Source of the DNA: an uncultured SAR86 cluster bacterium
Lineage (GTDB): Bacteria > Pseudomonadota > Gammaproteobacteria > Magnimaribacterales > D2472
DNA length: 64,000 nt
NCBI GenBank assembly: GCA_902626385.1
Contig: CACOEZ010000004.1
Coordinates: forward strand, 1 to 64,000
Reading direction: 5' to 3'
The position numbers and the translations under genes were made by a program. This document shows positions 1 through 64,000 of the stretch, in pieces; position 1 is the first letter of the stretch, and each line of letters opens with the position of its first letter. The notes under the pieces were generated by a model. It worked only from the letters and a program-made list of their open reading frames with translations. It was not told the origin of the DNA and did not search any database.

Positions 1-2
1 GA

Positions 3-653
3 AAAGATAGGGATGAAGGACGCTTTTACATTGATTCAGATGAGAATCTTGTGCCTAGTGTCACAACTGTTCTAAATAACACCTCTAAAAAATCTGATTC
101 AATTAAAGAATGGAGAAATAGAGTAGGGGAAGAAGAAGCAAATCGCATTACAAAACAGAGTACTGATATCGGAAGCATGGTTCATGAAGCTCTTGAAAAT
201 TACCTTTATGGAAAAGATTGGGAAAATTTCACAGACAACAACGACGGAACTATGGCAAAAAAAATAACACAAAAATTTATTGAAGTTGGCTTAAATTCTA
301 TTTCAGAAGTTTGGGGACTTGAAGTAGGGCTTATATTAGATGGCTTGTATGCTGGAACTGCTGATTGCATTGGAAAAATAAATGGAAAGTCAGCAATAAT
401 AGATTTTAAGACTGCAAGAAAGATGAAAAGGAGAGAATGGATCGAAGATTATTTTCTGCAATGTTGTGCATATGCAAACGCGCATAATGTCATGTTTGGC
501 ACTAATATAAATCATGCAACGATATTGATGGTAGATAGAGATTTAATTTTTAAAGAATTTACTTTGAATCCAGCAGAGTTTGATCACTTTACCAAGTTGT
601 GGAAAAAAAGATTAATAGAGTTTCATAAAAGATATAACAAAAATATTACATGA
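3..653 (+). CDS. PD-(D/E)XK nuclease, MGME1/phage exonuclease-like (5' end outside window)
   Basis: The reading frame is open from the first bases of the window, so the N-terminus is missing; a GTG at 51 is in frame but there is no reason to prefer it. The visible part has the RecB-type nuclease core: a G-T-A-D acidic residue followed about 15 residues on by I-D-F-K-T, then a W-I-x-D-Y-x-x-Q-x-x-A-Y segment. This order is typical of the single-domain exonucleases of T4-like and marine podoviruses and of mitochondrial MGME1. Such enzymes degrade single-stranded or flapped DNA. No helicase domain is seen. The stop overlaps the next ATG by 4 bases, so the two genes are probably co-transcribed. 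Cellular role versus phage origin is unresolved. Confidence 0.72.
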   Translation, partial: KDRDEGRFYIDSDENLVPSVTTVLNNTSKKSDSIKEWRNRVGEEEANRITKQSTDIGSMVHEALENYLYGKDWENFTDNNDGTMAKKITQKFIEVGLNSISEVWGLEVGLILDGLYAGTADCIGKINGKSAIIDFKTARKMKRREWIEDYFLQCCAYANAHNVMFGTNINHATILMVDRDLIFKEFTLNPAEFDHFTKLWKKRLIEFHKRYNKNIT

Positions 654-2170
654 AATTAAATATTCTAATTAGCGTATTAATTTTTCAGTTAAACTTGTTT
701 AGCGATATTAGTTTTACTATCGATGAAACTAAAATAATTGGTCAAATTTCAAGTGACAAAAAAACTCAAAGCTTTTTGGGAGTTCCATTTGCGGAGCCTC
801 CGATTGGGAATTTGCGTTGGAAAGAACCAATACCAAAAAAATACATTGAAAGTGAATTCTTGGCTCATAAATTTGCACCCGCATGCATGCAAGAGGAAAG
901 AATTGTAGATTGGTATAAAGGTGTGGCTATCGGTTTTGGTGGGGATCCTGATTACATCTCAAAGCCTGATATTAGTGAAGACTGCTTATATTTGAATATT
1001 TGGAGACCAAATAATACTTCTGATTCATTGCCAGTCCACGTATTTATTCATGGAGGTGCAAATAAAGCTGGTTGGGCCTATGAACCAAACTATGTTGGTG
1101 ATAAGTTAGCCTCAAAAGGAATTATTGCAATTACTATTTCATATAGGCTGGGTATTTTTGGTTTTTTTTCACATCCAGAATTATCTATGTCCAATTTTGG
1201 TTTGTTAGATTTAATATCTGCTTTGAAATGGATAAAACAAAATATTCATTTATTAGGAGGAGACCCAAATAATATTACAATTGCTGGCGAATCTGCCGGA
1301 GCTACAAATATTGAACACTTATTAGTATCTGAGCTGAGCAAAGGATTATTTCAAAAAGCAATACATCAAAGTGCAGGATGGTCAATATCATACGAGCTTG
1401 ATAACGAATCTCCATCTGAAAATGCTATGAAATTAGCATTGCAACTATCAAACAATAGTTTACCTTTGACAATTGATGAATTGAGATCGGTCAAGCCGGA
1501 AAAAATTCTTACTACAGCAAATGAGATATTTAAACTGGGTTATTGGTCAGTTCTGGATAATCATAGTATCAAAAGACCTATTAAAGAGTACTTTGCTGAA
1601 GGAAATTTTCATAATGTAGATTTAATTATTGGCTCAAATGCAGACGAAGAACTTATGTACATTGATAATGAAAGTTTCAAAGAACTAATGGAAGAAAGAG
1701 AAGAGTGGGGTATATACAATAAAGTAATTGATTTTGAAGACTTATCAAATCATCTTGCAAATGATCTTGAAAGAATAAATTTTGTTTTGTCATCAATTAA
1801 TTATGTTTGTCCTTCTTTCTACATTGCTGATAAAGTTTCATCTATAAAAACCAATAACGTTTGGTTTTATTCTTTTGATAAAGTAAGGTCTGGTAAAAAA
1901 GCTCAAGAAATGGGTGCCTATCATGGAGCAGAGTTGCCTTATATTTTTGATACTCATGACGCTTGGTTGCCAACATCCAATACTGACAAATATCTTACTG
2001 AAATGATTCAAAGTTCTTGGTTAAATTTTATGAAAACAGGCAATCCTAATTTTGACAAAGAAGTTTGGCCAAGACATAAACCCTCAAAATTCAAAGTTCT
2101 ATCTATTGATAAAGAGGTGAAATCAAAAATTCATGACTCTAAAGAAGTTTGTCTTTCACTAAATATTTAA
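650..2170 (+). CDS. Type B carboxylesterase (COesterase family), exported
   Basis: A 506-residue alpha/beta hydrolase of the usual family length. A hydrophobic N-terminus of about 18 residues suggests export to the periplasm. Family marks in order: the F-L-G-V-P-F-A-E-P-P-x-G-x-L-R-W start near residue 42, E-D-C-L-Y-L-N-I-W near 110, the oxyanion H-G-G near 134, the nucleophile elbow G-E-S-A-G with Ser215, the acid region G-S-N-A-D-E-E near 328-334, and the catalytic His in G-A-Y-H-G-A-E at 425. It should hydrolyse carboxylic esters; the substrate cannot be told. It overlaps the upstream nuclease gene by 4 bases and stops 13 bases before the promoter region of the receptor gene. Confidence 0.9.
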   Translation: MKLNILISVLIFQLNLFSDISFTIDETKIIGQISSDKKTQSFLGVPFAEPPIGNLRWKEPIPKKYIESEFLAHKFAPACMQEERIVDWYKGVAIGFGGDPDYISKPDISEDCLYLNIWRPNNTSDSLPVHVFIHGGANKAGWAYEPNYVGDKLASKGIIAITISYRLGIFGFFSHPELSMSNFGLLDLISALKWIKQNIHLLGGDPNNITIAGESAGATNIEHLLVSELSKGLFQKAIHQSAGWSISYELDNESPSENAMKLALQLSNNSLPLTIDELRSVKPEKILTTANEIFKLGYWSVLDNHSIKRPIKEYFAEGNFHNVDLIIGSNADEELMYIDNESFKELMEEREEWGIYNKVIDFEDLSNHLANDLERINFVLSSINYVCPSFYIADKVSSIKTNNVWFYSFDKVRSGKKAQEMGAYHGAELPYIFDTHDAWLPTSNTDKYLTEMIQSSWLNFMKTGNPNFDKEVWPRHKPSKFKVLSIDKEVKSKIHDSKEVCLSLNI

Positions 2171-2183
2171 AATCGTTATTTGG

Positions 2184-2212
2184 TTTACAAAAATATCAAT
2201 ATTTTATATATT
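2184..2212 (+). promoter_or_regulatory. Probable sigma70-type promoter of the first TonB receptor
   Basis: TTTACA at 2184-2189 and TATATT at 2207-2212 are separated by 17 bases. Transcription would start near 2219 and give a roughly 20-base leader carrying the GGGG-rich ribosome site before the ATG at 2241. In such AT-rich DNA similar matches arise by chance, so this is supported mainly by position. Confidence 0.45.
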
Positions 2213-2240
2213 TGTATTAGTCATTTAATTGGGGAATTTT

Positions 2241-4532
2241 ATGAATATATTTCATTTACAAAATGCACACAAAGCATTTAACACACTTACAAAAAAAACA
2301 ATATATGCATCTTCTATGATTTTAGCAGCTGTTGCATCAGCTCAGGAAAATGATCAAGTTGAAGAAGTAATAGTTACGGCACAAAAAAAATCTGAGAACT
2401 TGCAAGACGTTCCTATCAGTGTAACTAATCTTTCATCTGATGATCTTGAAAGTTTAAATATCAGAGATTTTTACGATTATGTAAATCAATTACCTTCTGT
2501 TCAGGCAATTCAAAGAAGACCAGGTGACGGTACTCTTTTTATGAGAGGTATTTCTGATGGTGGATCAGGTAATAATCAGTCGTTACAAGGATCCTCTGTA
2601 GCAACATATCTTGATGAAACTCCTGTAACTATGATCTCAGATAACTTAGAAGTTCATATGTATGATATCGAACGAGTTGAGGCATTGGCTGGTCCTCAAG
2701 GAACTCTATATGGTGCAGCATCTCAGGCAGGTAACTTGAAGATCATAACAAAAAAACCAACAGATGAATTTGATTCTGGTTTTAATGTTGGCATTGAAAG
2801 AACAACTAATGGAAGTCCAAGCAACATGGTTGAGGGATTTGTAAATATCCCACTTACTAAAAATGCTGCAGTAAGAATAGTTGGTTATGAAGATAAAGAT
2901 GGAGGTTATATTGACAATGTTCCCGATACATTAAGTTATCCATTATTTGGAAGTGTTACAAATGCAGATATGGTTGAAGAGGACTTCAATGAGTCTATTA
3001 AAGCAGGCTTTAGAGCAGCACTAAGAGTAAATCTTAGTGATTCTTGGTTACTCGATGCATCAGTTGTAGGACAAGAAATGGAGACTGATGGAATGTGGGA
3101 TCACGATCCAGATAGGCTTGGAAACTATAAAATTGGTCGTTTTACAGATGATTATCAAGATGATGACTTTACAAGATTTGCATTAACAGTTGAGGGCGAT
3201 CTTGGTTTCGCTGACCTAACATTTGCAACATCAAGCATGGAAAAAGATTTTGAATCAGTTTCAGACTATTCACATTACTCTCTTAGCTCAGCATATGTTG
3301 AAGCCTACTATACTTGTTACACATATTATTTTTATGCTTGTGTTGACCCAAGTATGAGTTTTGATAATGACTCTACCGTTGAAACAGACTCAACTGAAAT
3401 TAGATTATCTTCAAAAGATAACGCTAAACTAAATTGGATAATTGGATCTTTTGTTGGTGAACTTGAAACTGACTACAACACAAGATGGAGAGTAAAAGAT
3501 CTCCCAGCTGGTGCGACTGTTCCGACAAGTGAGAACGCTTACTATCAAACAGATCAGATCAGAGTAGATGAGGAGAAAGCAGTATTTGGAGAACTTTATT
3601 ATCAAATTTCTGATAAGTTAAATTTAACTGTTGGACATAGAAAATTTGATTATGACTCTAAATTAAATGGTTTTGTTGGCACTATTTTTTATAACCCAAA
3701 TCCAACTATGTCTGCAATAGGCGCTTTTGCAACTGATAGACCAGATAATATAGATGCAACTCTATCCGGAAGTGATAGCGTTACAAAAGTTAACTTATCT
3801 TATGATGTAAGTGATAAATCTATGGTATATGTTTCTAGATCAGAGGGGTATCGACCTGGAGGAACAAATAGATCTACTGAAGTTGGCGCTACTTATGATC
3901 CTGATTTTCTTACAATGACTGAGTTAGGTTTCAAGTCAATTGTTGCTGACGGAAGTCTAAGGCTAAACGGTGCTTTCTATTTATCTGAATGGGATGATAT
4001 TCAACTTGGTTTCTATGATCCAGCAATCTCTTTATTGGCTCTGGTCGATAATGTTGGAAAAGCTGAAAGTGATGGTTTTGAAATTGATGTCAAATATATT
4101 GCAAATGATAAACTTTCAATTTCTGGCGGTCTTGCTAAGAACGATGCAGAACTTCGTGAAGATTATTTTCTTCAAGGAACTCTTACAGGAAAGAAAGGGC
4201 AAGATTTACCATTAACACCTGACTTAAAATATAATTTTACAGTCAGATATGAACCAAATGAAAATAGATCAATTCAATTCAACTATGTCTATGTTGACGA
4301 AATGTGGAATGAGCTAGATATTAATAGCAGAGTACTGCAAGATAGTTATGGCCTAGCAAATTTATCATTTTCATTTGATGTAAATGACAGTTCTTCTGTT
4401 CAACTTTACATTGATAATGTTTTTGATGAAGTGGCTGAACTATACATTAATAATCAAGATGTATTAACGCTTACTAGTGTAAATAGACCAATGACACTAG
4501 GATTAAAATACACATGGAATTTAAAAAAGTAA
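2241..4532 (+). CDS. TonB-dependent outer membrane receptor (copy 1)
   Basis: A 763-residue receptor. The frame opens with a TTG at 2229, but the ATG at 2241 is preferred because TTGGGGAA lies 5-12 bases before it and a signal peptide ending near A-V-A-S-A-Q follows. The TonB box E-E-V-I-V-T-A is at about residues 41-47, followed by a plug domain (D-V-P-I-S-V, then R-P-G-D-G-T-L-F-M-R-G-I and G-P-Q-G-T-L-Y-G-A) and a 22-strand barrel ending in an aromatic-rich K-Y-T-W-N. It imports a scarce nutrient across the outer membrane using ExbBD energy. It is paralogous to the receptor at 10792. The loop encoded at about 3289-3350 is unusually Tyr-rich and bounded by Cys. A strong hairpin and a TPR-sulfotransferase gene follow. 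Confidence 0.93.
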   Translation: MNIFHLQNAHKAFNTLTKKTIYASSMILAAVASAQENDQVEEVIVTAQKKSENLQDVPISVTNLSSDDLESLNIRDFYDYVNQLPSVQAIQRRPGDGTLFMRGISDGGSGNNQSLQGSSVATYLDETPVTMISDNLEVHMYDIERVEALAGPQGTLYGAASQAGNLKIITKKPTDEFDSGFNVGIERTTNGSPSNMVEGFVNIPLTKNAAVRIVGYEDKDGGYIDNVPDTLSYPLFGSVTNADMVEEDFNESIKAGFRAALRVNLSDSWLLDASVVGQEMETDGMWDHDPDRLGNYKIGRFTDDYQDDDFTRFALTVEGDLGFADLTFATSSMEKDFESVSDYSHYSLSSAYVEAYYTCYTYYFYACVDPSMSFDNDSTVETDSTEIRLSSKDNAKLNWIIGSFVGELETDYNTRWRVKDLPAGATVPTSENAYYQTDQIRVDEEKAVFGELYYQISDKLNLTVGHRKFDYDSKLNGFVGTIFYNPNPTMSAIGAFATDRPDNIDATLSGSDSVTKVNLSYDVSDKSMVYVSRSEGYRPGGTNRSTEVGATYDPDFLTMTELGFKSIVADGSLRLNGAFYLSEWDDIQLGFYDPAISLLALVDNVGKAESDGFEIDVKYIANDKLSISGGLAKNDAELREDYFLQGTLTGKKGQDLPLTPDLKYNFTVRYEPNENRSIQFNYVYVDEMWNELDINSRVLQDSYGLANLSFSFDVNDSSSVQLYIDNVFDEVAELYINNQDVLTLTSVNRPMTLGLKYTWNLKK

Positions 4533-4545
4533 GATAACTATAATT

Positions 4546-4574
4546 AAAAGCCATATTATTTAGTATGGCTTTTT
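4546..4574 (+). terminator. Intrinsic terminator or attenuator between receptor 1 and sulfotransferase 1
   Basis: The arms AAAAGCCATA (4546-4555) and TATGGCTTTT (4564-4573) pair perfectly over 10 bp around an 8-base loop, and the 3' arm ends in a T run. It lies 13 bases after the receptor stop and only 8 bases before the GTG start of the next gene. The second cassette has the same arrangement. Confidence 0.85.
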
Positions 4575-4581
4575 AACTAAA

Positions 4582-6153
4582 GTGAAAAAAAAAATTCCAA
4601 AGCAACTTTATGAAGCCTCTGTCCTAGTTGCATCTAATCAATTAAAAAAAGCTGAACCAATCTTAAAGGATTATTTAAAAGATAATCCTTTGGATGTTAA
4701 TGCTATGAAATTATTAGCAGACATCGGTATTAAATTCAGAGCATATTTTGATGCTGGAAACCTTTTAACAAGAGCACTTGATCTTGAACCGAACTTTCAT
4801 GCAGCAAGACTAAGCTACGCAAATCTTTTACATGCAAGGCAATTGCCATTTGAATCACTTAAGCAAATAGAAATATTGCTAGAAAATGATCCAAAAAATA
4901 TTCATTATTTAACATTAAAAGCTGTTAATTATGCCTTAGCAAATCAACATGATGATGCAATCTATTTATTCGAATTGATTGAAAAAAAATTTCCAGGAAA
5001 TAATCAATTATATCTTCATTATGGACACACGTTGAGGGCTGTTGGAAGAATTGAGGAAGCCATTAAGGCATATAAAAGATCAATAAAATTTGAGGTAAAT
5101 TATGGTGAGGCATATTGGGCTCTTGCAAACCTAAAAACTTATGAATTTAGTGAATCAGATAAACAAAATATTAATAAACTTCTTCATAACAAAAATATTT
5201 TAGTAAAAGATTACTATCATCTTCTTTTTGCTTTGGGAAAGGCCGAGGAAGACAAAAAAAATTACAAAAAATCAATAGCTGCTTATATGAAAGGCAATCA
5301 AGTAAAAAGTAATGAAGTGCAATGGAATATTGAAAACTTTCATAAAGAATGCAATGAAATAAAAGAATTCTTTACAAAAGAATTTTTTGAAAATAAGAAA
5401 GAATATGGATCAAAATTAGATGATGTAATTTTTGTGGTCGGTTTACCAAGATCGGGATCTACTTTAATTGAGCAAATCTTGTCTTCACATTCTTTGGTTG
5501 AAGGTACAACAGAACATCAAAATATCATTGCTCTTTCAAGAAAAATTTCAAAAAAAAGAAAAGCTTCAGATATATCTGAATATCCTCGTGCATTAGAAAA
5601 AATATCAAAAGAGGATATAAAACTTATGGGCGATCAATATTTAAACAATACATTAGATCAAAGAGTAACGGATAAGCCTTATTTTATTGATAAGATGCCT
5701 AATAATTTTATTCACATAGGCTTAATTCATCTTATTTTACCTAATGCAAAAATAATTGATGCAAGACGAAATCCAATGGATTGTTGCTTTAGTTGTTATA
5801 AACAATTGTTTGGATCTGGACAGGGTTTTACTTATAGCTTAAATAGAATAGGAAATTATTACCTTGAATATATTTCATTAATGAATCATTGGGACAAAGT
5901 TTTGCCTGGAGTAATCCATAGAGTAATTTATGAAGATATGATTAATGACACAGAAAATCAGATCAGAAAATTAATTGATTTTTGCAATCTTGAATTTGAA
6001 GATGATTGTTTAGAATTCTACAAAAATAAGCGTGCTGTAAGAACTCCAAGTTCAGAGCAAGTAAGACAACCTATATATAAAAAGGGAGTGGGTCAATGGA
6101 AGCATTTTGAGGAATGGCTTTCACCACTAAAACAGATACTTGGAGAAAAATAA
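4582..6153 (+). CDS. TPR-repeat sulfotransferase (copy 1)
   Basis: A 523-residue protein with no signal peptide, so probably cytoplasmic. Residues 1 to about 240 are TPR-like helical hairpins (A-x-x-L-L-A-x-x-G and Y-G-E-A-Y-W-A-L-A-N-L types). The C-terminal half is a PAPS-dependent sulfotransferase of the Sulfotransfer_3 type: the 5'-phosphosulfate loop P-R-S-G-S-T is at 289-294, and a 3'-phosphate site with I-D-A-R-R-N-P-M-D lies near 391-400. The C-terminus has the R-T-P-S-S-E-Q-V-R-Q-P-I-Y signature of this architecture. The GTG start is 8 bases after the terminator hairpin and has no clear ribosome site. The acceptor molecule is unknown; the TPRs suggest a protein or peptide. Confidence 0.88.
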   Translation: MKKKIPKQLYEASVLVASNQLKKAEPILKDYLKDNPLDVNAMKLLADIGIKFRAYFDAGNLLTRALDLEPNFHAARLSYANLLHARQLPFESLKQIEILLENDPKNIHYLTLKAVNYALANQHDDAIYLFELIEKKFPGNNQLYLHYGHTLRAVGRIEEAIKAYKRSIKFEVNYGEAYWALANLKTYEFSESDKQNINKLLHNKNILVKDYYHLLFALGKAEEDKKNYKKSIAAYMKGNQVKSNEVQWNIENFHKECNEIKEFFTKEFFENKKEYGSKLDDVIFVVGLPRSGSTLIEQILSSHSLVEGTTEHQNIIALSRKISKKRKASDISEYPRALEKISKEDIKLMGDQYLNNTLDQRVTDKPYFIDKMPNNFIHIGLIHLILPNAKIIDARRNPMDCCFSCYKQLFGSGQGFTYSLNRIGNYYLEYISLMNHWDKVLPGVIHRVIYEDMINDTENQIRKLIDFCNLEFEDDCLEFYKNKRAVRTPSSEQVRQPIYKKGVGQWKHFEEWLSPLKQILGEK

Positions 6154-6202
6154 AAACAGAATTTTTATCAACTTCCAAGTTAATCCTTTTTATATTTGTA
6201 AC

Positions 6203-6232
6203 TTTACAATCTTCTCTTAAAAGTTTTTAATA
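6203..6232 (+). promoter_or_regulatory. Possible promoter upstream of the SAM-II-like aptamer
   Basis: TTTACA at 6203-6208 and TTAATA at 6227-6232 with an 18-base spacer would start RNA near 6238, right at the first stem of the predicted aptamer. The match is weak and was chosen partly because of that fit. Confidence 0.35.
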
Positions 6233-6236
6233 TATT

Positions 6237-6302
6237 AATCGTGATTTGATCCTATTGCCGCGATTATAAAAAAAGAGCTAAAACGGAATTATTCCCAGGA
6301 TT
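6237..6302 (+). promoter_or_regulatory. SAM-II-like (SAM-alpha) riboswitch
   Basis: Stem P1 is AATCG (6237-6241) with CGATT (6261-6265). Its loop opens with the SAM-II hallmark GTGATTTG (6241-6248). The conserved GCTAAAACGG lies at 6277-6286. The pseudoknot can form between CCG (6258-6260) and CGG (6284-6286), and between ATCC (6249-6252) and GGAT near 6298-6301. SAM-II and SAM-V RNAs share this core and bind S-adenosylmethionine, usually lowering expression of methionine-pathway genes by hiding the ribosome site. The next gene is a homocysteine methyltransferase with an AAGGAG ribosome site at 6328-6333, which fits. SAM-II versus SAM-V cannot be settled by eye. Confidence 0.82.
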
Positions 6303-6341
6303 AAAAAATACTTTTAAATTTTTAAATAAGGAGAATGATAA

Positions 6342-7235
6342 ATGAAACCCCTGATTTTAGATTCAGCGCTCGGAACGGAGCTTGAAAACCGTGGAGAGTA
6401 CTTACCAAGTTTTAAAACCTCAATTTGGTCGGCCTATTCTTTGATACATAACCCGGAAGTCATCAAACAAATTCATATTGATAATATTGAGGCTGGCGCA
6501 GACATAATTACAACCTCAAATTATCAAGCAACACCGGAATTGCTCAAAAGAGAACCCTCAGCACCATCCTATGAGGACTTAGCAAAGATATCTCTAGAAC
6601 TTTGTCATGAGGCTGTAATAAAAACAAATAGCGATACTAAAATAGCTGGTTGTTTTCCACCCATCCATGTGACTTTTAGACCTGACCTTACACCAAAAGA
6701 AAAAGTTTTAAAAAAGTTTTATAAAGGTCTTGGAAAAATTTATCATAATAATGTTGATGTAATCATTTGTGAGACTATGTCCTCAATATATGAGGGTACT
6801 ATTGCAGCAACAACTGCAAAAGATTTTTCCAAAAAGGTCTGGTTAAGTTGGACTACCAGAGGTAATAAGTTAAATAGATTACCAAGCACTGAACTTCTTC
6901 ATGATGCCATATTGAAGTCAATAGATTTAGATATTGATTGTCAACTTGTAAATTGTGTTCATGCAGATACTGCAACTTTAGCTATTGATCGATTACAGAA
7001 AGAAAAAAGTTTTGGCATATATGCAAACTCCTCAATTTACAAGAAAAATGAATTAGAGGGCTTTATTAGTGATTCGGATGAATGGCATTATCACAACCAT
7101 CAGCATATAAACCCAGCTGAATATGGTCAGCATGTTAAAGAATGGATAAATAAAGGAGCTGCAGTTGTGGGAGGTTGTTGCAGAACAACCACTGACCATA
7201 TTAAAGTAATAAAAAAAATTATTGATAATTTATGA
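6342..7235 (+). CDS. mmuM: Homocysteine S-methyltransferase
   Basis: A 297-residue TIM-barrel enzyme of the family that methylates homocysteine to methionine using S-methylmethionine or another methyl donor. It starts with the family motif I-L-D-S-A-L-G-T-E-L and has A-D-I-I-T-T-S-N-Y near 54-61. The three zinc-binding Cys are visible: Cys205 in L-V-N-C-V-H, and Cys279-Cys280 in G-G-C-C-R-T-T. The ATG follows AAGGAG by 8 bases. It lies directly behind a SAM-II-like riboswitch, so it should be turned down when SAM is plentiful. The next gene overlaps by 4 bases. The symbol is assigned by family; the methyl donor in this organism is not known. Confidence 0.9.
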   Translation: MKPLILDSALGTELENRGEYLPSFKTSIWSAYSLIHNPEVIKQIHIDNIEAGADIITTSNYQATPELLKREPSAPSYEDLAKISLELCHEAVIKTNSDTKIAGCFPPIHVTFRPDLTPKEKVLKKFYKGLGKIYHNNVDVIICETMSSIYEGTIAATTAKDFSKKVWLSWTTRGNKLNRLPSTELLHDAILKSIDLDIDCQLVNCVHADTATLAIDRLQKEKSFGIYANSSIYKKNELEGFISDSDEWHYHNHQHINPAEYGQHVKEWINKGAAVVGGCCRTTTDHIKVIKKIIDNL

Positions 7236-7930
7236 GACAGATAATTGCTATTGGAGGCGGTGGATTCGGGAGAGAAATTAAAAATCTTAAAATAGAAAAA
7301 TATATTGTTAATCAAAGTCCTAAAAATAACCCTAAAATATGTTTTATTCCAACTGCAACTGGCGATGATCAAGGATACATTGAAAACTTCTATAAAGCAT
7401 TTGATTCACTTGGATGCAAAACCTCTCACATAGACTTTTTTAAAAGAACAATAAATTTACATGAACATATCAATCATCAAGATATAATTTTTGTTGGCGG
7501 TGGCAATACAAAAAGTATGCTAGCTGTTTGGAGAGAGTGGGGGCTTGACCAAATTTTGCTAGATGCTTACAAAAAGGGCGTAATTATGAGTGGTGTAAGC
7601 GCTGGAGCAATCTGTTGGTTTGAGAAAGGTATAACAGATTCTTGGAAAGAACATCAAGCTATTTTACCTTGCCTTGGTTTTGTTAAGGGGATATGTTGTC
7701 CCCATTATGATGAAGAGCCAGAGCGAATACCATTTGTTAATGAAATATTAAATCAGAATAAGATTAAAAGATGCATCGCTATTGAGGGTTATTGCGCACT
7801 TCATTTAATTAATGATGAGCCAAAGTATTCAGTTAGTTTTGGTGATGGTAATAATTGTTACTTAGTTAGCAAAAAGAATTCTATAATAGAAACTAATCAA
7901 ATTGAAAATATAGGTCTAATTCAAATATGA
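7232..7930 (+). CDS. Peptidase S51 family (dipeptidase E / cyanophycinase-like)
   Basis: A 232-residue protein that opens I-I-A-I-G-G-G-G-F-G. It has the nucleophile elbow G-V-S-A-G-A with Ser123 and a conserved C-P-H-Y segment with His158, matching the S51 class-I-amidotransferase-like fold. PepE-type members cleave Asp-containing dipeptides; other members have unknown targets. The ATGA overlap with mmuM and another with the gene after it put it in the riboswitch-led operon. No signal peptide, so it is cytoplasmic. Confidence 0.85.
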   Translation: MRQIIAIGGGGFGREIKNLKIEKYIVNQSPKNNPKICFIPTATGDDQGYIENFYKAFDSLGCKTSHIDFFKRTINLHEHINHQDIIFVGGGNTKSMLAVWREWGLDQILLDAYKKGVIMSGVSAGAICWFEKGITDSWKEHQAILPCLGFVKGICCPHYDEEPERIPFVNEILNQNKIKRCIAIEGYCALHLINDEPKYSVSFGDGNNCYLVSKKNSIIETNQIENIGLIQI

Positions 7931-8301
7931 AAATAGCAAACACATTGTCGCTTATCTTAGGATCAGTTTTATTAATAATATCATTTCAATGGATTTTCAT
8001 ACCGGCCTCAGCTGCTGAATCTTTGAATATGATTTTTCTTGATGGAGAAGGGAGGAACACTCAAATCAGAGACTTTACAGCACTGTTTTTAGGAACATCA
8101 AGTTTATGCTTTCTATCATTTTTTACTAAAAAATATGAATTCATTTTTAGTTGCGGCTTGTTTTATTTGTTTGCTGCGATATTTAATATCCTTTCTACTA
8201 ACCACGGCGCAATAATTACCTATTCTTCTTTGGTTTCAGAGGTCGTTTTTACTTTAATGGCTTTTACGGCTGCTTTTCTATATAAGTCTAATAATCTATA
8301 A
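7927..8301 (+). CDS. Small four-helix membrane protein (DUF4345-like)
   Basis: A 124-residue protein with about four hydrophobic helices (near residues 5-25, 50-65, 72-90 and 98-117) and a short loop rich in G-x-G-R-N-x-x-I-R-D-F between the first two. The pattern resembles DUF4345-type inner membrane proteins of unknown function, but that assignment is from memory of the pattern. It overlaps the S51 peptidase gene by 4 bases and its stop overlaps the convergent nitroreductase gene by 6 bases. Confidence 0.65.
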   Translation: MKIANTLSLILGSVLLIISFQWIFIPASAAESLNMIFLDGEGRNTQIRDFTALFLGTSSLCFLSFFTKKYEFIFSCGLFYLFAAIFNILSTNHGAIITYSSLVSEVVFTLMAFTAAFLYKSNNL

Positions 8302-8847
8302 ATAACTAACAAAGTCATCTATATCTAAGTTAGGTATTTTTTTCTTTTCTCCAGACTCAGTACCAATGTATAAGTATCCTAAAATTTCTTGATGATCTTC
8401 AAGGTTTAAATTTGCTTGAACGGATTTATTAAAAGCAAGTTTTCCAGTTCTCCAAATACAGGAATATTTCATTGCGTTGAGAGCTAACATTATATTTTGA
8501 GCTGCAGTAGCTGTTGATAGTTTTTGTTCAATTGCAGGAACTTTAGGATGTTCTTTATATGAATTTACAAGTATCACAATCATCGGAGCCCTATAAGGAG
8601 CATTTTTATATTTTTCAATTATATCTGCAGAGACATTTTTATCTTCTTTTGCGAAATCTTCAAATACTTTTGAAAGCTTATCAAGACCTTTATTCTTAAC
8701 TTCAATAAAACTACTAGTTCTTAACCAAGCATGATCAGGTGCTCTCAGGGCTGCTTTATAGACTATATCCATTTCTTCTTTAGATGGATGAGGATCAGAC
8801 AGAGCTCTTGCAGAAACTCTGTTTAAAATATTTTCAAGTGCGTCCAT
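8296..8847 (-). CDS. Nitroreductase family protein, YdjA-like
   Basis: A 183-residue FMN flavoprotein resembling E. coli YdjA: it opens M-D-A-L-x-x-I-L-N-R-x-S-A-R and has the L-R-A-P-D-H segment near residues 34-39. A T-A-A-Q-N-I-M-L-A-L block at about 113-122 and G-Y-L-Y-I-G-T near 157-163 complete the small nitroreductase fold. It should reduce nitro or quinone compounds with NAD(P)H; the physiological substrate is unknown. It stands alone on the minus strand. Confidence 0.87.
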   Translation of the reverse strand: MDALENILNRVSARALSDPHPSKEEMDIVYKAALRAPDHAWLRTSSFIEVKNKGLDKLSKVFEDFAKEDKNVSADIIEKYKNAPYRAPMIVILVNSYKEHPKVPAIEQKLSTATAAQNIMLALNAMKYSCIWRTGKLAFNKSVQANLNLEDHQEILGYLYIGTESGEKKKIPNLDIDDFVSYL

Positions 8848-8906
8848 TACAATCTTTCTCTGTTTGAGGTTACTATATAAAAGTATTAAATATATAGAGT
8901 TTTATT

Positions 8907-9059
8907 ATGTTATATCAAGTTGGATTGATTGTATTAATTATAATTGTAGCGTTAATAATTTCAAAAAGATTTTCCTCTAAAAATGATCAAAATGATCTCA
9001 TATATGAAGACGACATGGATGAGGACGAACTTAAATTAATTGATGATGAAATAGATTAA
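8907..9059 (+). CDS. 50-residue single-pass membrane protein with acidic tail (hypothetical)
   Basis: ATG at 8907 opens 50 codons. Residues 4-19 are a hydrophobic helix (G-L-I-V-L-I-I-I-V-A-L-I-I), followed by S-K-R-F and then a strongly acidic tail with a D-D-M-D-E-D-E run. The positive-then-acidic layout would place the tail in the cytoplasm. It sits between two minus-strand genes and ends 4 bases inside the 3' end of the transporter gene. The ribosome site is weak (AGAG). Coherent amphipathic design supports a real gene; no family was recognised. Confidence 0.5.
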   Translation: MLYQVGLIVLIIIVALIISKRFSSKNDQNDLIYEDDMDEDELKLIDDEID

Positions 9060-10546
9060 TTATCTAGTTCGTTTGAAAGAGATAAATAAAATTGTCTACA
9101 CGCAAAAACAACTATTAGTGCAAATGGGACACCAGTTATTACAACTGACGTTTGTAAAGCAGTAAGACCACCTGCATATAAAAGTACTGCTGCAAGAATA
9201 CCTAATAAAATTGCCCAAGTTACTCTTGAAGTCATTGGAGAATCATCATTAATATTAGATTGATTTTTTGAAGATAACATCGAGGCAACTAATGCTCCCG
9301 AATCTGACGAAGTTACAAAAAAAGTAACAATCAACACTAACGATAAAATAGAAAGCACTTGAGCCATAGGATAGACATCAAACAAAGTAAACAAAGCAAC
9401 TGGCAAATTATTACTCACCATTTCACTAATTTGACTAGTTTCATTTATTACTTGATAAATTGCAGCGTTACCAAAAACACCCATCCATATAAAAACGATA
9501 ATTGATGGAACAAATAACACACCAATGATAAATTCTTTAATTGATCTACCATAGGAAATTCTTGCAATGAATAAAGAAACAAAAGGAGCCCAAGCAAACC
9601 ACCAAGAGTAATAGAATAAAGTCCAACCATTTTGCCAGGAGCTATCACTATAAACCTCAGTCCATGTTGCAGATTGAAGCAGGGTATTTATATAAGCACC
9701 AAAATTCTGTATTAATGCATTTATGATAAAAATTGTTGGTCCTAGAACAAAAATTAGCAATAAAAGCGATACAGCTAAAATCATATTGATTTGAGATAGT
9801 TTCTTAATACCCGAATCAAGACCCAAGGAAACACTAATGAGTCCAATAAGTGTAATAAACATAATTATTAGTATCTGATTGGAAAAAGTTTCAGTTATTC
9901 CAAAAACATGTCCAAGACCTGCACTTATCTGAACTGTTCCAAGACCTAGCGAAGTTGTAACACCAAACACTGTTGTTAAAATAGCAATTACATCTATCGT
10001 TACGGCAAATACTTTGTTTGAAGAAATTTTTGGACCTAAAAGGGAGCTTACTCTAAATGGTAACTTTTTATTGTATGTAGCATATGCAAAACAAAGTCCA
10101 AGCGACGAATAAATCGCCCATCCGTGAAGACCCCAATGAAGATTTGCAAGACCTATAGCTTTACCAGCGTTATAGGAAATATTTCCATCTATCATTCCTG
10201 GATATGAGTTTAAATGCATGATTGGTTCTGCAACACCATAAAAAAGAAGACCTATACCAAGTCCTGCACTAAATAACATTGCTATCCAGTTTGTATATGA
10301 ATATGAAGGATTTGCATCCGGACCCCCGAGTTTTACATCTCTGTATTTTGTAAATACAAGTATGATTGAAAAAATCAGAAATCCATTGGCTAAAAGGATA
10401 ATCATCCAACCAAGATATTTAGATAAAAATGTCTGTAAATCTAAAAAAAATCCCTCTGATACAGATGAATTTAGTGAAACAACAACTGTTATAGCTATTA
10501 TTAAGAATACTGAGGTAAAAAACCTTGATTTGCTAATATTATTCAT
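9056..10546 (-). CDS. BCCT family transporter (betaine/choline/carnitine type)
   Basis: A 496-residue protein with about 12 membrane helices. BCCT marks: an early G-G-P-D-A-N-P-S-Y-S-Y-x-N-W-x-A-M-L-F-S segment, the G-I-G-L-L-F-Y-G-V-A-E-P block, and the signature W-T-L-F-Y-Y-S-W-W-F-A-W-A-P-F-V near residues 307-322 followed by A-R-I-S-Y-G-R-S-I-K-E-F. These carriers take up quaternary ammonium compounds such as glycine betaine or choline, or DMSP, usually with Na+. Substrate within that class is not determined. It is divergent from the second TonB receptor across a 245-base intergenic region. Confidence 0.92.
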   Translation of the reverse strand: MNNISKSRFFTSVFLIIAITVVVSLNSSVSEGFFLDLQTFLSKYLGWMIILLANGFLIFSIILVFTKYRDVKLGGPDANPSYSYTNWIAMLFSAGLGIGLLFYGVAEPIMHLNSYPGMIDGNISYNAGKAIGLANLHWGLHGWAIYSSLGLCFAYATYNKKLPFRVSSLLGPKISSNKVFAVTIDVIAILTTVFGVTTSLGLGTVQISAGLGHVFGITETFSNQILIIMFITLIGLISVSLGLDSGIKKLSQINMILAVSLLLLIFVLGPTIFIINALIQNFGAYINTLLQSATWTEVYSDSSWQNGWTLFYYSWWFAWAPFVSLFIARISYGRSIKEFIIGVLFVPSIIVFIWMGVFGNAAIYQVINETSQISEMVSNNLPVALFTLFDVYPMAQVLSILSLVLIVTFFVTSSDSGALVASMLSSKNQSNINDDSPMTSRVTWAILLGILAAVLLYAGGLTALQTSVVITGVPFALIVVFACRQFYLSLSNELDN

Positions 10547-10636
10547 TGTTAGAAAGCTAAGTGAAACATAATTAATTTGAATAATCTAGTTATAAATACG
10601 CCATATTTATCAATATCACCTAAATTTATATCTATA

Positions 10637-10664
10637 TTGCATCATTATTTTAAGATGTTATTAT
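10637..10664 (+). promoter_or_regulatory. Probable promoter of the second TonB receptor
   Basis: TTGCAT (10637-10642) and TATTAT (10659-10664) with a 16-base spacer. Transcription would begin near 10671 and give a leader of about 120 bases before the ATG at 10792. This is one of the few non-coding stretches over 200 bases in the window. Confidence 0.45.
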
Positions 10665-10671
10665 TACAATA

Positions 10672-10748
10672 AGACCGATTTACAGAAATTGCTGGTCTAT
10701 AAATATGGCTAAACTTCTCTAGGGGGAAATTCTCTGGGGGTACCAGGC
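10672..10748 (+). promoter_or_regulatory. Structured leader with two exclusive pairings and a direct repeat
   Basis: AGACC (10672-10676) can pair with GGTCT (10694-10698). CTGGT (10692-10696) can instead pair with ACCAG (10742-10746). GGT at 10694-10696 is shared, so the two helices exclude each other. Inside the second helix is a direct repeat, TTCTCTAGGGGG (10715-10726) and TTCTCTGGGGG (10730-10740). No known riboswitch class was recognised. The helices are short, so a folding calculation and conservation data would decide. Confidence 0.3.
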
Positions 10749-10791
10749 TTGTTTATTTTGCAATTTATATAAACTAACTATGAGGATTCAT

Positions 10792-13287
10792 ATGTTTAAT
10801 TTAATTAAAACAAAAGAACAATTAAATAATTTAAAAAATAAGGTTTCTTTAGGCGTTTTGGGTGCAGTAGCTGCGATGATACCGCAGACAGCTGAAGCAC
10901 AAGACAGACAAATTGAAGAAGTTGTTGTTTCTGCTACTAAAAAAGATGAAACAGCTTCCAAGATCCCTGTCACTGTTACAGCTCTAACAGAAGAAACTTT
11001 AAAAGAGTTGAACGTTTCAAACTTTGATGAATACGTTGAATACCTTCCAAATGTAACAAGTGGTGGACGGGGACCCGGTCAATCTACTATATACATTAGA
11101 GGTTTAGCGGTAGACTCAGTTAACGTTATGCTTGCAACAGCAGCTGGTTCTCAACCTAATGTTGCTCTGTACATCGATGAACAGCCTGCACAAGTGCCAG
11201 GTAGAAACCTTGATGTTTATGTTGCAGATATGGAAAGGGTTGAAGTACTTCCTGGACCTCAAGGAACTCTATTTGGAGCAAGTTCACAAGCAGGTACTAT
11301 CAGATTAATCACTAACAAACCAAAGTTTGGTGTTACAGAAGGTGGATTTAATACATCTACATATGCAACTTATAGTGGTGACCCAAGTAACTCTCTTGAT
11401 GCTTTTATAAATATACCCATTAATGATGCCTGGTCAATTAGAGGTGTTTTTTATAACTCAACTCAAGGAGGTTATATTGATAATGTTGGAGGAACAGTTT
11501 CTTCTCAAGGAAAAGGTTCGTTTGCTTCATTAGTTCCAGCTGGTAGATTTAAAACAACAGACAATGCTGAATTAGTTAAAAAGAATTTTAACGAAGCAAG
11601 ATATGAAGGATTTAGACTATCATCAAGAATGTCATTCAATGACAACTGGGAGCTCTTAGTTTCCCATATTGATCAATCACTTGAATCTGATGGTGTATGG
11701 GATTATGACCCAGCTGTTGGTGATCTCGAAGTAAAAAGATTTCAGCCTGACACATTAGATGATTCATTTGATCAAACAGCTATTACTCTTGATGGAAGAA
11801 TGGGTATGTTAGATGTTCTATATACCGGATCATTCTTAAATAGAGAGGCTAATCAAACTGTAGACTACACTGGTTATATTAATACCGGTGCATATATGCC
11901 TTACTATACTTGTGCTTATTGGGGTGCTCAACTTGCAAATGCAGGTGGTATACCAACTTGTGGAAGCTCAGAAGTAAGAGTAGATGTAGTTGATGAGAAC
12001 GAAAGAACAACTCATGAATTCAGAGTTAGCTCAAATGAAATGAGCGAACTTCCATTCTCATTCACTGCTGGTATGTTTATAGAAGAAAGTATCCTAGACA
12101 CACAAAATGATTTTGGATATTTAGGCTTCTTAGATTTAATACCTCTTTTAGGTTACGCAGTTCCAAATAATAAAATTATTTCAGGAGTGTATGCAAATAA
12201 CCCAAATCCAAGAGCACCTGAATATAGGTTCTTTAATGATATTACAAGAACCGATGAACAGATCGCTTACTTTGCTGAGGTTACATTCCCAGTAAATGAT
12301 CAATTAGATTTCACTCTAGGTTTTAGAGACTACGAACTCGATCTTGATTATGTGGGACAATCTAAATTTGGTTTATTAACAAGCGATTCACAATCTGGTC
12401 GTGACTATAACAGTACCGCTGGTCATACTGATCAACCTATAACAGAGGAAGACACTATTACTAAATTTACTGTTAGTTACAAAAAAGATGAAGATACATT
12501 ATGGTATTTCACTAGATCAGAGGGTTACAGACCTGGTGGTTGGAACAGAAACGCTGGTGTTACTCCTAAATGTAGAGGTTATGATGCTTCGGATCCTAAC
12601 TATTGTGGAGGAGCTCCTGGTGACGGAACTTACAGAGCCGATATTCCATTAGCATATAAGTCCGATAATGTTTACAACACTGAATTAGGTCTTAAAACAC
12701 TCCTAATGGATGGAGCAATGAGATTAAATGCCACTTTCTACAGAATTGACTGGGAAGGAATTCAGGTATCTCAGTTTGATCCAGTCCATGTTAACTTCAT
12801 TACCTTTGTTGAAAATGCAGCTGATGCTGAAATTGAAGGTCTTGAAGCAGATGTTCTATGGTATCCAAGTGATACTCTAACTGTTGCTGCTGCAATGTCA
12901 TACAACGACACAGAAATTGTCAAAGACGTTGCTAAGACGATTCCTATTGTTGATATCGGTAATGCTTTACCTTTAGCACCAAAAAGACAATGGAATGTAA
13001 GAGTTAGAAAAGACCTAGCTATGAATGACAGCTATTTCCAAGTTGCATTTAAGAGTTCTTCAAAAACATACAATTCATTTGAAGCAGCTAAAGTTAAAGA
13101 TCAACCTTCGTACGAAATAGTTGATCTTGCTTATGGCATGACTTTAAACGATGTTGATGTTGAATTCTTCATAAGAAATGCTACTGACGAAAGGGCAAAT
13201 CTATATTTCAATGATCAGGATGATATTCCTAGAATAACAACCAATAGACCAAGAAATATGGGTGTTAGACTATCTTATAGATTCTAA
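10792..13287 (+). CDS. TonB-dependent outer membrane receptor (copy 2)
   Basis: An 831-residue receptor, paralogous to the one at 2241. The ATG at 10792 is preferred over the in-frame ATG at 10780 because TGAGGA lies just before it. A signal peptide ends near T-A-E-A-Q; the TonB box E-E-V-V-V-S-A is at about 42-48. The plug shows G-R-G-P-G-Q-S-T-I-Y-I-R-G-L and G-P-Q-G-T-L-F-G-A; the barrel ends in L-S-Y-R-F. The shared block W-D-Y-D-P then K-R-F and D-D-x-F ties it to copy 1. The loop encoded at about 11881-11967 is Tyr-rich between two Cys, as in copy 1. It is followed by a hairpin and a TPR-sulfotransferase gene, repeating the cassette. Confidence 0.94.
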   Translation: MFNLIKTKEQLNNLKNKVSLGVLGAVAAMIPQTAEAQDRQIEEVVVSATKKDETASKIPVTVTALTEETLKELNVSNFDEYVEYLPNVTSGGRGPGQSTIYIRGLAVDSVNVMLATAAGSQPNVALYIDEQPAQVPGRNLDVYVADMERVEVLPGPQGTLFGASSQAGTIRLITNKPKFGVTEGGFNTSTYATYSGDPSNSLDAFINIPINDAWSIRGVFYNSTQGGYIDNVGGTVSSQGKGSFASLVPAGRFKTTDNAELVKKNFNEARYEGFRLSSRMSFNDNWELLVSHIDQSLESDGVWDYDPAVGDLEVKRFQPDTLDDSFDQTAITLDGRMGMLDVLYTGSFLNREANQTVDYTGYINTGAYMPYYTCAYWGAQLANAGGIPTCGSSEVRVDVVDENERTTHEFRVSSNEMSELPFSFTAGMFIEESILDTQNDFGYLGFLDLIPLLGYAVPNNKIISGVYANNPNPRAPEYRFFNDITRTDEQIAYFAEVTFPVNDQLDFTLGFRDYELDLDYVGQSKFGLLTSDSQSGRDYNSTAGHTDQPITEEDTITKFTVSYKKDEDTLWYFTRSEGYRPGGWNRNAGVTPKCRGYDASDPNYCGGAPGDGTYRADIPLAYKSDNVYNTELGLKTLLMDGAMRLNATFYRIDWEGIQVSQFDPVHVNFITFVENAADAEIEGLEADVLWYPSDTLTVAAAMSYNDTEIVKDVAKTIPIVDIGNALPLAPKRQWNVRVRKDLAMNDSYFQVAFKSSSKTYNSFEAAKVKDQPSYEIVDLAYGMTLNDVDVEFFIRNATDERANLYFNDQDDIPRITTNRPRNMGVRLSYRF

Positions 13288-13303
13288 GGATAATATAGTA
13301 ATC

Positions 13304-13330
13304 AAAAGGCCAGTTTATCTGGCCTTTTTT
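13304..13330 (+). terminator. Intrinsic terminator or attenuator between receptor 2 and sulfotransferase 2
   Basis: AAAAGGCCAG (13304-13313) pairs perfectly with CTGGCCTTTT (13319-13328) around a TTTAT loop, followed by more T. It starts 17 bases after the receptor stop, and the next ATG is 13 bases beyond the T run. The position matches the hairpin at 4546-4574. Confidence 0.88.
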
Positions 13331-13343
13331 ATATAATATTTAA

Positions 13344-15299
13344 ATGATCTCAAAGGCTACAACAGTTAAAAACATTCAAGATAAAATCTCAGGAAAGGAT
13401 TTTAAAGAAGCTGTTAAATATATTGAAAAAAATAAAAAAGACTTGATCGAAATAGATTATTGGTACTTTTTAGCATTATGTTCTAGATATCAAGAAAAAT
13501 ATAAAGAGGCCTTGGTAATTTTGAATAAAATTTTGAGAATTGATTCAAGTTTTGCAAGAGCTTATCAAGAATTTGGGCATAACTATACCAAACTAAAAGA
13601 TACTAAGATGTCATTAAAAAGTTATCTTAGAGCCGTGAAATTTAATCCCACTCTTCATGCTTCATGGCTTGGTATTTTAGGAATTGAAAATCTCGAGAAA
13701 AATATTGAAGAACTAGCAACTAGTAATGTTATTTACCTTAAGAATCTTCCACCTGAATTAAAATCAGTTAGTAGCTTCATCTATGAAGGAAAATTCAAAA
13801 AAGCTGATCATTTATGCAGAGATTATTTAAAAAATCATCCTCATGATATTGAAGCAATGCGTTTGCTTGCTAGGATTGGTAAAGAACTTCATGTATATGA
13901 CGATGCTGAATTTCTTTTAGAAAGTTGTTTGATATTTGATGAGGATAATATAGACGTTGCAATCGACTATATTGACGTTCTAATAAAAAGACAAAAATAT
14001 GCAAAAGCACTCGAGCAGGCATCAAAACTCTATGAGAAAGATAAGACAAACTTAAGATTCATGCTTGCTTATGCTGTAACACTTCAGCAAACAAACAATC
14101 AAAAAGAAGCTTTGGAACTTTATGATGAAATTCTTGCAATTGATAAATTAAATCCTGAGGTTTTAGTGTCAAAAGGCCATCTACTAAAGACTTTTGGAGA
14201 TGTTAATTCTTCGATTAAATCATATAAAAGTTCCTATGAAATTGATAAATATTACGGTGATGCATACTGGAGTCTAGCTAACTTAAAAACATATGAATTT
14301 ACAGATTCCGAAATTCTTCAACTTGAAGAAATGACTAAAGATGAATATGTAAATGAAAATGAAAAAATATATATGAATTTTGCACTAGGTAAGGCGTATG
14401 AAGATAGAGGTGATTATGAAAAGTCGTTTCAAAATTATCAAGTGGGCAATTCGACTAAAAAACAGTTTACAAAATTTGATTTAGCTTTATTTAAAGAAGA
14501 ATGCTCAAATCAAAAAGAAGTTTGCACTAATGATCTTTTTGAACAAAAAAAAGATTGGGGACTGGATTCCAAAGAGCCGATATTCATTCTTGGATTACCA
14601 CGAGTTGGGTCAACTCTATTGGAGCAAATTCTTTCTTCTCATTCACAAGTTGAGGCAACTCATGAATTACCAAATATCTTAGCCTTGTCACATAAACTTA
14701 ATTTAAGAAAAGTTTTAGATAAAACATCTCGATATCCAGATATATTGTTATCTTTATCTGCTCCACAACTTAAACTTATTGGCGAACATTATATTAATGA
14801 TGCTGAAATATTTAGATCAAACAAACCATATTTTATAGACAAAATGCCAAATAACTTCAGACATATTGGACTAATCAAATTAATACTACCAAATGCGAAG
14901 ATTATTGATATTAGAAGAAGTTCAATGTCTGCATGTTTTTCCTGTTACAAACAGCTTTTTGCAGAAGGTCAAGAATTTACATATGACTTTAAGGATCTAG
15001 CTGGATATTACAATAATTACGTTGAATTGATGGATCATTGGAATAACGTCTTGCCTAATCAAATTCTATCAATAGACTATGAGAATCTTGTTAATAATTT
15101 TGAGGAATCTGTTCATAGTATTTTAGATTATTGTAATTTAGACTTTGAAGAAAGCTGCCTGAGTTTTTATAAAAGTAAAAGGTCAGTAAGGACTCCTAGT
15201 TCAGAACAGGTAAGACAACCCATCTATAAAAGTGGCTTAGATTATTGGAAAAATTATGAATCATATTTAGGAGATTTAAAAAAAGATCTTAGATATTGA
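13344..15299 (+). CDS. TPR-repeat sulfotransferase (copy 2)
   Basis: A 651-residue protein of the same architecture as copy 1, but with a longer N-terminal TPR solenoid (to about residue 380). The PAPS loop is P-R-V-G-S-T at 419-424. The I-D-K-M-P-N-N-F and I-I-D-I-R-R-S-S-M-S-A-C-F-S-C-Y-K-Q-L-F segments match copy 1 closely, as does the R-T-P-S-S-E-Q-V-R-Q-P-I-Y end. It is predicted to be cytoplasmic, with the TPR part holding a protein or peptide acceptor. It starts right behind the hairpin and has no clear ribosome site. Confidence 0.88.
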   Translation: MISKATTVKNIQDKISGKDFKEAVKYIEKNKKDLIEIDYWYFLALCSRYQEKYKEALVILNKILRIDSSFARAYQEFGHNYTKLKDTKMSLKSYLRAVKFNPTLHASWLGILGIENLEKNIEELATSNVIYLKNLPPELKSVSSFIYEGKFKKADHLCRDYLKNHPHDIEAMRLLARIGKELHVYDDAEFLLESCLIFDEDNIDVAIDYIDVLIKRQKYAKALEQASKLYEKDKTNLRFMLAYAVTLQQTNNQKEALELYDEILAIDKLNPEVLVSKGHLLKTFGDVNSSIKSYKSSYEIDKYYGDAYWSLANLKTYEFTDSEILQLEEMTKDEYVNENEKIYMNFALGKAYEDRGDYEKSFQNYQVGNSTKKQFTKFDLALFKEECSNQKEVCTNDLFEQKKDWGLDSKEPIFILGLPRVGSTLLEQILSSHSQVEATHELPNILALSHKLNLRKVLDKTSRYPDILLSLSAPQLKLIGEHYINDAEIFRSNKPYFIDKMPNNFRHIGLIKLILPNAKIIDIRRSSMSACFSCYKQLFAEGQEFTYDFKDLAGYYNNYVELMDHWNNVLPNQILSIDYENLVNNFEESVHSILDYCNLDFEESCLSFYKSKRSVRTPSSEQVRQPIYKSGLDYWKNYESYLGDLKKDLRY

Positions 15300-15354
15300 A
15301 CAAATTGAAAATTCATTTACGATATGAATTAAGTATTTTTATGAGGAGAGTTAT

Positions 15355-15735
15355 ATGACAGAGCTGTTAATCTATGTTGGTTTTTTTTATGTGCTTCACT
15401 TATTTTTAGTAATGAGTTTTTCATTACATAAAGTTCCTTTTCTTGAATGGACTTATGTAGGTGGTGATACATCTGCAAAAACAGAACTATCTGAGAGAAT
15501 GACACTTGCTGGAGATAATTTACGTCAATCGTTACCAGTTTTTTTAGTGTTCTGTGTTTTATCAATTTTAAATAATGTAGATAACCTGATGCTGGCTCAA
15601 ATTTGGTTTGTATCAAGAATAGTTTATTTACTTGGAGCAATCCTGAATTTATATACCATACCAATGATAAGACCAGTAATTTGGCTTCCATCAATTGTAG
15701 TTTTGATTTTAATGGGTATAAATATTTTAAGTTAG
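15355..15735 (+). CDS. MAPEG family membrane protein
   Basis: A 126-residue protein with four hydrophobic helices. It contains the E-R-M-x-L-A-G-D-N-L-R-Q-S-L-P-V-F segment at about residues 47-63 and a W-F-V-S-R-I-V-Y motif near 83-90, as in the membrane-associated eicosanoid/glutathione (MAPEG) family. Family members include membrane glutathione transferases, but many bacterial ones are uncharacterised. A clear GAGGAG ribosome site precedes the ATG. It may be co-transcribed with the sulfotransferase 55 bases upstream. Confidence 0.8.
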   Translation: MTELLIYVGFFYVLHLFLVMSFSLHKVPFLEWTYVGGDTSAKTELSERMTLAGDNLRQSLPVFLVFCVLSILNNVDNLMLAQIWFVSRIVYLLGAILNLYTIPMIRPVIWLPSIVVLILMGINILS

Positions 15736-16064
15736 TCTAGCTTTCTTTCAGTTCGTTTTTTACCACGATGAACGCAACTAAGATTTGATGTTTTTTCATC
15801 GATTAATGATATTATTTCGTGATTGAACATACAGTAATTTTGAATAATATCTGTAATATAAACCTTGCTAATTGATTCTTCTAAAAAACTTGTCACAGAA
15901 ATAATATCGTTTTTTTGACACTGGTTAATTCTATCAAGTGCGTCTTTATATGCATCTTCATTTGTTTGAAATCTTAGAGTTATTAAAACCGAACATTTTT
16001 TATCAAAATCAGCAGCCAAAGGGGCGCACAAGAATAGAATAAACAAACCTATTAACAACCTCAT
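15732..16064 (-). CDS. Small secreted Cys-containing protein, unknown
   Basis: A 110-residue protein with a signal peptide (hydrophobic to about residue 16, cut near A-P-L-A-A-D) and four Cys in the mature part (about residues 24, 49, 78 and 96). The C-terminal tail is basic. No family was recognised. It converges on the MAPEG gene with a 4-base overlap and stands alone on this strand. Confidence 0.65.
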   Translation of the reverse strand: MRLLIGLFILFLCAPLAADFDKKCSVLITLRFQTNEDAYKDALDRINQCQKNDIISVTSFLEESISKVYITDIIQNYCMFNHEIISLIDEKTSNLSCVHRGKKRTERKLD

Positions 16065-16109
16065 TCATAAAGTATATATTAAATACATCAAATATTAGAA
16101 AATCAAAAA

Positions 16110-17789
16110 ATGAAAAATCTTAAAATTATATTGTTTATTTTATTTTCAATTCATGTAAACAGCTATGACAGAATTACAGGGCTTGAATTTGCAACTAGAT
16201 CAGAAGTAATTGCAGTAAATGGAATGGCAGCAACAAGTCATCCTCTTGCTACTCAAACAGCTATATCAGTCCTAAGAAACGGAGGAAATGCAATTGATGC
16301 AGCTATTGCCGCAAATGCTGTTCTTGGTTTAGTTGAGCCCACCGGGTGTGGTATAGGAGGCGATCTTTTTGCAATTGTTTGGAGTGCTGAAGAACAAAAA
16401 CTATTTGGATTAAATTCCTCTGGTCCAGCGCCTCAGAATATATCTATACAGAAACTAAAAGATAGAGGAATAAATAAGATACCACCATATGGCGCTCTAC
16501 CAGTGACAGTGCCTGGAGCAGTAGCTGGATGGTCAGCGCTTCATAAAAGATTTGGAAATCTTGAATTTCAAATGTTGTTTGAGGATGCAATTAACTATGC
16601 TGAGAAAGGATTTCCTTTATCTGAGCTAATTGCGTATTACATTAAAAGATCTTCTGAAGTTTTCAAATCATATGAAAATTTTGAGGAAATATGGATGCCA
16701 AATGGGAAAACTCCTGAAAAAGGAGAGATTTTTAAGAATCCGAAACTTGCGGATAATTATAGAGATATTGCAAGTTCATATGGGAGATCTTTTTATGAGG
16801 ATGATATAGCAATCAATATTGTTAAATCTGTTAATAAAAACGGTGGATATTTTTCACTAAGTGACTTACAGGATTATAAACCTGAGTGGATTAATCCAGT
16901 ATCAACAAATTATAGAGGTTTAGATGTATGGGAACTCCCTCCTAATGGGCAAGGTATCGCAGCTCTGCAAATATTAAATATTTTAGAGAACTTCGATATA
17001 TCTAAAATGGGTTTTGGAAGTGCTGAATATATTCATCTGTTTACTGAGGCTAAAAAAATAGTCTTTGAAGATAGGGCTAAATATTATGCTGATTTAAATT
17101 TTTCAGACATTCCAGTTCAAGAATTAATTTCAAAAGATTATGCTAAGGAAAGATCTAAGCTATTAAATCTTAAAAAGTCATCTGATTCATTTAATGCAGG
17201 TAACTTAGAAAATGGAGATACTATTTATCTCACCGTTGCCGATAAATATGGAAACATGGTCTCTCTTATTCAAAGTAATTACAGAGGCATGGGTTCAGGC
17301 ATTATTCCAGATGAAGCTGGATTCATGTTACAAGATAGAGGTGAAATGTTTAGTTTAGATGAAAATCATAGAAACTCTTTAGTTGGAGGTAAAAGACCAT
17401 TTCATACAATCATTCCAGCTTTTGTTACAAAAGATAACAAACCTTATATGAGTTTTGGTCTCATGGGTGGTGCAATGCAACCTCAAGGACATGCTCAAAT
17501 TATTATAAATTTAGTGGATTTTGGAATGAATCTTCAAGAAGCAGGAGATGCTCCAAGAATAAGACATATTGGTTCCTCTCAACCCACAGGAGAAAAAATG
17601 TTAGATGGTGGCTACCTTAGCTTAGAAAAAAAATTTTCTGATTCGGAGATTCAAAAACTAAAAAAACTCGGACACAAGCTTCAATATGATCTAGGTGGTT
17701 TTGGTGGTTATCAAGCAATAATGTATAAGGATGGTGTATATATTGGAGCATCTGAGAGCAGAAAGGATGGCCATGCATCAGGGTATTAA
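16110..17789 (+). CDS. ggt: Gamma-glutamyltransferase family protein
   Basis: A 559-residue Ntn hydrolase with a signal peptide, so probably periplasmic. Family marks: G-M-A-A-T-S-H-P-L-A near 38-47, G-G-N-A-I-D-A-A-I-A near 58-67, and G-x-G-G-D-L-F near 81-87. The nucleophile is predicted to be Thr371 in E-N-G-D-T-I-Y, where the precursor would cut itself. G-S-G-I-I-P follows at 395-400. These enzymes cleave glutathione and related gamma-glutamyl compounds. The family also contains acylases, so the exact substrate is not certain. It precedes a class V aminotransferase by 31 bases. Confidence 0.88.
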   Translation: MKNLKIILFILFSIHVNSYDRITGLEFATRSEVIAVNGMAATSHPLATQTAISVLRNGGNAIDAAIAANAVLGLVEPTGCGIGGDLFAIVWSAEEQKLFGLNSSGPAPQNISIQKLKDRGINKIPPYGALPVTVPGAVAGWSALHKRFGNLEFQMLFEDAINYAEKGFPLSELIAYYIKRSSEVFKSYENFEEIWMPNGKTPEKGEIFKNPKLADNYRDIASSYGRSFYEDDIAINIVKSVNKNGGYFSLSDLQDYKPEWINPVSTNYRGLDVWELPPNGQGIAALQILNILENFDISKMGFGSAEYIHLFTEAKKIVFEDRAKYYADLNFSDIPVQELISKDYAKERSKLLNLKKSSDSFNAGNLENGDTIYLTVADKYGNMVSLIQSNYRGMGSGIIPDEAGFMLQDRGEMFSLDENHRNSLVGGKRPFHTIIPAFVTKDNKPYMSFGLMGGAMQPQGHAQIIINLVDFGMNLQEAGDAPRIRHIGSSQPTGEKMLDGGYLSLEKKFSDSEIQKLKKLGHKLQYDLGGFGGYQAIMYKDGVYIGASESRKDGHASGY

Positions 17790-17820
17790 TTAATTACTAG
17801 ATATAAAGTATCATACACTC

Positions 17821-18936
17821 ATGCAATTAGAATCATTTATTCCACCTTCAAGGGTATTAATGGGTCCAGGTCCATCTGACGTAAGTAAAAGAGTGCTTGA
17901 TGCAATGGCGAGGCCAACAATTGGTCATTTAGATCCTGAGTTCATATCCATGATGGATGAGATAAAAAAACTCTTGCAATATGCATTCATAACTAAAAAC
18001 GAATTAACATTTGCAGTTTCTGCACCTGGTATGGCTGGCATGGAATGCAGTTTCGCTAATTTAGTTGAAGAGGGTGACAAAGTAATTATTTGTAAAAATG
18101 GTTTCTTTGGAGAGAGAATGAAAGAAAACGTTGAGAGATTTGGTGGCGTACCAATAATGGTTGATGATGAGTGGGGTAAAAAAATAGATTTAAACAAAGT
18201 TGAAGAGGCTCTCAAAAACCACCCAGATGCAAAAATAGTTGCATTTGTTCATGCTGAAACATCTACCGGTGTAATGTCAGATCCAAAAGCTCTTACAAAA
18301 CTTGCACATGATCATGATTGTTTATCAATTGTTGATACTGTAACAGGGTTGGCTGGCGTCCCGTTAAAAGTTGACGAGTGGGAAATTGATGCAATTTATT
18401 CAGGCACTCAAAAATGTTTATCAGCATCGCCAGGATTATCACCAATAAGTTTTAGTAATGCAGCAAAAGAAAAAATTAAAAATAGGAAGACTAAGGTTAA
18501 AAGCTGGTTTTTAGATCTAAATCTAATCATGTCTTATTGGGAAGGAGAAGGAGGAAGATCTTATCACCACACCGCACCTATTAATGCATTATATGGATTA
18601 CATGAGGCATTATTAATTCTTAAAGAAATTGGAATTGAGAATTCATGGAAAAAGCATATGGATAATCATCTATTATTAAGGAAAGGCCTAGAAGATCTTG
18701 GAATAGATTACCTTGTTAATGAAAATGACAGACTACCTCAATTGAATTCAATCTATATTCCAGATGGAATTGATGATCTTGAATCAAGAAAAAAATTACT
18801 TAATAACTATAATTTAGAAATTGGAGCAGGTTTAGGTGCTCTCGCAGGTAAAATTTGGCGAATAGGGTTAATGGGACAATCATCTAATAAAAAAAATATA
18901 GATCACTGCTTGGAATCAATTTCTAAAGTTATTTAA
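17821..18936 (+). CDS. Class V aminotransferase, alanine/serine-glyoxylate type
   Basis: A 371-residue PLP enzyme. It opens with the AGXT-like L-M-G-P-G-P-S-D-V-S block near 13-22, has H-A-E-T-S-T-G at 144-150 and V-D-T-V-T-G near 171-176. The PLP lysine is Lys198 in S-G-T-Q-K-C-L. The family moves amino groups between serine or alanine and glyoxylate, which fits photorespiratory-type or C1 metabolism, but relatives also act on 2-aminoethylphosphonate or isoleucine-like amines. No phosphonate genes are seen around it. Confidence 0.87.
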   Translation: MQLESFIPPSRVLMGPGPSDVSKRVLDAMARPTIGHLDPEFISMMDEIKKLLQYAFITKNELTFAVSAPGMAGMECSFANLVEEGDKVIICKNGFFGERMKENVERFGGVPIMVDDEWGKKIDLNKVEEALKNHPDAKIVAFVHAETSTGVMSDPKALTKLAHDHDCLSIVDTVTGLAGVPLKVDEWEIDAIYSGTQKCLSASPGLSPISFSNAAKEKIKNRKTKVKSWFLDLNLIMSYWEGEGGRSYHHTAPINALYGLHEALLILKEIGIENSWKKHMDNHLLLRKGLEDLGIDYLVNENDRLPQLNSIYIPDGIDDLESRKKLLNNYNLEIGAGLGALAGKIWRIGLMGQSSNKKNIDHCLESISKVI

Positions 18937-19666
18937 AGTTAAAACTATCTCCTTCATTTATATATAGATTTATCTCGTTTTTTAAAACATCTATATCTGG
19001 TGATTTAGTTACTAAAAAATTTTTAATAAATCCCATAGTATGATTTGGGTTATTACCAGTTATAAATAGTTCCTTTGAATCGAGAATTTTAATTGCTTTT
19101 AATGTGGCTTGATAATTCATTCCAAGTTGAACAATACCGAATAGTTTAGTTTCTTCTGCAGTCAGTATAGCTAAATCAGCTTTAATATCGTGCTCGATTA
19201 AGTACTTAAAATTTACCCTGTGTCCTTCATGAAAAATAGTATTATTTTCATTATCTCGAATAAGTAAAGAAAATGTAGAGCTATAGTAAGGATAACTTGT
19301 TGGGAGAGCTTTTATATTCATATTACATACTGGAGTTTCCTCTTCGGATAGAATATTTATTGGATTAGTTATTTTATGTTTCCTTATATATTTTTTAACA
19401 ATGTTTGATGTATAAATTGGTAAGTCATTTGAAAATTGCTTAATTGAGTCTGGATGCAGATGATCTTCAAATGGAGCTGTTATGATTAACGCTTTAACAA
19501 TCTTTAAATCAGCTTCAGATAAACAAGAGACATTAGTTTTTTTTCTTTGAATAAAAAATGATCCCTCCGGTTTTAAAGTTTTAGTTAACCAAGGATCAAT
19601 TAAGATCGCTTGATTTTGATTTTCTATAAACCAAGTTTGATAGTTATCAGCTTTTATTACTCTCAT
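18929..19666 (-). CDS. Metallo-beta-lactamase-fold protein with degenerate metal motif
   Basis: A 245-residue protein with the UlaG-like MBL layout: a W-F-I start strand, I-L-I-D-P-W-L near 21-27, then T-A-P-F-E-D-H-L-H-P in place of the usual H-x-H-x-D-H. Only the Asp-His part is kept, as in a plant and cyanobacterial MBL branch where this segment reads D-H-x-H-P. Later F-H-E-G-H and G-N-N-P-N-H-T-M lie where other ligands would be. It may bind one metal or none. It sits 18 bases after two tiny membrane ORFs on the same strand and overlaps the end of the aminotransferase gene. Confidence 0.75.
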   Translation of the reverse strand: MRVIKADNYQTWFIENQNQAILIDPWLTKTLKPEGSFFIQRKKTNVSCLSEADLKIVKALIITAPFEDHLHPDSIKQFSNDLPIYTSNIVKKYIRKHKITNPINILSEEETPVCNMNIKALPTSYPYYSSTFSLLIRDNENNTIFHEGHRVNFKYLIEHDIKADLAILTAEETKLFGIVQLGMNYQATLKAIKILDSKELFITGNNPNHTMGFIKNFLVTKSPDIDVLKNEINLYINEGDSFNFK

Positions 19667-19684
19667 TTTGAATGAACCTATTTA

Positions 19685-19768
19685 TTAGCTATACGCTAAT
19701 TTAACAACAAATACGAATATACCAACTGCAATAGATAGATAGATAACTAAGTGAAGCCAGTTATTCAT
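19685..19768 (-). CDS. 27-residue hydrophobic peptide (possible small membrane protein)
   Basis: ATG at 19768 to a stop at 19685. Nearly the whole peptide is one membrane helix (L-V-I-Y-L-S-I-A-V-G-I-F-V-F-V-V) ending in K-L-A-Y-S. It begins one base after the stop of the 36-residue ORF upstream, so the two look translationally coupled. It lies 18 bases before the MBL gene. No ribosome site is evident and no family was recognised. Confidence 0.4.
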   Translation of the reverse strand: MNNWLHLVIYLSIAVGIFVFVVKLAYS

Positions 19769-19769
19769 A

Positions 19770-19880
19770 TTAAGTAAATATTTTAACTATGGTGTATGCA
19801 ATTATTGGTGGAATAGCTATATGAATTATAAGAGGGATGCCTAAAACTTTTGTTTCTACTAAATATTTCCACATATCCAT
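19770..19880 (-). CDS. 36-residue hydrophobic peptide (possible small membrane protein)
   Basis: ATG at 19880 (or 19874) to a stop at 19770. It encodes a short polar start (M-D-M-W-K-Y), then one hydrophobic helix with two internal prolines. It heads a possible three-gene set with the 27-residue ORF and the MBL-fold gene. The ribosome site is poor. Hydrophobic ORFs of this length can occur by chance in AT-rich DNA, so support comes from the tight spacing. Confidence 0.4.
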   Translation of the reverse strand: MDMWKYLVETKVLGIPLIIHIAIPPIIAYTIVKIFT

Positions 19881-19920
19881 ATAATATAACAAAATTTTTT
19901 ATCATGCCTTTATCTGACAA

Positions 19921-19948
19921 TTGTAATTTAACGGAAACTCTTTAGAAT
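19921..19948 (+). promoter_or_regulatory. Probable promoter of tRNA-Ser
   Basis: TTGTAA (19921-19926) and TAGAAT (19943-19948) with a 16-base spacer. Transcription would start near 19955, about 9 bases before the mature tRNA. Confidence 0.55.
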
Positions 19949-19963
19949 AGGGCATCTAAAACT

Positions 19964-20055
19964 GGAGGGATGGCAGAGTCTGGTTTATTGTAGCGGTCTT
20001 GAAAACCGTCGTGCCTTCATCGGCACCGTGGGTTCGAATCCCACTCCCTCCGCCA
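19964..20055 (+). tRNA. tRNA-Ser (anticodon TGA)
   Basis: The acceptor arms GGAGGGA (19964-19970) and TCCCTCC (20045-20051) pair perfectly, with G as discriminator and an encoded CCA (20053-20055). The anticodon loop CTTGAAA is at 19998-20004 with TGA at 20000-20002. The long variable arm (GTGCCTTCATCGGCAC) is typical of tRNA-Ser, and the T loop is GGTTCGAATCC. It reads UCA codons. Confidence 0.98.
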
Positions 20056-20062
20056 TAATTAT

Positions 20063-20479
20063 ATGAATAGCGATATTAAGAACATATTTCAAGAAATCCC
20101 AGACTTTTTATCCATTCTTGGTTTCCAAGATGCATATTTAGACAAAGAAAATGATGAGTGGGTAATTGAGTTTATGCCAGGTAAAGAGCTCACTCATTCA
20201 AATGGAACCATAGTTCAAGGTGGTTTTGTCTCTGGAATGATCGATGCATCTATGTCTCAGTTAATCATGTATCTATCACATGGAAAAGACCTTCCGTTAA
20301 CACTTGATCTTGATATAAAATTTTTAAAATCATGTGTTCCAAATATTAAAACTACCGCAACAAGCAAAGTAGTGAGAAAGGGTAAATCAATAATATTTAC
20401 CAGCGGGGAACTTTATCAAAATAATCAGCTTATTGCAGTTGGAACTGCTACCAACAAAATAATTAATATTAATTCTTAA
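20063..20479 (+). CDS. Hotdog-fold thioesterase, PaaI type
   Basis: A 138-residue protein with the PaaI-like thioesterase core: N-G-T-I-V-Q-G-G-F-V-S-G-M-I-D near 49-63, where the Gly-Gly turn and Asp shape the acyl-CoA site. A D-L-D-I-K-F-L-K strand near 81-88 follows. It should hydrolyse acyl- or aryl-CoA thioesters in the cytoplasm. It starts 7 bases after the tRNA and is followed 28 bases later by the HD-domain gene. Confidence 0.82.
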   Translation: MNSDIKNIFQEIPDFLSILGFQDAYLDKENDEWVIEFMPGKELTHSNGTIVQGGFVSGMIDASMSQLIMYLSHGKDLPLTLDLDIKFLKSCVPNIKTTATSKVVRKGKSIIFTSGELYQNNQLIAVGTATNKIININS

Positions 20480-20507
20480 AAATTAATTTTTAAGATATAA
20501 TTTTTCT

Positions 20508-21080
20508 ATGTCTGAAAAAAGGGCCAAATTTACTCAGATGAAAGATGGAGATGCCGAAGATTACTCCATAATTGCTGCAAGTAATGCTAAAGACTATGAT
20601 CATTTAGCAGATAAAGTTTTGACGCATTTAAAAATGTTAAAAAATGACTACGGCGGATTTCAAGTTGATAGATTAACGCATTCTCTTCAAACAGCTACAA
20701 GAGCTTATCGTGATGGCCGCGATGATGAATATGTTGTTTGTGCATTGATTCATGACATTGGCGATAATCTAGCACCTGCAAATCATGCTGAATTTGCTGC
20801 AACAATTCTTCAACCATTTGTATCAGAAGAAAATTATTGGATTGTAAAACACCATGGAGTTTTTCAAGGATATTATTTCTTTGAATTCTTAGGATTGGAT
20901 AAAAATATGCGAGATAAGTTTATAAAAAGCCCATATTTTGAAAGCTGTAAAGAGTTCTGTGAAAAATATGATCAAAACAGTTTTGATCCTGATTACGACA
21001 CTTTAGATCTTGAATTCTTTATCCCAATGGTTAAAGAACTTTTTAAAAAACCAAAGAGATCCATATACTTGCAATCATAA
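20508..21080 (+). CDS. HD-domain protein, PhnZ/inositol-oxygenase-like
   Basis: A 190-residue HD-fold protein. Predicted metal ligands: His58 in L-T-H-S-L-Q, His82-Asp83 in I-H-D-I-G, His93 in A-N-H-A-E-F and His115/His116 in V-K-H-H-G. The T-H-S-L-Q-T-A-x-x-A helix before the HD is the pattern of PhnZ-type and inositol-oxygenase-type diiron enzymes rather than of plain nucleotide phosphohydrolases. The substrate is unknown; no phosphonate-degradation genes are near. It abuts the following DUF3089 gene with no gap. Confidence 0.75.
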   Translation: MSEKRAKFTQMKDGDAEDYSIIAASNAKDYDHLADKVLTHLKMLKNDYGGFQVDRLTHSLQTATRAYRDGRDDEYVVCALIHDIGDNLAPANHAEFAATILQPFVSEENYWIVKHHGVFQGYYFFEFLGLDKNMRDKFIKSPYFESCKEFCEKYDQNSFDPDYDTLDLEFFIPMVKELFKKPKRSIYLQS

Positions 21081-22175
21081 ATGACAGATTACCATTTTAA
21101 AAAGTTCCTTGAGCTTGTTCAACCAGATATTGACTTTGACATCAAAGATATTCCTTCCTCACCTGATTATTCTGATATTAATAGTTGGGCTGCAACTCCC
21201 AATAGTGGTGAGCAGCAATTTTATGTTCCTGATCCATCTTTCACAGTTAATAAAGAAAATAACTTAGTTGATGTGTTTTATATTCATCCAACTGGTTTTT
21301 ATGAAAAATGTTGGAATTCAGATATGGACAGAAAAAAGTCTGCTTTTGAAAGAACTGAAATTATGCTTGGAAATCAAGCTTCTGCATTTAATGAGTCCTG
21401 TAATATCTATGCTCCAGAATATCGTCAAGCGACTTATTTTTCTTTTTTTGATAAAAAAGATAATGGGAAAAAGGCTTTGGATCTTGCATATGAGGATGTT
21501 GAAAGCGCTTTTGATTATTTTATTAAGAACTTTAATAATAATAGGCCATTTATTATTGCAGGACATAGTCAAGGCGCACTTCACGCTCAAAGACTCATTA
21601 AGAGAAAGATTGAGAATTCTGACATTCAAAACAGATTTATATGTGCTTACGCTATTGGTTATATAATTCCTGACAAATGTTTTGATGATTTGTTCTCAAA
21701 TATAAAAAAATCAACTTCTTTTAATGACACCAATTGTATTATTTCATGGTCAACTGTGGTTGAGGGTTATAAGAGAAGTAGAGAAAAAACTCCATATTGG
21801 AGACCTGAGGGCTGGACTGCTGAACCAATGTACCAAAAAATATTTTCGGTTAATCCTTTCTCATGGACATCTGATTCTAAATGGCATCAAGATGATAATA
21901 ATTCTGCAATTATAAATAAATCTCAAGACTACGATTTTACAGATCAATTAAGCATAGATCACACAGGCACAAAAAAATCTATCGGATTAACTAGAATTCA
22001 AGAATTTAGCGCAAGTGTAAATAAAGAATCAGGTCTACTTGAAACTAAAGGCCCATTGGTAACAAATATCAAAAAAATGAAGTTTTTTAGTGGAGATCTC
22101 CATTCATTTGATATGATGCTTTTTTGGGGCGCATTGAGACAAAATGTCAAAGATAGAATCGCTGCCTTCTTATAA
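21081..22175 (+). CDS. DUF3089 family alpha/beta hydrolase
   Basis: A 364-residue protein matching DUF3089: V-D-V-F-Y-I-H-P-T-G near 64-73, I-Y-A-P-E-Y-R-Q-A-T near 109-118, and a lipase-like nucleophile elbow G-H-S-Q-G-A near 160-165. The family is predicted to hydrolyse esters or lipids but has no settled function. No signal peptide. The start immediately follows the upstream stop, and its 3' end overlaps the next gene by 32 bases. Confidence 0.82.
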   Translation: MTDYHFKKFLELVQPDIDFDIKDIPSSPDYSDINSWAATPNSGEQQFYVPDPSFTVNKENNLVDVFYIHPTGFYEKCWNSDMDRKKSAFERTEIMLGNQASAFNESCNIYAPEYRQATYFSFFDKKDNGKKALDLAYEDVESAFDYFIKNFNNNRPFIIAGHSQGALHAQRLIKRKIENSDIQNRFICAYAIGYIIPDKCFDDLFSNIKKSTSFNDTNCIISWSTVVEGYKRSREKTPYWRPEGWTAEPMYQKIFSVNPFSWTSDSKWHQDDNNSAIINKSQDYDFTDQLSIDHTGTKKSIGLTRIQEFSASVNKESGLLETKGPLVTNIKKMKFFSGDLHSFDMMLFWGALRQNVKDRIAAFL

Positions 22176-23142
22176 AACTTTTTTAATAATCATTCTTATG
22201 TTTACTAATTCAAACTTATTTTCTTTTGATGAGGGCGTCTCTAAAAATAAAAATATTGAAATATATTTCCGTGATTATGGCCCACAAAATGGCGATCCTA
22301 TATTGTTAGTACAAGGCATTGGAGGTCAGCTCATAAATTGGCCACAACATTTAATTGAGTTTTTAATTGAAAATAATTTTAGACCAATTGTCTTTGACAA
22401 TAGAGATACTGGTTTATCCTCGCGAACTAATAGTGAAGCATTTAATGCAGATAATATTAATAATACTGTCTTAAGAAACTACATTAGATATTATTTAAGA
22501 TTACCCATAAAATCTGAGTACACTATAGATGATATGGCAGATGATGCTATATCAGTATTAAATGAATTAGATATTGATCAGGCTCATATACTTGGTATTT
22601 CAATGGGTGGTATGATTGCACAGATAATTGCATCTTCATATCCTGAGAGAACTAAAACTTTTACACTTATAGCTTCTACTGCATCCACACCATCTCCATT
22701 TAATGGGCCAACACGTGAAGTTCGCAACCTATTTATTGAAAGAACTAAAAGTACCTCAGCAACTATCGATGAAAGAGTAAATAGAACTAAAAGATTATTT
22801 AAAATTATTGGTTATGAAGGAATTGATTTAGAAACAGACGAATTTTACTCTAATATCAAAACTTCAATTGAGAGGGGCGGCACTGATGATACAGGATTTG
22901 GAAGACAGCTCACTGCAATTCTTGGATCTGAAAATAGAATAAAGAAAGTAAAGTTAATATCTTCACCAACATTAATTATCCATGGTAATGAGGATCCACT
23001 TATAAGAGTTAAAAATGCATATAAAACTAATAAACTTATTAAAAATAGTAAACTTAAAGTAATTCCAGATATGAGGCATCTTATAGAGCCCCCAGTATTT
23101 GATCAGTTTAAAGAGGATCTTCTTAATCACTTAAGTATTTAA
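22144..23142 (+). CDS. Alpha/beta-fold hydrolase with N-terminal signal
   Basis: A 332-residue hydrolase. The elbow G-I-S-M-G-G-M lies near residues 148-154, the acid in I-I-H-G-N-E-D-P near 279-286, and the His in D-M-R-H-L-I-E-P near 315-322. L-V-Q-G-I-G-G-Q is the oxyanion region. The first 28 residues are hydrophobic, so it is probably exported. An in-frame ATG at 22198 could be the true start, but the ATG at 22144 keeps the signal intact. The 32-base overlap with DUF3089 suggests coupled translation. It resembles the polyketide-esterase branch; substrate unknown. Confidence 0.82.
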   Translation: MSKIESLPSYKTFLIIILMFTNSNLFSFDEGVSKNKNIEIYFRDYGPQNGDPILLVQGIGGQLINWPQHLIEFLIENNFRPIVFDNRDTGLSSRTNSEAFNADNINNTVLRNYIRYYLRLPIKSEYTIDDMADDAISVLNELDIDQAHILGISMGGMIAQIIASSYPERTKTFTLIASTASTPSPFNGPTREVRNLFIERTKSTSATIDERVNRTKRLFKIIGYEGIDLETDEFYSNIKTSIERGGTDDTGFGRQLTAILGSENRIKKVKLISSPTLIIHGNEDPLIRVKNAYKTNKLIKNSKLKVIPDMRHLIEPPVFDQFKEDLLNHLSI

Positions 23143-23147
23143 AAAAT

Positions 23148-24542
23148 ATGCTGAATACAAGTTTTAAAGTTAATTATTCTATTGGCTCAATTCCAAATGG
23201 TATTAAAACCGATACTTTTACTTTTTTTCTGTTATTTTTTTATAGTAATATTATTGGTCTTAATCCTGCGCTAGCCGGAACTGCAATATTTATAGCTCTG
23301 TGTGTTGATGCTATAACCGATCCTCTTATGGGGACTATTTCAGATAGAACAAATTCATTTATAGGAAGACGACATCCATTTATGTTTATTTCATTCATTC
23401 CGATGTCAGTTGGATACATACTTTTGTTTGCACCAAGACAAGATTGGGATCTATCTCAGAATGATTTATTTTTATGGATGACAATTTTTACCATTATTAC
23501 AAGAATTGGTATGACGCTTTTTGATATTCCCCATAGAGCATTTGGTGGAGAGATTACTAAAAACTATGAAGAACGAACATTACTAATGTCATGGCGAGAA
23601 ATGTTTGCATGGATAGCAGGTCTTGGGAATGCTTTTCTTGGTTATGGTGTATTTTTTTCTTCCACTACTGAATATCCTCAAGGACAACTAAATCCAGATG
23701 CCTGGTTCCCATTTGCCTTAACAGGAGCGATATTAATGATTATTTCAGTTCTTTACTGCTCTTATACAACAAAAGATCAAGCAAAGAATCTATCAAAATG
23801 GTCAGGCACAATATCTCTTTTATCTATTCTAAAAGAACTAAAAATAGCCTTAAGTAACCGTTCTTTTATGATTTTTTTCTTTGGTAATTTATTCCTTTCT
23901 TTGTCATGGGGTCTCGCTAATACTTTAACTTTATTTGTTAATACTTATTTCTGGGATTTTGAAGCAACTCAAATAAAATATTTTTTACCTGTATATTTTG
24001 TTGGAACTATTTTTGCTTTTTACTTAACTCCAAAAATGGTTAAAAGATTTAACAAACGTAATATTGTTCTTATTTGTATTGGCATGGTCGGACTTTTATC
24101 ACCATTAGCCTTTATTCTTTATAATCTTGGACTTACTCCCGAAAATGGATCCTATGAGCTTGTATTTTTTATAAGTACATTCTTGGTATTCTTAGTTACT
24201 TTCAACATAGTTGGAATTATGGTTCGTGACTCAATGATAGGTGACATTGCAGATGAAGTTGAGCTTCAAAGTGGCAAAAGACAAGAGGGTATTTTATTTG
24301 CTGCGGTTGGGTTTATGCAAAAGCTGAACGCTGGTCTTGGGACATTTTTTGCTGGACAGGTCTTAAGTTTGATAAATTTTGATAGATTAAACCATACCGC
24401 AGAGCAGGCTTACACTCTAGCTTTTGTTCAAGGTCCTGTTACTACTTTGCTAATGATTATTCCAATTATTATTTTTTCAATGTATTCATTAACTGCACAA
24501 AGACATAGAGATATATTGGAAAAACTTAAATCAAGAACCTAA
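23148..24542 (+). CDS. MFS transporter, GPH (glycoside-pentoside-hexuronide) type
   Basis: A 464-residue, 12-helix carrier. The signature D-A-I-T-D-P-L-M-G-T-I-S-D-R-x-x-S followed by G-R-R-H-P-F-M near 55-83 identifies the GPH/MelB branch, which moves sugars or other organics with Na+ or H+. It follows the hydrolase gene by 5 bases, so this five-gene run from 20063 may process and take up one class of compound. That link is an inference. Confidence 0.87.
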   Translation: MLNTSFKVNYSIGSIPNGIKTDTFTFFLLFFYSNIIGLNPALAGTAIFIALCVDAITDPLMGTISDRTNSFIGRRHPFMFISFIPMSVGYILLFAPRQDWDLSQNDLFLWMTIFTIITRIGMTLFDIPHRAFGGEITKNYEERTLLMSWREMFAWIAGLGNAFLGYGVFFSSTTEYPQGQLNPDAWFPFALTGAILMIISVLYCSYTTKDQAKNLSKWSGTISLLSILKELKIALSNRSFMIFFFGNLFLSLSWGLANTLTLFVNTYFWDFEATQIKYFLPVYFVGTIFAFYLTPKMVKRFNKRNIVLICIGMVGLLSPLAFILYNLGLTPENGSYELVFFISTFLVFLVTFNIVGIMVRDSMIGDIADEVELQSGKRQEGILFAAVGFMQKLNAGLGTFFAGQVLSLINFDRLNHTAEQAYTLAFVQGPVTTLLMIIPIIIFSMYSLTAQRHRDILEKLKSRT

Positions 24543-25960
24543 ATAAGAACTTCAAAACAATTACACATTCTTTTCCACAGGTTTTGATGTTTTTTTGTAA
24601 CATCTTGATTTGAAAAGTTTGTTATAAAACAACCTATGATTGAATTTAAATCGTTCTCACTATTCTTCTTTGTATTAAATTTATTACTTAATAGTTCGAA
24701 TTGTATTTTTCCTCTTATTTCTTGATCTTTTTTAGGAGAATCAATATTAGCTAATAATTCTAGTTTTACGCACAAATAGTTGAGATCCTTTAAAGAGGAT
24801 GTTTTATTTAAAAATGATTCATTTATTTTATTAACAAATACTTTAGGAGCTTTCTCAATTTCTGAATTATTTACAAGAACATCATATATTTTTTTATATG
24901 ACTCTAATTTTTCATTTTTTATAGTTTGTTTTTCTTCTGTAACTAATTTTTTAATATTTTTCTTAATTATTTTATATTCATCAGTATTTCTTATACTCTC
25001 GAAAAGTTTCAGTTCAGTTAATACTTCGTTAGATGTTTTTGTTTTATCTAAAAGCTCTTTATTTAGGATATTTATCTTTTGAATATTTTCTTTAACTAGA
25101 TTATTTTTCTCTTCATAGAATCTGTCACCACTTTTATTAAATTTTTTCCATAAAAAAGAATCATTTTTTTTACCAGCTGGTCCGATTTTTTGCCATTCTG
25201 CCTTAACATTGAGAAATTCTTTGATATTTAAATTGTTATCTTCATTTTTAATCTCATTAACCTTAAGAATTAAATTTTCTTTAATTTCTTTGTTTTTTAA
25301 TTCTTGATTTTTAATTTCATCATTAATTGGTTTTCTTGCATTTAAATACTTAGTTTTCAGATCATCAATATCAGTTTCTAACACAGGAGCAAATTGTTGC
25401 CATTTTTGATATTCATCTTTTAAAAAAAGAACGAGTTTTTTTAAAGGAGGCCAATTTTTCTTATTATTGCTTACGTATGTGTTTATATTATCAATAATTA
25501 ACTCTCTCTTTTTTGCATTATCAATTTTGATCTGCTTAATTTCTTCAAAATAATCTGCACATGATTCCCATGCTTTGTTACTTAAATCATTAAAATTCTC
25601 CCATTGTTTTTTTGAAGCAGATTTTCCTGATGTATCTAATAACTGCCACTTTCTTTGAAGATCATGGATTGAATGAGCATGAGCACGAGGATCGTTATTA
25701 GGATTTTTTACAAGATTTTTAATTTCATCTATAAGGATGTTTCTCTTTGGATTTGTAGCAAAGGAAGAAATATCATCATAATATTTAGATTTGCTAATAG
25801 CAGAATTAATTTTATGTCTGAGTTTATTAGGAATATTTTCTAAATTTTTTGAGGATTTAATAACATCTCGTAAAATTTTTTGTGCATTCCTGATAGCACC
25901 ATCAGAAAATAGCTGTTCAGCTTTTTCTATCTCTTTAAATAAATGTTTACTAGTTTCCAC
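24539..25960 (-). CDS. DUF349 repeat protein
   Basis: A 473-residue, highly charged, lysine-rich helical protein without signal peptide or membrane helices. Three DUF349-type repeats are visible, each with a central W and a downstream W or F helix: L-Q-R-K-W-Q-L-L near 85-92, K-W-Q-Q-F-A-P near 190-196, and A-E-W-Q-K-I-G-P-A-G-K near 258-268. Long coiled-coil-like stretches separate them. The function of the family is unknown. It is divergent from trpS over only 33 bases and overlaps the transporter end by 4 bases. Confidence 0.8.
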   Translation of the reverse strand: METSKHLFKEIEKAEQLFSDGAIRNAQKILRDVIKSSKNLENIPNKLRHKINSAISKSKYYDDISSFATNPKRNILIDEIKNLVKNPNNDPRAHAHSIHDLQRKWQLLDTSGKSASKKQWENFNDLSNKAWESCADYFEEIKQIKIDNAKKRELIIDNINTYVSNNKKNWPPLKKLVLFLKDEYQKWQQFAPVLETDIDDLKTKYLNARKPINDEIKNQELKNKEIKENLILKVNEIKNEDNNLNIKEFLNVKAEWQKIGPAGKKNDSFLWKKFNKSGDRFYEEKNNLVKENIQKINILNKELLDKTKTSNEVLTELKLFESIRNTDEYKIIKKNIKKLVTEEKQTIKNEKLESYKKIYDVLVNNSEIEKAPKVFVNKINESFLNKTSSLKDLNYLCVKLELLANIDSPKKDQEIRGKIQFELLSNKFNTKKNSENDLNSIIGCFITNFSNQDVTKKHQNLWKRMCNCFEVLI

Positions 25961-25993
25961 AATATTTTTATATGAAGTTTATAATTATACCTA

Positions 25994-26986
25994 ATGAAAA
26001 AACGAATTCTAACTGGAATCACTACTACTGGTATTCCTCATATAGGAAACTATATCGGTGCTATTAGGCCTGCTATAAAACTAGCGACTGAAACTGACGA
26101 ATCATTTTTTTTTCTAGCTGACTATCATTCAATAATAAAAAATAAAAATCCTAGTGAAATCAAGTCATCGGTCAAAAATATTGCACTTGCTTGGCTTTGT
26201 TGTGGTTTAGATCCTGAAAAGACACTATTTTATAAACAATCTGATGTTCCAGAAATTCTTGAACTGACATGGATTTTAAATTGTGTTAGTTCTAAAGGCT
26301 TAATGAATAGAGCGCATGCTTACAAAGCAGCAATATCAGAGAATGAACTAGAGCCTGATAAAGGAATTAATATGGGTCTTTTTTCATATCCAATTCTTAT
26401 GGCTGCAGACATATTAATGTTTGATTCAACTCATGTTCCAGTTGGATCAGATCAAATTCAACACATGGAGATGACAAGAGACATAGCTCAGAGATTTAAT
26501 CATCTTTATAAACCTATACTAACTGTACCAGAATCTATAATTCAGGATAAAGAGAAAGTTGTACCTGGAATAGATGGAAGAAAGATGAGTAAATCATATA
26601 ACAACGTCATACCTTTACTTGGCACTGAGAAAGAACTAAAAAAATCTATTATGAAAATAGTTACAAATTCACTTGAACCAGGTGAACCAAAGGATACAGA
26701 CAATTGTTCAGTTTATGAGCTTTATAAAAACTTTGCAGATGAAAATGAAGTAAATGAATTTAAAAAATCTTATGAAGAGGGAATTTCATGGGGGGAAGCA
26801 AAAGAGTTACTTTTTTCAAAAATTAATAAAGAGCTCGAGCCTATAAGATCATCATATAATGAACTAGTAAATAATAATGACTATATAAATGATGTCTTAA
26901 GTGACGGTTCCAAAAAGGCTAGACAGATTGCTGAAGACAAAATGTCACAAATAAGAGATGTTATAGGAATAACAAAAATTTCTTAA
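25994..26986 (+). CDS. trpS: Tryptophanyl-tRNA synthetase
   Basis: A 330-residue class I synthetase of normal bacterial length. The HIGH-type motif is T-G-I-P-H-I-G-N at 12-19 and the KMSKS motif is K-M-S-K-S at 197-201. G-S-D-Q-I-Q-H at 151-157 forms part of the tryptophan site. It charges tRNA-Trp in the cytoplasm. It is the first gene of a long rightward run; its stop overlaps the next ATG by one base. Confidence 0.97.
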   Translation: MKKRILTGITTTGIPHIGNYIGAIRPAIKLATETDESFFFLADYHSIIKNKNPSEIKSSVKNIALAWLCCGLDPEKTLFYKQSDVPEILELTWILNCVSSKGLMNRAHAYKAAISENELEPDKGINMGLFSYPILMAADILMFDSTHVPVGSDQIQHMEMTRDIAQRFNHLYKPILTVPESIIQDKEKVVPGIDGRKMSKSYNNVIPLLGTEKELKKSIMKIVTNSLEPGEPKDTDNCSVYELYKNFADENEVNEFKKSYEEGISWGEAKELLFSKINKELEPIRSSYNELVNNNDYINDVLSDGSKKARQIAEDKMSQIRDVIGITKIS

Positions 26987-28179
26987 TGTCTATATCTGGA
27001 TCCTCTTGGCTTAAATTTGGTCTTTTTACAGTTGGTTTAGGTCAATCTTTTGTCTTTGTTTTGGTTCCTCCTCTAGCAAGAGATCTAGGACTTTCAGAAA
27101 TTCAAACTTCTTCAATATTCGCTATTTCAGCCCTTGCATGGGCATCCACAAGTGCATTTTGGGGAAGAACAAGCGACAGATACGGCAGAAGAAACATAGC
27201 AATTTTAGGACTTATAGGATACTCAGTTTCATTGATCGCACTTATTACTCCGCTTTTTTTGGCTGAAAAAAATTTATTGAATGCTACATTACTTTTTCCA
27301 GCCTTAGTATTAGGTAGATTAATAAATGGTCTGGTAGGTTCTGCAACAAGGCCAGCATCTTTTGCTTATGTAGCCGATACAAGTTCAAAAGAAAAAAGAA
27401 CAGTAAAATTTGCAAGACTAGAATCAAGCTTTCTTTTAGGTACAGTAGCAGGACCATTATTGGGCGGTTTTCTATTCTTAATAACCAAAGAAACACCATT
27501 TTATGTATTTTCTTTTTTTGCGCTGGTTGCAGCAGTTGGTATATACAGAGAATTAAAATCGCCAGATTCAATTAAATCGCAATCAAAAAAAGCACCAAAA
27601 ATTAAATGGCATTCGTCTTCTATATGGCCATTTTTAGGATTTGCTGCAATTTTAAGTTTATGTCAGGCTTCATTACTTCAATCAATTGGATTTTATATTA
27701 CAGATCTTTTTAGTAACTTTGAAAACCTACCGACGCTCATAAGCATGACTTTCGCACTTTTATCAATTTCTACAATTGTTAGCCAATATATATTTACAGA
27801 CGCATTTCCGATAAATAATTTTAATCTTTTATTATTCGGCACTCTTTTATTAATATTTTCATATTTTACGATGGCTTTTTTTCAAACAATTTCAGTTTAT
27901 TATCTTTCTATCATAATTTTAGGATTTGGATTTGGTATGACCAGACCTGCGCTTGCGTCCTCACTCTCTTTAGCTCAAACACCAGAAAATCAAGGTTCTG
28001 CAGCAGGATATTTGGGATCTGTAATACCAATTGGTCATATGACAACTCCTTTTATAGCAATGCCTATATATTCAATTAATCCAGCTTACTTGTATTATTT
28101 CAGTTCAATCTTATGTATATCATTAATATTATTTATAATATTGCACCCAATATTACGTAAATCAGGAAGTTATGAGTAA
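26986..28179 (+). CDS. MFS transporter, drug-efflux (TetA-like) type
   Basis: A 397-residue carrier with about 12 helices. The loop 2-3 motif G-R-T-S-D-R-Y-G-R-R near 59-68 and the helix 5 antiporter-type motif L-G-T-V-A-G-P-L-L-G-G near 150-160 point to an exporter of the DHA1 group. The exported compound is unknown. It is tightly packed between trpS (1-base overlap) and hemH (8-base overlap), which suggests co-transcription, not shared function. Confidence 0.87.
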   Translation: MSISGSSWLKFGLFTVGLGQSFVFVLVPPLARDLGLSEIQTSSIFAISALAWASTSAFWGRTSDRYGRRNIAILGLIGYSVSLIALITPLFLAEKNLLNATLLFPALVLGRLINGLVGSATRPASFAYVADTSSKEKRTVKFARLESSFLLGTVAGPLLGGFLFLITKETPFYVFSFFALVAAVGIYRELKSPDSIKSQSKKAPKIKWHSSSIWPFLGFAAILSLCQASLLQSIGFYITDLFSNFENLPTLISMTFALLSISTIVSQYIFTDAFPINNFNLLLFGTLLLIFSYFTMAFFQTISVYYLSIIILGFGFGMTRPALASSLSLAQTPENQGSAAGYLGSVIPIGHMTTPFIAMPIYSINPAYLYYFSSILCISLILFIILHPILRKSGSYE

Positions 28180-29170
28180 AACACTTTTAATAGTAAATTT
28201 AGGAACACCAAATAAACCAACTTATTTCAGTGTTTATAAATATTTAAGACAGTTTTTAATGGATGGGAGAGTAATAAATAGAAATCCAATTTTTAGATTT
28301 ATATTAGTCAATCTAATCATAGTTCCAATTAGATCTTTCACATCTTCTAAAGTTTATAAAGAGGTTTGGGATAAAGATACCGGATCTCCTCTATTACATA
28401 ATACAAAAAAATTAGCAGAAAAATTGAGAGTTAAACTACCTGATTATAATGTTGAATTTGCCATGCGTTATCAAAACCCTTCTCTGGAGAGCGTTTTGAA
28501 TAAAATATTGGTCAATAATCCTGATGAAATAATCATACTACCTTTGTTTCCTCATTATGCAGCAGCAACTACTGGTTCAGTATATGAAGAAATTTCAAGG
28601 ATTATTTCAAAAAAATGGGTTGTACCAAAAATTACATTTATCAATCAATTTTATGACAACGAGAAGTTTATTGATGCTTGGGTTGAAAAAGCCAAAAAAT
28701 TTGATATGGATGCATATGACAAGATAATTTTCAGCTATCACGGAATTCCAAATAGTCATGTTGATAACGTATATGAAGATTCAATGTGCAGTGACCATGA
28801 TTGTGAGACGAAAATTACAGATAAAAACAAGTTTTGTTATAAAGCTACAACTTATGAAACTACAAAATTGTTAGCTGAAAGATTAAACATTGATGAAAGT
28901 AAATATATTGTTACATTTCAATCTAGGCTAACTAATAAATGGCTCACACCTTTTACTGACACTGTTCTTGAATCTATGCCAAAAGATGGGAATAAGAATA
29001 TCTTAGTTTTTTCACCTGCATTTACAGCAGATTGTTTAGAAACAATAATTGAGATTGGTGATGAATACAAAGAATTATTTATAGAGTCGGGTGGTAAAAA
29101 TCTTGACTATGTTGAGTCATTAAATTACTCAGATAGCTGGGCAGATGCTATTATTGATATTATTAATTAG
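28172..29170 (+). CDS. hemH: Ferrochelatase
   Basis: A 332-residue enzyme that inserts Fe2+ into protoporphyrin IX, the last step of heme synthesis. It begins L-L-I-V-N-L-G-T-P, has the metal-binding His190 in S-Y-H-G-I-P and the acidic helix A-D-C-L-E-T-I-I-E near 286-294. An insertion with Cys206, Cys211 and Cys222 resembles the cysteine-rich insert of [2Fe-2S] ferrochelatases, but the expected fourth Cys appears to be Thr (K-A-T-T-Y). Plain E. coli-type enzymes lack this insert. Confidence 0.95.
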   Translation: MSKTLLIVNLGTPNKPTYFSVYKYLRQFLMDGRVINRNPIFRFILVNLIIVPIRSFTSSKVYKEVWDKDTGSPLLHNTKKLAEKLRVKLPDYNVEFAMRYQNPSLESVLNKILVNNPDEIIILPLFPHYAAATTGSVYEEISRIISKKWVVPKITFINQFYDNEKFIDAWVEKAKKFDMDAYDKIIFSYHGIPNSHVDNVYEDSMCSDHDCETKITDKNKFCYKATTYETTKLLAERLNIDESKYIVTFQSRLTNKWLTPFTDTVLESMPKDGNKNILVFSPAFTADCLETIIEIGDEYKELFIESGGKNLDYVESLNYSDSWADAIIDIIN

Positions 29171-29183
29171 ATAAAAATGCATT

Positions 29184-30056
29184 ATGTTTGAAAAAGATTT
29201 ACTAAAGAATAAAAGAATTCTTGTTACCGGTGGAGGAACAGGTTTAGGCAAAGAAATGTCTCATCATTTTGCTAAGCATGGAGCTGAGTTATATATATGT
29301 GGAAGAAGAGAAAACGTACTTCAAGATACAGCATCTGAAATTGAAGAAAAATATAAAACAAAAGTACACACTCAAAATTTAGATATAAGAGCATCAAAAG
29401 ATGTGGAAGACTATGTTCAAAGTATATTTGATGATAAACCACTTGATGGTTTAGTTAATAATGCTGCAGGTAATTTCATATCACCTACTAAAGATCTATC
29501 TCATAAAGGTTTTGATGCAATAGCAAACATTGTTTTTCATGGAACTTTTTATATGACACATTCCGTTGGTAAAAGATGGATAGAGCTCGGCCAAAAAGGC
29601 TCAATTGTAAACATTTTAACAACATGGATTTGGACTGGATCACCTTATGTTGTTCCCTCGGCAATGTCTAAATCCGGATTGCATGCTATGACTCAATCAC
29701 TTGCTGCTGAATGGGGCAAATATGGTATAAGGATTAATGGTATAGCTCCCGGACCATTTCCAACAAAAGGTGCTTGGGACAGATTGATGCCCGGAGGAGG
29801 AGAAGAAAATAGTTATACGTCTACTGTTCCTATGGGAAGAGTTGGTGAAATGTCCGAGTTACAAAATTTAGCAACTTTTTTAATGTCAGATGGCTGCGAT
29901 TATTTAACTGGTCAAACAATTGGGCTTGACGGAGCTCAATACCTAACTGGTGGCGGAACATTTTCTCAACTTGATAAGTTAAGCGATGAAGATTGGCAGA
30001 ATATGCGTGATTTAATTAGATCAGCCAACAATAAAGATAAAGCTGATAGAAGTTAG
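29184..30056 (+). CDS. SDR family oxidoreductase, 2,4-dienoyl-CoA reductase-like
   Basis: A 290-residue short-chain dehydrogenase. The NADP site T-G-G-G-T-G-L-G is at 15-22 and N-N-A-A-G at about 92-96. The usual Y-x-x-x-K is changed to S-A-M-S-K, which is the pattern of 2,4-dienoyl-CoA reductases, where Tyr is not used in the standard way. The P-G-P-F-P-T segment and long C-terminus also fit that group. It would feed unsaturated acyl-CoAs into beta-oxidation; another acyl or alcohol substrate is possible. Confidence 0.82.
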   Translation: MFEKDLLKNKRILVTGGGTGLGKEMSHHFAKHGAELYICGRRENVLQDTASEIEEKYKTKVHTQNLDIRASKDVEDYVQSIFDDKPLDGLVNNAAGNFISPTKDLSHKGFDAIANIVFHGTFYMTHSVGKRWIELGQKGSIVNILTTWIWTGSPYVVPSAMSKSGLHAMTQSLAAEWGKYGIRINGIAPGPFPTKGAWDRLMPGGGEENSYTSTVPMGRVGEMSELQNLATFLMSDGCDYLTGQTIGLDGAQYLTGGGTFSQLDKLSDEDWQNMRDLIRSANNKDKADRS

Positions 30057-30068
30057 TAAGGAGTAATT

Positions 30069-31496
30069 ATGTCTACATTTGATGAAATGAACAAAGTTCT
30101 AAAAGAACAGAAAGAATTTTTTAACAAAAATGGATCACCCTCTATTGATTTAAGAATTGATAGATTAGAAAGATTAAAGACTTTAATTATGGAGAATCGT
30201 TATGATTTTGTTGATGCTTTAAATTCTGACTTTGGTAATAGGTCTAAAAATGCATCAATGCTATCCGATGTCTATGGAATAATGCCAGCGATAAATCAAG
30301 CAATAAAGAATGTTAAAAAATGGAATAAAGTTGAAAAAAAATCATCAAATTTTCCTTTTGGGCTTCTTGGGGCTAAGTCTTATATTAAATACGAACCATT
30401 AGGAACAGTTGGGATGATATCTCCTTGGAATTTTCCAGTAAATTTAGCATTTGTGCCTCTTGTATCAATATTTGCAGCTGGAAATCAAGTTATGCATAAA
30501 CCTAGCGAGCACACACCAATAACTGCTGCTTTGCTAAAAGAACTTTGCGATAAATTTTATGATCAAACTGAATTTGCCACTTTTTTAGGAGGTCCAGAGG
30601 TTGGAGAGTCTTTTACAAAATTAAGTTTTGATCATCTTTTATACACCGGGGGAGGTTCAGTCGCAAAGCATGTTATGAATGCTGCATCTGAGAATCTTGT
30701 ACCATGCACTTTAGAACTTGGAGGCAAATCACCTGTCGTAATAAGTAAGACAGCTGATTTAAAAACTACTGCAAAAAGAATAATGTTTGGTAAAACACTT
30801 AATGCTGGACAAATTTGCTTAGCTCCAGATTATGTTGTCGTTCATAAGGATCAAAAAGATGAATTTATTAAAGAAACTAAAAATGCAGTATCTGAATATT
30901 TTCCAAATCTTAAAGATAATGAAGATTACACATCAGTAATAAATGAAAAGCATTATGATCGACTTAAAGATCTTTTAAATGATGCGATCGAAAAAGGGGC
31001 AAAAATTGATGAAATTAATCCAGCAAATGAAGATTTTAGTCAACAAGAATTTTATAAAATGCCACCAACAATAGTTACTGATACAACTGATGATATGAAA
31101 ATTATGCAAGAAGAAATATTTGGACCATTGCTACCGATTGTTGAATATGATGAGATTGAAGAAGCAACAACGCTAATAAATTCTAAAGACAGACCATTGG
31201 GCTTATATTATTTTGGTACCAACAAATCAGAAGAAGACAATCTTCTCAATAAAACCTCATCTGGAGGCGTTACTGTAAATAATGTCATAAGCCATCTTCA
31301 GCAAAATGATCTATCTTTTGGTGGTGTTGGACCTTCGGGTATGGGGCGATACAAATCATTCGAAGGTTTTAAAAATTTTTCAAATCCTAGAGCTTACTAT
31401 AAGGATGTAAGCTTTAAATTAGATAAATTTTTTGAAGCAGTTAGACCACCCTACAAAGGCGATATTGAAAAAGTATTAAAACAGTTAATGAAATAG
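30069..31496 (+). CDS. Aldehyde dehydrogenase, coniferyl-aldehyde-dehydrogenase-like
   Basis: A 475-residue NAD(P)-dependent dehydrogenase of the class 3 group. The catalytic Glu216 is in L-E-L-G-G-K-S-P and the nucleophile Cys250 in N-A-G-Q-I-C-L-A-P. P-W-N-F-P is at 119-123, and E-E-I-F-G-P lies near residue 348. The C-terminal F-E-A-V-R-P-P-Y end is common in coniferyl aldehyde and fatty aldehyde dehydrogenases. It oxidises aromatic or long-chain aldehydes to acids. A TAAGGAG ribosome site precedes the ATG by 5 bases. Confidence 0.9.
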   Translation: MSTFDEMNKVLKEQKEFFNKNGSPSIDLRIDRLERLKTLIMENRYDFVDALNSDFGNRSKNASMLSDVYGIMPAINQAIKNVKKWNKVEKKSSNFPFGLLGAKSYIKYEPLGTVGMISPWNFPVNLAFVPLVSIFAAGNQVMHKPSEHTPITAALLKELCDKFYDQTEFATFLGGPEVGESFTKLSFDHLLYTGGGSVAKHVMNAASENLVPCTLELGGKSPVVISKTADLKTTAKRIMFGKTLNAGQICLAPDYVVVHKDQKDEFIKETKNAVSEYFPNLKDNEDYTSVINEKHYDRLKDLLNDAIEKGAKIDEINPANEDFSQQEFYKMPPTIVTDTTDDMKIMQEEIFGPLLPIVEYDEIEEATTLINSKDRPLGLYYFGTNKSEEDNLLNKTSSGGVTVNNVISHLQQNDLSFGGVGPSGMGRYKSFEGFKNFSNPRAYYKDVSFKLDKFFEAVRPPYKGDIEKVLKQLMK

Positions 31497-31500
31497 GATA

Positions 31501-32730
31501 GTGTCCTCGATTTCTTATAACTTAGGTTTTCGATATCTAAAGTCCAAAAAAGGAGGGATTTTTTCCTTCACAACATTACTAGCTATAATCGGTCTAACAA
31601 TAGGTGTTTCAAGTCTTATTGTAGTTACATCTGTTATGAACGGTTTCCAAAAGGAACTTGAGAACAGAATACTTGGTGTAATTCCTCACACAATAATCAA
31701 TACAAATAATCCTATTAGTAAATATAGTGAAGTAATTAGCGAAATTACACTCAATGACAATGTAGTTAGCGCTTCGCCATATATAGATATAAAAGGGCTC
31801 ATATCATCAAATTATGATAATCAACCTATTAATTTGATAGGTATTGAACCAGTAATTGAGGAAAATCTGTCTATATTGCCTGATTATATGATTGTGGGCA
31901 CCATTGATAACTTAAATCAAAGTAACTCAATAATAATTGGATCATCCTTAGCAGCAAAAATAAGTGCTTATGTAGGTGACGATATAACAATTACAACATC
32001 AGATATAAAAACAACATTAATCGGCTCTTATCCATTATCAATTAAATTAAAAATTGTTGGAATATATGAGCTTAAAACAGAAATCGATCAATATTTAACT
32101 TTAACTTCGCACGCAACAGCACAAAAGCTTAAAAGATTAGATTCAGATGAAACACTATCAATAAGATTAAAAACTACAAATCTATTTGATGCTGACAAAA
32201 TTGGCAAAGAGATAATAAAAAACCTTGGAAATGGCTATTACTTTACATCATGGAAAGATTCTCATGGAACATTATTTGAAGCCATTAAATTTGAAAAATT
32301 ATTAATTAGTTTGATGTTATTTTTAATTGTTGGTGTTGCCTCTATTTTAGTTTTGTCAACAATTGTGATGACAGTCAAATCAAAAGAAAGAGAAATTGCA
32401 ATTCTTAGAACCATTGGGGCAAACTCAAATCAATTAGTTTTAATTTTTTTTACTCAAGGCGTTTTAATAAGCATTATAGGAATATCTTTTGGTGTAATTG
32501 CCGGATATCTTTTTACAATTAATATTAATAACTTAATCAATTTTATAGAATATTTTTTAAACAGAAGCCTCTTAGAGGCTTACTTTATTAATTATTTTCC
32601 ATATTTTATTGATAACTCACAGATATTTATAATTTGTATTTTTTCATTTTTACTTAGCTTACTAGCGTCTTATATTCCATCTTTAAGAGCTACAAAGCTA
32701 GATCCTCTTAAAATTCTTAGGCATGAATAA
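31501..32730 (+). CDS. lolC: Lipoprotein-releasing ABC permease LolC/LolE family
   Basis: A 409-residue permease. It starts with GTG at 31501, 4 bases after the previous stop. The N-terminal helix (about 25-50) carries the L-T-I-G-V-S-S-L-I-V-V-T-S-V-M-N-G-F block of the family, a large periplasmic domain follows, and three helices lie in the last 150 residues. With LolD it extracts lipoproteins from the inner membrane for the LolA carrier. Only one permease gene is present here, while E. coli has lolC and lolE. It may form a homodimer as LolF does; the symbol marks the family only. Confidence 0.9.
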   Translation: MSSISYNLGFRYLKSKKGGIFSFTTLLAIIGLTIGVSSLIVVTSVMNGFQKELENRILGVIPHTIINTNNPISKYSEVISEITLNDNVVSASPYIDIKGLISSNYDNQPINLIGIEPVIEENLSILPDYMIVGTIDNLNQSNSIIIGSSLAAKISAYVGDDITITTSDIKTTLIGSYPLSIKLKIVGIYELKTEIDQYLTLTSHATAQKLKRLDSDETLSIRLKTTNLFDADKIGKEIIKNLGNGYYFTSWKDSHGTLFEAIKFEKLLISLMLFLIVGVASILVLSTIVMTVKSKEREIAILRTIGANSNQLVLIFFTQGVLISIIGISFGVIAGYLFTININNLINFIEYFLNRSLLEAYFINYFPYFIDNSQIFIICIFSFLLSLLASYIPSLRATKLDPLKILRHE

Positions 32731-33403
32731 ATTAAAGTGTAAAAGTATTTCAAAAATATTTTCAGTCAATGATGAAGATATACAGGTACTTGATAATATA
32801 GATTTAGTTGTTAATGGCGGCGATCAAATTGTTATTACAGGTAAATCTGGTGCAGGAAAGTCTACATTTTTACATCTTTTGGCAACTCTCGATAGTCCTA
32901 CATCAGGTTCCATATTTCTTGATAATGTAAATCTATCTACTTGCTCTAAAGAAGAATTATCTTCAATTCGATTGAATAATTTTGGATTTGTTTATCAATT
33001 CCATCATCTGTTAGATGATTTAACAGTTGAAGAAAATATATCTATACCATTCCATCTTAGTAATCAGTTCGATGCAGAGTCAAGACAAAAGATAAATAAT
33101 ATTATGAAAGAAATGGAAATATTCAATAGAAAAGATCATTTGCCTTGGAAGTTGTCAGGCGGAGAAAAGCAAAGAGTTGCTATCGCAAGATCTATTATTA
33201 AAAATCCCAAATTTTTGTTTCTTGATGAACCAACAGGAAATCTTGATGATGAAACCTCGTCTGTAATTCAAAATTTAATTTTTGAAGTTTCAAAAAATCA
33301 TGGTATTGCTTTAATAGCAGCTACTCACGATAATAAATTTGTTAAATCTTTTAAGAGAGTATATAAACTTAGTAATTCTAGGTTAAATAATATTTATGAA
33401 TGA
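32723..33403 (+). CDS. lolD: Lipoprotein-releasing ABC ATPase LolD
   Basis: A 226-residue ABC ATPase. Walker [10 protein letters not shown] is at 40-48, the signature L-S-G-G-E at 144-148 and Walker B F-L-F-L-D-E-P at 164-170. Length and the [11 protein letters not shown]-loop region match LolD. It powers the permease encoded by the gene that overlaps it by 8 bases. Its 3' end overlaps exbB by 8 bases. Confidence 0.94.
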
Positions 33404-33995
33404 ATTTATTACAGCTGGCGGTATATTTATGTGGCCATTATTGGCATGTAGTGTATTGATAATAGCGTTTTCAATTGAAAGAGCATGGTTTCTTCAAAAG
33501 AGATTAATATGTCCTGAGGGACTATCAAATCAAGTAAAAAATTTAATAGATTCAAATTCTTTAGATGATAAACAGGCAACTGAGCTAGCTAGATTATCTT
33601 CCTTGGGTTTTCTATTAATTAATTGCCTCAAATATAAGAAATTATCAAGGGAAAACCTTGAATCAAAAATTGAAGAAAAAGCAGCTGAGGTTCACTATAG
33701 TCTAGAGAGAAATTTAGCTATGTTAGGCACTATAGCAACAATAAGTCCTTTACTTGGACTGCTTGGGACTGTTGTTGGTATGATTACAGCATTTACAGGC
33801 CTAACCGAAACATCAGGAGCGAATCCAGATCTTTTAGCTGCTGGAATATCTCAAGCTCTTATCACAACAGCATTTGGGCTTTTAATAGCTGTACCTGGCT
33901 TAGTTCTTCATAAATATTTTGAGCACAAAATTAAATACTTAATGTTGAGTCTTCAAAAAGAAGTATCAGATTTTATTGATCTAATTAACAAATGA
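33396..33995 (+). CDS. exbB: ExbB/TolQ-family proton channel subunit
   Basis: A 199-residue inner membrane protein with three helices (about 8-27, 110-135 and 145-170). The family core [17 protein letters not shown] near 106-122 and A-L-I-T-T-A-F-G-L near 149-157 are clear. With ExbD it uses the proton gradient to drive TonB, and so could energise the two TonB receptors in this window. It overlaps lolD by 8 bases and exbD by 4. Confidence 0.92.
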
Positions 33996-34396
33996 AGTTT
34001 ATAAATCAGAAAGAATCAAACTTTTCTATTGAAATAACACCACTTATTGACATTGTTTTCTTATTGGTAATATTTTTTGTTGTTACATCAAAAGTTGGAG
34101 ATTCTCAATTTTTAAATTTAGATTTACCAAAAACCGAATCATTTCAATATAATCCTGTCCAATCTATAAATGAAATTGTTATAAATGATGATGGATCAAT
34201 ATATATTAATGACATTTTTTTTAATATTAACGATATTGAATCTATTGAAGATGCTGTTTTTAATATGGAGCAAAACACTGAATCGGTAATACTAAGCGCA
34301 CACAGTAATTCTCTTCATATATGGGTAATTTCAGTGATGGATATATTAAACAAATATGGGTTTGATGAAGTTCAAATAAGAACAATTGAAAAATGA
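33992..34396 (+). CDS. exbD: ExbD/TolR-family protein
   Basis: A 134-residue protein with a single N-terminal helix carrying the proton-pathway Asp in [16 protein letters not shown] (Asp20). A periplasmic C-terminal domain follows. It partners the ExbB encoded just upstream. Both neighbours overlap by 4 bases. No tonB gene is in the window. Confidence 0.93.
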
Positions 34397-37152
34397 AACA
34401 AAGTAGCTTAAGACGCCTATTAGGATATACATTTAGATATAAGTGGTCATTTTTTATAAGTGTAATTGGTTTTATAAGCTTTGCTTTTGCAGATATTGCA
34501 GCTGTTGAATGGATTAGAAGAATTATTGGATACATTAATTCTGAGGAACAGAATTTTAGTTCATTTTTAGCACTTTCATTAATTTTCATTGCTTTGGGTA
34601 GAGGTATTGGATTTTTTATAGGAAATTATTTCATGTCAAAAGTTGGTTTTGGAATAGTGCATGATCTAAGAGAAGAGCTGTTTGAAAAGCTTCATGAATT
34701 ACCGAAATCATATTTTGACTCTAATCAATCTGGCCAATTGATAAATAGAATAACTTTTACAACTACTCAAGTATCTGGGGCAGCCTCTAACGCTGTAAAA
34801 ACACTTATCAGAGAGGGGTTTTTATTAATAGGATTATTTGTATATTTACTAATATTGAATTTTAAATTAACTTTATTATTAATAGGCACAGCACCATTAA
34901 TAGCATTGATAGTTTATGTTGCTGGTAAAAGACTCAAAAAGCTTGCCGCAAAAATACAAACAGCTATGGGAGATGTTACTCACATTGCATCTGAAGCAGT
35001 TGATGGTCATGTTGAAATTAAAAGCTTCAACGCTCAAGCTTATGAAAATTCAAGGTTTTTAACTGCAAATACATCAAATAAAAACCAAAATTTAAAGCTA
35101 GAAGCTACTGGTAATCTGGCTACACCAATAATTCAAGTGCTTGTTTCAATTTCATTGTCTATAGTTGCTTATTTTGCACTAGGATCACAATTAGGTATAT
35201 CCCTTGATGCAGAAACCTTTGTAGCTTTTTTTACAGCTGCAGGTTTGATGGCAAAACCAATAAGACAACTATCAAATATTAATATTATTGTTCAAAAAGG
35301 TTTAGCTGCAGCAAATGAAATATTTGATCAATTAGATCAAAGTATTGAAAAAGATAATGGAAGTATTTCAAATCAAATTGAGGGTAATATTGAGTTTAAA
35401 GATGTAAATTTTGCCTATGATAAAGGCAATCAAATTTTGTCTAATATTAACTTTAATATTAATAAAAATGAGACAGTTGCAATAGTTGGAAAATCTGGTT
35501 CTGGAAAGTCAACAATAGCTAACTTGATCCCTAGATTCTACAATCATACTTCAGGAGATATTTTAATTGATAACATAAAAGTTTCTGATTTTAGTCTCAA
35601 ACATCTAAGATCATCAATATCGATAGTTAATCAATCACCATCACTTTTTAATGACACCATTTCCAAGAATATTGCATACGGCGACAGTGAGATTGATGTT
35701 GACAAATTAAAAGAGTCAGCAAGATTATCAGGATGTCTTGAATTTATTGAAAAATTACCAGAAGGTTTTGAATCAGAAATAGGTGATGATGGGGTCCTTC
35801 TATCAGGTGGTCAAAGACAACGCCTAGCTATAGCAAGAGCTTTTTATAAGGACTCACCTATTATTATTTTAGATGAAGCAACTTCTGCATTAGATACTGA
35901 ATCAGAACTAATTGTTCAGGAAGCATTAGAGAAATTAATTACAAATAGAACTACTATTGTTATTGCACATAGATTATCAACTATTGAAAATGCATCAAAA
36001 ATAATTGTTTTGGATAATGGTGAAATTGTTGAAACAGGTAATCATGAAGAGCTTATTAAGAATGAATCTATTTACCACTCGTTGTATAAAAATAAGTTTG
36101 AAGACTCGCCTAAGACCAAAGCAACTATAACAAAAACTCCGCAGCTTTATATGCCAGAATATGAAGATGAATCTTCTCGAAGTTTTGTTGTTGATAGCTG
36201 GTATAACAAAAGTTTTTGGCTTTATTTGTTATATCCTTTTTCAATTTTGTTCTCATATCTTACTTCAAGGAGAAGAAGAAAGTTTCTCAAAAATAAAACT
36301 GAGTCATTTAGTGCAAAAATTCCAATAATTGTTGTTGGAAATTTAACAATAGGGGGAACCGGAAAAACTCCTTTGGTTAAGTATATAGCTTCAGAATTAA
36401 TAAAAAGGGGATATAAGCCTGGAATTGTAAGCAGGGGTTATGGTGGTAAATTTAAAGAAACTTTAAAGGTTGATAGTAATACATCTGTAAAACAAACAGG
36501 AGATGAAGCTCAAATTTTATCTAAATTAAATATTCCTTTTTACATAGATAAAAATAGAGTAAGAGCAGTTGAAAGAATTATTGAAAACCATGACTGTGAT
36601 GTGATTATTTCGGATGATGGTTTGCAGCACTATAAAATGAAACGAGATATTGAAATTGCCGTTATTGATGGAAAAAGAAGATTTGGCAATAAATTAACTT
36701 TTCCAGCTGGACCTCTAAGAGAATCAATCAAAAGATTATCTACTGTTGATTTCGTTGTAAATAATAGCGGACCTACTGAAGAGAATGAATTTCTTATGAG
36801 TATAAGTCCATCTGAATTTGTGCATCTAAAATCTGGAAAGAGTTATGGTGTAGAAGATTGGCCAATGCACAATCAAGTTCATGCTGTTGCAGGACTTGGT
36901 AATCCAGGAAGATTCTTTGATTTACTAGACAAGCTTGGATTCGATATTGTTCGACATCCATATCCTGATCATCATAACTTTGACTCCAGTGATTTGTTTT
37001 ACTTAGATCATTTACCAATTATTATGACCGAAAAAGATGCATCTAAATGTAAAGACTTTGATAACAATAAAATTTGGTATCTAAAAATAGATGCAGATGT
37101 TAATAATAAATTCATTGATCAACTACAAAGTAAATTAGAAGAAATAATTTAG
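34393..37152 (+). CDS. msbA-lpxK: MsbA-LpxK fusion: lipid A flippase ATPase joined to lipid A 4'-kinase
   Basis: One open frame of 919 residues. Residues 1-580 are a full MsbA-type half-transporter: six helices, Walker A G-K-S-G-S-G-K-S-T at 366-374, signature L-S-G-G-Q at 470-474 and Walker B I-I-I-L-D-E at 490-495. Residues from about 597 are a full LpxK: W-Y-N-K near 603, a helix with L-L-Y-P-F-S and R-R-R-R, the P-loop G-G-T-G-K-T at 654-659, and D-D-G-L-Q-H at 741-746. MsbA flips lipid A across the inner membrane; LpxK phosphorylates its precursor at the 4' position. Usually these are adjacent genes. An in-frame ATG at 36151 (Met587) could give a separate LpxK, but it has no ribosome site. 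Confidence 0.93.
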   Translation: MKQSSLRRLLGYTFRYKWSFFISVIGFISFAFADIAAVEWIRRIIGYINSEEQNFSSFLALSLIFIALGRGIGFFIGNYFMSKVGFGIVHDLREELFEKLHELPKSYFDSNQSGQLINRITFTTTQVSGAASNAVKTLIREGFLLIGLFVYLLILNFKLTLLLIGTAPLIALIVYVAGKRLKKLAAKIQTAMGDVTHIASEAVDGHVEIKSFNAQAYENSRFLTANTSNKNQNLKLEATGNLATPIIQVLVSISLSIVAYFALGSQLGISLDAETFVAFFTAAGLMAKPIRQLSNINIIVQKGLAAANEIFDQLDQSIEKDNGSISNQIEGNIEFKDVNFAYDKGNQILSNINFNINKNETVAIVGKSGSGKSTIANLIPRFYNHTSGDILIDNIKVSDFSLKHLRSSISIVNQSPSLFNDTISKNIAYGDSEIDVDKLKESARLSGCLEFIEKLPEGFESEIGDDGVLLSGGQRQRLAIARAFYKDSPIIILDEATSALDTESELIVQEALEKLITNRTTIVIAHRLSTIENASKIIVLDNGEIVETGNHEELIKNESIYHSLYKNKFEDSPKTKATITKTPQLYMPEYEDESSRSFVVDSWYNKSFWLYLLYPFSILFSYLTSRRRRKFLKNKTESFSAKIPIIVVGNLTIGGTGKTPLVKYIASELIKRGYKPGIVSRGYGGKFKETLKVDSNTSVKQTGDEAQILSKLNIPFYIDKNRVRAVERIIENHDCDVIISDDGLQHYKMKRDIEIAVIDGKRRFGNKLTFPAGPLRESIKRLSTVDFVVNNSGPTEENEFLMSISPSEFVHLKSGKSYGVEDWPMHNQVHAVAGLGNPGRFFDLLDKLGFDIVRHPYPDHHNFDSSDLFYLDHLPIIMTEKDASKCKDFDNNKIWYLKIDADVNNKFIDQLQSKLEEII

Positions 37153-37153
37153 T

Positions 37154-37882
37154 ATGAACAATACTTATATATTGATACCTTCCAGAATTGGCTCAACAAG
37201 ATTAAACAGAAAACCTTTAATTGAAATAAATGGCGAATCACTAATTCAAAGAGTTTATAAAAATGTTCAACACGTAACAAACAACGTTTTTGTTGCTACA
37301 GATTCAGAAGAAATTAAAGATAATCTTTCTGACTTAACTGATAATGTAATTATTACGTCTTCAAATCATATCTCAGGAACTGATAGGGTATTCGAAGCTG
37401 CAACTATTATTGGCCTTGATAGAGATGATTTAATAATAAACCTTCAAGGTGACGAACCCTTTCTTCCTTCCAATGCCGTCAATCAATTAGTTAATGATTA
37501 TAAAAAAAATACGTGTGATGTAATAACTTTATCAAATCATTTAGAGTCTACTTCAGATCTCAGTAACCCAAATTGTGTAAAGGTTGATATAGATATAAAC
37601 AATTTTGCTCTAGATTTTTTTAGATTGAGTGAAAAGAAAAATTTAAAAAGACATATTGGTATCTATGGATACTCATTTCATACATTAAATAAACTAGTTA
37701 GCTTAGACCCAACAAAACGAGAAATTGAAAATAAATTAGAACAATTAAGGTTTCTAGATCATCAATTTAAGATATATGTATCAAATTATAGTGGACAAAT
37801 ACCTCACGGCATCGATACTGAAGAAGACGTAATTAAAGCACAAAATTATTTAAATAATAATGAAAATAATCCAGAATCATAA
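37154..37882 (+). CDS. kdsB: CMP-Kdo synthetase (3-deoxy-manno-octulosonate cytidylyltransferase)
   Basis: A 242-residue nucleotidyltransferase. It opens I-L-I-P-S-R-I-G-S-T-R-L-N-R-K-P-L, the CTP-binding start of KdsB, and has N-L-Q-G-D-E-P-F near 95-102. It activates Kdo with CTP before transfer to lipid A. The ATG lies one base after the fusion gene's stop, and the end overlaps murB by 23 bases. Placement beside lpxK and murB is classic in gammaproteobacteria. Confidence 0.95.
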   Translation: MNNTYILIPSRIGSTRLNRKPLIEINGESLIQRVYKNVQHVTNNVFVATDSEEIKDNLSDLTDNVIITSSNHISGTDRVFEAATIIGLDRDDLIINLQGDEPFLPSNAVNQLVNDYKKNTCDVITLSNHLESTSDLSNPNCVKVDIDINNFALDFFRLSEKKNLKRHIGIYGYSFHTLNKLVSLDPTKREIENKLEQLRFLDHQFKIYVSNYSGQIPHGIDTEEDVIKAQNYLNNNENNPES

Positions 37883-38861
37883 AATTACTAATTCATTGAA
37901 GATTGATTCAATTTCAAAATTTTACGTTGAGATTAATTCAAAAAATGAATTTTTAGATCTATATGAGTATATGAAAGACAAAGACTTAGATTCATTGGTT
38001 ATAGGAGAAGGAACAAATTTAGTACCACCTAATTTTTTTGATGGTATTGCAATAAAACCAAATTTTAAGAATATATCTTTTTGCAATCAAAAGAATATTG
38101 TTAGTGTAGGCTCATCAGTAAACTGGCATTATTTTGTTTGCTCATGCATTGAAAAAAATATATCAGGATTCGAAAATCTATCACTTATTCCAGGCTCAGT
38201 TGGAGCTGCACCAATTCAGAATATCGGAGCTTATGGTCAGGAAGTATCAAATTTAATTGAAAAAGTTCATTGTTTTGATCTAAGGACCGGTGAATTTCAT
38301 ACTCTTGATAATAAGGAGTGTAAATTTACTTATAGAAACTCTTTCTTTAAAAAAAGCTCATTAATAATTTATTCTATAGATTTTATTACAAATCATAATG
38401 ATGAACTAAATTTAGATTATGAATCAATACAAAAATATATGACTCATTTCAAAGTTGATCCCAAAAGTTTAACAGCAGCCAGAGTGTCAGAAATAATTTG
38501 TGAGATAAGAAAAAATACATTACCAGACCCAAAAATAATTCCTAATGCCGGCAGTTTTTTTAAGAATACCAAAATGCATAAACAAGATATTAATGACAAA
38601 ATATTTTCACTAGATAAATTGATTATTTGGGATTTAGAGGATGGGTTAGTAAAGGTCGGAGCGGCTAGATTAATCCAACTTATCAAAGATCAATTGCCTG
38701 CTAATAACAATGTAAAGTTATATGAAAAACATGCCTTAATCCTCGTTTCAAATTCTTTTGCAAGTCAGTCTGAAATAGTTGAGTATGCAAACTCAATTAA
38801 AAAATTAGTTTATGACAATTTTAATGTATCTCTAGAAATTGAACCTATTATTGTAAATTGA
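37860..38861 (+). CDS. murB: UDP-N-acetylenolpyruvoylglucosamine reductase
   Basis: A 333-residue FAD enzyme making UDP-MurNAc for peptidoglycan. FAD-site marks are G-E-G-T-N-L at 49-54 and P-G-S-V-G-A-A-P-I-Q-N-I-G-A-Y-G at 111-126. The proton-donor Ser is Ser232 in N-A-G-S-F-F-K-N. Length and the Y-R-N-S-F-F segment fit the E. coli type I enzyme. It overlaps kdsB by 23 bases, so translation may be coupled. Confidence 0.95.
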   Translation: MKIIQNHKITNSLKIDSISKFYVEINSKNEFLDLYEYMKDKDLDSLVIGEGTNLVPPNFFDGIAIKPNFKNISFCNQKNIVSVGSSVNWHYFVCSCIEKNISGFENLSLIPGSVGAAPIQNIGAYGQEVSNLIEKVHCFDLRTGEFHTLDNKECKFTYRNSFFKKSSLIIYSIDFITNHNDELNLDYESIQKYMTHFKVDPKSLTAARVSEIICEIRKNTLPDPKIIPNAGSFFKNTKMHKQDINDKIFSLDKLIIWDLEDGLVKVGAARLIQLIKDQLPANNNVKLYEKHALILVSNSFASQSEIVEYANSIKKLVYDNFNVSLEIEPIIVN

Positions 38862-38863
38862 TT

Positions 38864-39475
38864 ATGTTTTTATGGTCCGCATTAGCGCATTTAATAGCTC
38901 TGACCAGCCCAGGACCCGATACAGCTATAGTTCTTAGACAAGTTTCATTGTATGGCAGAAGAGAGGGTTACAAAGCTGCTACTGGAATAGGAATAGGAAT
39001 TTATATTCATTGCTTACTCGCAGTAAACGGAATTTCTTTAATAATTGTTTCAGATAACTTTTATAAGTTTTTGATTACCTTAATTGGTGGTCTTTACATC
39101 TTATATTTGGGAATAAGTATGATCACAAGCGATTTAAAAACCTTACCATCAATAAAAGGATCGTCTAACTCAAATGCTAATAGTTTTATCAATGGATTAG
39201 TTACAAACATATTTAATGTAAAAGCGTTTTTATTTTTTATTTCTCTTTTTACAATATTAATAGATGGTATAAGTGATTTTTATTTCTATGTTTATCCAAT
39301 ATATTTTGCTATTACTTCATGTTTGTGGTTCATGCTTTTAAGCTTCATTGTCACAGTGTCAAAAAATAAAAACTTTAATATATACTCAAATAAATATGTT
39401 TCTTTTTTGATGTCTTTTATCTTATGTTTTATTGCAATATTTATTTTAGTAAGATCTTTTTATGAGTATTTCTAA
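38864..39475 (+). CDS. LysE/RhtB family amino acid exporter
   Basis: A 203-residue protein with about six helices. The frame opens with a TTG at 38858, but the ATG at 38864 is preferred because it gives the usual family start. The motif S-P-G-P-D-T-A-I-V near 15-23 and the G-R-R-E-G-Y-K-A-A-T-G-I-G-I-G loop near 33-47 define the family, which exports amino acids such as homoserine or threonine. Substrate unknown. Its end overlaps the next gene by 14 bases. Confidence 0.87.
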   Translation: MFLWSALAHLIALTSPGPDTAIVLRQVSLYGRREGYKAATGIGIGIYIHCLLAVNGISLIIVSDNFYKFLITLIGGLYILYLGISMITSDLKTLPSIKGSSNSNANSFINGLVTNIFNVKAFLFFISLFTILIDGISDFYFYVYPIYFAITSCLWFMLLSFIVTVSKNKNFNIYSNKYVSFLMSFILCFIAIFILVRSFYEYF

Positions 39476-39995
39476 AATTACAGAAAATTTGAAAGGGTTT
39501 GAGAAGAAATTTCCTCCTGTTGAAAAATGGAATCCTGATTTGTGTAAAGGCCACGAATTTTTTATCAACAGAGAAGGGGAATGGTTTTATGATGGCTCTT
39601 CTATCAAAAATACTAAGTTAGTAAATTTATTTTCAAGTGTTTTAAAAAGAGAAGGTGAAATATACTATTTGGTAACTCCAATTGAAAAAATTTTAGTCAG
39701 GGTTGAACTGGCACCTTATAAAATAATTGATTTTGAAGAAATTGATGGCGACATTAAGTTAATAAGTAACTTAAATTATGATTTTTTTCTTGATAAAAAC
39801 CATAGAACAAGATTGGTTGACTTTGATAAATCAAAAATACCACTTGTAAATGTAAGAAGTAATATTGAGGGATTTATAAACAGAAATACTTACTATAAAT
39901 TAGTTGACTTAGCTTTAAGCAAAGACTACAAGTTAGAGGACGAGCTATATATTAAAAGTTTTAGTATCAATCACGTAATAGGAAAAATTGCATAA
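39462..39995 (+). CDS. DUF1285 family protein
   Basis: A 177-residue cytoplasmic protein matching DUF1285: P-x-x-K-W-N-P near 19-25, [11 protein letters not shown] near 37-47, the [11 protein letters not shown] block near 53-63 and Y-Y-L-V-T-P-I-E-K near 68-76. Function is unknown. It is overlapped at both ends, by the LysE-family gene and by the DUF2256 gene. Confidence 0.85.
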
Positions 39996-40122
39996 AAAAT
40001 TAAATTTACCCAAAAAAATATGTCCTGTTTGTGGAAAGTCATTTAATTGGCGAAAGAAATGGAAGAAAGACTGGGAAAACGTAATATATTGTAGCGAAAA
40101 ATGTAAGAGATCTAAGAATTAA
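39988..40122 (+). CDS. DUF2256 zinc-ribbon protein (44 residues, TTG start)
   Basis: A 44-residue ORF. It has the DUF2256 pattern: [14 protein letters not shown] near 12-25, then [11 protein letters not shown] near 29-39, giving a four-Cys zinc site. No ATG is available: the frame runs from a TTG at 39988 inside the end of the DUF1285 gene, and this is the most likely start. The family is often found near photolyase/cryptochrome genes; none is seen here. Its 3' end overlaps the convergent DUF885 gene by 11 bases. Confidence 0.82.
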
Positions 40123-41905
40123 GAGTCTCTTCAATCCATTCGTTGATATAAAATTCTAGTAACTCCAATGGTAGTGAGCCTCTTTTTAAAACTTCGTAAT
40201 GAAAATCTTTGATATCGTATTTATCGCCTAATAATTCTTCAGACTTATTTCTTAGTTCAAGAATCTTAAGTTGACCAATTTTATAAGCAAGCGCTTGTCC
40301 TGGCCAAGCTATATATCTGTCAACTTCATTTTCAATATCGAGTTTAGATTTTGCAGAATTTTCTAAAAATAAATTTATAGCATCATCACGAGACCAATCC
40401 ATATAATGCATTCCTGTATCAACAACCAGTCTTATTGCTCTCCACATATCGTATGTCAACTGTCCAAATTTATCGTAAGGATCATCATAAATGTTCATAT
40501 ATTCACCAAGTTCTTCGCTATATAGACCCCATCCTTCAACAAAAGCAGTTATGCCTTGATATTTTCTAAAAGTTGGGACATTTTCAAGCTCTTGCGCTAT
40601 CGATATCTGAAAATGATGTCCTGGTACAGCTTCATGAACTGTTAAAACAGGTATTTCATACTTTGGTCGTGATTCAGGTTTATATAAGTTTGCATAAAAA
40701 TAGCCAGGTCTGCCAGGACTAGGGCTATTATAGTATGCAGTAGTTGTAAAAGGAGCAGTCTCATCTGGTATAGCTATTACACCGTAAGGAGCTCTTGGGA
40801 AAGTTTTGAATATCTTTGGTAACAGCGGATCAATTGTCTTTGACATTATTAAATATGCATTAAATAGATCTTCAGAATTATCATAATAAAAACGTGGACT
40901 TGTTCTTAAGTAATTTAAAAAAGAATTAAAATCTCCGTCCCAGTTCACTTTCTGTATAATTTCATCCATTTCTGATCTAATTCTTTTAATTTCTTTGAGA
41001 CCTATTTCATGAATCTCTTCTGGTGTTAGGTTTGTAGTTGTATAGAATTTTGCTAAAAATTCATAGTAATCTTTTCCGTTAGGGATGTCCTTAATTCCTA
41101 TAGAGTTACGTGAGTTAGGAAGGTATTCATTTTTTAAAAAATTATTTAGCTCTACGTAAGCCGGATTAATTTTATTTTCAATTAATTTTTTTGCATCACT
41201 AATAAGATCTGCTTTTTCTGAGGTAGTTAAAATATTTTCATCAGCCTCTAAGAAAACTTTTAAATATGGATTTGATTCAATATCTGATGATGTAATGGAT
41301 TCGATTTGAGAAATTACGCCCCTAGTTACAAGCTTTGGTTGGGTATGACCAGTTTCTAAACCCTCCTTATTAATTTCAAGGAAGTTATTAATATTATTGA
41401 CAAATTGGTTCAGTCGTTCCAACCAATCATAATAATCTTGTTTGTTTGTATAGACCAATCTATTGCCAGTTTCGTAAAAGCTCTGTATTCCTCCTCTTTG
41501 ATTTAGTCTTAGATAGTATGTTGGAAAGTTTTGAGTCCCAATACTATTTAAAAGGCCGAATTCTTTTAATTTATAATTAAGTTGATTTTCTTCAGAAAGT
41601 TTTGATGAATCAATTTCTCTTAAAAGTCTGAGAGATTCCTCGCTTGACCTTTTGTCAACTATAAACTGTTCAATGCTATTTGAATTAATTTTATTATTTA
41701 ATCTTTTATCGCCGGTGTATGTGGCAAATAAAGGATTTTCAGAGAGAGTTTTTTCCCAATCATCTTCCAAGTATTTTTCAAAAATTCCGTCATAATCTAT
41801 TTTAGCAGGTGCTAAATTTACATCTTGATAGTTTTGGGTCTCAACAGACGCACAAGACGAAATTATTAGAACCGATAGTGATATGGATAACGTATTTATA
41901 TTCAT
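40112..41905 (-). CDS. DUF885 family lipoprotein (predicted metallopeptidase)
   Basis: A 597-residue protein with a lipoprotein signal ending I-I-S-S-C-A (Cys18 lipidated). The zinc-type motif H-E-A-V-P-G-H-H is at 424-431, with [13 protein letters not shown] about 25 residues on supplying a Glu. DUF885 proteins are predicted M2/M3-like metallopeptidases of the periplasm or membrane surface. It starts where the ETF-QO gene ends (shared base), so the two are probably co-transcribed. Confidence 0.88.
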
Positions 41906-43530
41906 TACATATTTGGATAATTTGGTCCCCCAGGACCCTCTGGACTAACCCAATTAATATTTTGTGATGGATCTTTTATATCACAGGTTTTGCAATGAAC
42001 ACAATTTTGTGCGTTTATAACAAATTTATTTTCATTATCTTTCTCAACTATCTCATATACTCCAGCTGGACAATATCTTTGTGCTGGCTCATCGTACATT
42101 GGTAAGTTTATGCTGATCGGTATCTTTGGATCTTTTAGCTGCAAGTGACAAGGCTGGTCTTCTTCGTGATTAGTGTTAGACAAATAAACAGAAGATAACT
42201 TATCAAATGAATATATCCCATCAGGTTTAGGGTACTCAATTTTTGGCATATCCTCCGCTTTCTTTAAACAAGCGTAATCGGGAGTAGGGTGATTAAGCGT
42301 AAATGGAAGATTTCCTCTAAATAGGAATTGATCAATAGCGTTAAATGCTGCACCAATTAGTGCACCATATTTATGAAAGATAGGACCAAAGTTTCTTGAT
42401 TTATGCAATTCTGTATGAATCCAAGAATTAGCTATTTTCTCATCAAATGTCTCATTAGATTTTTCTTGAAGACACTCATAGATATGTTCTCCAGCAATTG
42501 CTCCAGATTTCATTGCTGTATGAGATCCTTTAATTTTAGAAAATACTAATGTTCCAGCATTGTCACCTATTAATAATCCACCTGGAAATTCCATTTTAGG
42601 TAAAGATTGAAGACCACCTTTAATAAGAGCTCTAGCCCCATACGTAAGCCGTTCTCCACCTTCTAGATATTTCTTGATGGATGGATGAGTCTTCCATTTT
42701 TGAAATTCATCAAAAGGACTTAAATGTGGATTTTTATAATCTAACGGAATTACATAGCCAATATAAGCCTCACCGTTTTCGCCATGATAAAAATAAGAAC
42801 CTGAGGGCGTATCAACATTTGTTGGCCAACCATTAGTATGAATTACAAGACCTTCTTCATGAAGTTGTGGTTTTAATTTCCAGACTTCTTTAAAACCGAT
42901 ACCGTAATGTTGTGGATCTTTGTTATCACTTAAGTTAAATTTATGAATTACTTGCTTGCCTAAGTGTCCTCTGCAACCTTCGCCAAGAATTGTGTATTTA
43001 GCTCTTATATTTATGCCAGGCTCATGTCCTGGTTTAAGTTCACCAGATTCAGCTATACCCATATCACCTGTTTGTACTCCGACAACTTTATCATCTTCAA
43101 TAAGAAGTTGACTCGCGGGAAAGCCTGGAAAAACTTCAACACCTAAATTTTCAGCTTGTTCCCCAAGCCATCTACAAAGATTACCTAAACTAATCACGTA
43201 ATTACCATGATTATTCATCGGTGGCATCACAAACGCTGGAATAGGTATTCCAATTTTTTCAAGAAGAAATAATAATTTATCTTTTTTAACTGGTATATTT
43301 AAAGGCGCGCCTAAATCTTTCCAATCAGGTATAAGCTCATCAAGTGCATTTGGCTGAAAAACATTACCAGACAGTATATGAGCACCTATTTCTGAACCTT
43401 TTTCAAGTAGACAGATGCTATAGTCAGTACCGTTTTTTTGGTTTAATTGAGCAAATTTTATTGCAGTTGCAAGTCCAGAAGGGCCACCTCCGACTACTAC
43501 AACGTCATACTCCATAGTTTCTCTGTGCAT
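41905..43530 (-). CDS. Electron transfer flavoprotein-ubiquinone oxidoreductase
   Basis: A 541-residue protein. The FAD site V-V-V-G-G-G-P-S-G is near residues 11-19. The C-terminal [4Fe-4S] motif is N-C-V-H-C-K-T-C-D-I-K-D-P, with a further Cys in Q-R-Y-C-P-A-G-V-Y. It passes electrons from ETF to ubiquinone at the inner membrane. The start may be the ATG at 43530 or the one at 43515, which gives M-E-Y-D-V-V-V-V-G. It is divergent from etfBA, its partner, across 163 bases. Confidence 0.95.
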   Translation of the reverse strand: MHRETMEYDVVVVGGGPSGLATAIKFAQLNQKNGTDYSICLLEKGSEIGAHILSGNVFQPNALDELIPDWKDLGAPLNIPVKKDKLLFLLEKIGIPIPAFVMPPMNNHGNYVISLGNLCRWLGEQAENLGVEVFPGFPASQLLIEDDKVVGVQTGDMGIAESGELKPGHEPGINIRAKYTILGEGCRGHLGKQVIHKFNLSDNKDPQHYGIGFKEVWKLKPQLHEEGLVIHTNGWPTNVDTPSGSYFYHGENGEAYIGYVIPLDYKNPHLSPFDEFQKWKTHPSIKKYLEGGERLTYGARALIKGGLQSLPKMEFPGGLLIGDNAGTLVFSKIKGSHTAMKSGAIAGEHIYECLQEKSNETFDEKIANSWIHTELHKSRNFGPIFHKYGALIGAAFNAIDQFLFRGNLPFTLNHPTPDYACLKKAEDMPKIEYPKPDGIYSFDKLSSVYLSNTNHEEDQPCHLQLKDPKIPISINLPMYDEPAQRYCPAGVYEIVEKDNENKFVINAQNCVHCKTCDIKDPSQNINWVSPEGPGGPNYPNM

Positions 43531-43545
43531 AAGATCTTATTTGTA

Positions 43546-43575
43546 TTGTAATTGCATATCTAAATACATTATAAT
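43546..43575 (+). promoter_or_regulatory. Possible promoter of etfBA
   Basis: TTGTAA (43546-43551) and TATAAT (43570-43575) with an 18-base spacer; RNA would start near 43582. The rest of the 163-base divergent region is almost pure A/T up to the TAAGGA ribosome site of etfB, and other -10-like matches exist, so this is tentative. Confidence 0.4.
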
Positions 43576-43693
43576 TATAGCCTATTATAAGTAGAATTTA
43601 TAATTAATAAATAGATAAATAACTAATATTTATATTAAATATTCTAATTTATAAGTACAATTTAGACTAATTATAAGGATTTTAGCTAGCAAT

Positions 43694-44446
43694 ATGAAAA
43701 TTTTAGTACCAATAAAAAGGGTTGTGGACTACAACGTAAAAGTAAGACCTTTAAGTGATAACTCTGATGTTGATCTTAATAATGTGAAAATGGCCGTAAA
43801 TCCATTTTGTGAAATTGCTTTAGAAGAAGCAGTAAGATTAAAAGAATCAGGTCAAGCAAGTGAAGTTGTTGCTGTGTCAGTTGGCAAATCTGAATCTCAA
43901 GAACAATTAAGAACTGCACTAGCACTTGGTGCTGATCGAGCGACATTAGTAGAATCTGATTCAGTTCTCGAACCACTAGCAATATCAAAAGTACTAAAAA
44001 AAGTCGTTGAAGATGAAAATCCAGATTTAATAATTCTTGGTAAACAAGCAATTGACGGTGACAATAATCAAACAGGTCAAATGCTTGCAGCTTTGCTTGA
44101 CTATCCTCAAGCTACAAATGCATCTGAAGTAAAACTAGACTCTACAAACGTAGAAGTTACAAGAGAAATTGATGGAGGTTTGCAAACTCTCAAACTAAAT
44201 GTGCCAGCAATCATAACAACAGATCTAAGACTTAATGAACCAAGATATGCATCTTTACCGAATATAATGAAAGCTAAGAAAAAAGAGTTAAATGTAATTC
44301 CTCTAGCTGATCTTGGTTTAGACACAACATCAAGGACAGAATTATTATCAGTCGAGTTACCACCTTCAAGAGAAGCAGGCGTAATGGTTGAATCAGTTGA
44401 TGAATTAATGGATAAACTTAAAAATGAGGCAAAAGTAATACAATGA
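43694..44446 (+). CDS. etfB: Electron transfer flavoprotein beta subunit
   Basis: A 250-residue subunit that opens [13 protein letters not shown]. It contains the [15 protein letters not shown] block near 37-51, G-A-D-R-A near 80-84 and the signature [12 protein letters not shown] near 154-165. It binds AMP and accepts electrons from acyl-CoA dehydrogenases together with the alpha subunit. A TAAGGA ribosome site lies 13 bases before the ATG. The stop overlaps etfA by 4 bases. Confidence 0.96.
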
Positions 44447-45372
44447 GTATATTAGTAATAGCAGAACACGATAATAATAATCTTAAAGCATCAACTTTAA
44501 ATACCGTAACTGCAGCATCTCAATTAGGAGGAGATGTTTCGCTTTTAGTAGCTGGTTGTAACATTGAAGGCGTCATAAATGAATCTCAAACAATAGATGG
44601 CGTTTCTAAAATCATCAAATGCGATAACGAAATATATAAGAATTTTATCGCAGAAGATTTATCAGCTTTAGTTATGGAAATTGCTGATCAACATACTCAT
44701 ATCTTAGCTCCAGCCACTACATTTGGAAAAAACTTGATGCCAAGAGTCGCTGCTAAAATTGACAGTCAACAAGTGTCAGATATTATCTCTGTTGAGGCTG
44801 ATGATACTTATAAAAGACCGATTTACGCAGGTAGTTGCATCGCTACAGTTAAATCTAATGATGATATAAAAGTTATTACAGTAAGATCCACGGCTTTTGA
44901 TGCTGCTGGAATGTCTAATTCGGGTGTACAGGTTGAAGAACTTCAAGGTACAGATTCACTTGGTATCTCAAGCTTTGTATCTGAAGAGCTTGCAAAAAGT
45001 GACAGACCTGAACTCACATCAGCAAATATTGTAATATCAGGCGGTAGAGGTATGCAGTCAGGTGATAATTTTCATTTACTAGATTCTATAGCCGATAAAC
45101 TTGGTGCTGCTGTTGGAGCATCTCGAGCTGCAGTTGATGCTGGTTTTGTTCCCAACGATTATCAGGTAGGTCAAACAGGTAAAATAGTCGCACCAGATCT
45201 ATATATTGCTGTTGGCATATCTGGTGCAATTCAACATTTAGCTGGAATGAAAGACTCTAAGGTTATAGTTGCTATTAACAAAGATGAGGATGCGCCCATT
45301 TTTCAAGTTGCAGATTATGGCTTAGTAGCGGATTTATTTACTGCATTACCAGAGCTAGAGTCATCAATCTAA
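44443..45372 (+). CDS. etfA: Electron transfer flavoprotein alpha subunit
   Basis: A 309-residue FAD subunit. The C-terminal FAD domain is clear: V-V/I-S-G-G-R-G near 203-208, [11 protein letters not shown] near 226-236, Q-V-G-Q-T-G-K near 241-247 and the signature [12 protein letters not shown] near 254-265. Pairs with EtfB and hands electrons to the ETF-QO encoded divergently. Confidence 0.96.
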
Positions 45373-45401
45373 GATTAAGCAGTTTATATTTTTATTAGTC
45401 C

Positions 45402-45419
45402 TAACACCTTTAAGTGTTA
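45402..45419 (+). other. Small hairpin between etfA and the amidohydrolase gene
   Basis: TAACAC (45402-45407) pairs with GTGTTA (45414-45419) around a 6-base loop, then AAAATTTC leads into the ATG at 45427. It is a weak, T-poor candidate terminator and lies only 7 bases before a start codon. Confidence 0.4.
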
Positions 45420-45426
45420 AAATTTC

Positions 45427-46707
45427 ATGATGAGAAATTTATTTTTAGTATTTCTGTTTTTTCCACTAGCAATCAATTCTGCAACCATTATTTATACTTC
45501 TTCATTTATTGATGTTATTGAAGGTAAAGAGGTAGAAAAATCATCCATAATAATTAACAAAGAAACAATAACTTCTATTGAGCCAGGTTATATTCCTATT
45601 GGTGATAATGATACTTTAATTGATTTAAGAGGATTTACTGTAATGCCAGGGCTTATGGATATGCATGTTCATTTTGGTGGTGAATATCTATCTAAAGCTG
45701 AAAGACCTGAAAAAGTTGAAAGAGAGACAGAAGCTATCTTAGCAACTGCACATGCTGCTCTAACTTTAAAAGCCGGTTTTACAACTGTTAGACAAGTTGG
45801 TGATAGTGGATTTGTATCGATATCTCTCAGAGACGCTATTGCTGCTGGACATGTGATAGGACCAAGAATATTCACATCAGGTAAAAGTATTGCTACTACT
45901 GGAGGTCATGCAGATCCTACAAATGGAAAGTCTATAGACGATTATGATTTCCCTTCACCTGAACAAGGAGTAATCAATGGTCCATATGAAGCTTATGCTG
46001 CTGTAAGACAAAGATATAAAGATGGAGCTGATGGAATTAAATTAACTGTAACCGGTGGTGTATTAAGTGTGGCCAAATCAGGTGATAATCCTCAATTTAC
46101 TGAAGAGGAAGTTTCAGCTGTAGTAAGTGCAGCAAATGACTATGGGATGTGGGTTGCTGTTCATGCTCATGGTTCCGAGGGAATGAAAAGAGCAGTTATC
46201 GCAGGAGTTGATTCTGTTGAACATGGAACATTTATGACAGAAGAGGTTATGGATTTAATGATTGATAGAGGCACTTATTATGTGCCCACTATTTCCGCTG
46301 GTGAATTTGTTGCTGAGAAATCAAAAATTGACAATTTCTTTCCTGATATTGTTAGGCCTAAAGCGGCAACTGTCGGACCTCAAATTGGAGCTACATTTGG
46401 AAAAGCTTTTAATAAAGGTGTAAAAATTGCATTCGGTACTGATGTAGGTGTTCAGGCGCATGGAACAAATTGGGAAGAATTTGTATATATGGTTAAATAT
46501 GGCATGGATCCAATGTCAGCATTACAATCTGCTACCGTTGAAACAGCAAAATTGCTAGATGAATTTGATAATATTGGATCGATATCAGCTGGTAAAATTG
46601 CAGACATAATAGCTATTTCTGGCAATCCAATAACAAATATTAATAATATGGAAAATGTTGTTTTTGTTATGAAAGACGGCCAAATATTTTTTAATGAGAT
46701 TAATTAA
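45427..46707 (+). CDS. Amidohydrolase family protein, exported (imidazolonepropionase/prolidase-like)
   Basis: A 426-residue metal-dependent hydrolase with a signal peptide ending near A-I-N-S-A. Metal ligands: His80 and His82 in D-M-H-V-H-F, the bridging Lys in G-I-K-L-T-V near residue 200, H-A-H-G and V-E-H-G-T later, and the acid in F-G-T-D-V-G. The layout resembles periplasmic X-Pro dipeptidases and aryldialkylphosphatase-like amidohydrolases. Substrate unknown. A second ATG at 45430 is equally possible as start. Confidence 0.87.
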   Translation: MMRNLFLVFLFFPLAINSATIIYTSSFIDVIEGKEVEKSSIIINKETITSIEPGYIPIGDNDTLIDLRGFTVMPGLMDMHVHFGGEYLSKAERPEKVERETEAILATAHAALTLKAGFTTVRQVGDSGFVSISLRDAIAAGHVIGPRIFTSGKSIATTGGHADPTNGKSIDDYDFPSPEQGVINGPYEAYAAVRQRYKDGADGIKLTVTGGVLSVAKSGDNPQFTEEEVSAVVSAANDYGMWVAVHAHGSEGMKRAVIAGVDSVEHGTFMTEEVMDLMIDRGTYYVPTISAGEFVAEKSKIDNFFPDIVRPKAATVGPQIGATFGKAFNKGVKIAFGTDVGVQAHGTNWEEFVYMVKYGMDPMSALQSATVETAKLLDEFDNIGSISAGKIADIIAISGNPITNINNMENVVFVMKDGQIFFNEIN

Positions 46708-47655
46708 TTGAATAATATCTTTGTTAAAGAAAACGCTTTTATAATTACCCTGGTTGTTAGCATTGCTTTTATGATAATTTTTTATCTGCTGAGTGCTTTT
46801 CAACTAATTCAATCAACAGAATCAATAGCTTTTATTGGAGAGGCTTCGAGATGGTGTGAGCGAGTAAGTGCCGGTGCCTTTAGAGAACCTGTAAACACTC
46901 TTAGTAATTTGGGCTTTATGTTGGCGGGCTTGTTCATTCTTTATAAGCTTACTAATGAAACATCATTTAATGAATTTTCAGGCTTAAACAAAATTACAAT
47001 TTTGTATGGTGTTGCTGTTGTTTATTTAGGTCCAGGATCAATGATGATGCATGGAACAAATACAGAGTGGGGTGGCTGGGCTGATAATTTAAGTATGGTT
47101 ATGTACATAATTCTGCCATGGCTTTATAACTGCTATAAGATGTCTAACTGGTCTCAAAATACGTTATTAAAAGTTTATTTTTCAGTTGTTATTTTTTATG
47201 CGCTAATGCGAGGTCTTTTCGGGAATGGTATGGGCATTGGATTAGATCTTTTTGGAGTATCAATTGGTTTATGGGTTATTAGTGAATTTCTGTATAAATT
47301 TTGGTCACACAGTATGAGATTTTTTTCTGGATTTGTTGGTTTCTTAGTTTTAATGCTATTTGGAATTTTTCCTGCTGAGGTTTATACAAATTTAGGTGAA
47401 TATTGGTGGATAATATTCTTTTGGTTGCCTGGTATATTAGCAAATAAAAAACCACAAGGAGTTAGAACATATAGATGGTATTTTGCTGGAATGATTGCTT
47501 ATATGTCAGCCTTTGCAATATGGCTCACTGGAGTGCCAGACAGTGAAACATGTAATCCTGATACATTATTTCAAGCACATGGAATTTGGCATCTATTAAC
47601 AGCTGTTGCAACTATCTTCTTTTTTTATCATTACAGATCAGAAAAGCTAGCTTAA
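46708..47655 (+). CDS. Ceramidase-like (CREST superfamily) membrane protein
   Basis: A 315-residue protein with about eight helices. It shows the alkaline ceramidase pattern: W-C-E-R near 49-52 followed by P-V-N-T-L-S-N-L-G-F near 60-69, then M-M-H-G-T near 112-116 with W-A-D-N-L-S-M a few residues on, and a late Q-A-H-G-I-W-H-L near 288-295. The Ser, Asp and three His form the zinc hydrolase site in this superfamily. It starts with a TTG touching the upstream stop; no better start exists before the first helix. Amide-lipid hydrolysis is likely, but the substrate is unproven. Confidence 0.82.
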   Translation: MNNIFVKENAFIITLVVSIAFMIIFYLLSAFQLIQSTESIAFIGEASRWCERVSAGAFREPVNTLSNLGFMLAGLFILYKLTNETSFNEFSGLNKITILYGVAVVYLGPGSMMMHGTNTEWGGWADNLSMVMYIILPWLYNCYKMSNWSQNTLLKVYFSVVIFYALMRGLFGNGMGIGLDLFGVSIGLWVISEFLYKFWSHSMRFFSGFVGFLVLMLFGIFPAEVYTNLGEYWWIIFFWLPGILANKKPQGVRTYRWYFAGMIAYMSAFAIWLTGVPDSETCNPDTLFQAHGIWHLLTAVATIFFFYHYRSEKLA

Positions 47656-48750
47656 AATAATATTACAACCTGTATCCTTTAGAAATTCTTTAACTTTATT
47701 TTGATCTTTTTTATCAAGTTTCTTAAACTCTTCTTTTATCCATTTTAGACATTTCACTTGATAGGGAAATGTTTTTTGACTCCATGTAGATCCATTAATT
47801 ATTGTTTGCCATTTTTTTTCACCTTTATCAAATGCTGCTGAATTAGCTACTAAGCAGGGTACATAGACTTTTCCAATCTCTTCAAAGATATTTTTTAGTG
47901 TATCCGGTAAACTTTCCTGATTAACCCATCCGGAATTATTGTCTTCGAAATAATCTAATTTAGTTTCAGTATTATTATTTTCAATACCAAAAAATTCTCC
48001 AACACCTCCATTATTATGAAGGCCTGAAAGATCAGACATAATATTAACCCATGATATGGTTCTTGGAGCATTTTTATAGGCAATATTACTTGGAGTTGGA
48101 TCAAAAGATACTAGTTGCGTCAGTTGACCGTATAAACCAAAATCAGAAGAGGAGGGCCTATCTCCAAACATAAATGGTTGATTTGTAAAATGACTTTCCA
48201 TCAAAGATAAATATCTTTTATAGCTATCATCAATTAATTGTGCCGTATCTTCATTTGAACCAACCACCCAAAGCCTATTAATTTGTCTTTCAGCAATTAC
48301 ATCTCCGAATTGCTTTAGTGAATCATTATCTATATTTAATTTATGTTGAAGAACAAGCATTTTTTTTGCATTTTGTGCATCTTCATCGAAATGCCACCGA
48401 TAATGAAACATAAACTTAGTTGTCCACTCATCAGCAAAATCTTCCAATAAATAATTAAGAAAGCTTAATACAGGGGAACTAGGTATTACTGACTTTTTAT
48501 CATATAACTCTTCAAGATATCGAATTATAGGAGTTGTATCTGTTTTGCATATATTTTTATTTTCTTCATCTTTAAAAATTAAGGTTGGAAGAAGTACTGG
48601 TTTTGGAGGCTCAATACCTAAAAGTGATAAGTTATGCACTACATCGCCCCATGAAATAGAGTAGGGTATATTCCTATATCTAAGAAGAGCTAAAATCTTT
48701 TGTGTATATGGAGAACCTACATTTCCAAATACTTTTATCTTCCTATCCAT
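47647..48750 (-). CDS. Glutathione S-transferase family protein with long C-terminal extension
   Basis: A 367-residue protein. Residues 1-85 form a GST thioredoxin domain (G-S-P-Y-T-Q-K near 12-18, with P-x-L-I-F and D-T-T-P-I-I-R-Y-L later). A helical GST C-domain with D-R-P-S-S-S-D-F-G-L-Y-G-Q-L follows near 206-219. The last 110 residues are an extension not seen in ordinary 200-230 residue GSTs. It is the last gene of the leftward TetR-led array, 5 bases after another GST gene. Confidence 0.8.
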   Translation of the reverse strand: MDRKIKVFGNVGSPYTQKILALLRYRNIPYSISWGDVVHNLSLLGIEPPKPVLLPTLIFKDEENKNICKTDTTPIIRYLEELYDKKSVIPSSPVLSFLNYLLEDFADEWTTKFMFHYRWHFDEDAQNAKKMLVLQHKLNIDNDSLKQFGDVIAERQINRLWVVGSNEDTAQLIDDSYKRYLSLMESHFTNQPFMFGDRPSSSDFGLYGQLTQLVSFDPTPSNIAYKNAPRTISWVNIMSDLSGLHNNGGVGEFFGIENNNTETKLDYFEDNNSGWVNQESLPDTLKNIFEEIGKVYVPCLVANSAAFDKGEKKWQTIINGSTWSQKTFPYQVKCLKWIKEEFKKLDKKDQNKVKEFLKDTGCNIILS

Positions 48751-48755
48751 TGGAA

Positions 48756-49391
48756 CTATCCAAGTGGATCACTATTATCATTTCCTAATTGGATTGCTTT
48801 TTGAAACGCTGGCCTAGATTCAATATTTTTTACATATTTTTTTATATTCCCCATTTCATCACTTACACTTCCAAATCTGTTAGCCATATAACATGAGTGA
48901 CCTAACATACAATCAGCTGCAGAGAAGTCTCCTATTAGGTAGTCTTTATTTTCAAGAAATTGATTGACTGGATATAAGGATTTAGACAACAAGTTCATAG
49001 CTTGATTAAGAACAGTTTCATCTCTTCTTTCAGGGGGTAAAAGAACAGTTTGAACTACTATTTGATTCATAGGAGGCATAACCATACCTTCACAGTAATG
49101 AAACCACTGAAGATAGTATGGATAGTTATCAGAGTCCACACTTGGTTTTAATCCTTTATGATCATATTTATCTAATATGTACTGAATAATAGCTCCAGAT
49201 TCAAAAATTGAAACTTCACCATCTTCGATAACTGGAACTCTTCCAAGTGCGTGTCTGGCTCGATGCTCAGGTGATTTAAGGCCTTCCTTAGTAAATGGAA
49301 GAATTTCCAATTCATAATCCATCTCTAGTTCTTCCAGCAACCATGCAACACGACCTGCTCTAGTGCTTGGTGTTAGATATAATTTAACCAT
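48756..49391 (-). CDS. Glutathione S-transferase
   Basis: A 211-residue GST. The ATG at 49391 is chosen over the upstream TTG at 49415 because AAGGAG lies just before it and because it gives the normal start M-V-K-L-Y-L-T-P-S-T-R-A. The pair E-S-G-A-I-I-Q-Y near 63-70 binds the glutathione gamma-glutamyl part; D-F-S-A-A-D-C-M-L is the N-capping motif near 155-163. It conjugates or removes electrophilic groups with glutathione. Second GST of three in a row. Confidence 0.88.
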   Translation of the reverse strand: MVKLYLTPSTRAGRVAWLLEELEMDYELEILPFTKEGLKSPEHRARHALGRVPVIEDGEVSIFESGAIIQYILDKYDHKGLKPSVDSDNYPYYLQWFHYCEGMVMPPMNQIVVQTVLLPPERRDETVLNQAMNLLSKSLYPVNQFLENKDYLIGDFSAADCMLGHSCYMANRFGSVSDEMGNIKKYVKNIESRPAFQKAIQLGNDNSDPLG

Positions 49392-49401
49392 AGATATCTC
49401 C

Positions 49402-50085
49402 TTATTTTTTGACAATTTTAGAAGAATTTTTAATGAACTCTTTTTCTTTATCTTTATCTTTTAGCAAGTTTTCTACCGGAATTGGAACTTTGATACCTGC
49501 TTTCATTCCTGGTTGATCATACATAGCATTTTTCCACCTTTCTAAATTATTAAGACCGTCAGTATTAACGCCTGACCAGTTATGTGTTCTTACCCAACAC
49601 CAATTAGCAATATCTGCTATTGAATAATCCTCAGCCAGCCATTCATTTTTGGATAAATGTTTATCAAGAACCTCAAACAGCCTTCTAGTTTCATTTTGAT
49701 ATCTATCAATAGCAGGTTGTATTTTTTCAGGAAAATATCGAAAAAATACATTTGCTTGACCCATCATTGGACCAACACCACCCATTTGAAACATCAGCCA
49801 CTCAAGAGTCTTTGCTTTTTTGTTTGATTCTTTTGACATTAATAATCCTGTTTTTTCAGATAGATAAATCATAATAGCGCCAGATTCAAACATATGAAGA
49901 TTGTTATTAGACTTATCAATAATTGCAGGGATTCTTCCATTTGGACTTATCTTAAGAAATTCTGGCTTGTGTTGTTCTCCTTCTGAAAGATTAACCAAAT
50001 GAGCTTCATATTCAAGATTCATGGCCTCTAATGTACAAGATACTTTATGACCATTTGGTGTAGGGGCTGTGTACAATTCAATCAT
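49402..50085 (-). CDS. Glutathione S-transferase, YfcG/YghU (Nu class)-like
   Basis: A 227-residue GST that opens [35 protein letters not shown] at 36-55 is the hallmark of the YfcG/YghU branch, enzymes that bind two glutathiones and reduce disulfides. E-S-G-A-I near 67-71 and Y-S-I-A-D-I-A near 153-159 complete the fold. It starts 2 bases before the stop of the dehalogenase gene region and is followed by the next GST after 10 bases. Confidence 0.88.
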
Positions 50086-50087
50086 AA

Positions 50088-51149
50088 TTAATTTTTTATA
50101 AAGTCAATTAGTACTTTAGATAATTCTTTTGCTTTAGTCCATTGAAAAAAATGACCTCCACCAATGTTTTCAGCTTTGATTGCATTTGGAACCATATTCA
50201 ATACGTCTTGTTCCATGTTATTTGTAATAGGGTCATTACCAGCAAAAACAGACAAAAATGGTTTTCCAGTTTTATTAAAAAATTCTCTTGCTTTCTTTTG
50301 AGCCTTTAATGATTTATCTGGAATAATTGGTACATGACTTGGCATAGCTCTACATGCCATTTTATATTTAGGAGATGGAAATGGTGCTTCATAAGCTTTC
50401 ATTAAATCACTCATATAAGGTGATATTTTTGATAAACCTAATTGATGAAGAATATAATGATTTCTAATTTCTTTCATTGGCTTTCCTTCCATCATTGATG
50501 AGTTCAATAAGCCAACTGGAAGATTTTTGGTATCCCAACAAAACTTTTGCCAATACATGAATTTTAAAGCAGGATGAGTTTTACCAGAATCCATCATTCT
50601 AACTTCTTTTGACATACTAAGTGGAGTCAGCTTGAGTTTTGATTTTCTAAATTTTTTTACTTCATCTATAACACTTTGAGAAGTATTTGGCATATATGGC
50701 AATCCTGTGTTACCAATAGATATTTTTATAAATCTATCTTGATTATCTACAATCATTCTTAGACCAATTAATCCCCCCCAATCCTGACCAAAAAATATTA
50801 AATTATTTAAATCATTTTCAACAAGCCATTGATTCATCCAATCAACTTGATTTTGATAACTATAATCCTCTCTTGATGCTGGTTTATCAGATTTACCATA
50901 TCCAACAAGGTCAGGAGCAATAACCCTTATACCTGATTCGTTCAGAATAGGTATCATTCTAGAATATAAATAACTCCATACTGGTTGACCATGCATAGCC
51001 AATAAAGTTGGACCATCGCTTGGACCTTCATCTATATGATGAACTCTTATTTTAGTACCATCTTCGGCAACAATATTTGTATAGATAGGATCAAAAGGAT
51101 AATCCTTTATATTTTTAAAATACTTATCAGGTGTTCTTAATACCTTCAT
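50088..51149 (-). CDS. Haloalkane dehalogenase-like alpha/beta hydrolase (DhlA branch), cytoplasmic
   Basis: A 353-residue protein that opens V-L-R-T-P-D, as DhlA does. The nucleophile is Asp123 in G-Q-D-W-G-G with Trp124 as a likely halide ligand. The oxyanion region is H-G-Q-P-V-W at 53-58, followed by S-Y-L-Y-S-R-M-I-P. The acid is Asp306 in G-N-D-P and the base His333 in G-G-G-H-F. Subfamily I dehalogenases cut C-halogen bonds by hydrolysis. DhlA has E or N in the H-G-x-P position; here it is Gln. Epoxide hydrolase activity is the main alternative. No signal peptide. ATGA overlap with the DsbA-like gene. Confidence 0.85.
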
Positions 51150-51793
51150 ACAAAATCTGCAATTACTCCATCATTAATTAATTCAGTGATTAATTCTTCA
51201 AATGGATCATCTTGACCAAAATAATATTTATCTTTGTAAACATTCAATGGAACACCATGATGACCTGCATCTTTTTGATCTAATTGATTCATTTCAATTT
51301 CTTCAATTAATGTTTTTTCATTTGATTTAATAGACTCTCTTACTTCATCCAAATCTTCACCAAAATCTGCTAATAGATTTTTTAGTTTCTCATCAGTATT
51401 CCAATTTTTTGTGGTCCAAATTAAAGTTGATAATTCATATGCAAATTCTATTCCTTTACCTCTGTTGCTCATTAGTTGACCCATATGGCATACGTCGAAT
51501 ATATATGGCTGATTGTCAGATATTTTTCCAGTTAATGTGTTCTGTCTTATTGGATCTGGCTTTAAAGGCATATTTAAGGGCATATTTAATTTTTTTGCTT
51601 TCTTTTTGAAATCTCTAACAAAAGGGATAAAAAATAATATATTTTTATTATCAAACCACTCAGGCATTCTTATGGCTATTGGATATACAATTTTAAAATT
51701 AATATCTACCTTGTACTTATTTTTTAGCTTAAGCATCCTCGGGAGAATTAAGTATGAATATGGACTTCTGTATGAAAAATATAAATCAATCAT
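51146..51793 (-). CDS. DsbA-like kappa-GST / 2-hydroxychromene-2-carboxylate isomerase family
   Basis: A 215-residue thioredoxin-fold protein. Y-F-S-Y-R-S-P-Y-S-Y-L at 5-15 carries the Ser that replaces the DsbA Cys in this family. The cis-proline loop is H-G-V-P-L-N near 185-190, followed by Y-Y-F-G-Q-D-D. Such enzymes use glutathione to isomerise or conjugate aromatic intermediates. It lies within the GST/dehalogenase array with overlaps on the downstream side and 1 base of gap upstream. Confidence 0.85.
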   Translation of the reverse strand: MIDLYFSYRSPYSYLILPRMLKLKNKYKVDINFKIVYPIAIRMPEWFDNKNILFFIPFVRDFKKKAKKLNMPLNMPLKPDPIRQNTLTGKISDNQPYIFDVCHMGQLMSNRGKGIEFAYELSTLIWTTKNWNTDEKLKNLLADFGEDLDEVRESIKSNEKTLIEEIEMNQLDQKDAGHHGVPLNVYKDKYYFGQDDPFEELITELINDGVIADFV

Positions 51794-51794
51794 G

Positions 51795-52253
51795 TTATGT
51801 ATTTCCTTTTTTTAATGATAAATAAAACATTAACATAAAGTAGATAAGCATTGGTATATTGCCAATAACGCCTGGAGGTGTATTTATATAATAATCTTCA
51901 GTTAAAGGATGAAGAATGCCTGAAATCAACCTAAAACAATGATCGAAGAGGCATATCATGTATATTAGTGGCACTAGATTTTTATATTTAATAAATAAAA
52001 TTAATAAAACTAAAGTTAATGATACTTGTGTTGCTCCCCAAAGTGATGCAAACAAATAAACTAGGCTATTAGGATCTATAGAATCTATAATTGGAAGCTC
52101 TTTAATAGTTGCAATTCCAATAAGACCTGCATTTTCTGATAAAAAATGTACAAGTGATCTGAATATATACAAAGCGAAAACAGGGTAAAGGCCATAAATT
52201 GCTATTTTTGAACCTTGATATTCATTATTTAGTTTATCGGGAAATAATGCCAT
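51795..52253 (-). CDS. Four-helix membrane protein, unknown
   Basis: A 152-residue inner membrane protein with hydrophobic segments at about 17-37, 65-90, 92-110 and 128-147. A loop with D-H-C-F-R-L near 104-109 is the most distinctive part. No family was recognised. It shares one base with the MBL gene stop and is 1 base from the next gene, so it belongs to the array and may be a membrane component or an importer accessory of the pathway. Confidence 0.7.
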   Translation of the reverse strand: MALFPDKLNNEYQGSKIAIYGLYPVFALYIFRSLVHFLSENAGLIGIATIKELPIIDSIDPNSLVYLFASLWGATQVSLTLVLLILFIKYKNLVPLIYMICLFDHCFRLISGILHPLTEDYYINTPPGVIGNIPMLIYFMLMFYLSLKKGNT

Positions 52254-53302
52254 TAATTTATTTTATCAATAATAATTTCATTATTATCAACTGGCATAAT
52301 AACCCTTGTTCCATCATCAGAAAGTGTATAGTCTTTAAATACGCTCTCAATAGGCCTAAAAAATACTCTTTCCATAATATTATTTCGAGGTGTTGGTATG
52401 GAATGGTAAATAAGCAAGTGTTTTACATTTGCATCTCTGGCAATTTCACCTGCTTCCTCTATGCTGGTGTGATAATCTTGAATATCAAATAGAATTTTGT
52501 TCAATTGAGGTGTTGGGGAGACATTTCTCATTCTCTCAACAATATCTATTGATATAGCAGAATGAACTAATAAATCTATATCTTGTGAATACTTTAGAAC
52601 ACTACCGTCATGGATAGTATCACCACTAATAACAACTGTTCTTCCTTTGTAGGATATTTTAAAACCAAAAGCTGAATTTACTGGATAATGATCTACTACA
52701 AAAGGCAATATTTCTAATCCTGGAGTATCATTTGGAATTAATTCATTATCAATTATTTCAACTGCATTAAATCCCGATACACTCATTGGTAAAATTTCAT
52801 CACCGTGATGTTCATTTCTATACTGATAGTCTGCTGAATATGCTAACTCAAATCCTTTAGTAACAAGATTTATGCCTTCTGGTCCGTATACCATTAATGG
52901 TGAATTTCTACCTTGAACCCAAGACTGAAGATGTGCATCTGGTAAATCTGCCACATGATCTGAATGCATATGAGTAATTAAGACTGCTTTAACATTAATC
53001 CATGGAACCTGAAATTCTTGAAGGTTAGTTGCACTACCATTGCCCATGTCAAAAATATATATATCATCACCAGCCTCAACAAGAACACATGATTCTGCTC
53101 GTCCAGGAGATGGAAGAGGTGATCTCGAACCACAAATAACAACTTTTAAGCTATCTTCCTTATCCAAAAATTCCTCACTATTGACAATATTTTGAAGACC
53201 GATATTTAAGAGTCTATCCTGGACAGTATGTGAATTTAAGGACAATTGGCCAATTAGATAAATCGTAGCAATAGAACCTAAAAATATTAATAATTTTTTC
53301 AT
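52253..53302 (-). CDS. Metallo-beta-lactamase-fold hydrolase, exported (tRNase Z/arylsulfatase-like layout)
   Basis: A 349-residue protein with an N-terminal signal or anchor helix (residues 3-20). The intact zinc motif H-M-H-S-D-H is at 111-116. V-V-I-S-G-D-T later supplies the Asp and L-L-I-Y-H-S the last His. The long-form layout resembles AtsA-like arylsulfatases and tRNase Z relatives acting on small esters. Being periplasmic, it would act before uptake. Unlike the MBL protein at 18929 its metal site is complete. Confidence 0.85.
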   Translation of the reverse strand: MKKLLIFLGSIATIYLIGQLSLNSHTVQDRLLNIGLQNIVNSEEFLDKEDSLKVVICGSRSPLPSPGRAESCVLVEAGDDIYIFDMGNGSATNLQEFQVPWINVKAVLITHMHSDHVADLPDAHLQSWVQGRNSPLMVYGPEGINLVTKGFELAYSADYQYRNEHHGDEILPMSVSGFNAVEIIDNELIPNDTPGLEILPFVVDHYPVNSAFGFKISYKGRTVVISGDTIHDGSVLKYSQDIDLLVHSAISIDIVERMRNVSPTPQLNKILFDIQDYHTSIEEAGEIARDANVKHLLIYHSIPTPRNNIMERVFFRPIESVFKDYTLSDDGTRVIMPVDNNEIIIDKIN

Positions 53303-53312
53303 AATAATTTGA

Positions 53313-53714
53313 TCAAATAGTTTCTATATTTAACTGACCTTCTAATCCAGCATCCCTATGAACATGTATTTTTTGATATTCCGGATCCATAGTCATATCT
53401 AACATTGCTTTCCTATTTGGATACTTAGCAATTGCAACAGCATCCCATAAATCCTCAACTTCACCCAGCATTAATCTACTAACTTTACCTCCAAAAACAA
53501 ATTCTCCACCATATTTTTCAATAAAATTTATAACTTCTATAGCATAAAGTTGATATGCTTCTTCACCGGTCAAATCAGTATCACGTTTATCCTCATAGCA
53601 AGCTTTTTCTTTAAATTTAAGTAAATTTACCATTGATATTGGTCCAATTTCAGAATTTTCTAAGAAACCATTTATCTGTTCTTCGTTAGGCATAATTTTA
53701 TTTTCAACTTTCAT
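53313..53714 (-). CDS. DUF1330 family protein
   Basis: A 133-residue ferredoxin-like dimeric alpha-beta barrel protein. M-V-N-L-L-K-F-K near 28-35 and the A-I-A-K-Y-P-N-R-K-A-M-L-D-M near 92-106 match the DUF1330 pattern (I-x-x-Y-P-x-R-x-A-F-x-x-M). The family is structurally close to small monooxygenases and isomerases, but its activity is unknown. It is the second gene of the array, 2 bases after tetR. Confidence 0.78.
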   Translation of the reverse strand: MKVENKIMPNEEQINGFLENSEIGPISMVNLLKFKEKACYEDKRDTDLTGEEAYQLYAIEVINFIEKYGGEFVFGGKVSRLMLGEVEDLWDAVAIAKYPNRKAMLDMTMDPEYQKIHVHRDAGLEGQLNIETI

Positions 53715-53716
53715 AT

Positions 53717-54292
53717 TTATTCACCATTAGAAATAATTAATTTTTTACAGTGTTCGTAAAGAGATTCAGCAATATTAGATTTACTTAGTCCTTGGAATTT
53801 TAATCGTTGATAAAATCCAAAAGATAAAGATGCATCTAAAAGCTCCTGATTTGCAGACTTAAGATTTAATATTTCAGGAATGATTCGCTCAGTTCTTTTT
53901 CTTAAAAGTTTCTGATATTCGGGATATCTTTTTTGAAGAATTTTATATTTTGGTAATTGAGTTATTGTTGCAATCATAATATTTTCATATTTATTATAAT
54001 AATAAAGCCTTTCTTCAATAATTAGACCTAACCTCTCAGTTAATGGAGAATCTAATCTTATTTCTTTTTCATCATTCAGAAGCTTATGGTTAATAGATTC
54101 ATCGACTTTCATTAACAAAGTCTCCATATCATCAAAGTGTCTAAATACTGTTCTTATAGCTATCCCAGATTCTTTTGCTACCTCTTCCGCAGTAGGATAT
54201 AAATTACCTTTATTTATGAGATTAATAATGGATTCTAAAATAATATTTTGACTTTTTTTGCTTCTAAGTATTCTTCCATCGACTTGAGCCAT
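53717..54292 (-). CDS. TetR family transcriptional regulator
   Basis: A 191-residue repressor-type protein. The HTH lies at about 33-60: Y-P-T-A-E-E-V-A-K-E-S-G-I-A-I-R-T-V-F-R-H-F. The variable C-terminal domain would bind the inducer. It is the first of nine genes running leftward and is divergent from a dehalogenase gene across 52 bases that hold a near-palindrome. Promoter geometry suggests its mRNA starts at or next to the ATG. It likely represses its own array and the divergent operon. Confidence 0.92.
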   Translation of the reverse strand: MAQVDGRILRSKKSQNIILESIINLINKGNLYPTAEEVAKESGIAIRTVFRHFDDMETLLMKVDESINHKLLNDEKEIRLDSPLTERLGLIIEERLYYYNKYENIMIATITQLPKYKILQKRYPEYQKLLRKRTERIIPEILNLKSANQELLDASLSFGFYQRLKFQGLSKSNIAESLYEHCKKLIISNGE

Positions 54293-54298
54293 TTCAAA

Positions 54299-54327
54299 AT
54301 TATAACTATTGACATACTTTATGACAA
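54299..54327 (-). promoter_or_regulatory. Leftward promoter of the tetR array
   Basis: On the minus strand TTGTCA (54327-54322) and a perfect TATAAT (54304-54299) are 17 bases apart. The predicted RNA start falls at or within a base or two of the tetR ATG (54292), so the message would be leaderless. The -35 lies inside the right half of the palindrome. Confidence 0.75.
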
Positions 54328-54329
54328 TA
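54307..54329 (+). promoter_or_regulatory. Putative TetR operator (23-bp near-palindrome)
   Basis: Left arm TATTGACATA (54307-54316), centre CTT, right arm TATGACAATA (54320-54329). Nine of ten arm positions pair; the exception is the A in each TGACA-type half. It is the only strong inverted repeat between the two divergent genes and covers both predicted -35 boxes, the standard layout for a self-regulating TetR repressor. Confidence 0.72.
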
Positions 54330-54335
54330 TATTAT
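54309..54335 (+). promoter_or_regulatory. Rightward promoter of the secreted dehalogenase operon
   Basis: A consensus TTGACA (54309-54314) is followed after 15 bases by TATTAT (54330-54335). The spacer is shorter than ideal; TTATTG at 54332 would give 17 but matches poorly. RNA would start near 54342, three bases before the preferred ATG at 54345, again giving an almost leaderless message. Confidence 0.6.
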
Positions 54336-54344
54336 TGTTTCAGA

Positions 54345-55427
54345 ATGATAAAATTTTTGATATTAGCTCAATTAGTATTCTCAATAGCAACAAACGCCAT
54401 TGAAGAAAATCAAAGTTCTAATGTATTACGGACACCCGATTCAAGATTTATTAATTTAGAGGATTATCCATTTAAGCCCAATTACATTTATATAGACAAT
54501 ATTAGAATTCATTACATTGATGAAGGCCCAAAGAATGCTGATCCAATTTTATTACTTCATGGACTTCCAACATGGAGTTATTTATATAGAAAAATGATTC
54601 CAATCTTTGTTGATGCAGGGCATCGCGTCATAGTTCCTGACATGGTCGGATTTGGTAAATCTGATAAGTTCATTAAAAAAAATGATTACAGTTTTTTAAT
54701 GCATGTTAATTTTATGAAAAAATTAGTAATTGATCTTGATTTGAATAATATAGTTTTAATGGGTCAGGACTGGGGAGGTCCTGTTGGAATGAGAATGGCA
54801 GCCGAGATACCTGATAGATTTTCTGCGATTGTTATGTCTAACGGAGGTTTGCCCAGTATGCCAAATCCACAGGCTTGGCTTGCTAGAAATATCATGAATT
54901 TTAATGTTTGGTTAAATAAACCAATATCAATGAGTGAATTAATAAATGAGCTTAATAATGTATCAACAACAGCAGAACCATCAGCAACTGATTTCATAGG
55001 AGCATTTTCGAAATGGATTGCACATAGTTATTATACTGAAGATCTTGATATTGTTGCTGTTATGGAGAACTTGGGAAGAATAAAAGATTTATCTAAATCA
55101 ACAAAGCTTGCATATGAGGCACCTTATCCATCTTCAAAATATAAAGCTGGTGCAAATACATTTGCATCATTTGCAGTTGATGAACTAGCAAATAATGAAA
55201 AATATATGGTAGACGTATATGAAAAATGGGAAAAACCTTTTTTAATAGCTTTTGGAGCAAATGAAAGAATTACTTATCGATTTAAGGGTGAACTAGCAAG
55301 AAGAATTCCTAATCCCACAATAATTGATGATATAAAAGACGCTGGACATTTTATTCAAGAAGATGCAGGAGAGGAATTAGCGATTTTAATAAATAATTTT
55401 ATTTCTGAAGAAGTTCAAAACAAATAA
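54345..55427 (+). CDS. Haloalkane dehalogenase-like hydrolase (DhlA branch), exported
   Basis: A 360-residue protein from the ATG at 54345; upstream in-frame codons at 54309 (TTG) and 54321 (ATG) lie in the operator and would spoil the signal peptide M-I-K-F-L-I-L-A-Q-L. The mature part opens V-L-R-T-P-D-S-R-F, very close to DhlA. Nucleophile Asp142 in G-Q-D-W-G-G, oxyanion region H-G-L-P-T-W at 72-77, base His335 in D-A-G-H-F. The usual acid position reads G-A-N-E-R, giving Glu307 in place of Asp. It should hydrolyse haloalkanes or related electrophiles in the periplasm. Paralogue of the gene at 50088. Confidence 0.85.
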   Translation: MIKFLILAQLVFSIATNAIEENQSSNVLRTPDSRFINLEDYPFKPNYIYIDNIRIHYIDEGPKNADPILLLHGLPTWSYLYRKMIPIFVDAGHRVIVPDMVGFGKSDKFIKKNDYSFLMHVNFMKKLVIDLDLNNIVLMGQDWGGPVGMRMAAEIPDRFSAIVMSNGGLPSMPNPQAWLARNIMNFNVWLNKPISMSELINELNNVSTTAEPSATDFIGAFSKWIAHSYYTEDLDIVAVMENLGRIKDLSKSTKLAYEAPYPSSKYKAGANTFASFAVDELANNEKYMVDVYEKWEKPFLIAFGANERITYRFKGELARRIPNPTIIDDIKDAGHFIQEDAGEELAILINNFISEEVQNK

Positions 55428-55451
55428 TCTAATTGAAGCTACAATATTTAA

Positions 55452-56375
55452 ATGAATAGAGTTATTCAACATACTGGTTCTAAATATCCAATAATTCAAG
55501 CTCCCATGGGATGGATTGCAAGAAGTAGGCTAGCATCTGCTGTTTGCGAAGCAGGAGGTATGGGAATTATAGAGACCTCTTCAGGCGAGATAGATAATTG
55601 TAAAAAAGAAATTAAATTAATGTCTGAAATCACTGATAAACCTTTTGGAGTAAATCTTCCTTTATTATTTTTAAGAGATGACTCAATGGTAAATTTTTGT
55701 GTTGAAGCTGGTGTTAAATTTGTAACAACTTCAGCTGGAGATCCTACAAAATATGTTGGAGTTTTAAAAGATGCAGGAATAACAGTTTATCATGCAGTTC
55801 CCAGTCTTGAAGGTGCTTTAAAAGCAGCCAATGCAGGAGTTGATGGTTTGGTAGTTGAAGGAACAGAAGGGGGTGGCTTTAAAAGCCCTGTAGAAGTAGG
55901 GCTTTTAGTATTAATCCAATCAATAAAACAAAATATAGATCTTCCAATAATTGCTGCAGGGGGGATTGTAGATGGTGCTGGTATGGCAGCTGTATTTGCA
56001 GCTGGAGCTGAGGGAATTCAAATGGGAACAAGATTTGTATCTAGCTTGGAAAGCCCTGTTCATGACAATTTTAAAAATAAAATTATTGATTCCGGCATTG
56101 ATGACACTTTCATTTTAAATAAAAAGTCTAAACCGGTGATAAGAGCTCTAAAAACTAACTTAACAAAAGACATAGATGAGATTGGTAAAATGGACATGAC
56201 TGCTTTAATGAATATACAAGATCTATATTTTGGAGGCGATATGGAGGCAGCTCCAGCTCTATCAGGTCAATCTACAGGGCTTATAAAAGAAATCAAACCT
56301 GTAAAACAAATTATTGATGAGACTATAAATGAGTTTAATGAAACTTGTAAAAAACTTGGAAATTTAAAATTTTAA
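55452..56375 (+). CDS. Nitronate monooxygenase / enoyl-ACP reductase II-like FMN enzyme
   Basis: A 307-residue TIM barrel. It opens with Y-P-I-I-Q-A-P-M-G-W near 13-22, the FMN site of the NMO/FabK family. V-V-E-G-T-E-G-G-G-F near 144-153 and A-A-G-G-I-V-D-G near 178-185 follow, then G-T-R-F-V near 204-208. Members oxidise nitronates, or reduce enoyl-ACP. It is the second gene of the rightward operon, 24 bases after the dehalogenase. Confidence 0.85.
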   Translation: MNRVIQHTGSKYPIIQAPMGWIARSRLASAVCEAGGMGIIETSSGEIDNCKKEIKLMSEITDKPFGVNLPLLFLRDDSMVNFCVEAGVKFVTTSAGDPTKYVGVLKDAGITVYHAVPSLEGALKAANAGVDGLVVEGTEGGGFKSPVEVGLLVLIQSIKQNIDLPIIAAGGIVDGAGMAAVFAAGAEGIQMGTRFVSSLESPVHDNFKNKIIDSGIDDTFILNKKSKPVIRALKTNLTKDIDEIGKMDMTALMNIQDLYFGGDMEAAPALSGQSTGLIKEIKPVKQIIDETINEFNETCKKLGNLKF

Positions 56376-56377
56376 TT

Positions 56378-57268
56378 ATGCCAGTAAGCTCAGACACAGA
56401 TTTAAGAAATCAAGATATTAAAATATATATTAATGGCAAATTTTATGATAGAAGCGAAGCTAAAATTTCTGTTTTTGATAGTGGATTTCTACTTGGCGAT
56501 GGCATTTGGGAGGGTATAAGGCTTGTTAATAACAAATGGTTATTTCTTGATGAACATTTAGATAGACTTTATGAAGGCTGTAAAGCGATAGATCTAAATC
56601 TTGATATAACACCCGAAGATATCAAGATTGCTATTAATGAAACTCAGAAAATAAACAAAATGCACGATGCTGCTCATGCAAGATTAATGATAACAAGAGG
56701 AGATAAGATAAAGCCATTTCAACAACCATCATTATCAAATAAAGGAATTAACTTTGTGATAATCATGGAACATTCTGAGGAAAGCCCTAATTCTGAGGGT
56801 ATTGCTTTAGTTACCGTCCCTCAAGTTCGAGGAATGCCGACGTCTCAAGATCCTAAATTAAATAGCCATTCAAAATTAAATTGTGTGATAGCTTGTATTC
56901 AGGCAAATAAAGCTGGAGGAGATGAAGCTTTAATGTTGGATCCATATGGTTTTGTTAATACTACTAATTCATGTAACTTTTTTATTGTAAAAAATAAACA
57001 GGTTTGGACGAGCTCTGGAGATTACTGCATGAACGGCATAACACGATCTAAAATTATCCTCTTATGTAAACAAAATAAAATTGAAGTCCATGAAAAAAAT
57101 TTTTCACTTGTAGATGTGTATTCCGCACAAGAAGCATTTATTACAGGTACTCTTGGTTCTCTTACCCAAGTAGTTTCTATTGATGATAGATACATAGGAA
57201 ATAAAGAAGAAGGTTGGCCAGTTACTGAAAAATTAAGAAATTTATATATAGAACTCATTCATGCCTAA
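56378..57268 (+). CDS. Class IV aminotransferase (branched-chain/D-amino acid type)
   Basis: A 296-residue fold-type IV PLP enzyme. I-S-V-F-D-S-G-F-L-L-G-D-G-I-W-E-G near 30-46 is the family start, Lys166 in S-H-S-K-L-N is the PLP lysine, and T-T-N-S-C-N-F-F near 194-201 contacts the phosphate. Either branched-chain transamination or a D-amino acid/aminodeoxychorismate-type reaction is possible. It is 2 bases after the NMO gene and overlaps the P-loop gene by 8 bases. Confidence 0.85.
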   Translation: MPVSSDTDLRNQDIKIYINGKFYDRSEAKISVFDSGFLLGDGIWEGIRLVNNKWLFLDEHLDRLYEGCKAIDLNLDITPEDIKIAINETQKINKMHDAAHARLMITRGDKIKPFQQPSLSNKGINFVIIMEHSEESPNSEGIALVTVPQVRGMPTSQDPKLNSHSKLNCVIACIQANKAGGDEALMLDPYGFVNTTNSCNFFIVKNKQVWTSSGDYCMNGITRSKIILLCKQNKIEVHEKNFSLVDVYSAQEAFITGTLGSLTQVVSIDDRYIGNKEEGWPVTEKLRNLYIELIHA

Positions 57269-57980
57269 TAATCTTATTATTGGTATGTGGTCAGGTCCAC
57301 GCAATCTATCGACAGCTCTTATGAGAAGTTTTGGTAATAGAAAAGATGTTACTGATGTGCTTGATGAACCTTTTTATGCATCATATTTGGTAAAGTCAAA
57401 TAAAGACCATCCTATGAAGGATGAAGTTATTAAAAGTCAATCGCATAATATTGATGAGGTCAAAGATCTATGTCAGCAAGTTAACAAAGGTATTACTTAT
57501 CAAAAACATATGACACAGCATATTTTAGATAAAGATTATAGATGGATGAAAAAAATAAAAAATTGTTTTTTAATTAGAGATCCTAACTTAGTTGTCAAAA
57601 GTTTTATGAAGTCATGGAATGATGGTGATTATGAAGATATAGGCTTTGAACAACAATACGATATATTTAAATTTGTCGTTAATAATATTGACGAAAAACC
57701 ACCGATCATCGATGCATCAAAGTTAAGAAATGATCCAAAAAATACATTAGTTAAATTTTGTATGAAAGTTAATATTAAATGGGATGAAAAGATGTTGAAT
57801 TGGGAACCTGGATTAAAAAGTTATGATGGAATATGGGCTTCTCACTGGTATCCATCAGTTATGAAATCTGACTCTTTTAAACCCGAAGATGAGATAGATC
57901 TTTCTTTAAATGATAACGAAAAAAGAATTGTAGAAAAGGCAATGCCAATATATGAAGAACTTTATAAAAACTCTATTTAA
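57261..57980 (+). CDS. P-loop sulfotransferase-like protein paired with the class IV aminotransferase
   Basis: A 239-residue protein with a sulfotransferase-type loop near the N-terminus: M-W-S-G-P-R-N-L-S-T-A-L-M at 9-21. An I-R-D-P-N-L-V-V-K-S-F segment near 108-118 matches the 3'-phosphate site, and the C-terminus has G-I-W-A-S-H-W-Y near 192-199. It is related to the P-loop part that plants carry fused to a branched-chain-aminotransferase-like domain (recalled, not checked). The overlap with the aminotransferase gene supports a joint function. The acceptor is unknown. Confidence 0.75.
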   Translation: MPNNLIIGMWSGPRNLSTALMRSFGNRKDVTDVLDEPFYASYLVKSNKDHPMKDEVIKSQSHNIDEVKDLCQQVNKGITYQKHMTQHILDKDYRWMKKIKNCFLIRDPNLVVKSFMKSWNDGDYEDIGFEQQYDIFKFVVNNIDEKPPIIDASKLRNDPKNTLVKFCMKVNIKWDEKMLNWEPGLKSYDGIWASHWYPSVMKSDSFKPEDEIDLSLNDNEKRIVEKAMPIYEELYKNSI

Positions 57981-57982
57981 TT

Positions 57983-58399
57983 TTATTTATCAGATTCTTC
58001 TATTTTTTCTCTCATTAAAATCTTTTGAAGACTAATTTTATCCTTAAGCGTCATAATGTATGCAGATACGGCAAGTATTAGTATCCCTGATGCTTCGAAA
58101 ATTATATTAATAGCATTAAGATCTTTACTCTGAAGGATTATCATTCTTGTTAAAGCTGTCATTGCAATTATCAATGGTAGGGTTACAGGAATTCTATTAT
58201 TTGCATAAAAAGAAGCTACCATTCCAAGAACTTCAGCATATATAAATAACAAAAATAGATCACTTAAATTGACAATTTGAACATCTATAATCCTAACGAC
58301 CTCAGCAGCTGTAGCAAAAAGTGTTGCAAAAGCTATCAATAACAAAATACCTCTCTCAGAGATCCAAATAAATTTCTGTACTATATTAGGTTCAGTCAT
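57983..58399 (-). CDS. PsiE-family membrane protein
   Basis: A 138-residue protein with four helices. F-I-W-I-S-E-R-G-I-L-L-L-I-A near 9-22, the F-I-Y-A-E-V-L-G-M near 52-60 and the T-A-L-T-R-M-I-I-L near 82-90 match the phosphate-starvation-inducible PsiE family. Function is unknown. It converges on the rightward operon with a 2-base gap. Confidence 0.8.
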   Translation of the reverse strand: MTEPNIVQKFIWISERGILLLIAFATLFATAAEVVRIIDVQIVNLSDLFLLFIYAEVLGMVASFYANNRIPVTLPLIIAMTALTRMIILQSKDLNAINIIFEASGILILAVSAYIMTLKDKISLQKILMREKIEESDK

Positions 58400-58436
58400 A
58401 TCTAAGATTTTACATATAGTATTAAGATAATTCCAA

Positions 58437-59300
58437 TTAAGTTTTTGGCGGCAATAATAATAATTGAGATGTTTTCTTCATATAATCTTCATAATCAGAT
58501 CTATTTTTTAAGCTTCTTTCATCCATCATTGGGCATGATGCAAATACAAATAATGCTAACATTGCAGTAGGACATATTATTGTCCAAATGGGCATTAAGC
58601 CCGATGACAATCCCATTAAATAAATACCATACCAGAACAATATTTCACCTAGATAATTTGGGTGTCTTGAATATTTCCATAATTTATACTTCATTGTCTT
58701 ACCCTTGTTATCAGGATTAACTCTAAAAGTTCGCATTTGTTCATCTGCTATTGTTTCAAGCACTACAGCAGAAAAAGTAAAAAATGATGCAAATATTAAT
58801 AAACTGTTTACTGATATATTATTTGTTAAAACATATAAGAGCGGATACAGTCCTAAATTAACAATTAATGTTGGAAAAAGATGTATACCAAATAAATTAT
58901 TAAATTCTGCTTTAATTTTGTTGGTATTTTTAAGATCTATATATCTAAAATCCTCATGTTCAAAACCTTGCCAACTAATCAACCAATTTCTTGTTAATCT
59001 AAGAGCCCAAAATATAATTGGCACTAATACAAGAACTTTTAGGCTGATAGAATTTTGATAAAAAAATGCTAAATAAACTACTATTGGAATAGGGGCCACT
59101 GACCAAAAAGGATCATATAAACTTGAGTTTTTTAATAAAACGCTGCCTATATATATTAGTAATGTCGCATATAAATGCCATATCGTTATTTTCAACCAAA
59201 TACTTGTAGCTGATTCGGGTAACAAAATAAATGATATATAAAATGCAAGTGTGTATATAAATACACAAAGCAACTGGCTATATAATTTATTTTTTACCAT
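58437..59300 (-). CDS. DUF1295 membrane protein (steroid 5-alpha-reductase / ICMT-like fold)
   Basis: A 287-residue protein with about seven helices. Y-D-P-F-W-S-V-A-P-I-P near 62-72 and the C-terminal W-K-Y-S-R-H-P-N-Y-L-G-E-I-L-F-W near 208-223 define DUF1295, whose C-terminal part resembles isoprenylcysteine methyltransferases and steroid reductases. It likely acts on a membrane lipid. Substrate unknown. A G/C hairpin lies just before its start. Confidence 0.85.
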   Translation of the reverse strand: MVKNKLYSQLLCVFIYTLAFYISFILLPESATSIWLKITIWHLYATLLIYIGSVLLKNSSLYDPFWSVAPIPIVVYLAFFYQNSISLKVLVLVPIIFWALRLTRNWLISWQGFEHEDFRYIDLKNTNKIKAEFNNLFGIHLFPTLIVNLGLYPLLYVLTNNISVNSLLIFASFFTFSAVVLETIADEQMRTFRVNPDNKGKTMKYKLWKYSRHPNYLGEILFWYGIYLMGLSSGLMPIWTIICPTAMLALFVFASCPMMDERSLKNRSDYEDYMKKTSQLLLLPPKT

Positions 59301-59306
59301 GAAATT

Positions 59307-59323
59307 GGGGCCATTAAGACCCC
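59307..59323 (-). other. G/C hairpin just before the DUF1295 start
   Basis: On the minus strand GGGG pairs with CCCC around the 9-base loop TCTTAATGG, followed by AATTTC and the ATG at 59300. There is no T run in this direction. The loop sequence is identical to that of the terminator at 61543-61570. Confidence 0.45.
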
Positions 59324-59330
59324 GCTTAAT

Positions 59331-59711
59331 TTATTTTTTATTCCACACAATTGCTAATTGAAATATTAATATAAATAAAACAAAAGCAGTTTGAAGAGGA
59401 GATCCCACAACAAGCGGAAAATCCAAATAAGCAGCCATTCTTTCTGCTGATGGTGCGCCAACTTCGTTAAGTTGCATTACAGCTGACTCTAAAATAGAAC
59501 CACCTATTTGATTAACTCCAAACATGAAAGCTGCAACAAAGACACAAAATATTGATGTAAAAACTTTTCCGAGCATGTTTGCATCAGGATTATTGTATAT
59601 ATTATTTGCCATTCTAAAACCCAACCAAGTAAATAGAACCATTCCTACAAAGTACATAGAATTTTGAATAAATCCTACTTGCATTAGATTTAATATCTGA
59701 TATTCAGCCAT
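59331..59711 (-). CDS. Small membrane protein, unknown
   Basis: A 126-residue protein with three or four helices (about 10-30, 46-66, 95-120) and a short polar stretch N-E-V-G-A-P-S-A-E-R-M between the second and last. A GGGAGA ribosome site precedes the ATG. No family was recognised. It precedes the DUF1295 gene by 30 bases on the same strand and is divergent from the secreted three-gene set. Confidence 0.65.
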   Translation of the reverse strand: MAEYQILNLMQVGFIQNSMYFVGMVLFTWLGFRMANNIYNNPDANMLGKVFTSIFCVFVAAFMFGVNQIGGSILESAVMQLNEVGAPSAERMAAYLDFPLVVGSPLQTAFVLFILIFQLAIVWNKK

Positions 59712-59860
59712 ATTATTCTCCCTTAATAATTAATAACATCATAATAATATATATTTAATCACTTATAGAAATATATATATAAATTTTTTGTATACATAAA
59801 TTTTCTTTTAACTAGATAATAACTTTATAATAATAATTCAAATTAATAGGAGGTTTTTGT

Positions 59861-60601
59861 ATGTTTAGAAAAATAACATTCACTTTTTTATTTATGTCTT
59901 TCTTATCTATAAATTTAATGTCAGATGGACATGAAGTTAACATGGATAGCGATGGAACTATTCACGAATTTAATTATTTAACCGTTACTGATCCTACAAA
60001 CTTTATGATGGCGCTTGATAGGTTCGATAAATCAAAGTGTGCTCAAAAATGGAGAGATGAATCAAATGTTAATGTAAGTTTGTGGTCTCTTAGAGGCACT
60101 GGATCTTCACATTTTATCTTGGTTGTATATGAAAATGCTGACATGATGCAAAAGGGTAGAAATGTTTTTAATTCATGTAAAGAATCTGCTGATATGATAA
60201 AGACTTTCCAAAAAAATACTGACACTGATAGATCATGGAACTGGGTATCACAAAATGTTGTAACAGGAAGAAGTTGGACTAGTAATTCTGTTTTTGCAAA
60301 ATATAACTTTAATGTAGAAGAAGGTCATGAAGGCCATTACCTAAAAGCTTGGAAAAAAATGATGAAATCACAAATGGATACAATAACTCAATCTTTTGGA
60401 TTGAATAGAGTTGTATTTGGAAACAGATATGTAACACATATGGTTTATGTTGGACATGACTCATTGGACGCATTACTTAAGTCTCAAGAAACTGTTTTGT
60501 CATCTGATGAATTTTCAGAATTTTATGAAGACGTTAAAGACATCAGAACAAATGTTAATACTGAACTTGTTCAATTAGTTAAATACTATACAGGCGAGTA
60601 A
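59861..60601 (+). CDS. Secreted protein of unknown function
   Basis: A 246-residue protein with a clear signal peptide (hydrophobic 8-20, cut near L-M-S-D-G). The mature part seems to hold two related alpha-beta halves, each with an F-N/Y...M-A/D-x-x...K pattern and a V-Y-x-x-A/D-M or V-Y-V-G strand, which would suit a dimeric alpha-beta-barrel duplication; this is a visual impression. One strong ribosome site, AGGAGG, lies 7 bases before the ATG. It abuts an NTF2-like gene. Confidence 0.7.
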   Translation: MFRKITFTFLFMSFLSINLMSDGHEVNMDSDGTIHEFNYLTVTDPTNFMMALDRFDKSKCAQKWRDESNVNVSLWSLRGTGSSHFILVVYENADMMQKGRNVFNSCKESADMIKTFQKNTDTDRSWNWVSQNVVTGRSWTSNSVFAKYNFNVEEGHEGHYLKAWKKMMKSQMDTITQSFGLNRVVFGNRYVTHMVYVGHDSLDALLKSQETVLSSDEFSEFYEDVKDIRTNVNTELVQLVKYYTGE

Positions 60602-60602
60602 T

Positions 60603-61091
60603 ATGAAAAATACTATGCAAAATATTATTAATGCCTGTTTGGCAATAATAGTTACGTTGCTTATATATAACGTATTTGAGCTAAAAGAAAAGGTTGATAA
60701 TCTAGATCAAGTCTCCAATTCTAGTGCTATTGATGTAGTTAAATCTGCATATGAAACATTTGGAAGTGGTGATATGGAGGGTTGGAAAAAACTTCATTCA
60801 GAAGATCTAACTTTTACAGTGTTAGGAAATATTGCTACAACAGGAGTTCATGTTGGACCTGATAATGTCATTAAAGACGTCTTTAATGTTATTCCTGGTA
60901 CCTGGCCGAATTTTAGTATTGTTCACAAAGAAATATATTCAGATGGTGATAATGTGTTTGTTCACTCAGATATGACCGCTGATAATTTAAAAACTGAAAC
61001 CATGCATATGTTCAAAGTAAAAAATGGAATTATTACTTCATTTGTAGCTTTTGATGATACTGGTTCAATGGCAGATGCTGCCAAAAAATAA
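60603..61091 (+). CDS. Membrane-anchored SnoaL/NTF2-like protein
   Basis: A 162-residue protein with an N-terminal membrane helix (about 7-25), a short coiled linker, then an NTF2-like domain: V-V-K-S-A-Y-E-T-F-G-S-G-D-M-E-G-W near 45-61, followed by L-H-S-E-D-L-T-F. SnoaL-type proteins are small isomerases, hydrolases or binding proteins; polar residues of the pocket cannot be assigned. It starts 1 base after the preceding stop. Confidence 0.78.
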   Translation: MKNTMQNIINACLAIIVTLLIYNVFELKEKVDNLDQVSNSSAIDVVKSAYETFGSGDMEGWKKLHSEDLTFTVLGNIATTGVHVGPDNVIKDVFNVIPGTWPNFSIVHKEIYSDGDNVFVHSDMTADNLKTETMHMFKVKNGIITSFVAFDDTGSMADAAKK

Positions 61092-61103
61092 TGGAGTAAA
61101 ATT

Positions 61104-61532
61104 ATGATTAAAATTTCAAAAATATTTATTATCTTGTTTCTAGCAATAAATATTACTGCAGGACATCATGAATCAGGACATGATCATGAAAAAGACGAAA
61201 TCTCTTTTCCAGGGTTAGTTTCTTCAGAAATATTTAAACTTAGTAACGGAATGGATTTGCATGTGGAAAGAAGAAAGACATGTAATCAAGGAACTGTACC
61301 TAAACATTTCCATCCTGCAGCTGGAACACTTGTATATGTTTTAGATGGAAAATCTCAATCTAAATCAACAGGCAAATGGAAAACTTATTCAAATAATGAC
61401 TACTGGTTTGAAAGATCTGACTGGGTTCATGGTGGAGAAGCTGATGCACCAGACTTAGGTGAAGTATGCTCAGACTTATTAGTCGTAAGGGTTGCAGAAG
61501 CTGGTAAAGAGCACACAGTTTTTATTGAATAA
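61104..61532 (+). CDS. Exported cupin-domain protein with His-rich N-terminus
   Basis: A 142-residue protein with a signal peptide ending near I-T-A-G, then a His-rich stretch H-H-E-S-G-H-D-H-E. The cupin motif is P-K-H-F-H-P-A-A-G-T-L-V-Y-V-L-D-G-K near 66-83, with a second His in D-W-V-H-G-G-E near 109-115. It probably binds a metal in the periplasm. A GGAG ribosome site lies before the ATG. Third gene of the secreted set and followed by a terminator. Confidence 0.82.
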   Translation: MIKISKIFIILFLAINITAGHHESGHDHEKDEISFPGLVSSEIFKLSNGMDLHVERRKTCNQGTVPKHFHPAAGTLVYVLDGKSQSKSTGKWKTYSNNDYWFERSDWVHGGEADAPDLGEVCSDLLVVRVAEAGKEHTVFIE

Positions 61533-61542
61533 TAATACTTAT

Positions 61543-61570
61543 AAAGACCCGTCTTAATGGCGGGTTTTTT
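61543..61570 (+). terminator. Intrinsic terminator after the cupin gene
   Basis: AAAGACCCG (61543-61551) pairs with CGGGTTTTT (61561-61569), one G-T pair included, around the loop TCTTAATGG, then more T. It ends the three-gene secreted set. Confidence 0.88.
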
Positions 61571-61618
61571 CTTTTATTTTAAATTCAACTAAAATATCTT
61601 TATTGGATTAGTTTACTA

Positions 61619-63025
61619 ATGAAGCATAAGAAACCAAATATAACGGAAGTTGTTCTAAGAGATGGACAACAATCTCTTATTGCTACAAGAATGAAGACGG
61701 AAGATATGCTTCCCATCTTAAACAAAATGGATAAAGTTGGTTTTTCATCAGTGGAAGTTTGGGGAGGTGCAACATACGATTGTTGTTTGAGATTTTTAGA
61801 TGAGAATCCGTGGGAGAGATTAAAAACTTTTAAAAAACATTTCACAAAAACTCCACTGCAAATGTTACTTAGAGGTAAAAATCTAGTTGGTTATAAAGAA
61901 TATGATAATTCTGTAATTTCGTTATTCATTAAAAACTCTATTAGTGAGGGTGTGAATATTTTTAGAATATTTGATGCCCTGAATGATATTAATAATATCA
62001 ATCACTCTATTCAATGTGTAAAGAAAGGTAAGCAAAATGCACAAGGAACAATTTGTTATACAACAAGTCCTGTTCATAACGAAAAGTATTGGTTAAATCT
62101 TGCAAAAAATATTGAGGATGTTGGAGCAACTTCAATAGCTATTAAAGATATGGCAGGACTTCTTAGACCAAATACATGTTATGAGTTGATTAAAAAACTT
62201 AAAAAGAATTTAAAGGTACCAATTCATCTTCATACTCATTCAACCACAGGTCTGTCTGATGCTACAAATTTTAAAGCTTTTGAGGCCGGTGTTGATAATA
62301 TCGACACAAGTATTTCATCTTTCAGTAATTTATACGCTCATACAGCTACAGAAAGTCTTATATCAATGATTTATCCGGATCATGAAAATCCTTTCGACAT
62401 GCATTTACTTACAGAGATTTCTGAATACTTTAATAATGTTAGAAAGAAATATAAAAAATATGAAGGTTCAATGAGGGGAGTGGATGTAAATATGCTTACT
62501 AATCAAGTTCCAGGTGGAATGCTTAGCATATTAGAAAAACAATTACTTGATCTAAATAAAAGTGACAAATTAAGATTATTGATAGATGAAATACCAAAAA
62601 TTAGAAAAGATGTTGGATATGTTCCGCTAGTTACACCTTCATCTCAAATTGTCGGCGCACAGGCACTTATGAATGTTCTTGATAATAAAAGATATCAAAC
62701 TCTAAACAAAGAATTTATTGATATGGTTAATGGTTATTATGGAGAAATACCAGGTGATATTTGTCCAAAATTAAGAAAGAAAATTGATAAAGCCTCAAGT
62801 GGCCATAAAGAAAACACAAATATTCAAGATGTCAGTTTTTACAAAGAAGAATTTAAAATATTTTGCGATGAAAATAATTTAAAAAAATTATATAAAAATG
62901 ATACTGATTTACTAAACTTTATTTTATTCCCAAAAGAAGCTAAGGATTTCTATCTTCTCAAAAATAAAAGTTCATTGAATGACATAATAGGCTTGCAAGA
63001 AGGTTTTGGATTATACGTTGAATAA
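61619..63025 (+). CDS. Carboxyltransferase-domain protein (OadA/PycB-like) lacking a biotinyl domain
   Basis: A 468-residue TIM-barrel carboxyltransferase. V-L-R-D-G-Q-Q-S-L-I-A-T-R-M near 12-25, Q-M-L-L-R-G-K-N-L-V-G-Y near 80-91, the Lys in A-I-K-D-M-A-G near residue 179, and the metal pair in H-L-H-T-H near 204-208 are all present. Oxaloacetate decarboxylase alpha and pyruvate carboxylase B have about 590-600 residues and end in a biotin domain with A-M-K-M; this one stops before that. It would need a separate biotin carrier, as 5S transcarboxylase does. None is seen nearby. It overlaps cysE by 20 bases. Confidence 0.87.
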   Translation: MKHKKPNITEVVLRDGQQSLIATRMKTEDMLPILNKMDKVGFSSVEVWGGATYDCCLRFLDENPWERLKTFKKHFTKTPLQMLLRGKNLVGYKEYDNSVISLFIKNSISEGVNIFRIFDALNDINNINHSIQCVKKGKQNAQGTICYTTSPVHNEKYWLNLAKNIEDVGATSIAIKDMAGLLRPNTCYELIKKLKKNLKVPIHLHTHSTTGLSDATNFKAFEAGVDNIDTSISSFSNLYAHTATESLISMIYPDHENPFDMHLLTEISEYFNNVRKKYKKYEGSMRGVDVNMLTNQVPGGMLSILEKQLLDLNKSDKLRLLIDEIPKIRKDVGYVPLVTPSSQIVGAQALMNVLDNKRYQTLNKEFIDMVNGYYGEIPGDICPKLRKKIDKASSGHKENTNIQDVSFYKEEFKIFCDENNLKKLYKNDTDLLNFILFPKEAKDFYLLKNKSSLNDIIGLQEGFGLYVE

Positions 63026-63758
63026 TTCAATTAATAATAATTTATGGTTAACAATTAAGGATGAAGTAAGTCTCAGAATTGATGCTGAACCATCTCTTTC
63101 TCCATATTTAAATTTACTTATCCTTTCACAAGACAGTTTGATAAGTGCTATTGCATCTGTCATTGCCTCAAAGCTCAATAGTGATGCACTATCATCTAAA
63201 GATATAAAAAATTTTATTTTAGATGTTTATAAGAATTGTGAAGGTATCGCAGAGTCCTTGGAAAAAGATTTAATTTTTTTTAAAGAAAATGATCCAGCGT
63301 GTAAATATTTTTCAACACCAATTTTATTTTATAAGGGATTTCAGGGACTTGCTGCGTATAGAGCTGCTAACTGTTTATGGAAAAATGAGAGGCACACGAT
63401 GGCTTTATTTATACAAAATAGAGCATCAGAAGTTTTTGGAGTGGATATTCATCCAGCAGCACAAATTTTAGGTGGTGTCATGATTGATCATGCAACGGGT
63501 GTAGTTATTGGTGAAACAACACAAATTGAAGAAAATGTATCTATATTTCAAGGTGTTACGTTAGGTGGCAAAGGTAATGAAAGGGGTGACAGGCATCCAA
63601 AAATTAAAAAAGGCGTCTCCATTTATGCATCAAGCACAATTTTAGGTAATATAACTATTGGTGAGAATTCAACCGTAGCAGCAGGAAGTCTAGTTTTAAA
63701 GGATGTTGATCCCAATACGACAGTGGCTGGTATTCCAGCGAAGGAATTAAATAATTAA
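63006..63758 (+). CDS. cysE: Serine O-acetyltransferase
   Basis: A 250-residue enzyme that makes O-acetylserine for cysteine synthesis. The N-terminal helical part has the E-x-D-P-A-C region (E-N-D-P-A-C-K) near 95-101. The left-handed beta-helix begins at G-V-D-I-H-P-A-A near 145-152, with G-V-V-I-G-E-T and L-G-G-K-G motifs after it. No C-terminal Ile ends the protein (it ends L-N-N), so inhibition of CysK by a C-terminal tail in the usual form is doubtful. It overlaps the carboxyltransferase end and converges on cysK. Confidence 0.94.
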   Translation: MDYTLNNSINNNLWLTIKDEVSLRIDAEPSLSPYLNLLILSQDSLISAIASVIASKLNSDALSSKDIKNFILDVYKNCEGIAESLEKDLIFFKENDPACKYFSTPILFYKGFQGLAAYRAANCLWKNERHTMALFIQNRASEVFGVDIHPAAQILGGVMIDHATGVVIGETTQIEENVSIFQGVTLGGKGNERGDRHPKIKKGVSIYASSTILGNITIGENSTVAAGSLVLKDVDPNTTVAGIPAKELNN

Positions 63759-64000
63759 CAAGAATTAAAAATATTTATTTCATCATCATTCATTTCTGAA
63801 TTTATTCCATCAAAAAGTATGCTGGACATGTAACGTTCAGCTGTATCAGGTAACATACATAAAATATTTGAGTTAGGTTTAGCTTTTTTTGCAACTTTTA
63901 CAGCCACAGCAAAAGTAGCACCGCCGGAGACGCCTGTAATGATGCCTTCTTTTTTTGCTAATTCGTTTGCCCAATAAATACCATCATCTCCTGAAACAGG
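63755..64000 (-). CDS. cysK: Cysteine synthase, C-terminal part (runs off the window)
   Basis: The last 81 codons on the minus strand, ending at 63755. They hold the O-acetylserine sulfhydrylase C-terminal marks G-V-S-G-G-A-T-F-A-V-A-V-K-V-A and I-L-C-M-L-P-D-T-A-E-R-Y. The N-terminal PLP lysine part lies outside. It joins sulfide to O-acetylserine made by the neighbouring CysE. The two genes converge and overlap by 4 bases. Confidence 0.93.
   Translation of the reverse strand, partial: PVSGDDGIYWANELAKKEGIITGVSGGATFAVAVKVAKKAKPNSNILCMLPDTAERYMSSILFDGINSEMNDDEINIFNSC

Follow-up and report, generated by a model that had tools for sequence, protein, structure and literature searches.

A divergent SAM-II-type aptamer directly upstream of an mmuM-like homocysteine S-methyltransferase gene in SAR86

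SAM-II represses translation at Sinorhizobium meliloti metA by sequestration of the Shine-Dalgarno sequence, according to the accessible part of PMC9373788. Among about 200 proteobacterial genomes surveyed, Rhizobiales and Rhodobacterales were the only groups with SAM_alpha, as stated in the available text of PMC4239095. In Pelagibacter, the accessible portions of PMC5069961 and PMC2704228 describe SAM-V before mmuM, bhmT, and metY and an arrangement of SAM-II plus SAM-V before bhmT. Seven tandems of SAM-II with SAM-I/IV have already been reported (PMC9481103, in its accessible part). A limited literature check returned nothing on SAM riboswitches of SAR86, nor on a SAR86 SAM-II element 5′ of mmuM with the 3′ tail described below; for SAM-II together with mmuM, it returned the Pelagibacter work only.

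The marine SAR86 lineage is abundant and for the most part uncultured. In a 64,000-nt stretch of a SAR86 contig (here, the window), comparative evidence supports a SAM-II-type aptamer at positions 6236 to 6302, directly 5′ of a gene for an mmuM-like homocysteine S-methyltransferase, and further supports its placement as a divergent SAM-II variant of SAR86 rather than a plain match to family RF00521. The earlier note on this DNA had proposed a check with the SAM-II and SAM-V covariance models, and that check favored SAM-II, with both SAM-II scores below their cutoffs. In an Rfam search of positions 6140 to 6420 (281 nt; E ≤ 10), the SAM_alpha model RF00521 matched end to end (model positions 1 to 79) with 31.3 bits and an E value of 1.5e-5 (1.4e-5 when scored across the window's whole genome), falling short of the gathering cutoff of 36 bits, and the SAM-II long-loop model RF01726 gave 23.9 bits versus a cutoff of 44 (E = 0.016). 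SAM-V was absent among the five Rfam matches, which sets the element apart from the Pelagibacter system; what the two probably have in common is that an oligotrophic marine bacterium senses SAM at mmuM and bhmT (for Pelagibacter, PMC5069961 and PMC2704228, accessible portions). At gathering thresholds, Rfam returned only tRNA from the whole window, because 31.3 bits is less than the curated cutoff. Since a gathering score is a curator's threshold and not a structural trait, we file the element as a SAM-II variant. It resembles RF00521 and RF01726 in the order of P1, the GAUUUG of L1, UUGC, an A-rich L3, and GCUAA-NNN-GG and in its position before a methionine gene, but it differs from them in its sub-cutoff scores, a short P2a contact, and a tail of the form CGGAA-loop-UUCC(CA)GGAUU. 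We call this SAR86 subtype type B and the canonical SAR86 SAM-II type A. Type A elements, which precede metY-like and metX-like genes, have the same core order; however, they are followed by a hairpin and a U-run and, by eye, lack the GGAA/UUCC/GGAUU tail.

From 5′ to 3′ on the plus strand, the leader contains the P1 5′ arm, GAUUUG, CC, UUGC, the P1 3′ arm, an A-rich loop, and GCUAAAACGG. The P1 5′ arm UAAUCGUG (6236 to 6243) pairs in the predicted fold with the 3′ arm CGCGAUUA (6259 to 6266). GAUUUG lies at 6243 to 6248, and L1, AUUUGAU, occupies 6244 to 6250 when aligned to the SAM_alpha consensus; its U residues are expected to line the SAM pocket, by analogy with contacts described in the accessible part of PMC11508383. 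The P2 5′ strand (6251 to 6258), conserved in 46 type B copies, consists of CC (6251 to 6252), UA, and UUGC (6255 to 6258). L3, identified from the sequence and from comparison of copies, spans 6267 to 6276, and the P2 3′ strand and pocket, GCUAA-AAC-GG (6277 to 6286), comprise GCUAA at 6277 to 6281 and GG at 6285 to 6286. The ordered pattern GATTTG-TTGC-GCTAAA has a single match in the window (6243 to 6282), with 0.02 expected and at least one match in 2 of 100 shuffles.

The P1 helix is backed by covariation. Across 35 distinct copies, 233 of 280 P1 cells were paired (83%, versus 19 to 44% in slid registers), a count reached by none of 500 partner shuffles (maximum, 228). At pair 6, A-U is replaced by U-A in six copies and by G-C in one. 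The pseudoknot strands UUGC:GCUAA and CC:GG (2 to 3 bp) are present and invariant across copies, and covariation therefore cannot speak to them; GCUAA, 3 nt, and GG recur in 45 of the 46 type B copies, with the same spacing in canonical SAR86 copies 5′ of metY-like genes. Thus, the P1 stem and ordered motifs named in the earlier note stand, while its complete pseudoknot is narrowed to UUGC:GCUAA and the short CC:GG contact, for which the tail offers competing partners.

With a cutoff of E ≤ 1e-6, a model built from five orthologous mmuM leaders only (R1) matched 75 sites, spread over 61 of 203 SAR86-order genomes. Within family f1 it gave 46 matches at ≥56 bits, a set that excludes seven matches below 41 bits (the second match in L147 and L155 to L160). 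None of 14 Rfam rows above cutoff coincided with a type B site. Gene context was counted for 74 of the 75 matches (the second match in G074:C59, at 40.2 bits, was omitted), and all 74 copies lie on the coding strand just 5′ of a gene. Classes were assigned by tblastn with eleven reference proteins that come from these very loci, which means that each class matches its own reference. The genes include homocysteine methyltransferases in 40 cases (29 bhmT-like, 6 metH, and 5 mmuM), a FA_desaturase/AlkB-like gene in 13 (six of them from three tandems), TonB receptors of two kinds in 11 (8 and 3), and others in the remaining 10 (4 lipoprotein genes and six more); the metH and TonB receptor labels are readings of the sequences. 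The bhmT-like protein and mmuM both belong to PF02574. Since R1 derives from mmuM leaders alone, its link to other methionine genes is independent support. Comparison across copies thus establishes a conserved aptamer, P1 covariation, gene association, and tail conservation as features of the sequences, and the SAM-II-like riboswitch that had been proposed on an mmuM-type gene is borne out by the RF00521 match together with the order-wide copies, their P1 covariation, and their gene association. If this is correct, a SAM-II subtype missed by the curated Rfam threshold controls methionine synthesis in SAR86 in 61 of 203 genomes.

Beyond the SAR86 order, R1 was run on 369 genomes of the class and 398 of the phylum under stricter filters, with which weak matches can be lost, and yielded three weak matches. 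We rejected all three as type B: L198 on reading resembles canonical SAM-II, and L197 and L199 look like noise. Among the genomes sampled, the 3′ tail CGGAA-loop-UUCC(CA)GGAUU was strong only in SAR86. Viral contigs contained no relative of the mmuM-like protein and no exact motif, none was found in phages, and plasmids gave none at E ≤ 1e-40.

The mmuM-like gene is present in 36 of 107 family genomes (protein search, E ≤ 1e-60), but within the window's genus just 3 of 34 genomes have it, one of them being the window's own. Among 29 close orthologues (L006 to L008 and L028 to L053), five carry the SAM-II element (L006, L007, L008, L028, and L029), seven carry SAM-I/IV in the same place (L033, L042, L044, L046, L047, L048, and L049, the last being also G096 and L075), with 59 to 71 bits versus a cutoff of 41.1, and 17 have neither SAM element in leaders of ~190 nt each. 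SAM-I/IV (RF01725) resembles the window element in preceding orthologous mmuM genes of other SAR86 genomes but belongs to a different Rfam family with a different fold, and none was found in the window's genome. Since this unrelated riboswitch sits on orthologues, SAM sensing on the mmuM gene is supported independently. The occurrence of SAM-II, SAM-I/IV, or neither implies that different lines acquired SAM control of mmuM by way of two unrelated RNAs or else lost it; the same gene under one of two unrelated SAM riboswitches, depending on the species, would be a clear case of regulatory replacement. In 27 named mmuM loci (orthologues at 75 to 94% identity), R1 applied up to 4 kb upstream found four mmuM leaders only, plus an element in L067; Rfam at gathering thresholds found a single SAM-I/IV among 15 of the 27, and Rfam at E ≤ 0.5 found no match in 7 of them. 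The L067 element lies ~2.7 kb downstream of mmuM.

After GCUAA-NNN-GG, type B copies continue with CGGAA, a variable loop, UUCC, and usually GGAUU. The tail hairpin of the window, P3 (GGAA-UUA-UUCC; 6285 to 6295, plus strand), overlaps the GG of P2; since GGAA:UUCC and the pseudoknot CC:GG share the same GG, they are mutually exclusive. Longer tail stems with changed pairs occur in L224, L225, L206, and L213. The mean tail stem is 4.2 bp versus 3.6 bp in shuffles, and 42 of 63 distinct tails have a stem longer than their shuffles average, which is a modest excess. The conserved GGAUU (6298 to 6302, plus strand) can pair with AUCC (6249 to 6252), the other pseudoknot half, and is therefore a competing partner; its position was chosen by pattern, and by hand for L147 and L153. 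A more far-reaching view, somewhat less likely than not, is that these features form a SAM-II architecture evolved by SAR86 itself, in which both P2a halves have conserved competitors. Its SAM regulon would then extend past methionine synthesis and take in TonB receptors, a membrane enzyme of the AlkB/desaturase-like kind, and a lipoprotein that looks secreted, marking these as functions in methyl-group or organosulfur acquisition.

The same tail features bear on what the element is. If the tail belonged to the aptamer, P3 would be an insertion between P2b and P2a, and P2a would form between AUCC and the distal GGAUU. We regard this as rather unlikely, although the tail is conserved while its distance to the start codon ranges from 18 to 220 nt (a wide spread if it were an expression platform), L147 has AUCU:AGAU in place of AUCC:GGAU with both sides changed, and L153 lacks the hairpin segment alone, retaining GAUU beside GCUAAAA. 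Against these stand the GG at canonical spacing from GCUAA, kept in all but one of the 46 copies, the broken AUCC:GGAUU pairing in L139 and L143, and the GCUUUG copies 5′ of one kind of TonB receptor, most of which are without a clear distal GGAUU. A different but related ligand, such as SAH, is improbable: type B also occurs on genes outside methionine synthesis (TonB receptors, AlkB-like, and lipoprotein genes), as such a ligand might allow, but the SAM-contact residues named in the accessible part of PMC11508383 have counterparts in the core, and orthologous genes carry SAM-I/IV. Least probable of all is a degenerate SAM-II remnant that has lost SAM binding. Its sub-cutoff Rfam score and a whole-leader fold that includes P1 but is no stabler than shuffles (z = −0.45) would suit decay, yet five orthologous leaders, with genes 86 to 100% identical to the window's, differ in their flanks and hardly at all in the core, and the P1 changes are compensatory.

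We therefore return to the SAM-II-type riboswitch, in its SAR86 subtype, and we consider it probable that its SAM-bound pseudoknot turns off mmuM translation via the Shine-Dalgarno sequence. A promoter-like element on the plus strand (TTTACA at 6203 to 6208, 17 nt, and TTTAAT at 6226 to 6231) predicts a start at or just before P1; its hexamers are invariant in all five mmuM leaders, with the −10 ending 3 to 4 nt before P1. A stock promoter scanner did not report this element because its rule for the −10 requires A as the second base. A candidate anti-Shine-Dalgarno strand, AUUAUUCCC (6288 to 6296, plus strand), forms nine pairs with positions 6330 to 6339 in the predicted fold of the window leader, over the region of the Shine-Dalgarno AAGGAG (6328 to 6333, plus strand), and comparable pairing is predicted in two further mmuM leaders. 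This pairing, with no terminator-like site in 6100 to 6400, favors translational repression. Transcriptional control through an unrecognized or Rho-dependent terminator appears unlikely; canonical SAR86 SAM-II copies are, by eye, followed by a hairpin and a U-run, as it would have it, but the lack of a terminator-like site in the stretch around the window leader argues against it.

What we infer for the type B element is that it binds SAM, that SAM turns expression off, and that control acts at translation, in the following steps. Transcription would start at P1, which would form in the nascent RNA. With SAM plentiful, the pseudoknot would pair UUGC with GCUAA and CC with GG, bringing U6279 and the uridines of L1 to the ligand, and by occupying G6285 and G6286 it would block the hairpin GGAA:UUCC (6285 to 6295). 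Without the hairpin, AUUAUUCCC would be free to pair with 6330 to 6339, leaving mmuM and the coupled genes untranslated. With SAM scarce, the hairpin would take UUCC, the Shine-Dalgarno sequence would be exposed, and homocysteine would be converted to methionine. When the pseudoknot strands were masked, nested folding did not show this switch: across 39 of the 46 leaders (7 were skipped for a start codon >110 nt away or an unclassified gene), mean Shine-Dalgarno accessibility changed by only −0.04 and went down in 24 of 39, and in the five mmuM leaders the Shine-Dalgarno sequence was mostly paired in both folding states. Equilibrium nested folding is blind to co-transcriptional and pseudoknot switches, and we therefore keep this step at the level of inference.

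The gene under the riboswitch (6342 to 7235, plus strand, ATG at 6342) encodes a 297-aa protein that matches Pfam PF02574 (E = 5.6e-50), and its mmuM identity holds at the family level. Among NCBIfam models, the MmuM equivalog PRK09485 scores highest, at 134.8 bits versus a cutoff of 215; because the methyl donor may differ at such a score, we use the label mmuM-like. The best solved structure is 5dml, a homocysteine S-methyltransferase (E = 3.4e-23), to which the NC and GGCC cysteines align; we take these to be the zinc cysteines. Two genes follow on the plus strand, each with a 4-nt ATGA overlap with the gene before it: a peptidase S51-family gene (7232 to 7930, 232 aa) and a gene for a membrane-like protein of 124 aa (7927 to 8301). 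Given these overlaps, the three genes are probably co-transcribed here. The S51 peptidase of the earlier note is upheld by PF03575 (E = 6.1e-52). The DUF4345-like label for the 124-aa protein fared less well: the window protein has no match to PF14248 at E ≤ 10, and 3 of 10 homologues match weakly (best E = 0.07).

The note had also placed both downstream genes under SAM control. A shared mRNA is probable at this locus; a conserved SAM-controlled unit is not borne out. Of the 27 named loci, 13 have the S51 gene downstream of mmuM and 11 have the gene for the 124-aa protein. Two of the five SAM-II mmuM loci, L057 and L058, have the same riboswitch and neither gene, and at some mmuM loci that do carry S51, L059, L062, and L065 among them, R1 and Rfam detected no SAM riboswitch. 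The S51 and 124-aa genes therefore look like passengers here and not conserved SAM targets.

Type B copies elsewhere in SAR86 sit in varied settings. In L135, L140, and L142, two copies in a row, ~110 nt apart, lie 5′ of a 383-aa membrane protein, a relative of which, in L095, matches Pfam FA_desaturase. Copies 5′ of TonB-dependent receptors (L136, L141, L146, L202, and L220 to L226) suggest SAM-controlled uptake; most of those in L220 to L226 have C replacing A of GAUUUG and are without a clear GGAUU. If the type B reading is right, it also offers a lead, open to test, on what the TonB receptors and the AlkB-like enzyme do. In L200, L207, L208, and L213, type B precedes a lipoprotein-like protein of 564 to 577 aa; at E ≤ 0.001, the L200 member matches nothing in Pfam. 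The copy in L153, which is without the tail hairpin, precedes a gene that is presumably fatty-acid-hydroxylase-like. In eight SAR86 genomes (L177 to L184), a tandem of SAM-II followed by SAM-I/IV on one strand lies 5′ of a 205- to 217-aa protein. Within the window, a TPR and sulfotransferase-family protein (4582 to 6153) is encoded directly upstream of the leader, TonB-receptor-like open reading frames, named from sequence, flank the region on each side (2229 to 4532 and 10780 to 13287), and a BCCT-family betaine/carnitine/choline transporter gene (PF02028; 9056 to 10546, minus strand) lies near the methyltransferase operon.

Follow-up and report, generated by a model that had tools for sequence, protein, structure and literature searches.

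Results

Gene content and promoter elements of the locus

The window, i.e. the whole 64,000-nt stretch of DNA that was analysed (31.6% GC), belongs to a SAR86-type genome (G000) of 1.09 Mb that is 72% complete. Within it a leftward tetR gene and a rightward gene for a haloalkane-dehalogenase-like enzyme flank a gap of 52 bp (54293-54344; Table 1). The N-terminus of the tetR product scores above the cut-off of the TetR_N helix-turn-helix profile, and a profile built from 11 relatives identifies TetR-family solved structures (best E 7.9e-9). The genes that are co-directional with tetR encode a DUF1330 protein, a protein of the metallo-beta-lactamase fold, a membrane protein, a DsbA-like protein, a second haloalkane-dehalogenase-like protein and three glutathione-S-transferase-like ORFs, the last named by eye from their translations.

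Table 1. Coordinates of the genes, promoter elements and proposed operator in the window
Feature	Position	Strand	Remarks
Genes co-directional with tetR	47647..53714	-	gene order mostly the same in G013, G025, G012, G005
TetR-family regulator, predicted leaderless	53717..54292	-	PF00440 24.2 bits, cut-off 24
Leftward -10 TATAAT, 17-bp spacer, 11/12	54299..54304	-	invariant in 5 species
Palindrome, proposed TetR operator	54307..54329	.	core TTGACAT-N5-ATGACAA at 54309-54327
Rightward -35 TTGACA, left half-site	54309..54314	+	invariant in 5 species
Leftward -35 TTGTCA, right half-site	54322..54327	-	conserved in 5 species
Rightward -10 TATTGT, 18-bp spacer, 10/12	54333..54338	+	best -10 on this side
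Haloalkane-dehalogenase-like alpha/beta hydrolase, predicted leaderless	54345..55427	+	Pfam PF00561; NCBIfam NF002043 above cut-off
TACAAT at -12 of NMO gene, separate predicted leaderless promoter	55440..55445	+	13/17 orthologs
NMO (nitronate-monooxygenase), class-IV aminotransferase and sulfotransferase genes, own promoter	55452..57980	+	

An earlier note on this DNA had described a 23-bp inverted repeat with one mismatch and a CTT centre in the gap, overlapping a -35 box in either direction, and a perfect leftward TATAAT at 17-base spacing; direct reading bears out each of these points. The repeat consists of TATTGACATA (54307-54316), CTT (54317-54319) and TATGACAATA (54320-54329), with 9 of the 10 arm positions pairing, such that an operator-like palindrome overlaps promoter elements on both strands. 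The two best promoter-like matches within 2 kb are the rightward and leftward promoters of the gap, the rightward -10 being weak and poorly conserved among the five species compared (see below), with an alternative, TATTAT, at 54330-54335 (15-bp spacer). The leftward TATAAT lies 6 nt from the tetR ATG (54292), and TTGACA begins 36 nt ahead of the right-hand ATG (54345), a distance that is the same in G005. Given these distances, canonical starts would coincide with each ATG or be only 1-3 nt away; the tetR and dehalogenase-like messages thus probably both begin at or near their start codons.

Conservation of the palindrome across species

The palindrome alone is weak evidence for an operator, because the window is AT-rich and shuffled sequences give similar counts. 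Palindromes of equal quality (arms of 10 bp with no more than one mismatch, separated by 0-8 bp) number 69 in the window, compared with 54 expected from dinucleotide shuffles, and one is found in 4.4% of the shuffled versions of the 52-bp gap; rarity was therefore rejected as an argument. Conservation across species, rather than the palindrome itself, is what puts the operator-like site beyond chance. The tetR gene is present in 5 of the 34 genomes of the genus and is preceded by the palindrome in all five, an outcome that answers the earlier note's suggestion of looking upstream of homologous tetR genes; in other SAR86 families the site has diverged. Columns that do not vary among the five species number 18 of 23 in the palindrome and six of six in the leftward -10, as against only 4 of 24 in the sequence just downstream. 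The spacing from the tetR -10 to the ATG is 5-6 nt in every one of the five, while the bases in between vary, i.e. the box is held at a fixed, short distance from the start codon, as expected of a leaderless gene. The right half-site reads TGACAA in all five, where symmetry would require TGTCAA. Overall, 12 of the 34 genus genomes contain the palindrome pattern, compared with 2 for a reversed control.

In more distant tetR relatives (30-38% identity; SAR86 families f2 and f3) the tetR promoter contains a TG-n-CA palindrome, and the helix-turn-helix residues RT-[VI]-FR do not vary among the proteins. The palindrome is perfect at locus L007, near-perfect at L009 and diverged at L006, L008, L010 and L011. 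None of 2000 shuffles reached the observed score for L007, L009 or a Hyphomonadaceae locus (L040), five did so for L008, and 46-49 for L006, L010 and L011. At L010 and L011 (family f3) two neighbouring TG-n-CA palindromes are found upstream of tetR, possibly two operator sites. The exact operator was also sought before distant homologs outside SAR86 (Halieaceae, Parvibaculum, Comamonadaceae and others), almost all of which score near background, with a near-perfect copy at the one Hyphomonadaceae locus only; the motif thus seems largely SAR86-specific.

Genes to the right of the palindrome

Two of the five species, G000 and G005, have an intact dehalogenase-like gene to the right of tetR; G012 has a short remnant of it, and G025 and G013 lack it, with tetR and the palindrome still in place in all five. 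The remnant or loss can be seen between tetR and NMO around 8330-8500 of locus L104 (G012) and around 12532-12656 of L103 (G025), stretches in which palindrome and promoter are still present. For the NMO gene further to the right, 17 orthologs from across the genus could be read (L244-L268), and 13 of them have TACAAT at exactly -12, the 6 nt before the ATG varying freely; in G005 the NMO gene overlaps the one upstream and has AAAGGAG before it instead. Since the NMO, aminotransferase and sulfotransferase genes have their own promoter, the putative operator would directly govern only the dehalogenase-like gene on this side. The earlier proposal of one TetR site controlling two operons thus stands as regards an operator over both -35 boxes, which conservation supports, and has to be narrowed as regards the rightward direct target, which is predicted to be the dehalogenase-like gene only. 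As judged from these comparisons, the more constant role of the site would be autoregulation of the tetR operon.

A second site before an RND efflux adaptor gene

When no mismatch is allowed, the pattern has two matches in G000, one in the tetR gap and the other, TTGACATCATCTATGTCAA (G000:C2:63325), a perfect palindrome that immediately precedes a gene for an RND periplasmic adaptor (above cut-off for TIGR01730). At this second site (1501-1519 of L091, G000:C2:63325-63343) the -35 and the adaptor start codon are likewise 36 nt apart. The region upstream of the adaptor gene could be read in 26 genomes of the genus; the site is present in 4 of 4 that have tetR and 3 of 22 that do not, counts that include one site with a 1-bp indel in the former group and one indel site in the latter; the association (Fisher P 0.002, rising to 0.014 when the indel sites are left out) is weakened by the shared ancestry of the genomes. 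In G012 the tetR site and the adaptor site share an unusual centre, CAGTATTTATG. The site in the tetR gap is therefore probably not the sole target of the regulator, the RND efflux operon being a likely second one. A wider regulon was sought with a looser pattern (2 mismatches), which gave 121 matches compared with 78 in the control and was set aside as too noisy; only zero-mismatch sites are used here.

Three genomes (G001, G018 and G032) have the site before the RND adaptor, yet no detectable tetR. Similar palindromes are also found between TonB-receptor-like and DUF3604-like genes (the latter name assigned by eye) at L195, L198 and L200, in genomes without such a tetR (G015, G006 and G024, respectively). 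Sites in genomes that lack tetR imply that other regulators may read a similar motif.

Predicted leaderless starts across SAR86

ORFs were called in about 455 kb of G000 (the window plus 391 kb) and in 400 kb each of G015, G034 and G039. Of 727 first genes, 55 have a TATAAT-like box exactly at -12 from the ATG, compared with a mean of 11.9 at other positions (P 1e-19), the peak being single, sharp and significant in each of the four genomes separately. The signal persists after removal of redundant orthologs (35/488 vs 7.7, P 6e-13); operon-internal genes lack it (11/674 vs a mean of 7.2). A Shine-Dalgarno (SD) motif precedes 1 of the 55 genes in the -12 class, as opposed to 126 of 672 other first genes, with an SD-like motif in about 17% of SAR86 first genes overall. 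A strong -35 was looked for in the genome-wide -12 class and a match was not enriched there. An E. coli sample (50 kb, 29 first genes) was too small to serve as a control. Leaderless starts hence appear to be a general SAR86 promoter class, of which the NMO promoter in the window is an example. The earlier prediction of such starts on both sides of the gap is supported by conservation and by the genome-wide -12 signal; such starts are not peculiar to this locus.

Discussion

Proposed mechanism and alternatives

The arrangement of the gap probably represents a TetR divergon that is autoregulated and has leaderless messages, with the palindrome serving as operator for the TetR encoded next to it. 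TTGACA is the sigma-70 -35 hexamer, and the consensus half-site, TTGACAT(A), contains it; a perfect palindrome of such half-sites thus provides a consensus -35 box for either direction. The palindrome would supply the -35 box of both divergent promoters, so that a bound TetR dimer would keep RNA polymerase off both. When ligand is absent, TetR is predicted to repress its own operon (tetR and the DUF1330, metallo-beta-lactamase-fold, DsbA-like, dehalogenase-like and glutathione-S-transferase-like genes) and also the divergent dehalogenase-like gene; a ligand, probably toxic or xenobiotic, would release it and open both promoters. The 5' end of either transcript would coincide with the AUG or lie no more than about 3 nt from it, translation would proceed by leaderless initiation, and the second copy of the palindrome probably lets the same repressor control the RND efflux operon in trans. 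It may be that the asymmetric right half, TGACAA (TTGTCA as read for the tetR -35), tunes the repressor's own promoter.

That the palindrome belongs instead to a different regulator, e.g. another SAR86-wide protein of the TetR type, the adjacent TetR binding elsewhere, is unlikely. The palindromes before RND adaptor and DUF3604-like genes in genomes without a detectable tetR ortholog would fit such a regulator, but the palindrome lies in the tetR promoter wherever the gene occurs in the genus and follows tetR relatives into other families, and three other TetR-family genes of G000 have no such site in the upstream stretch taken. Rather less probable still is that the conserved block is a pair of back-to-back promoters with interlocking -35 boxes and no operator function. 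A -35 box set beside its own reverse complement makes a palindrome automatically, most of the invariant columns are those of the -35 hexamers, and chance could account for the palindrome taken by itself. Conservation, however, extends beyond the hexamers (TA before TTGACA and TA after TGACAA), at L006 and L008 the palindrome is present even though the gene on the right has an SD motif and no matching promoter, and perfect copies stand before the one-sided promoter of the RND adaptor gene.

It is also improbable, to a similar degree as a different regulator, that the transcripts have short leaders or start further upstream, with translation not being leaderless. The minority of SAR86 first genes with an SD-like motif is in line with initiation on leaders in this lineage, but the tetR -10 is kept at its distance from the ATG in five species despite variable intervening nucleotides, and the genome-wide -12 peak is sharp and found in genes lacking an SD motif.

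Relation to known systems

The tet system has divergent promoters with overlapping operators, two operators being present, and serves in tetracycline efflux; the tet operator of Tn1721 differs from the SAR86 site. The Tn1721 TetR, going by its citation in the report on AcuR (PMC3017554), is a TetR-type repressor with a leaderless mRNA, a feature predicted for the SAR86 tetR message as well. By analogy, the closest described case is AcuR of the Rhodobacter sphaeroides acuR-acuI-dddL operon, also encoded by a TetR-family repressor gene that is first in its operon; the operator inverted repeat of AcuR overlaps its own promoter, the transcript maps exactly to the AUG without an SD motif, and the ligand is acrylate (PMC3017554). 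By contrast, the AcuR operator, TAATAGAC-n6-GTCTATTA, differs in sequence from the SAR86 core, and one repressed operon is described for AcuR (PMC3017554) whereas two divergent promoters share the predicted site in SAR86. An AcuR ortholog was considered and rejected on account of the operator sequence and of the neighbouring genes, which differ and do not include an adjacent acuI. In terms of this comparison, the SAR86 locus is one that would work like AcuR and the Tn1721 TetR, with a different operator and gene set.

The SAR86 -12 box is the same signal as that used by Zheng et al. 2011 (PMC3160421), who defined leaderless (TA-led) genes by the presence of TANNNT some 10 bp ahead of the start codon. 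In that work leaderless genes were reported in 15 of 239 gamma-proteobacterial genomes, mostly Xanthomonadales and Legionellales. Among the papers searched, none mentions SAR86 together with leaderless, and the SAR86-wide signal is the part of the present results that looks undescribed.

Implications

On balance, and by a modest margin over the contrary, we favour the view that a leaderless promoter class of SAR86, combined with a TetR half-site that doubles as a -35 box, yields a minimal switch of 52 bp serving two leaderless genes, and an efflux pump in trans. As a local switch this would be an already-known kind of device, and the comparison behind it is the more useful part. The leaderless signal bears on gene-start annotation and promoter prediction in streamlined marine genomes and, SAR86 being an abundant marine gamma-proteobacterial lineage, on the reach of leaderless initiation in the gamma-Proteobacteria. 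The operator motif, in turn, offers a testable regulon, in which an RND efflux pump would be tied to a detoxification-like operon.
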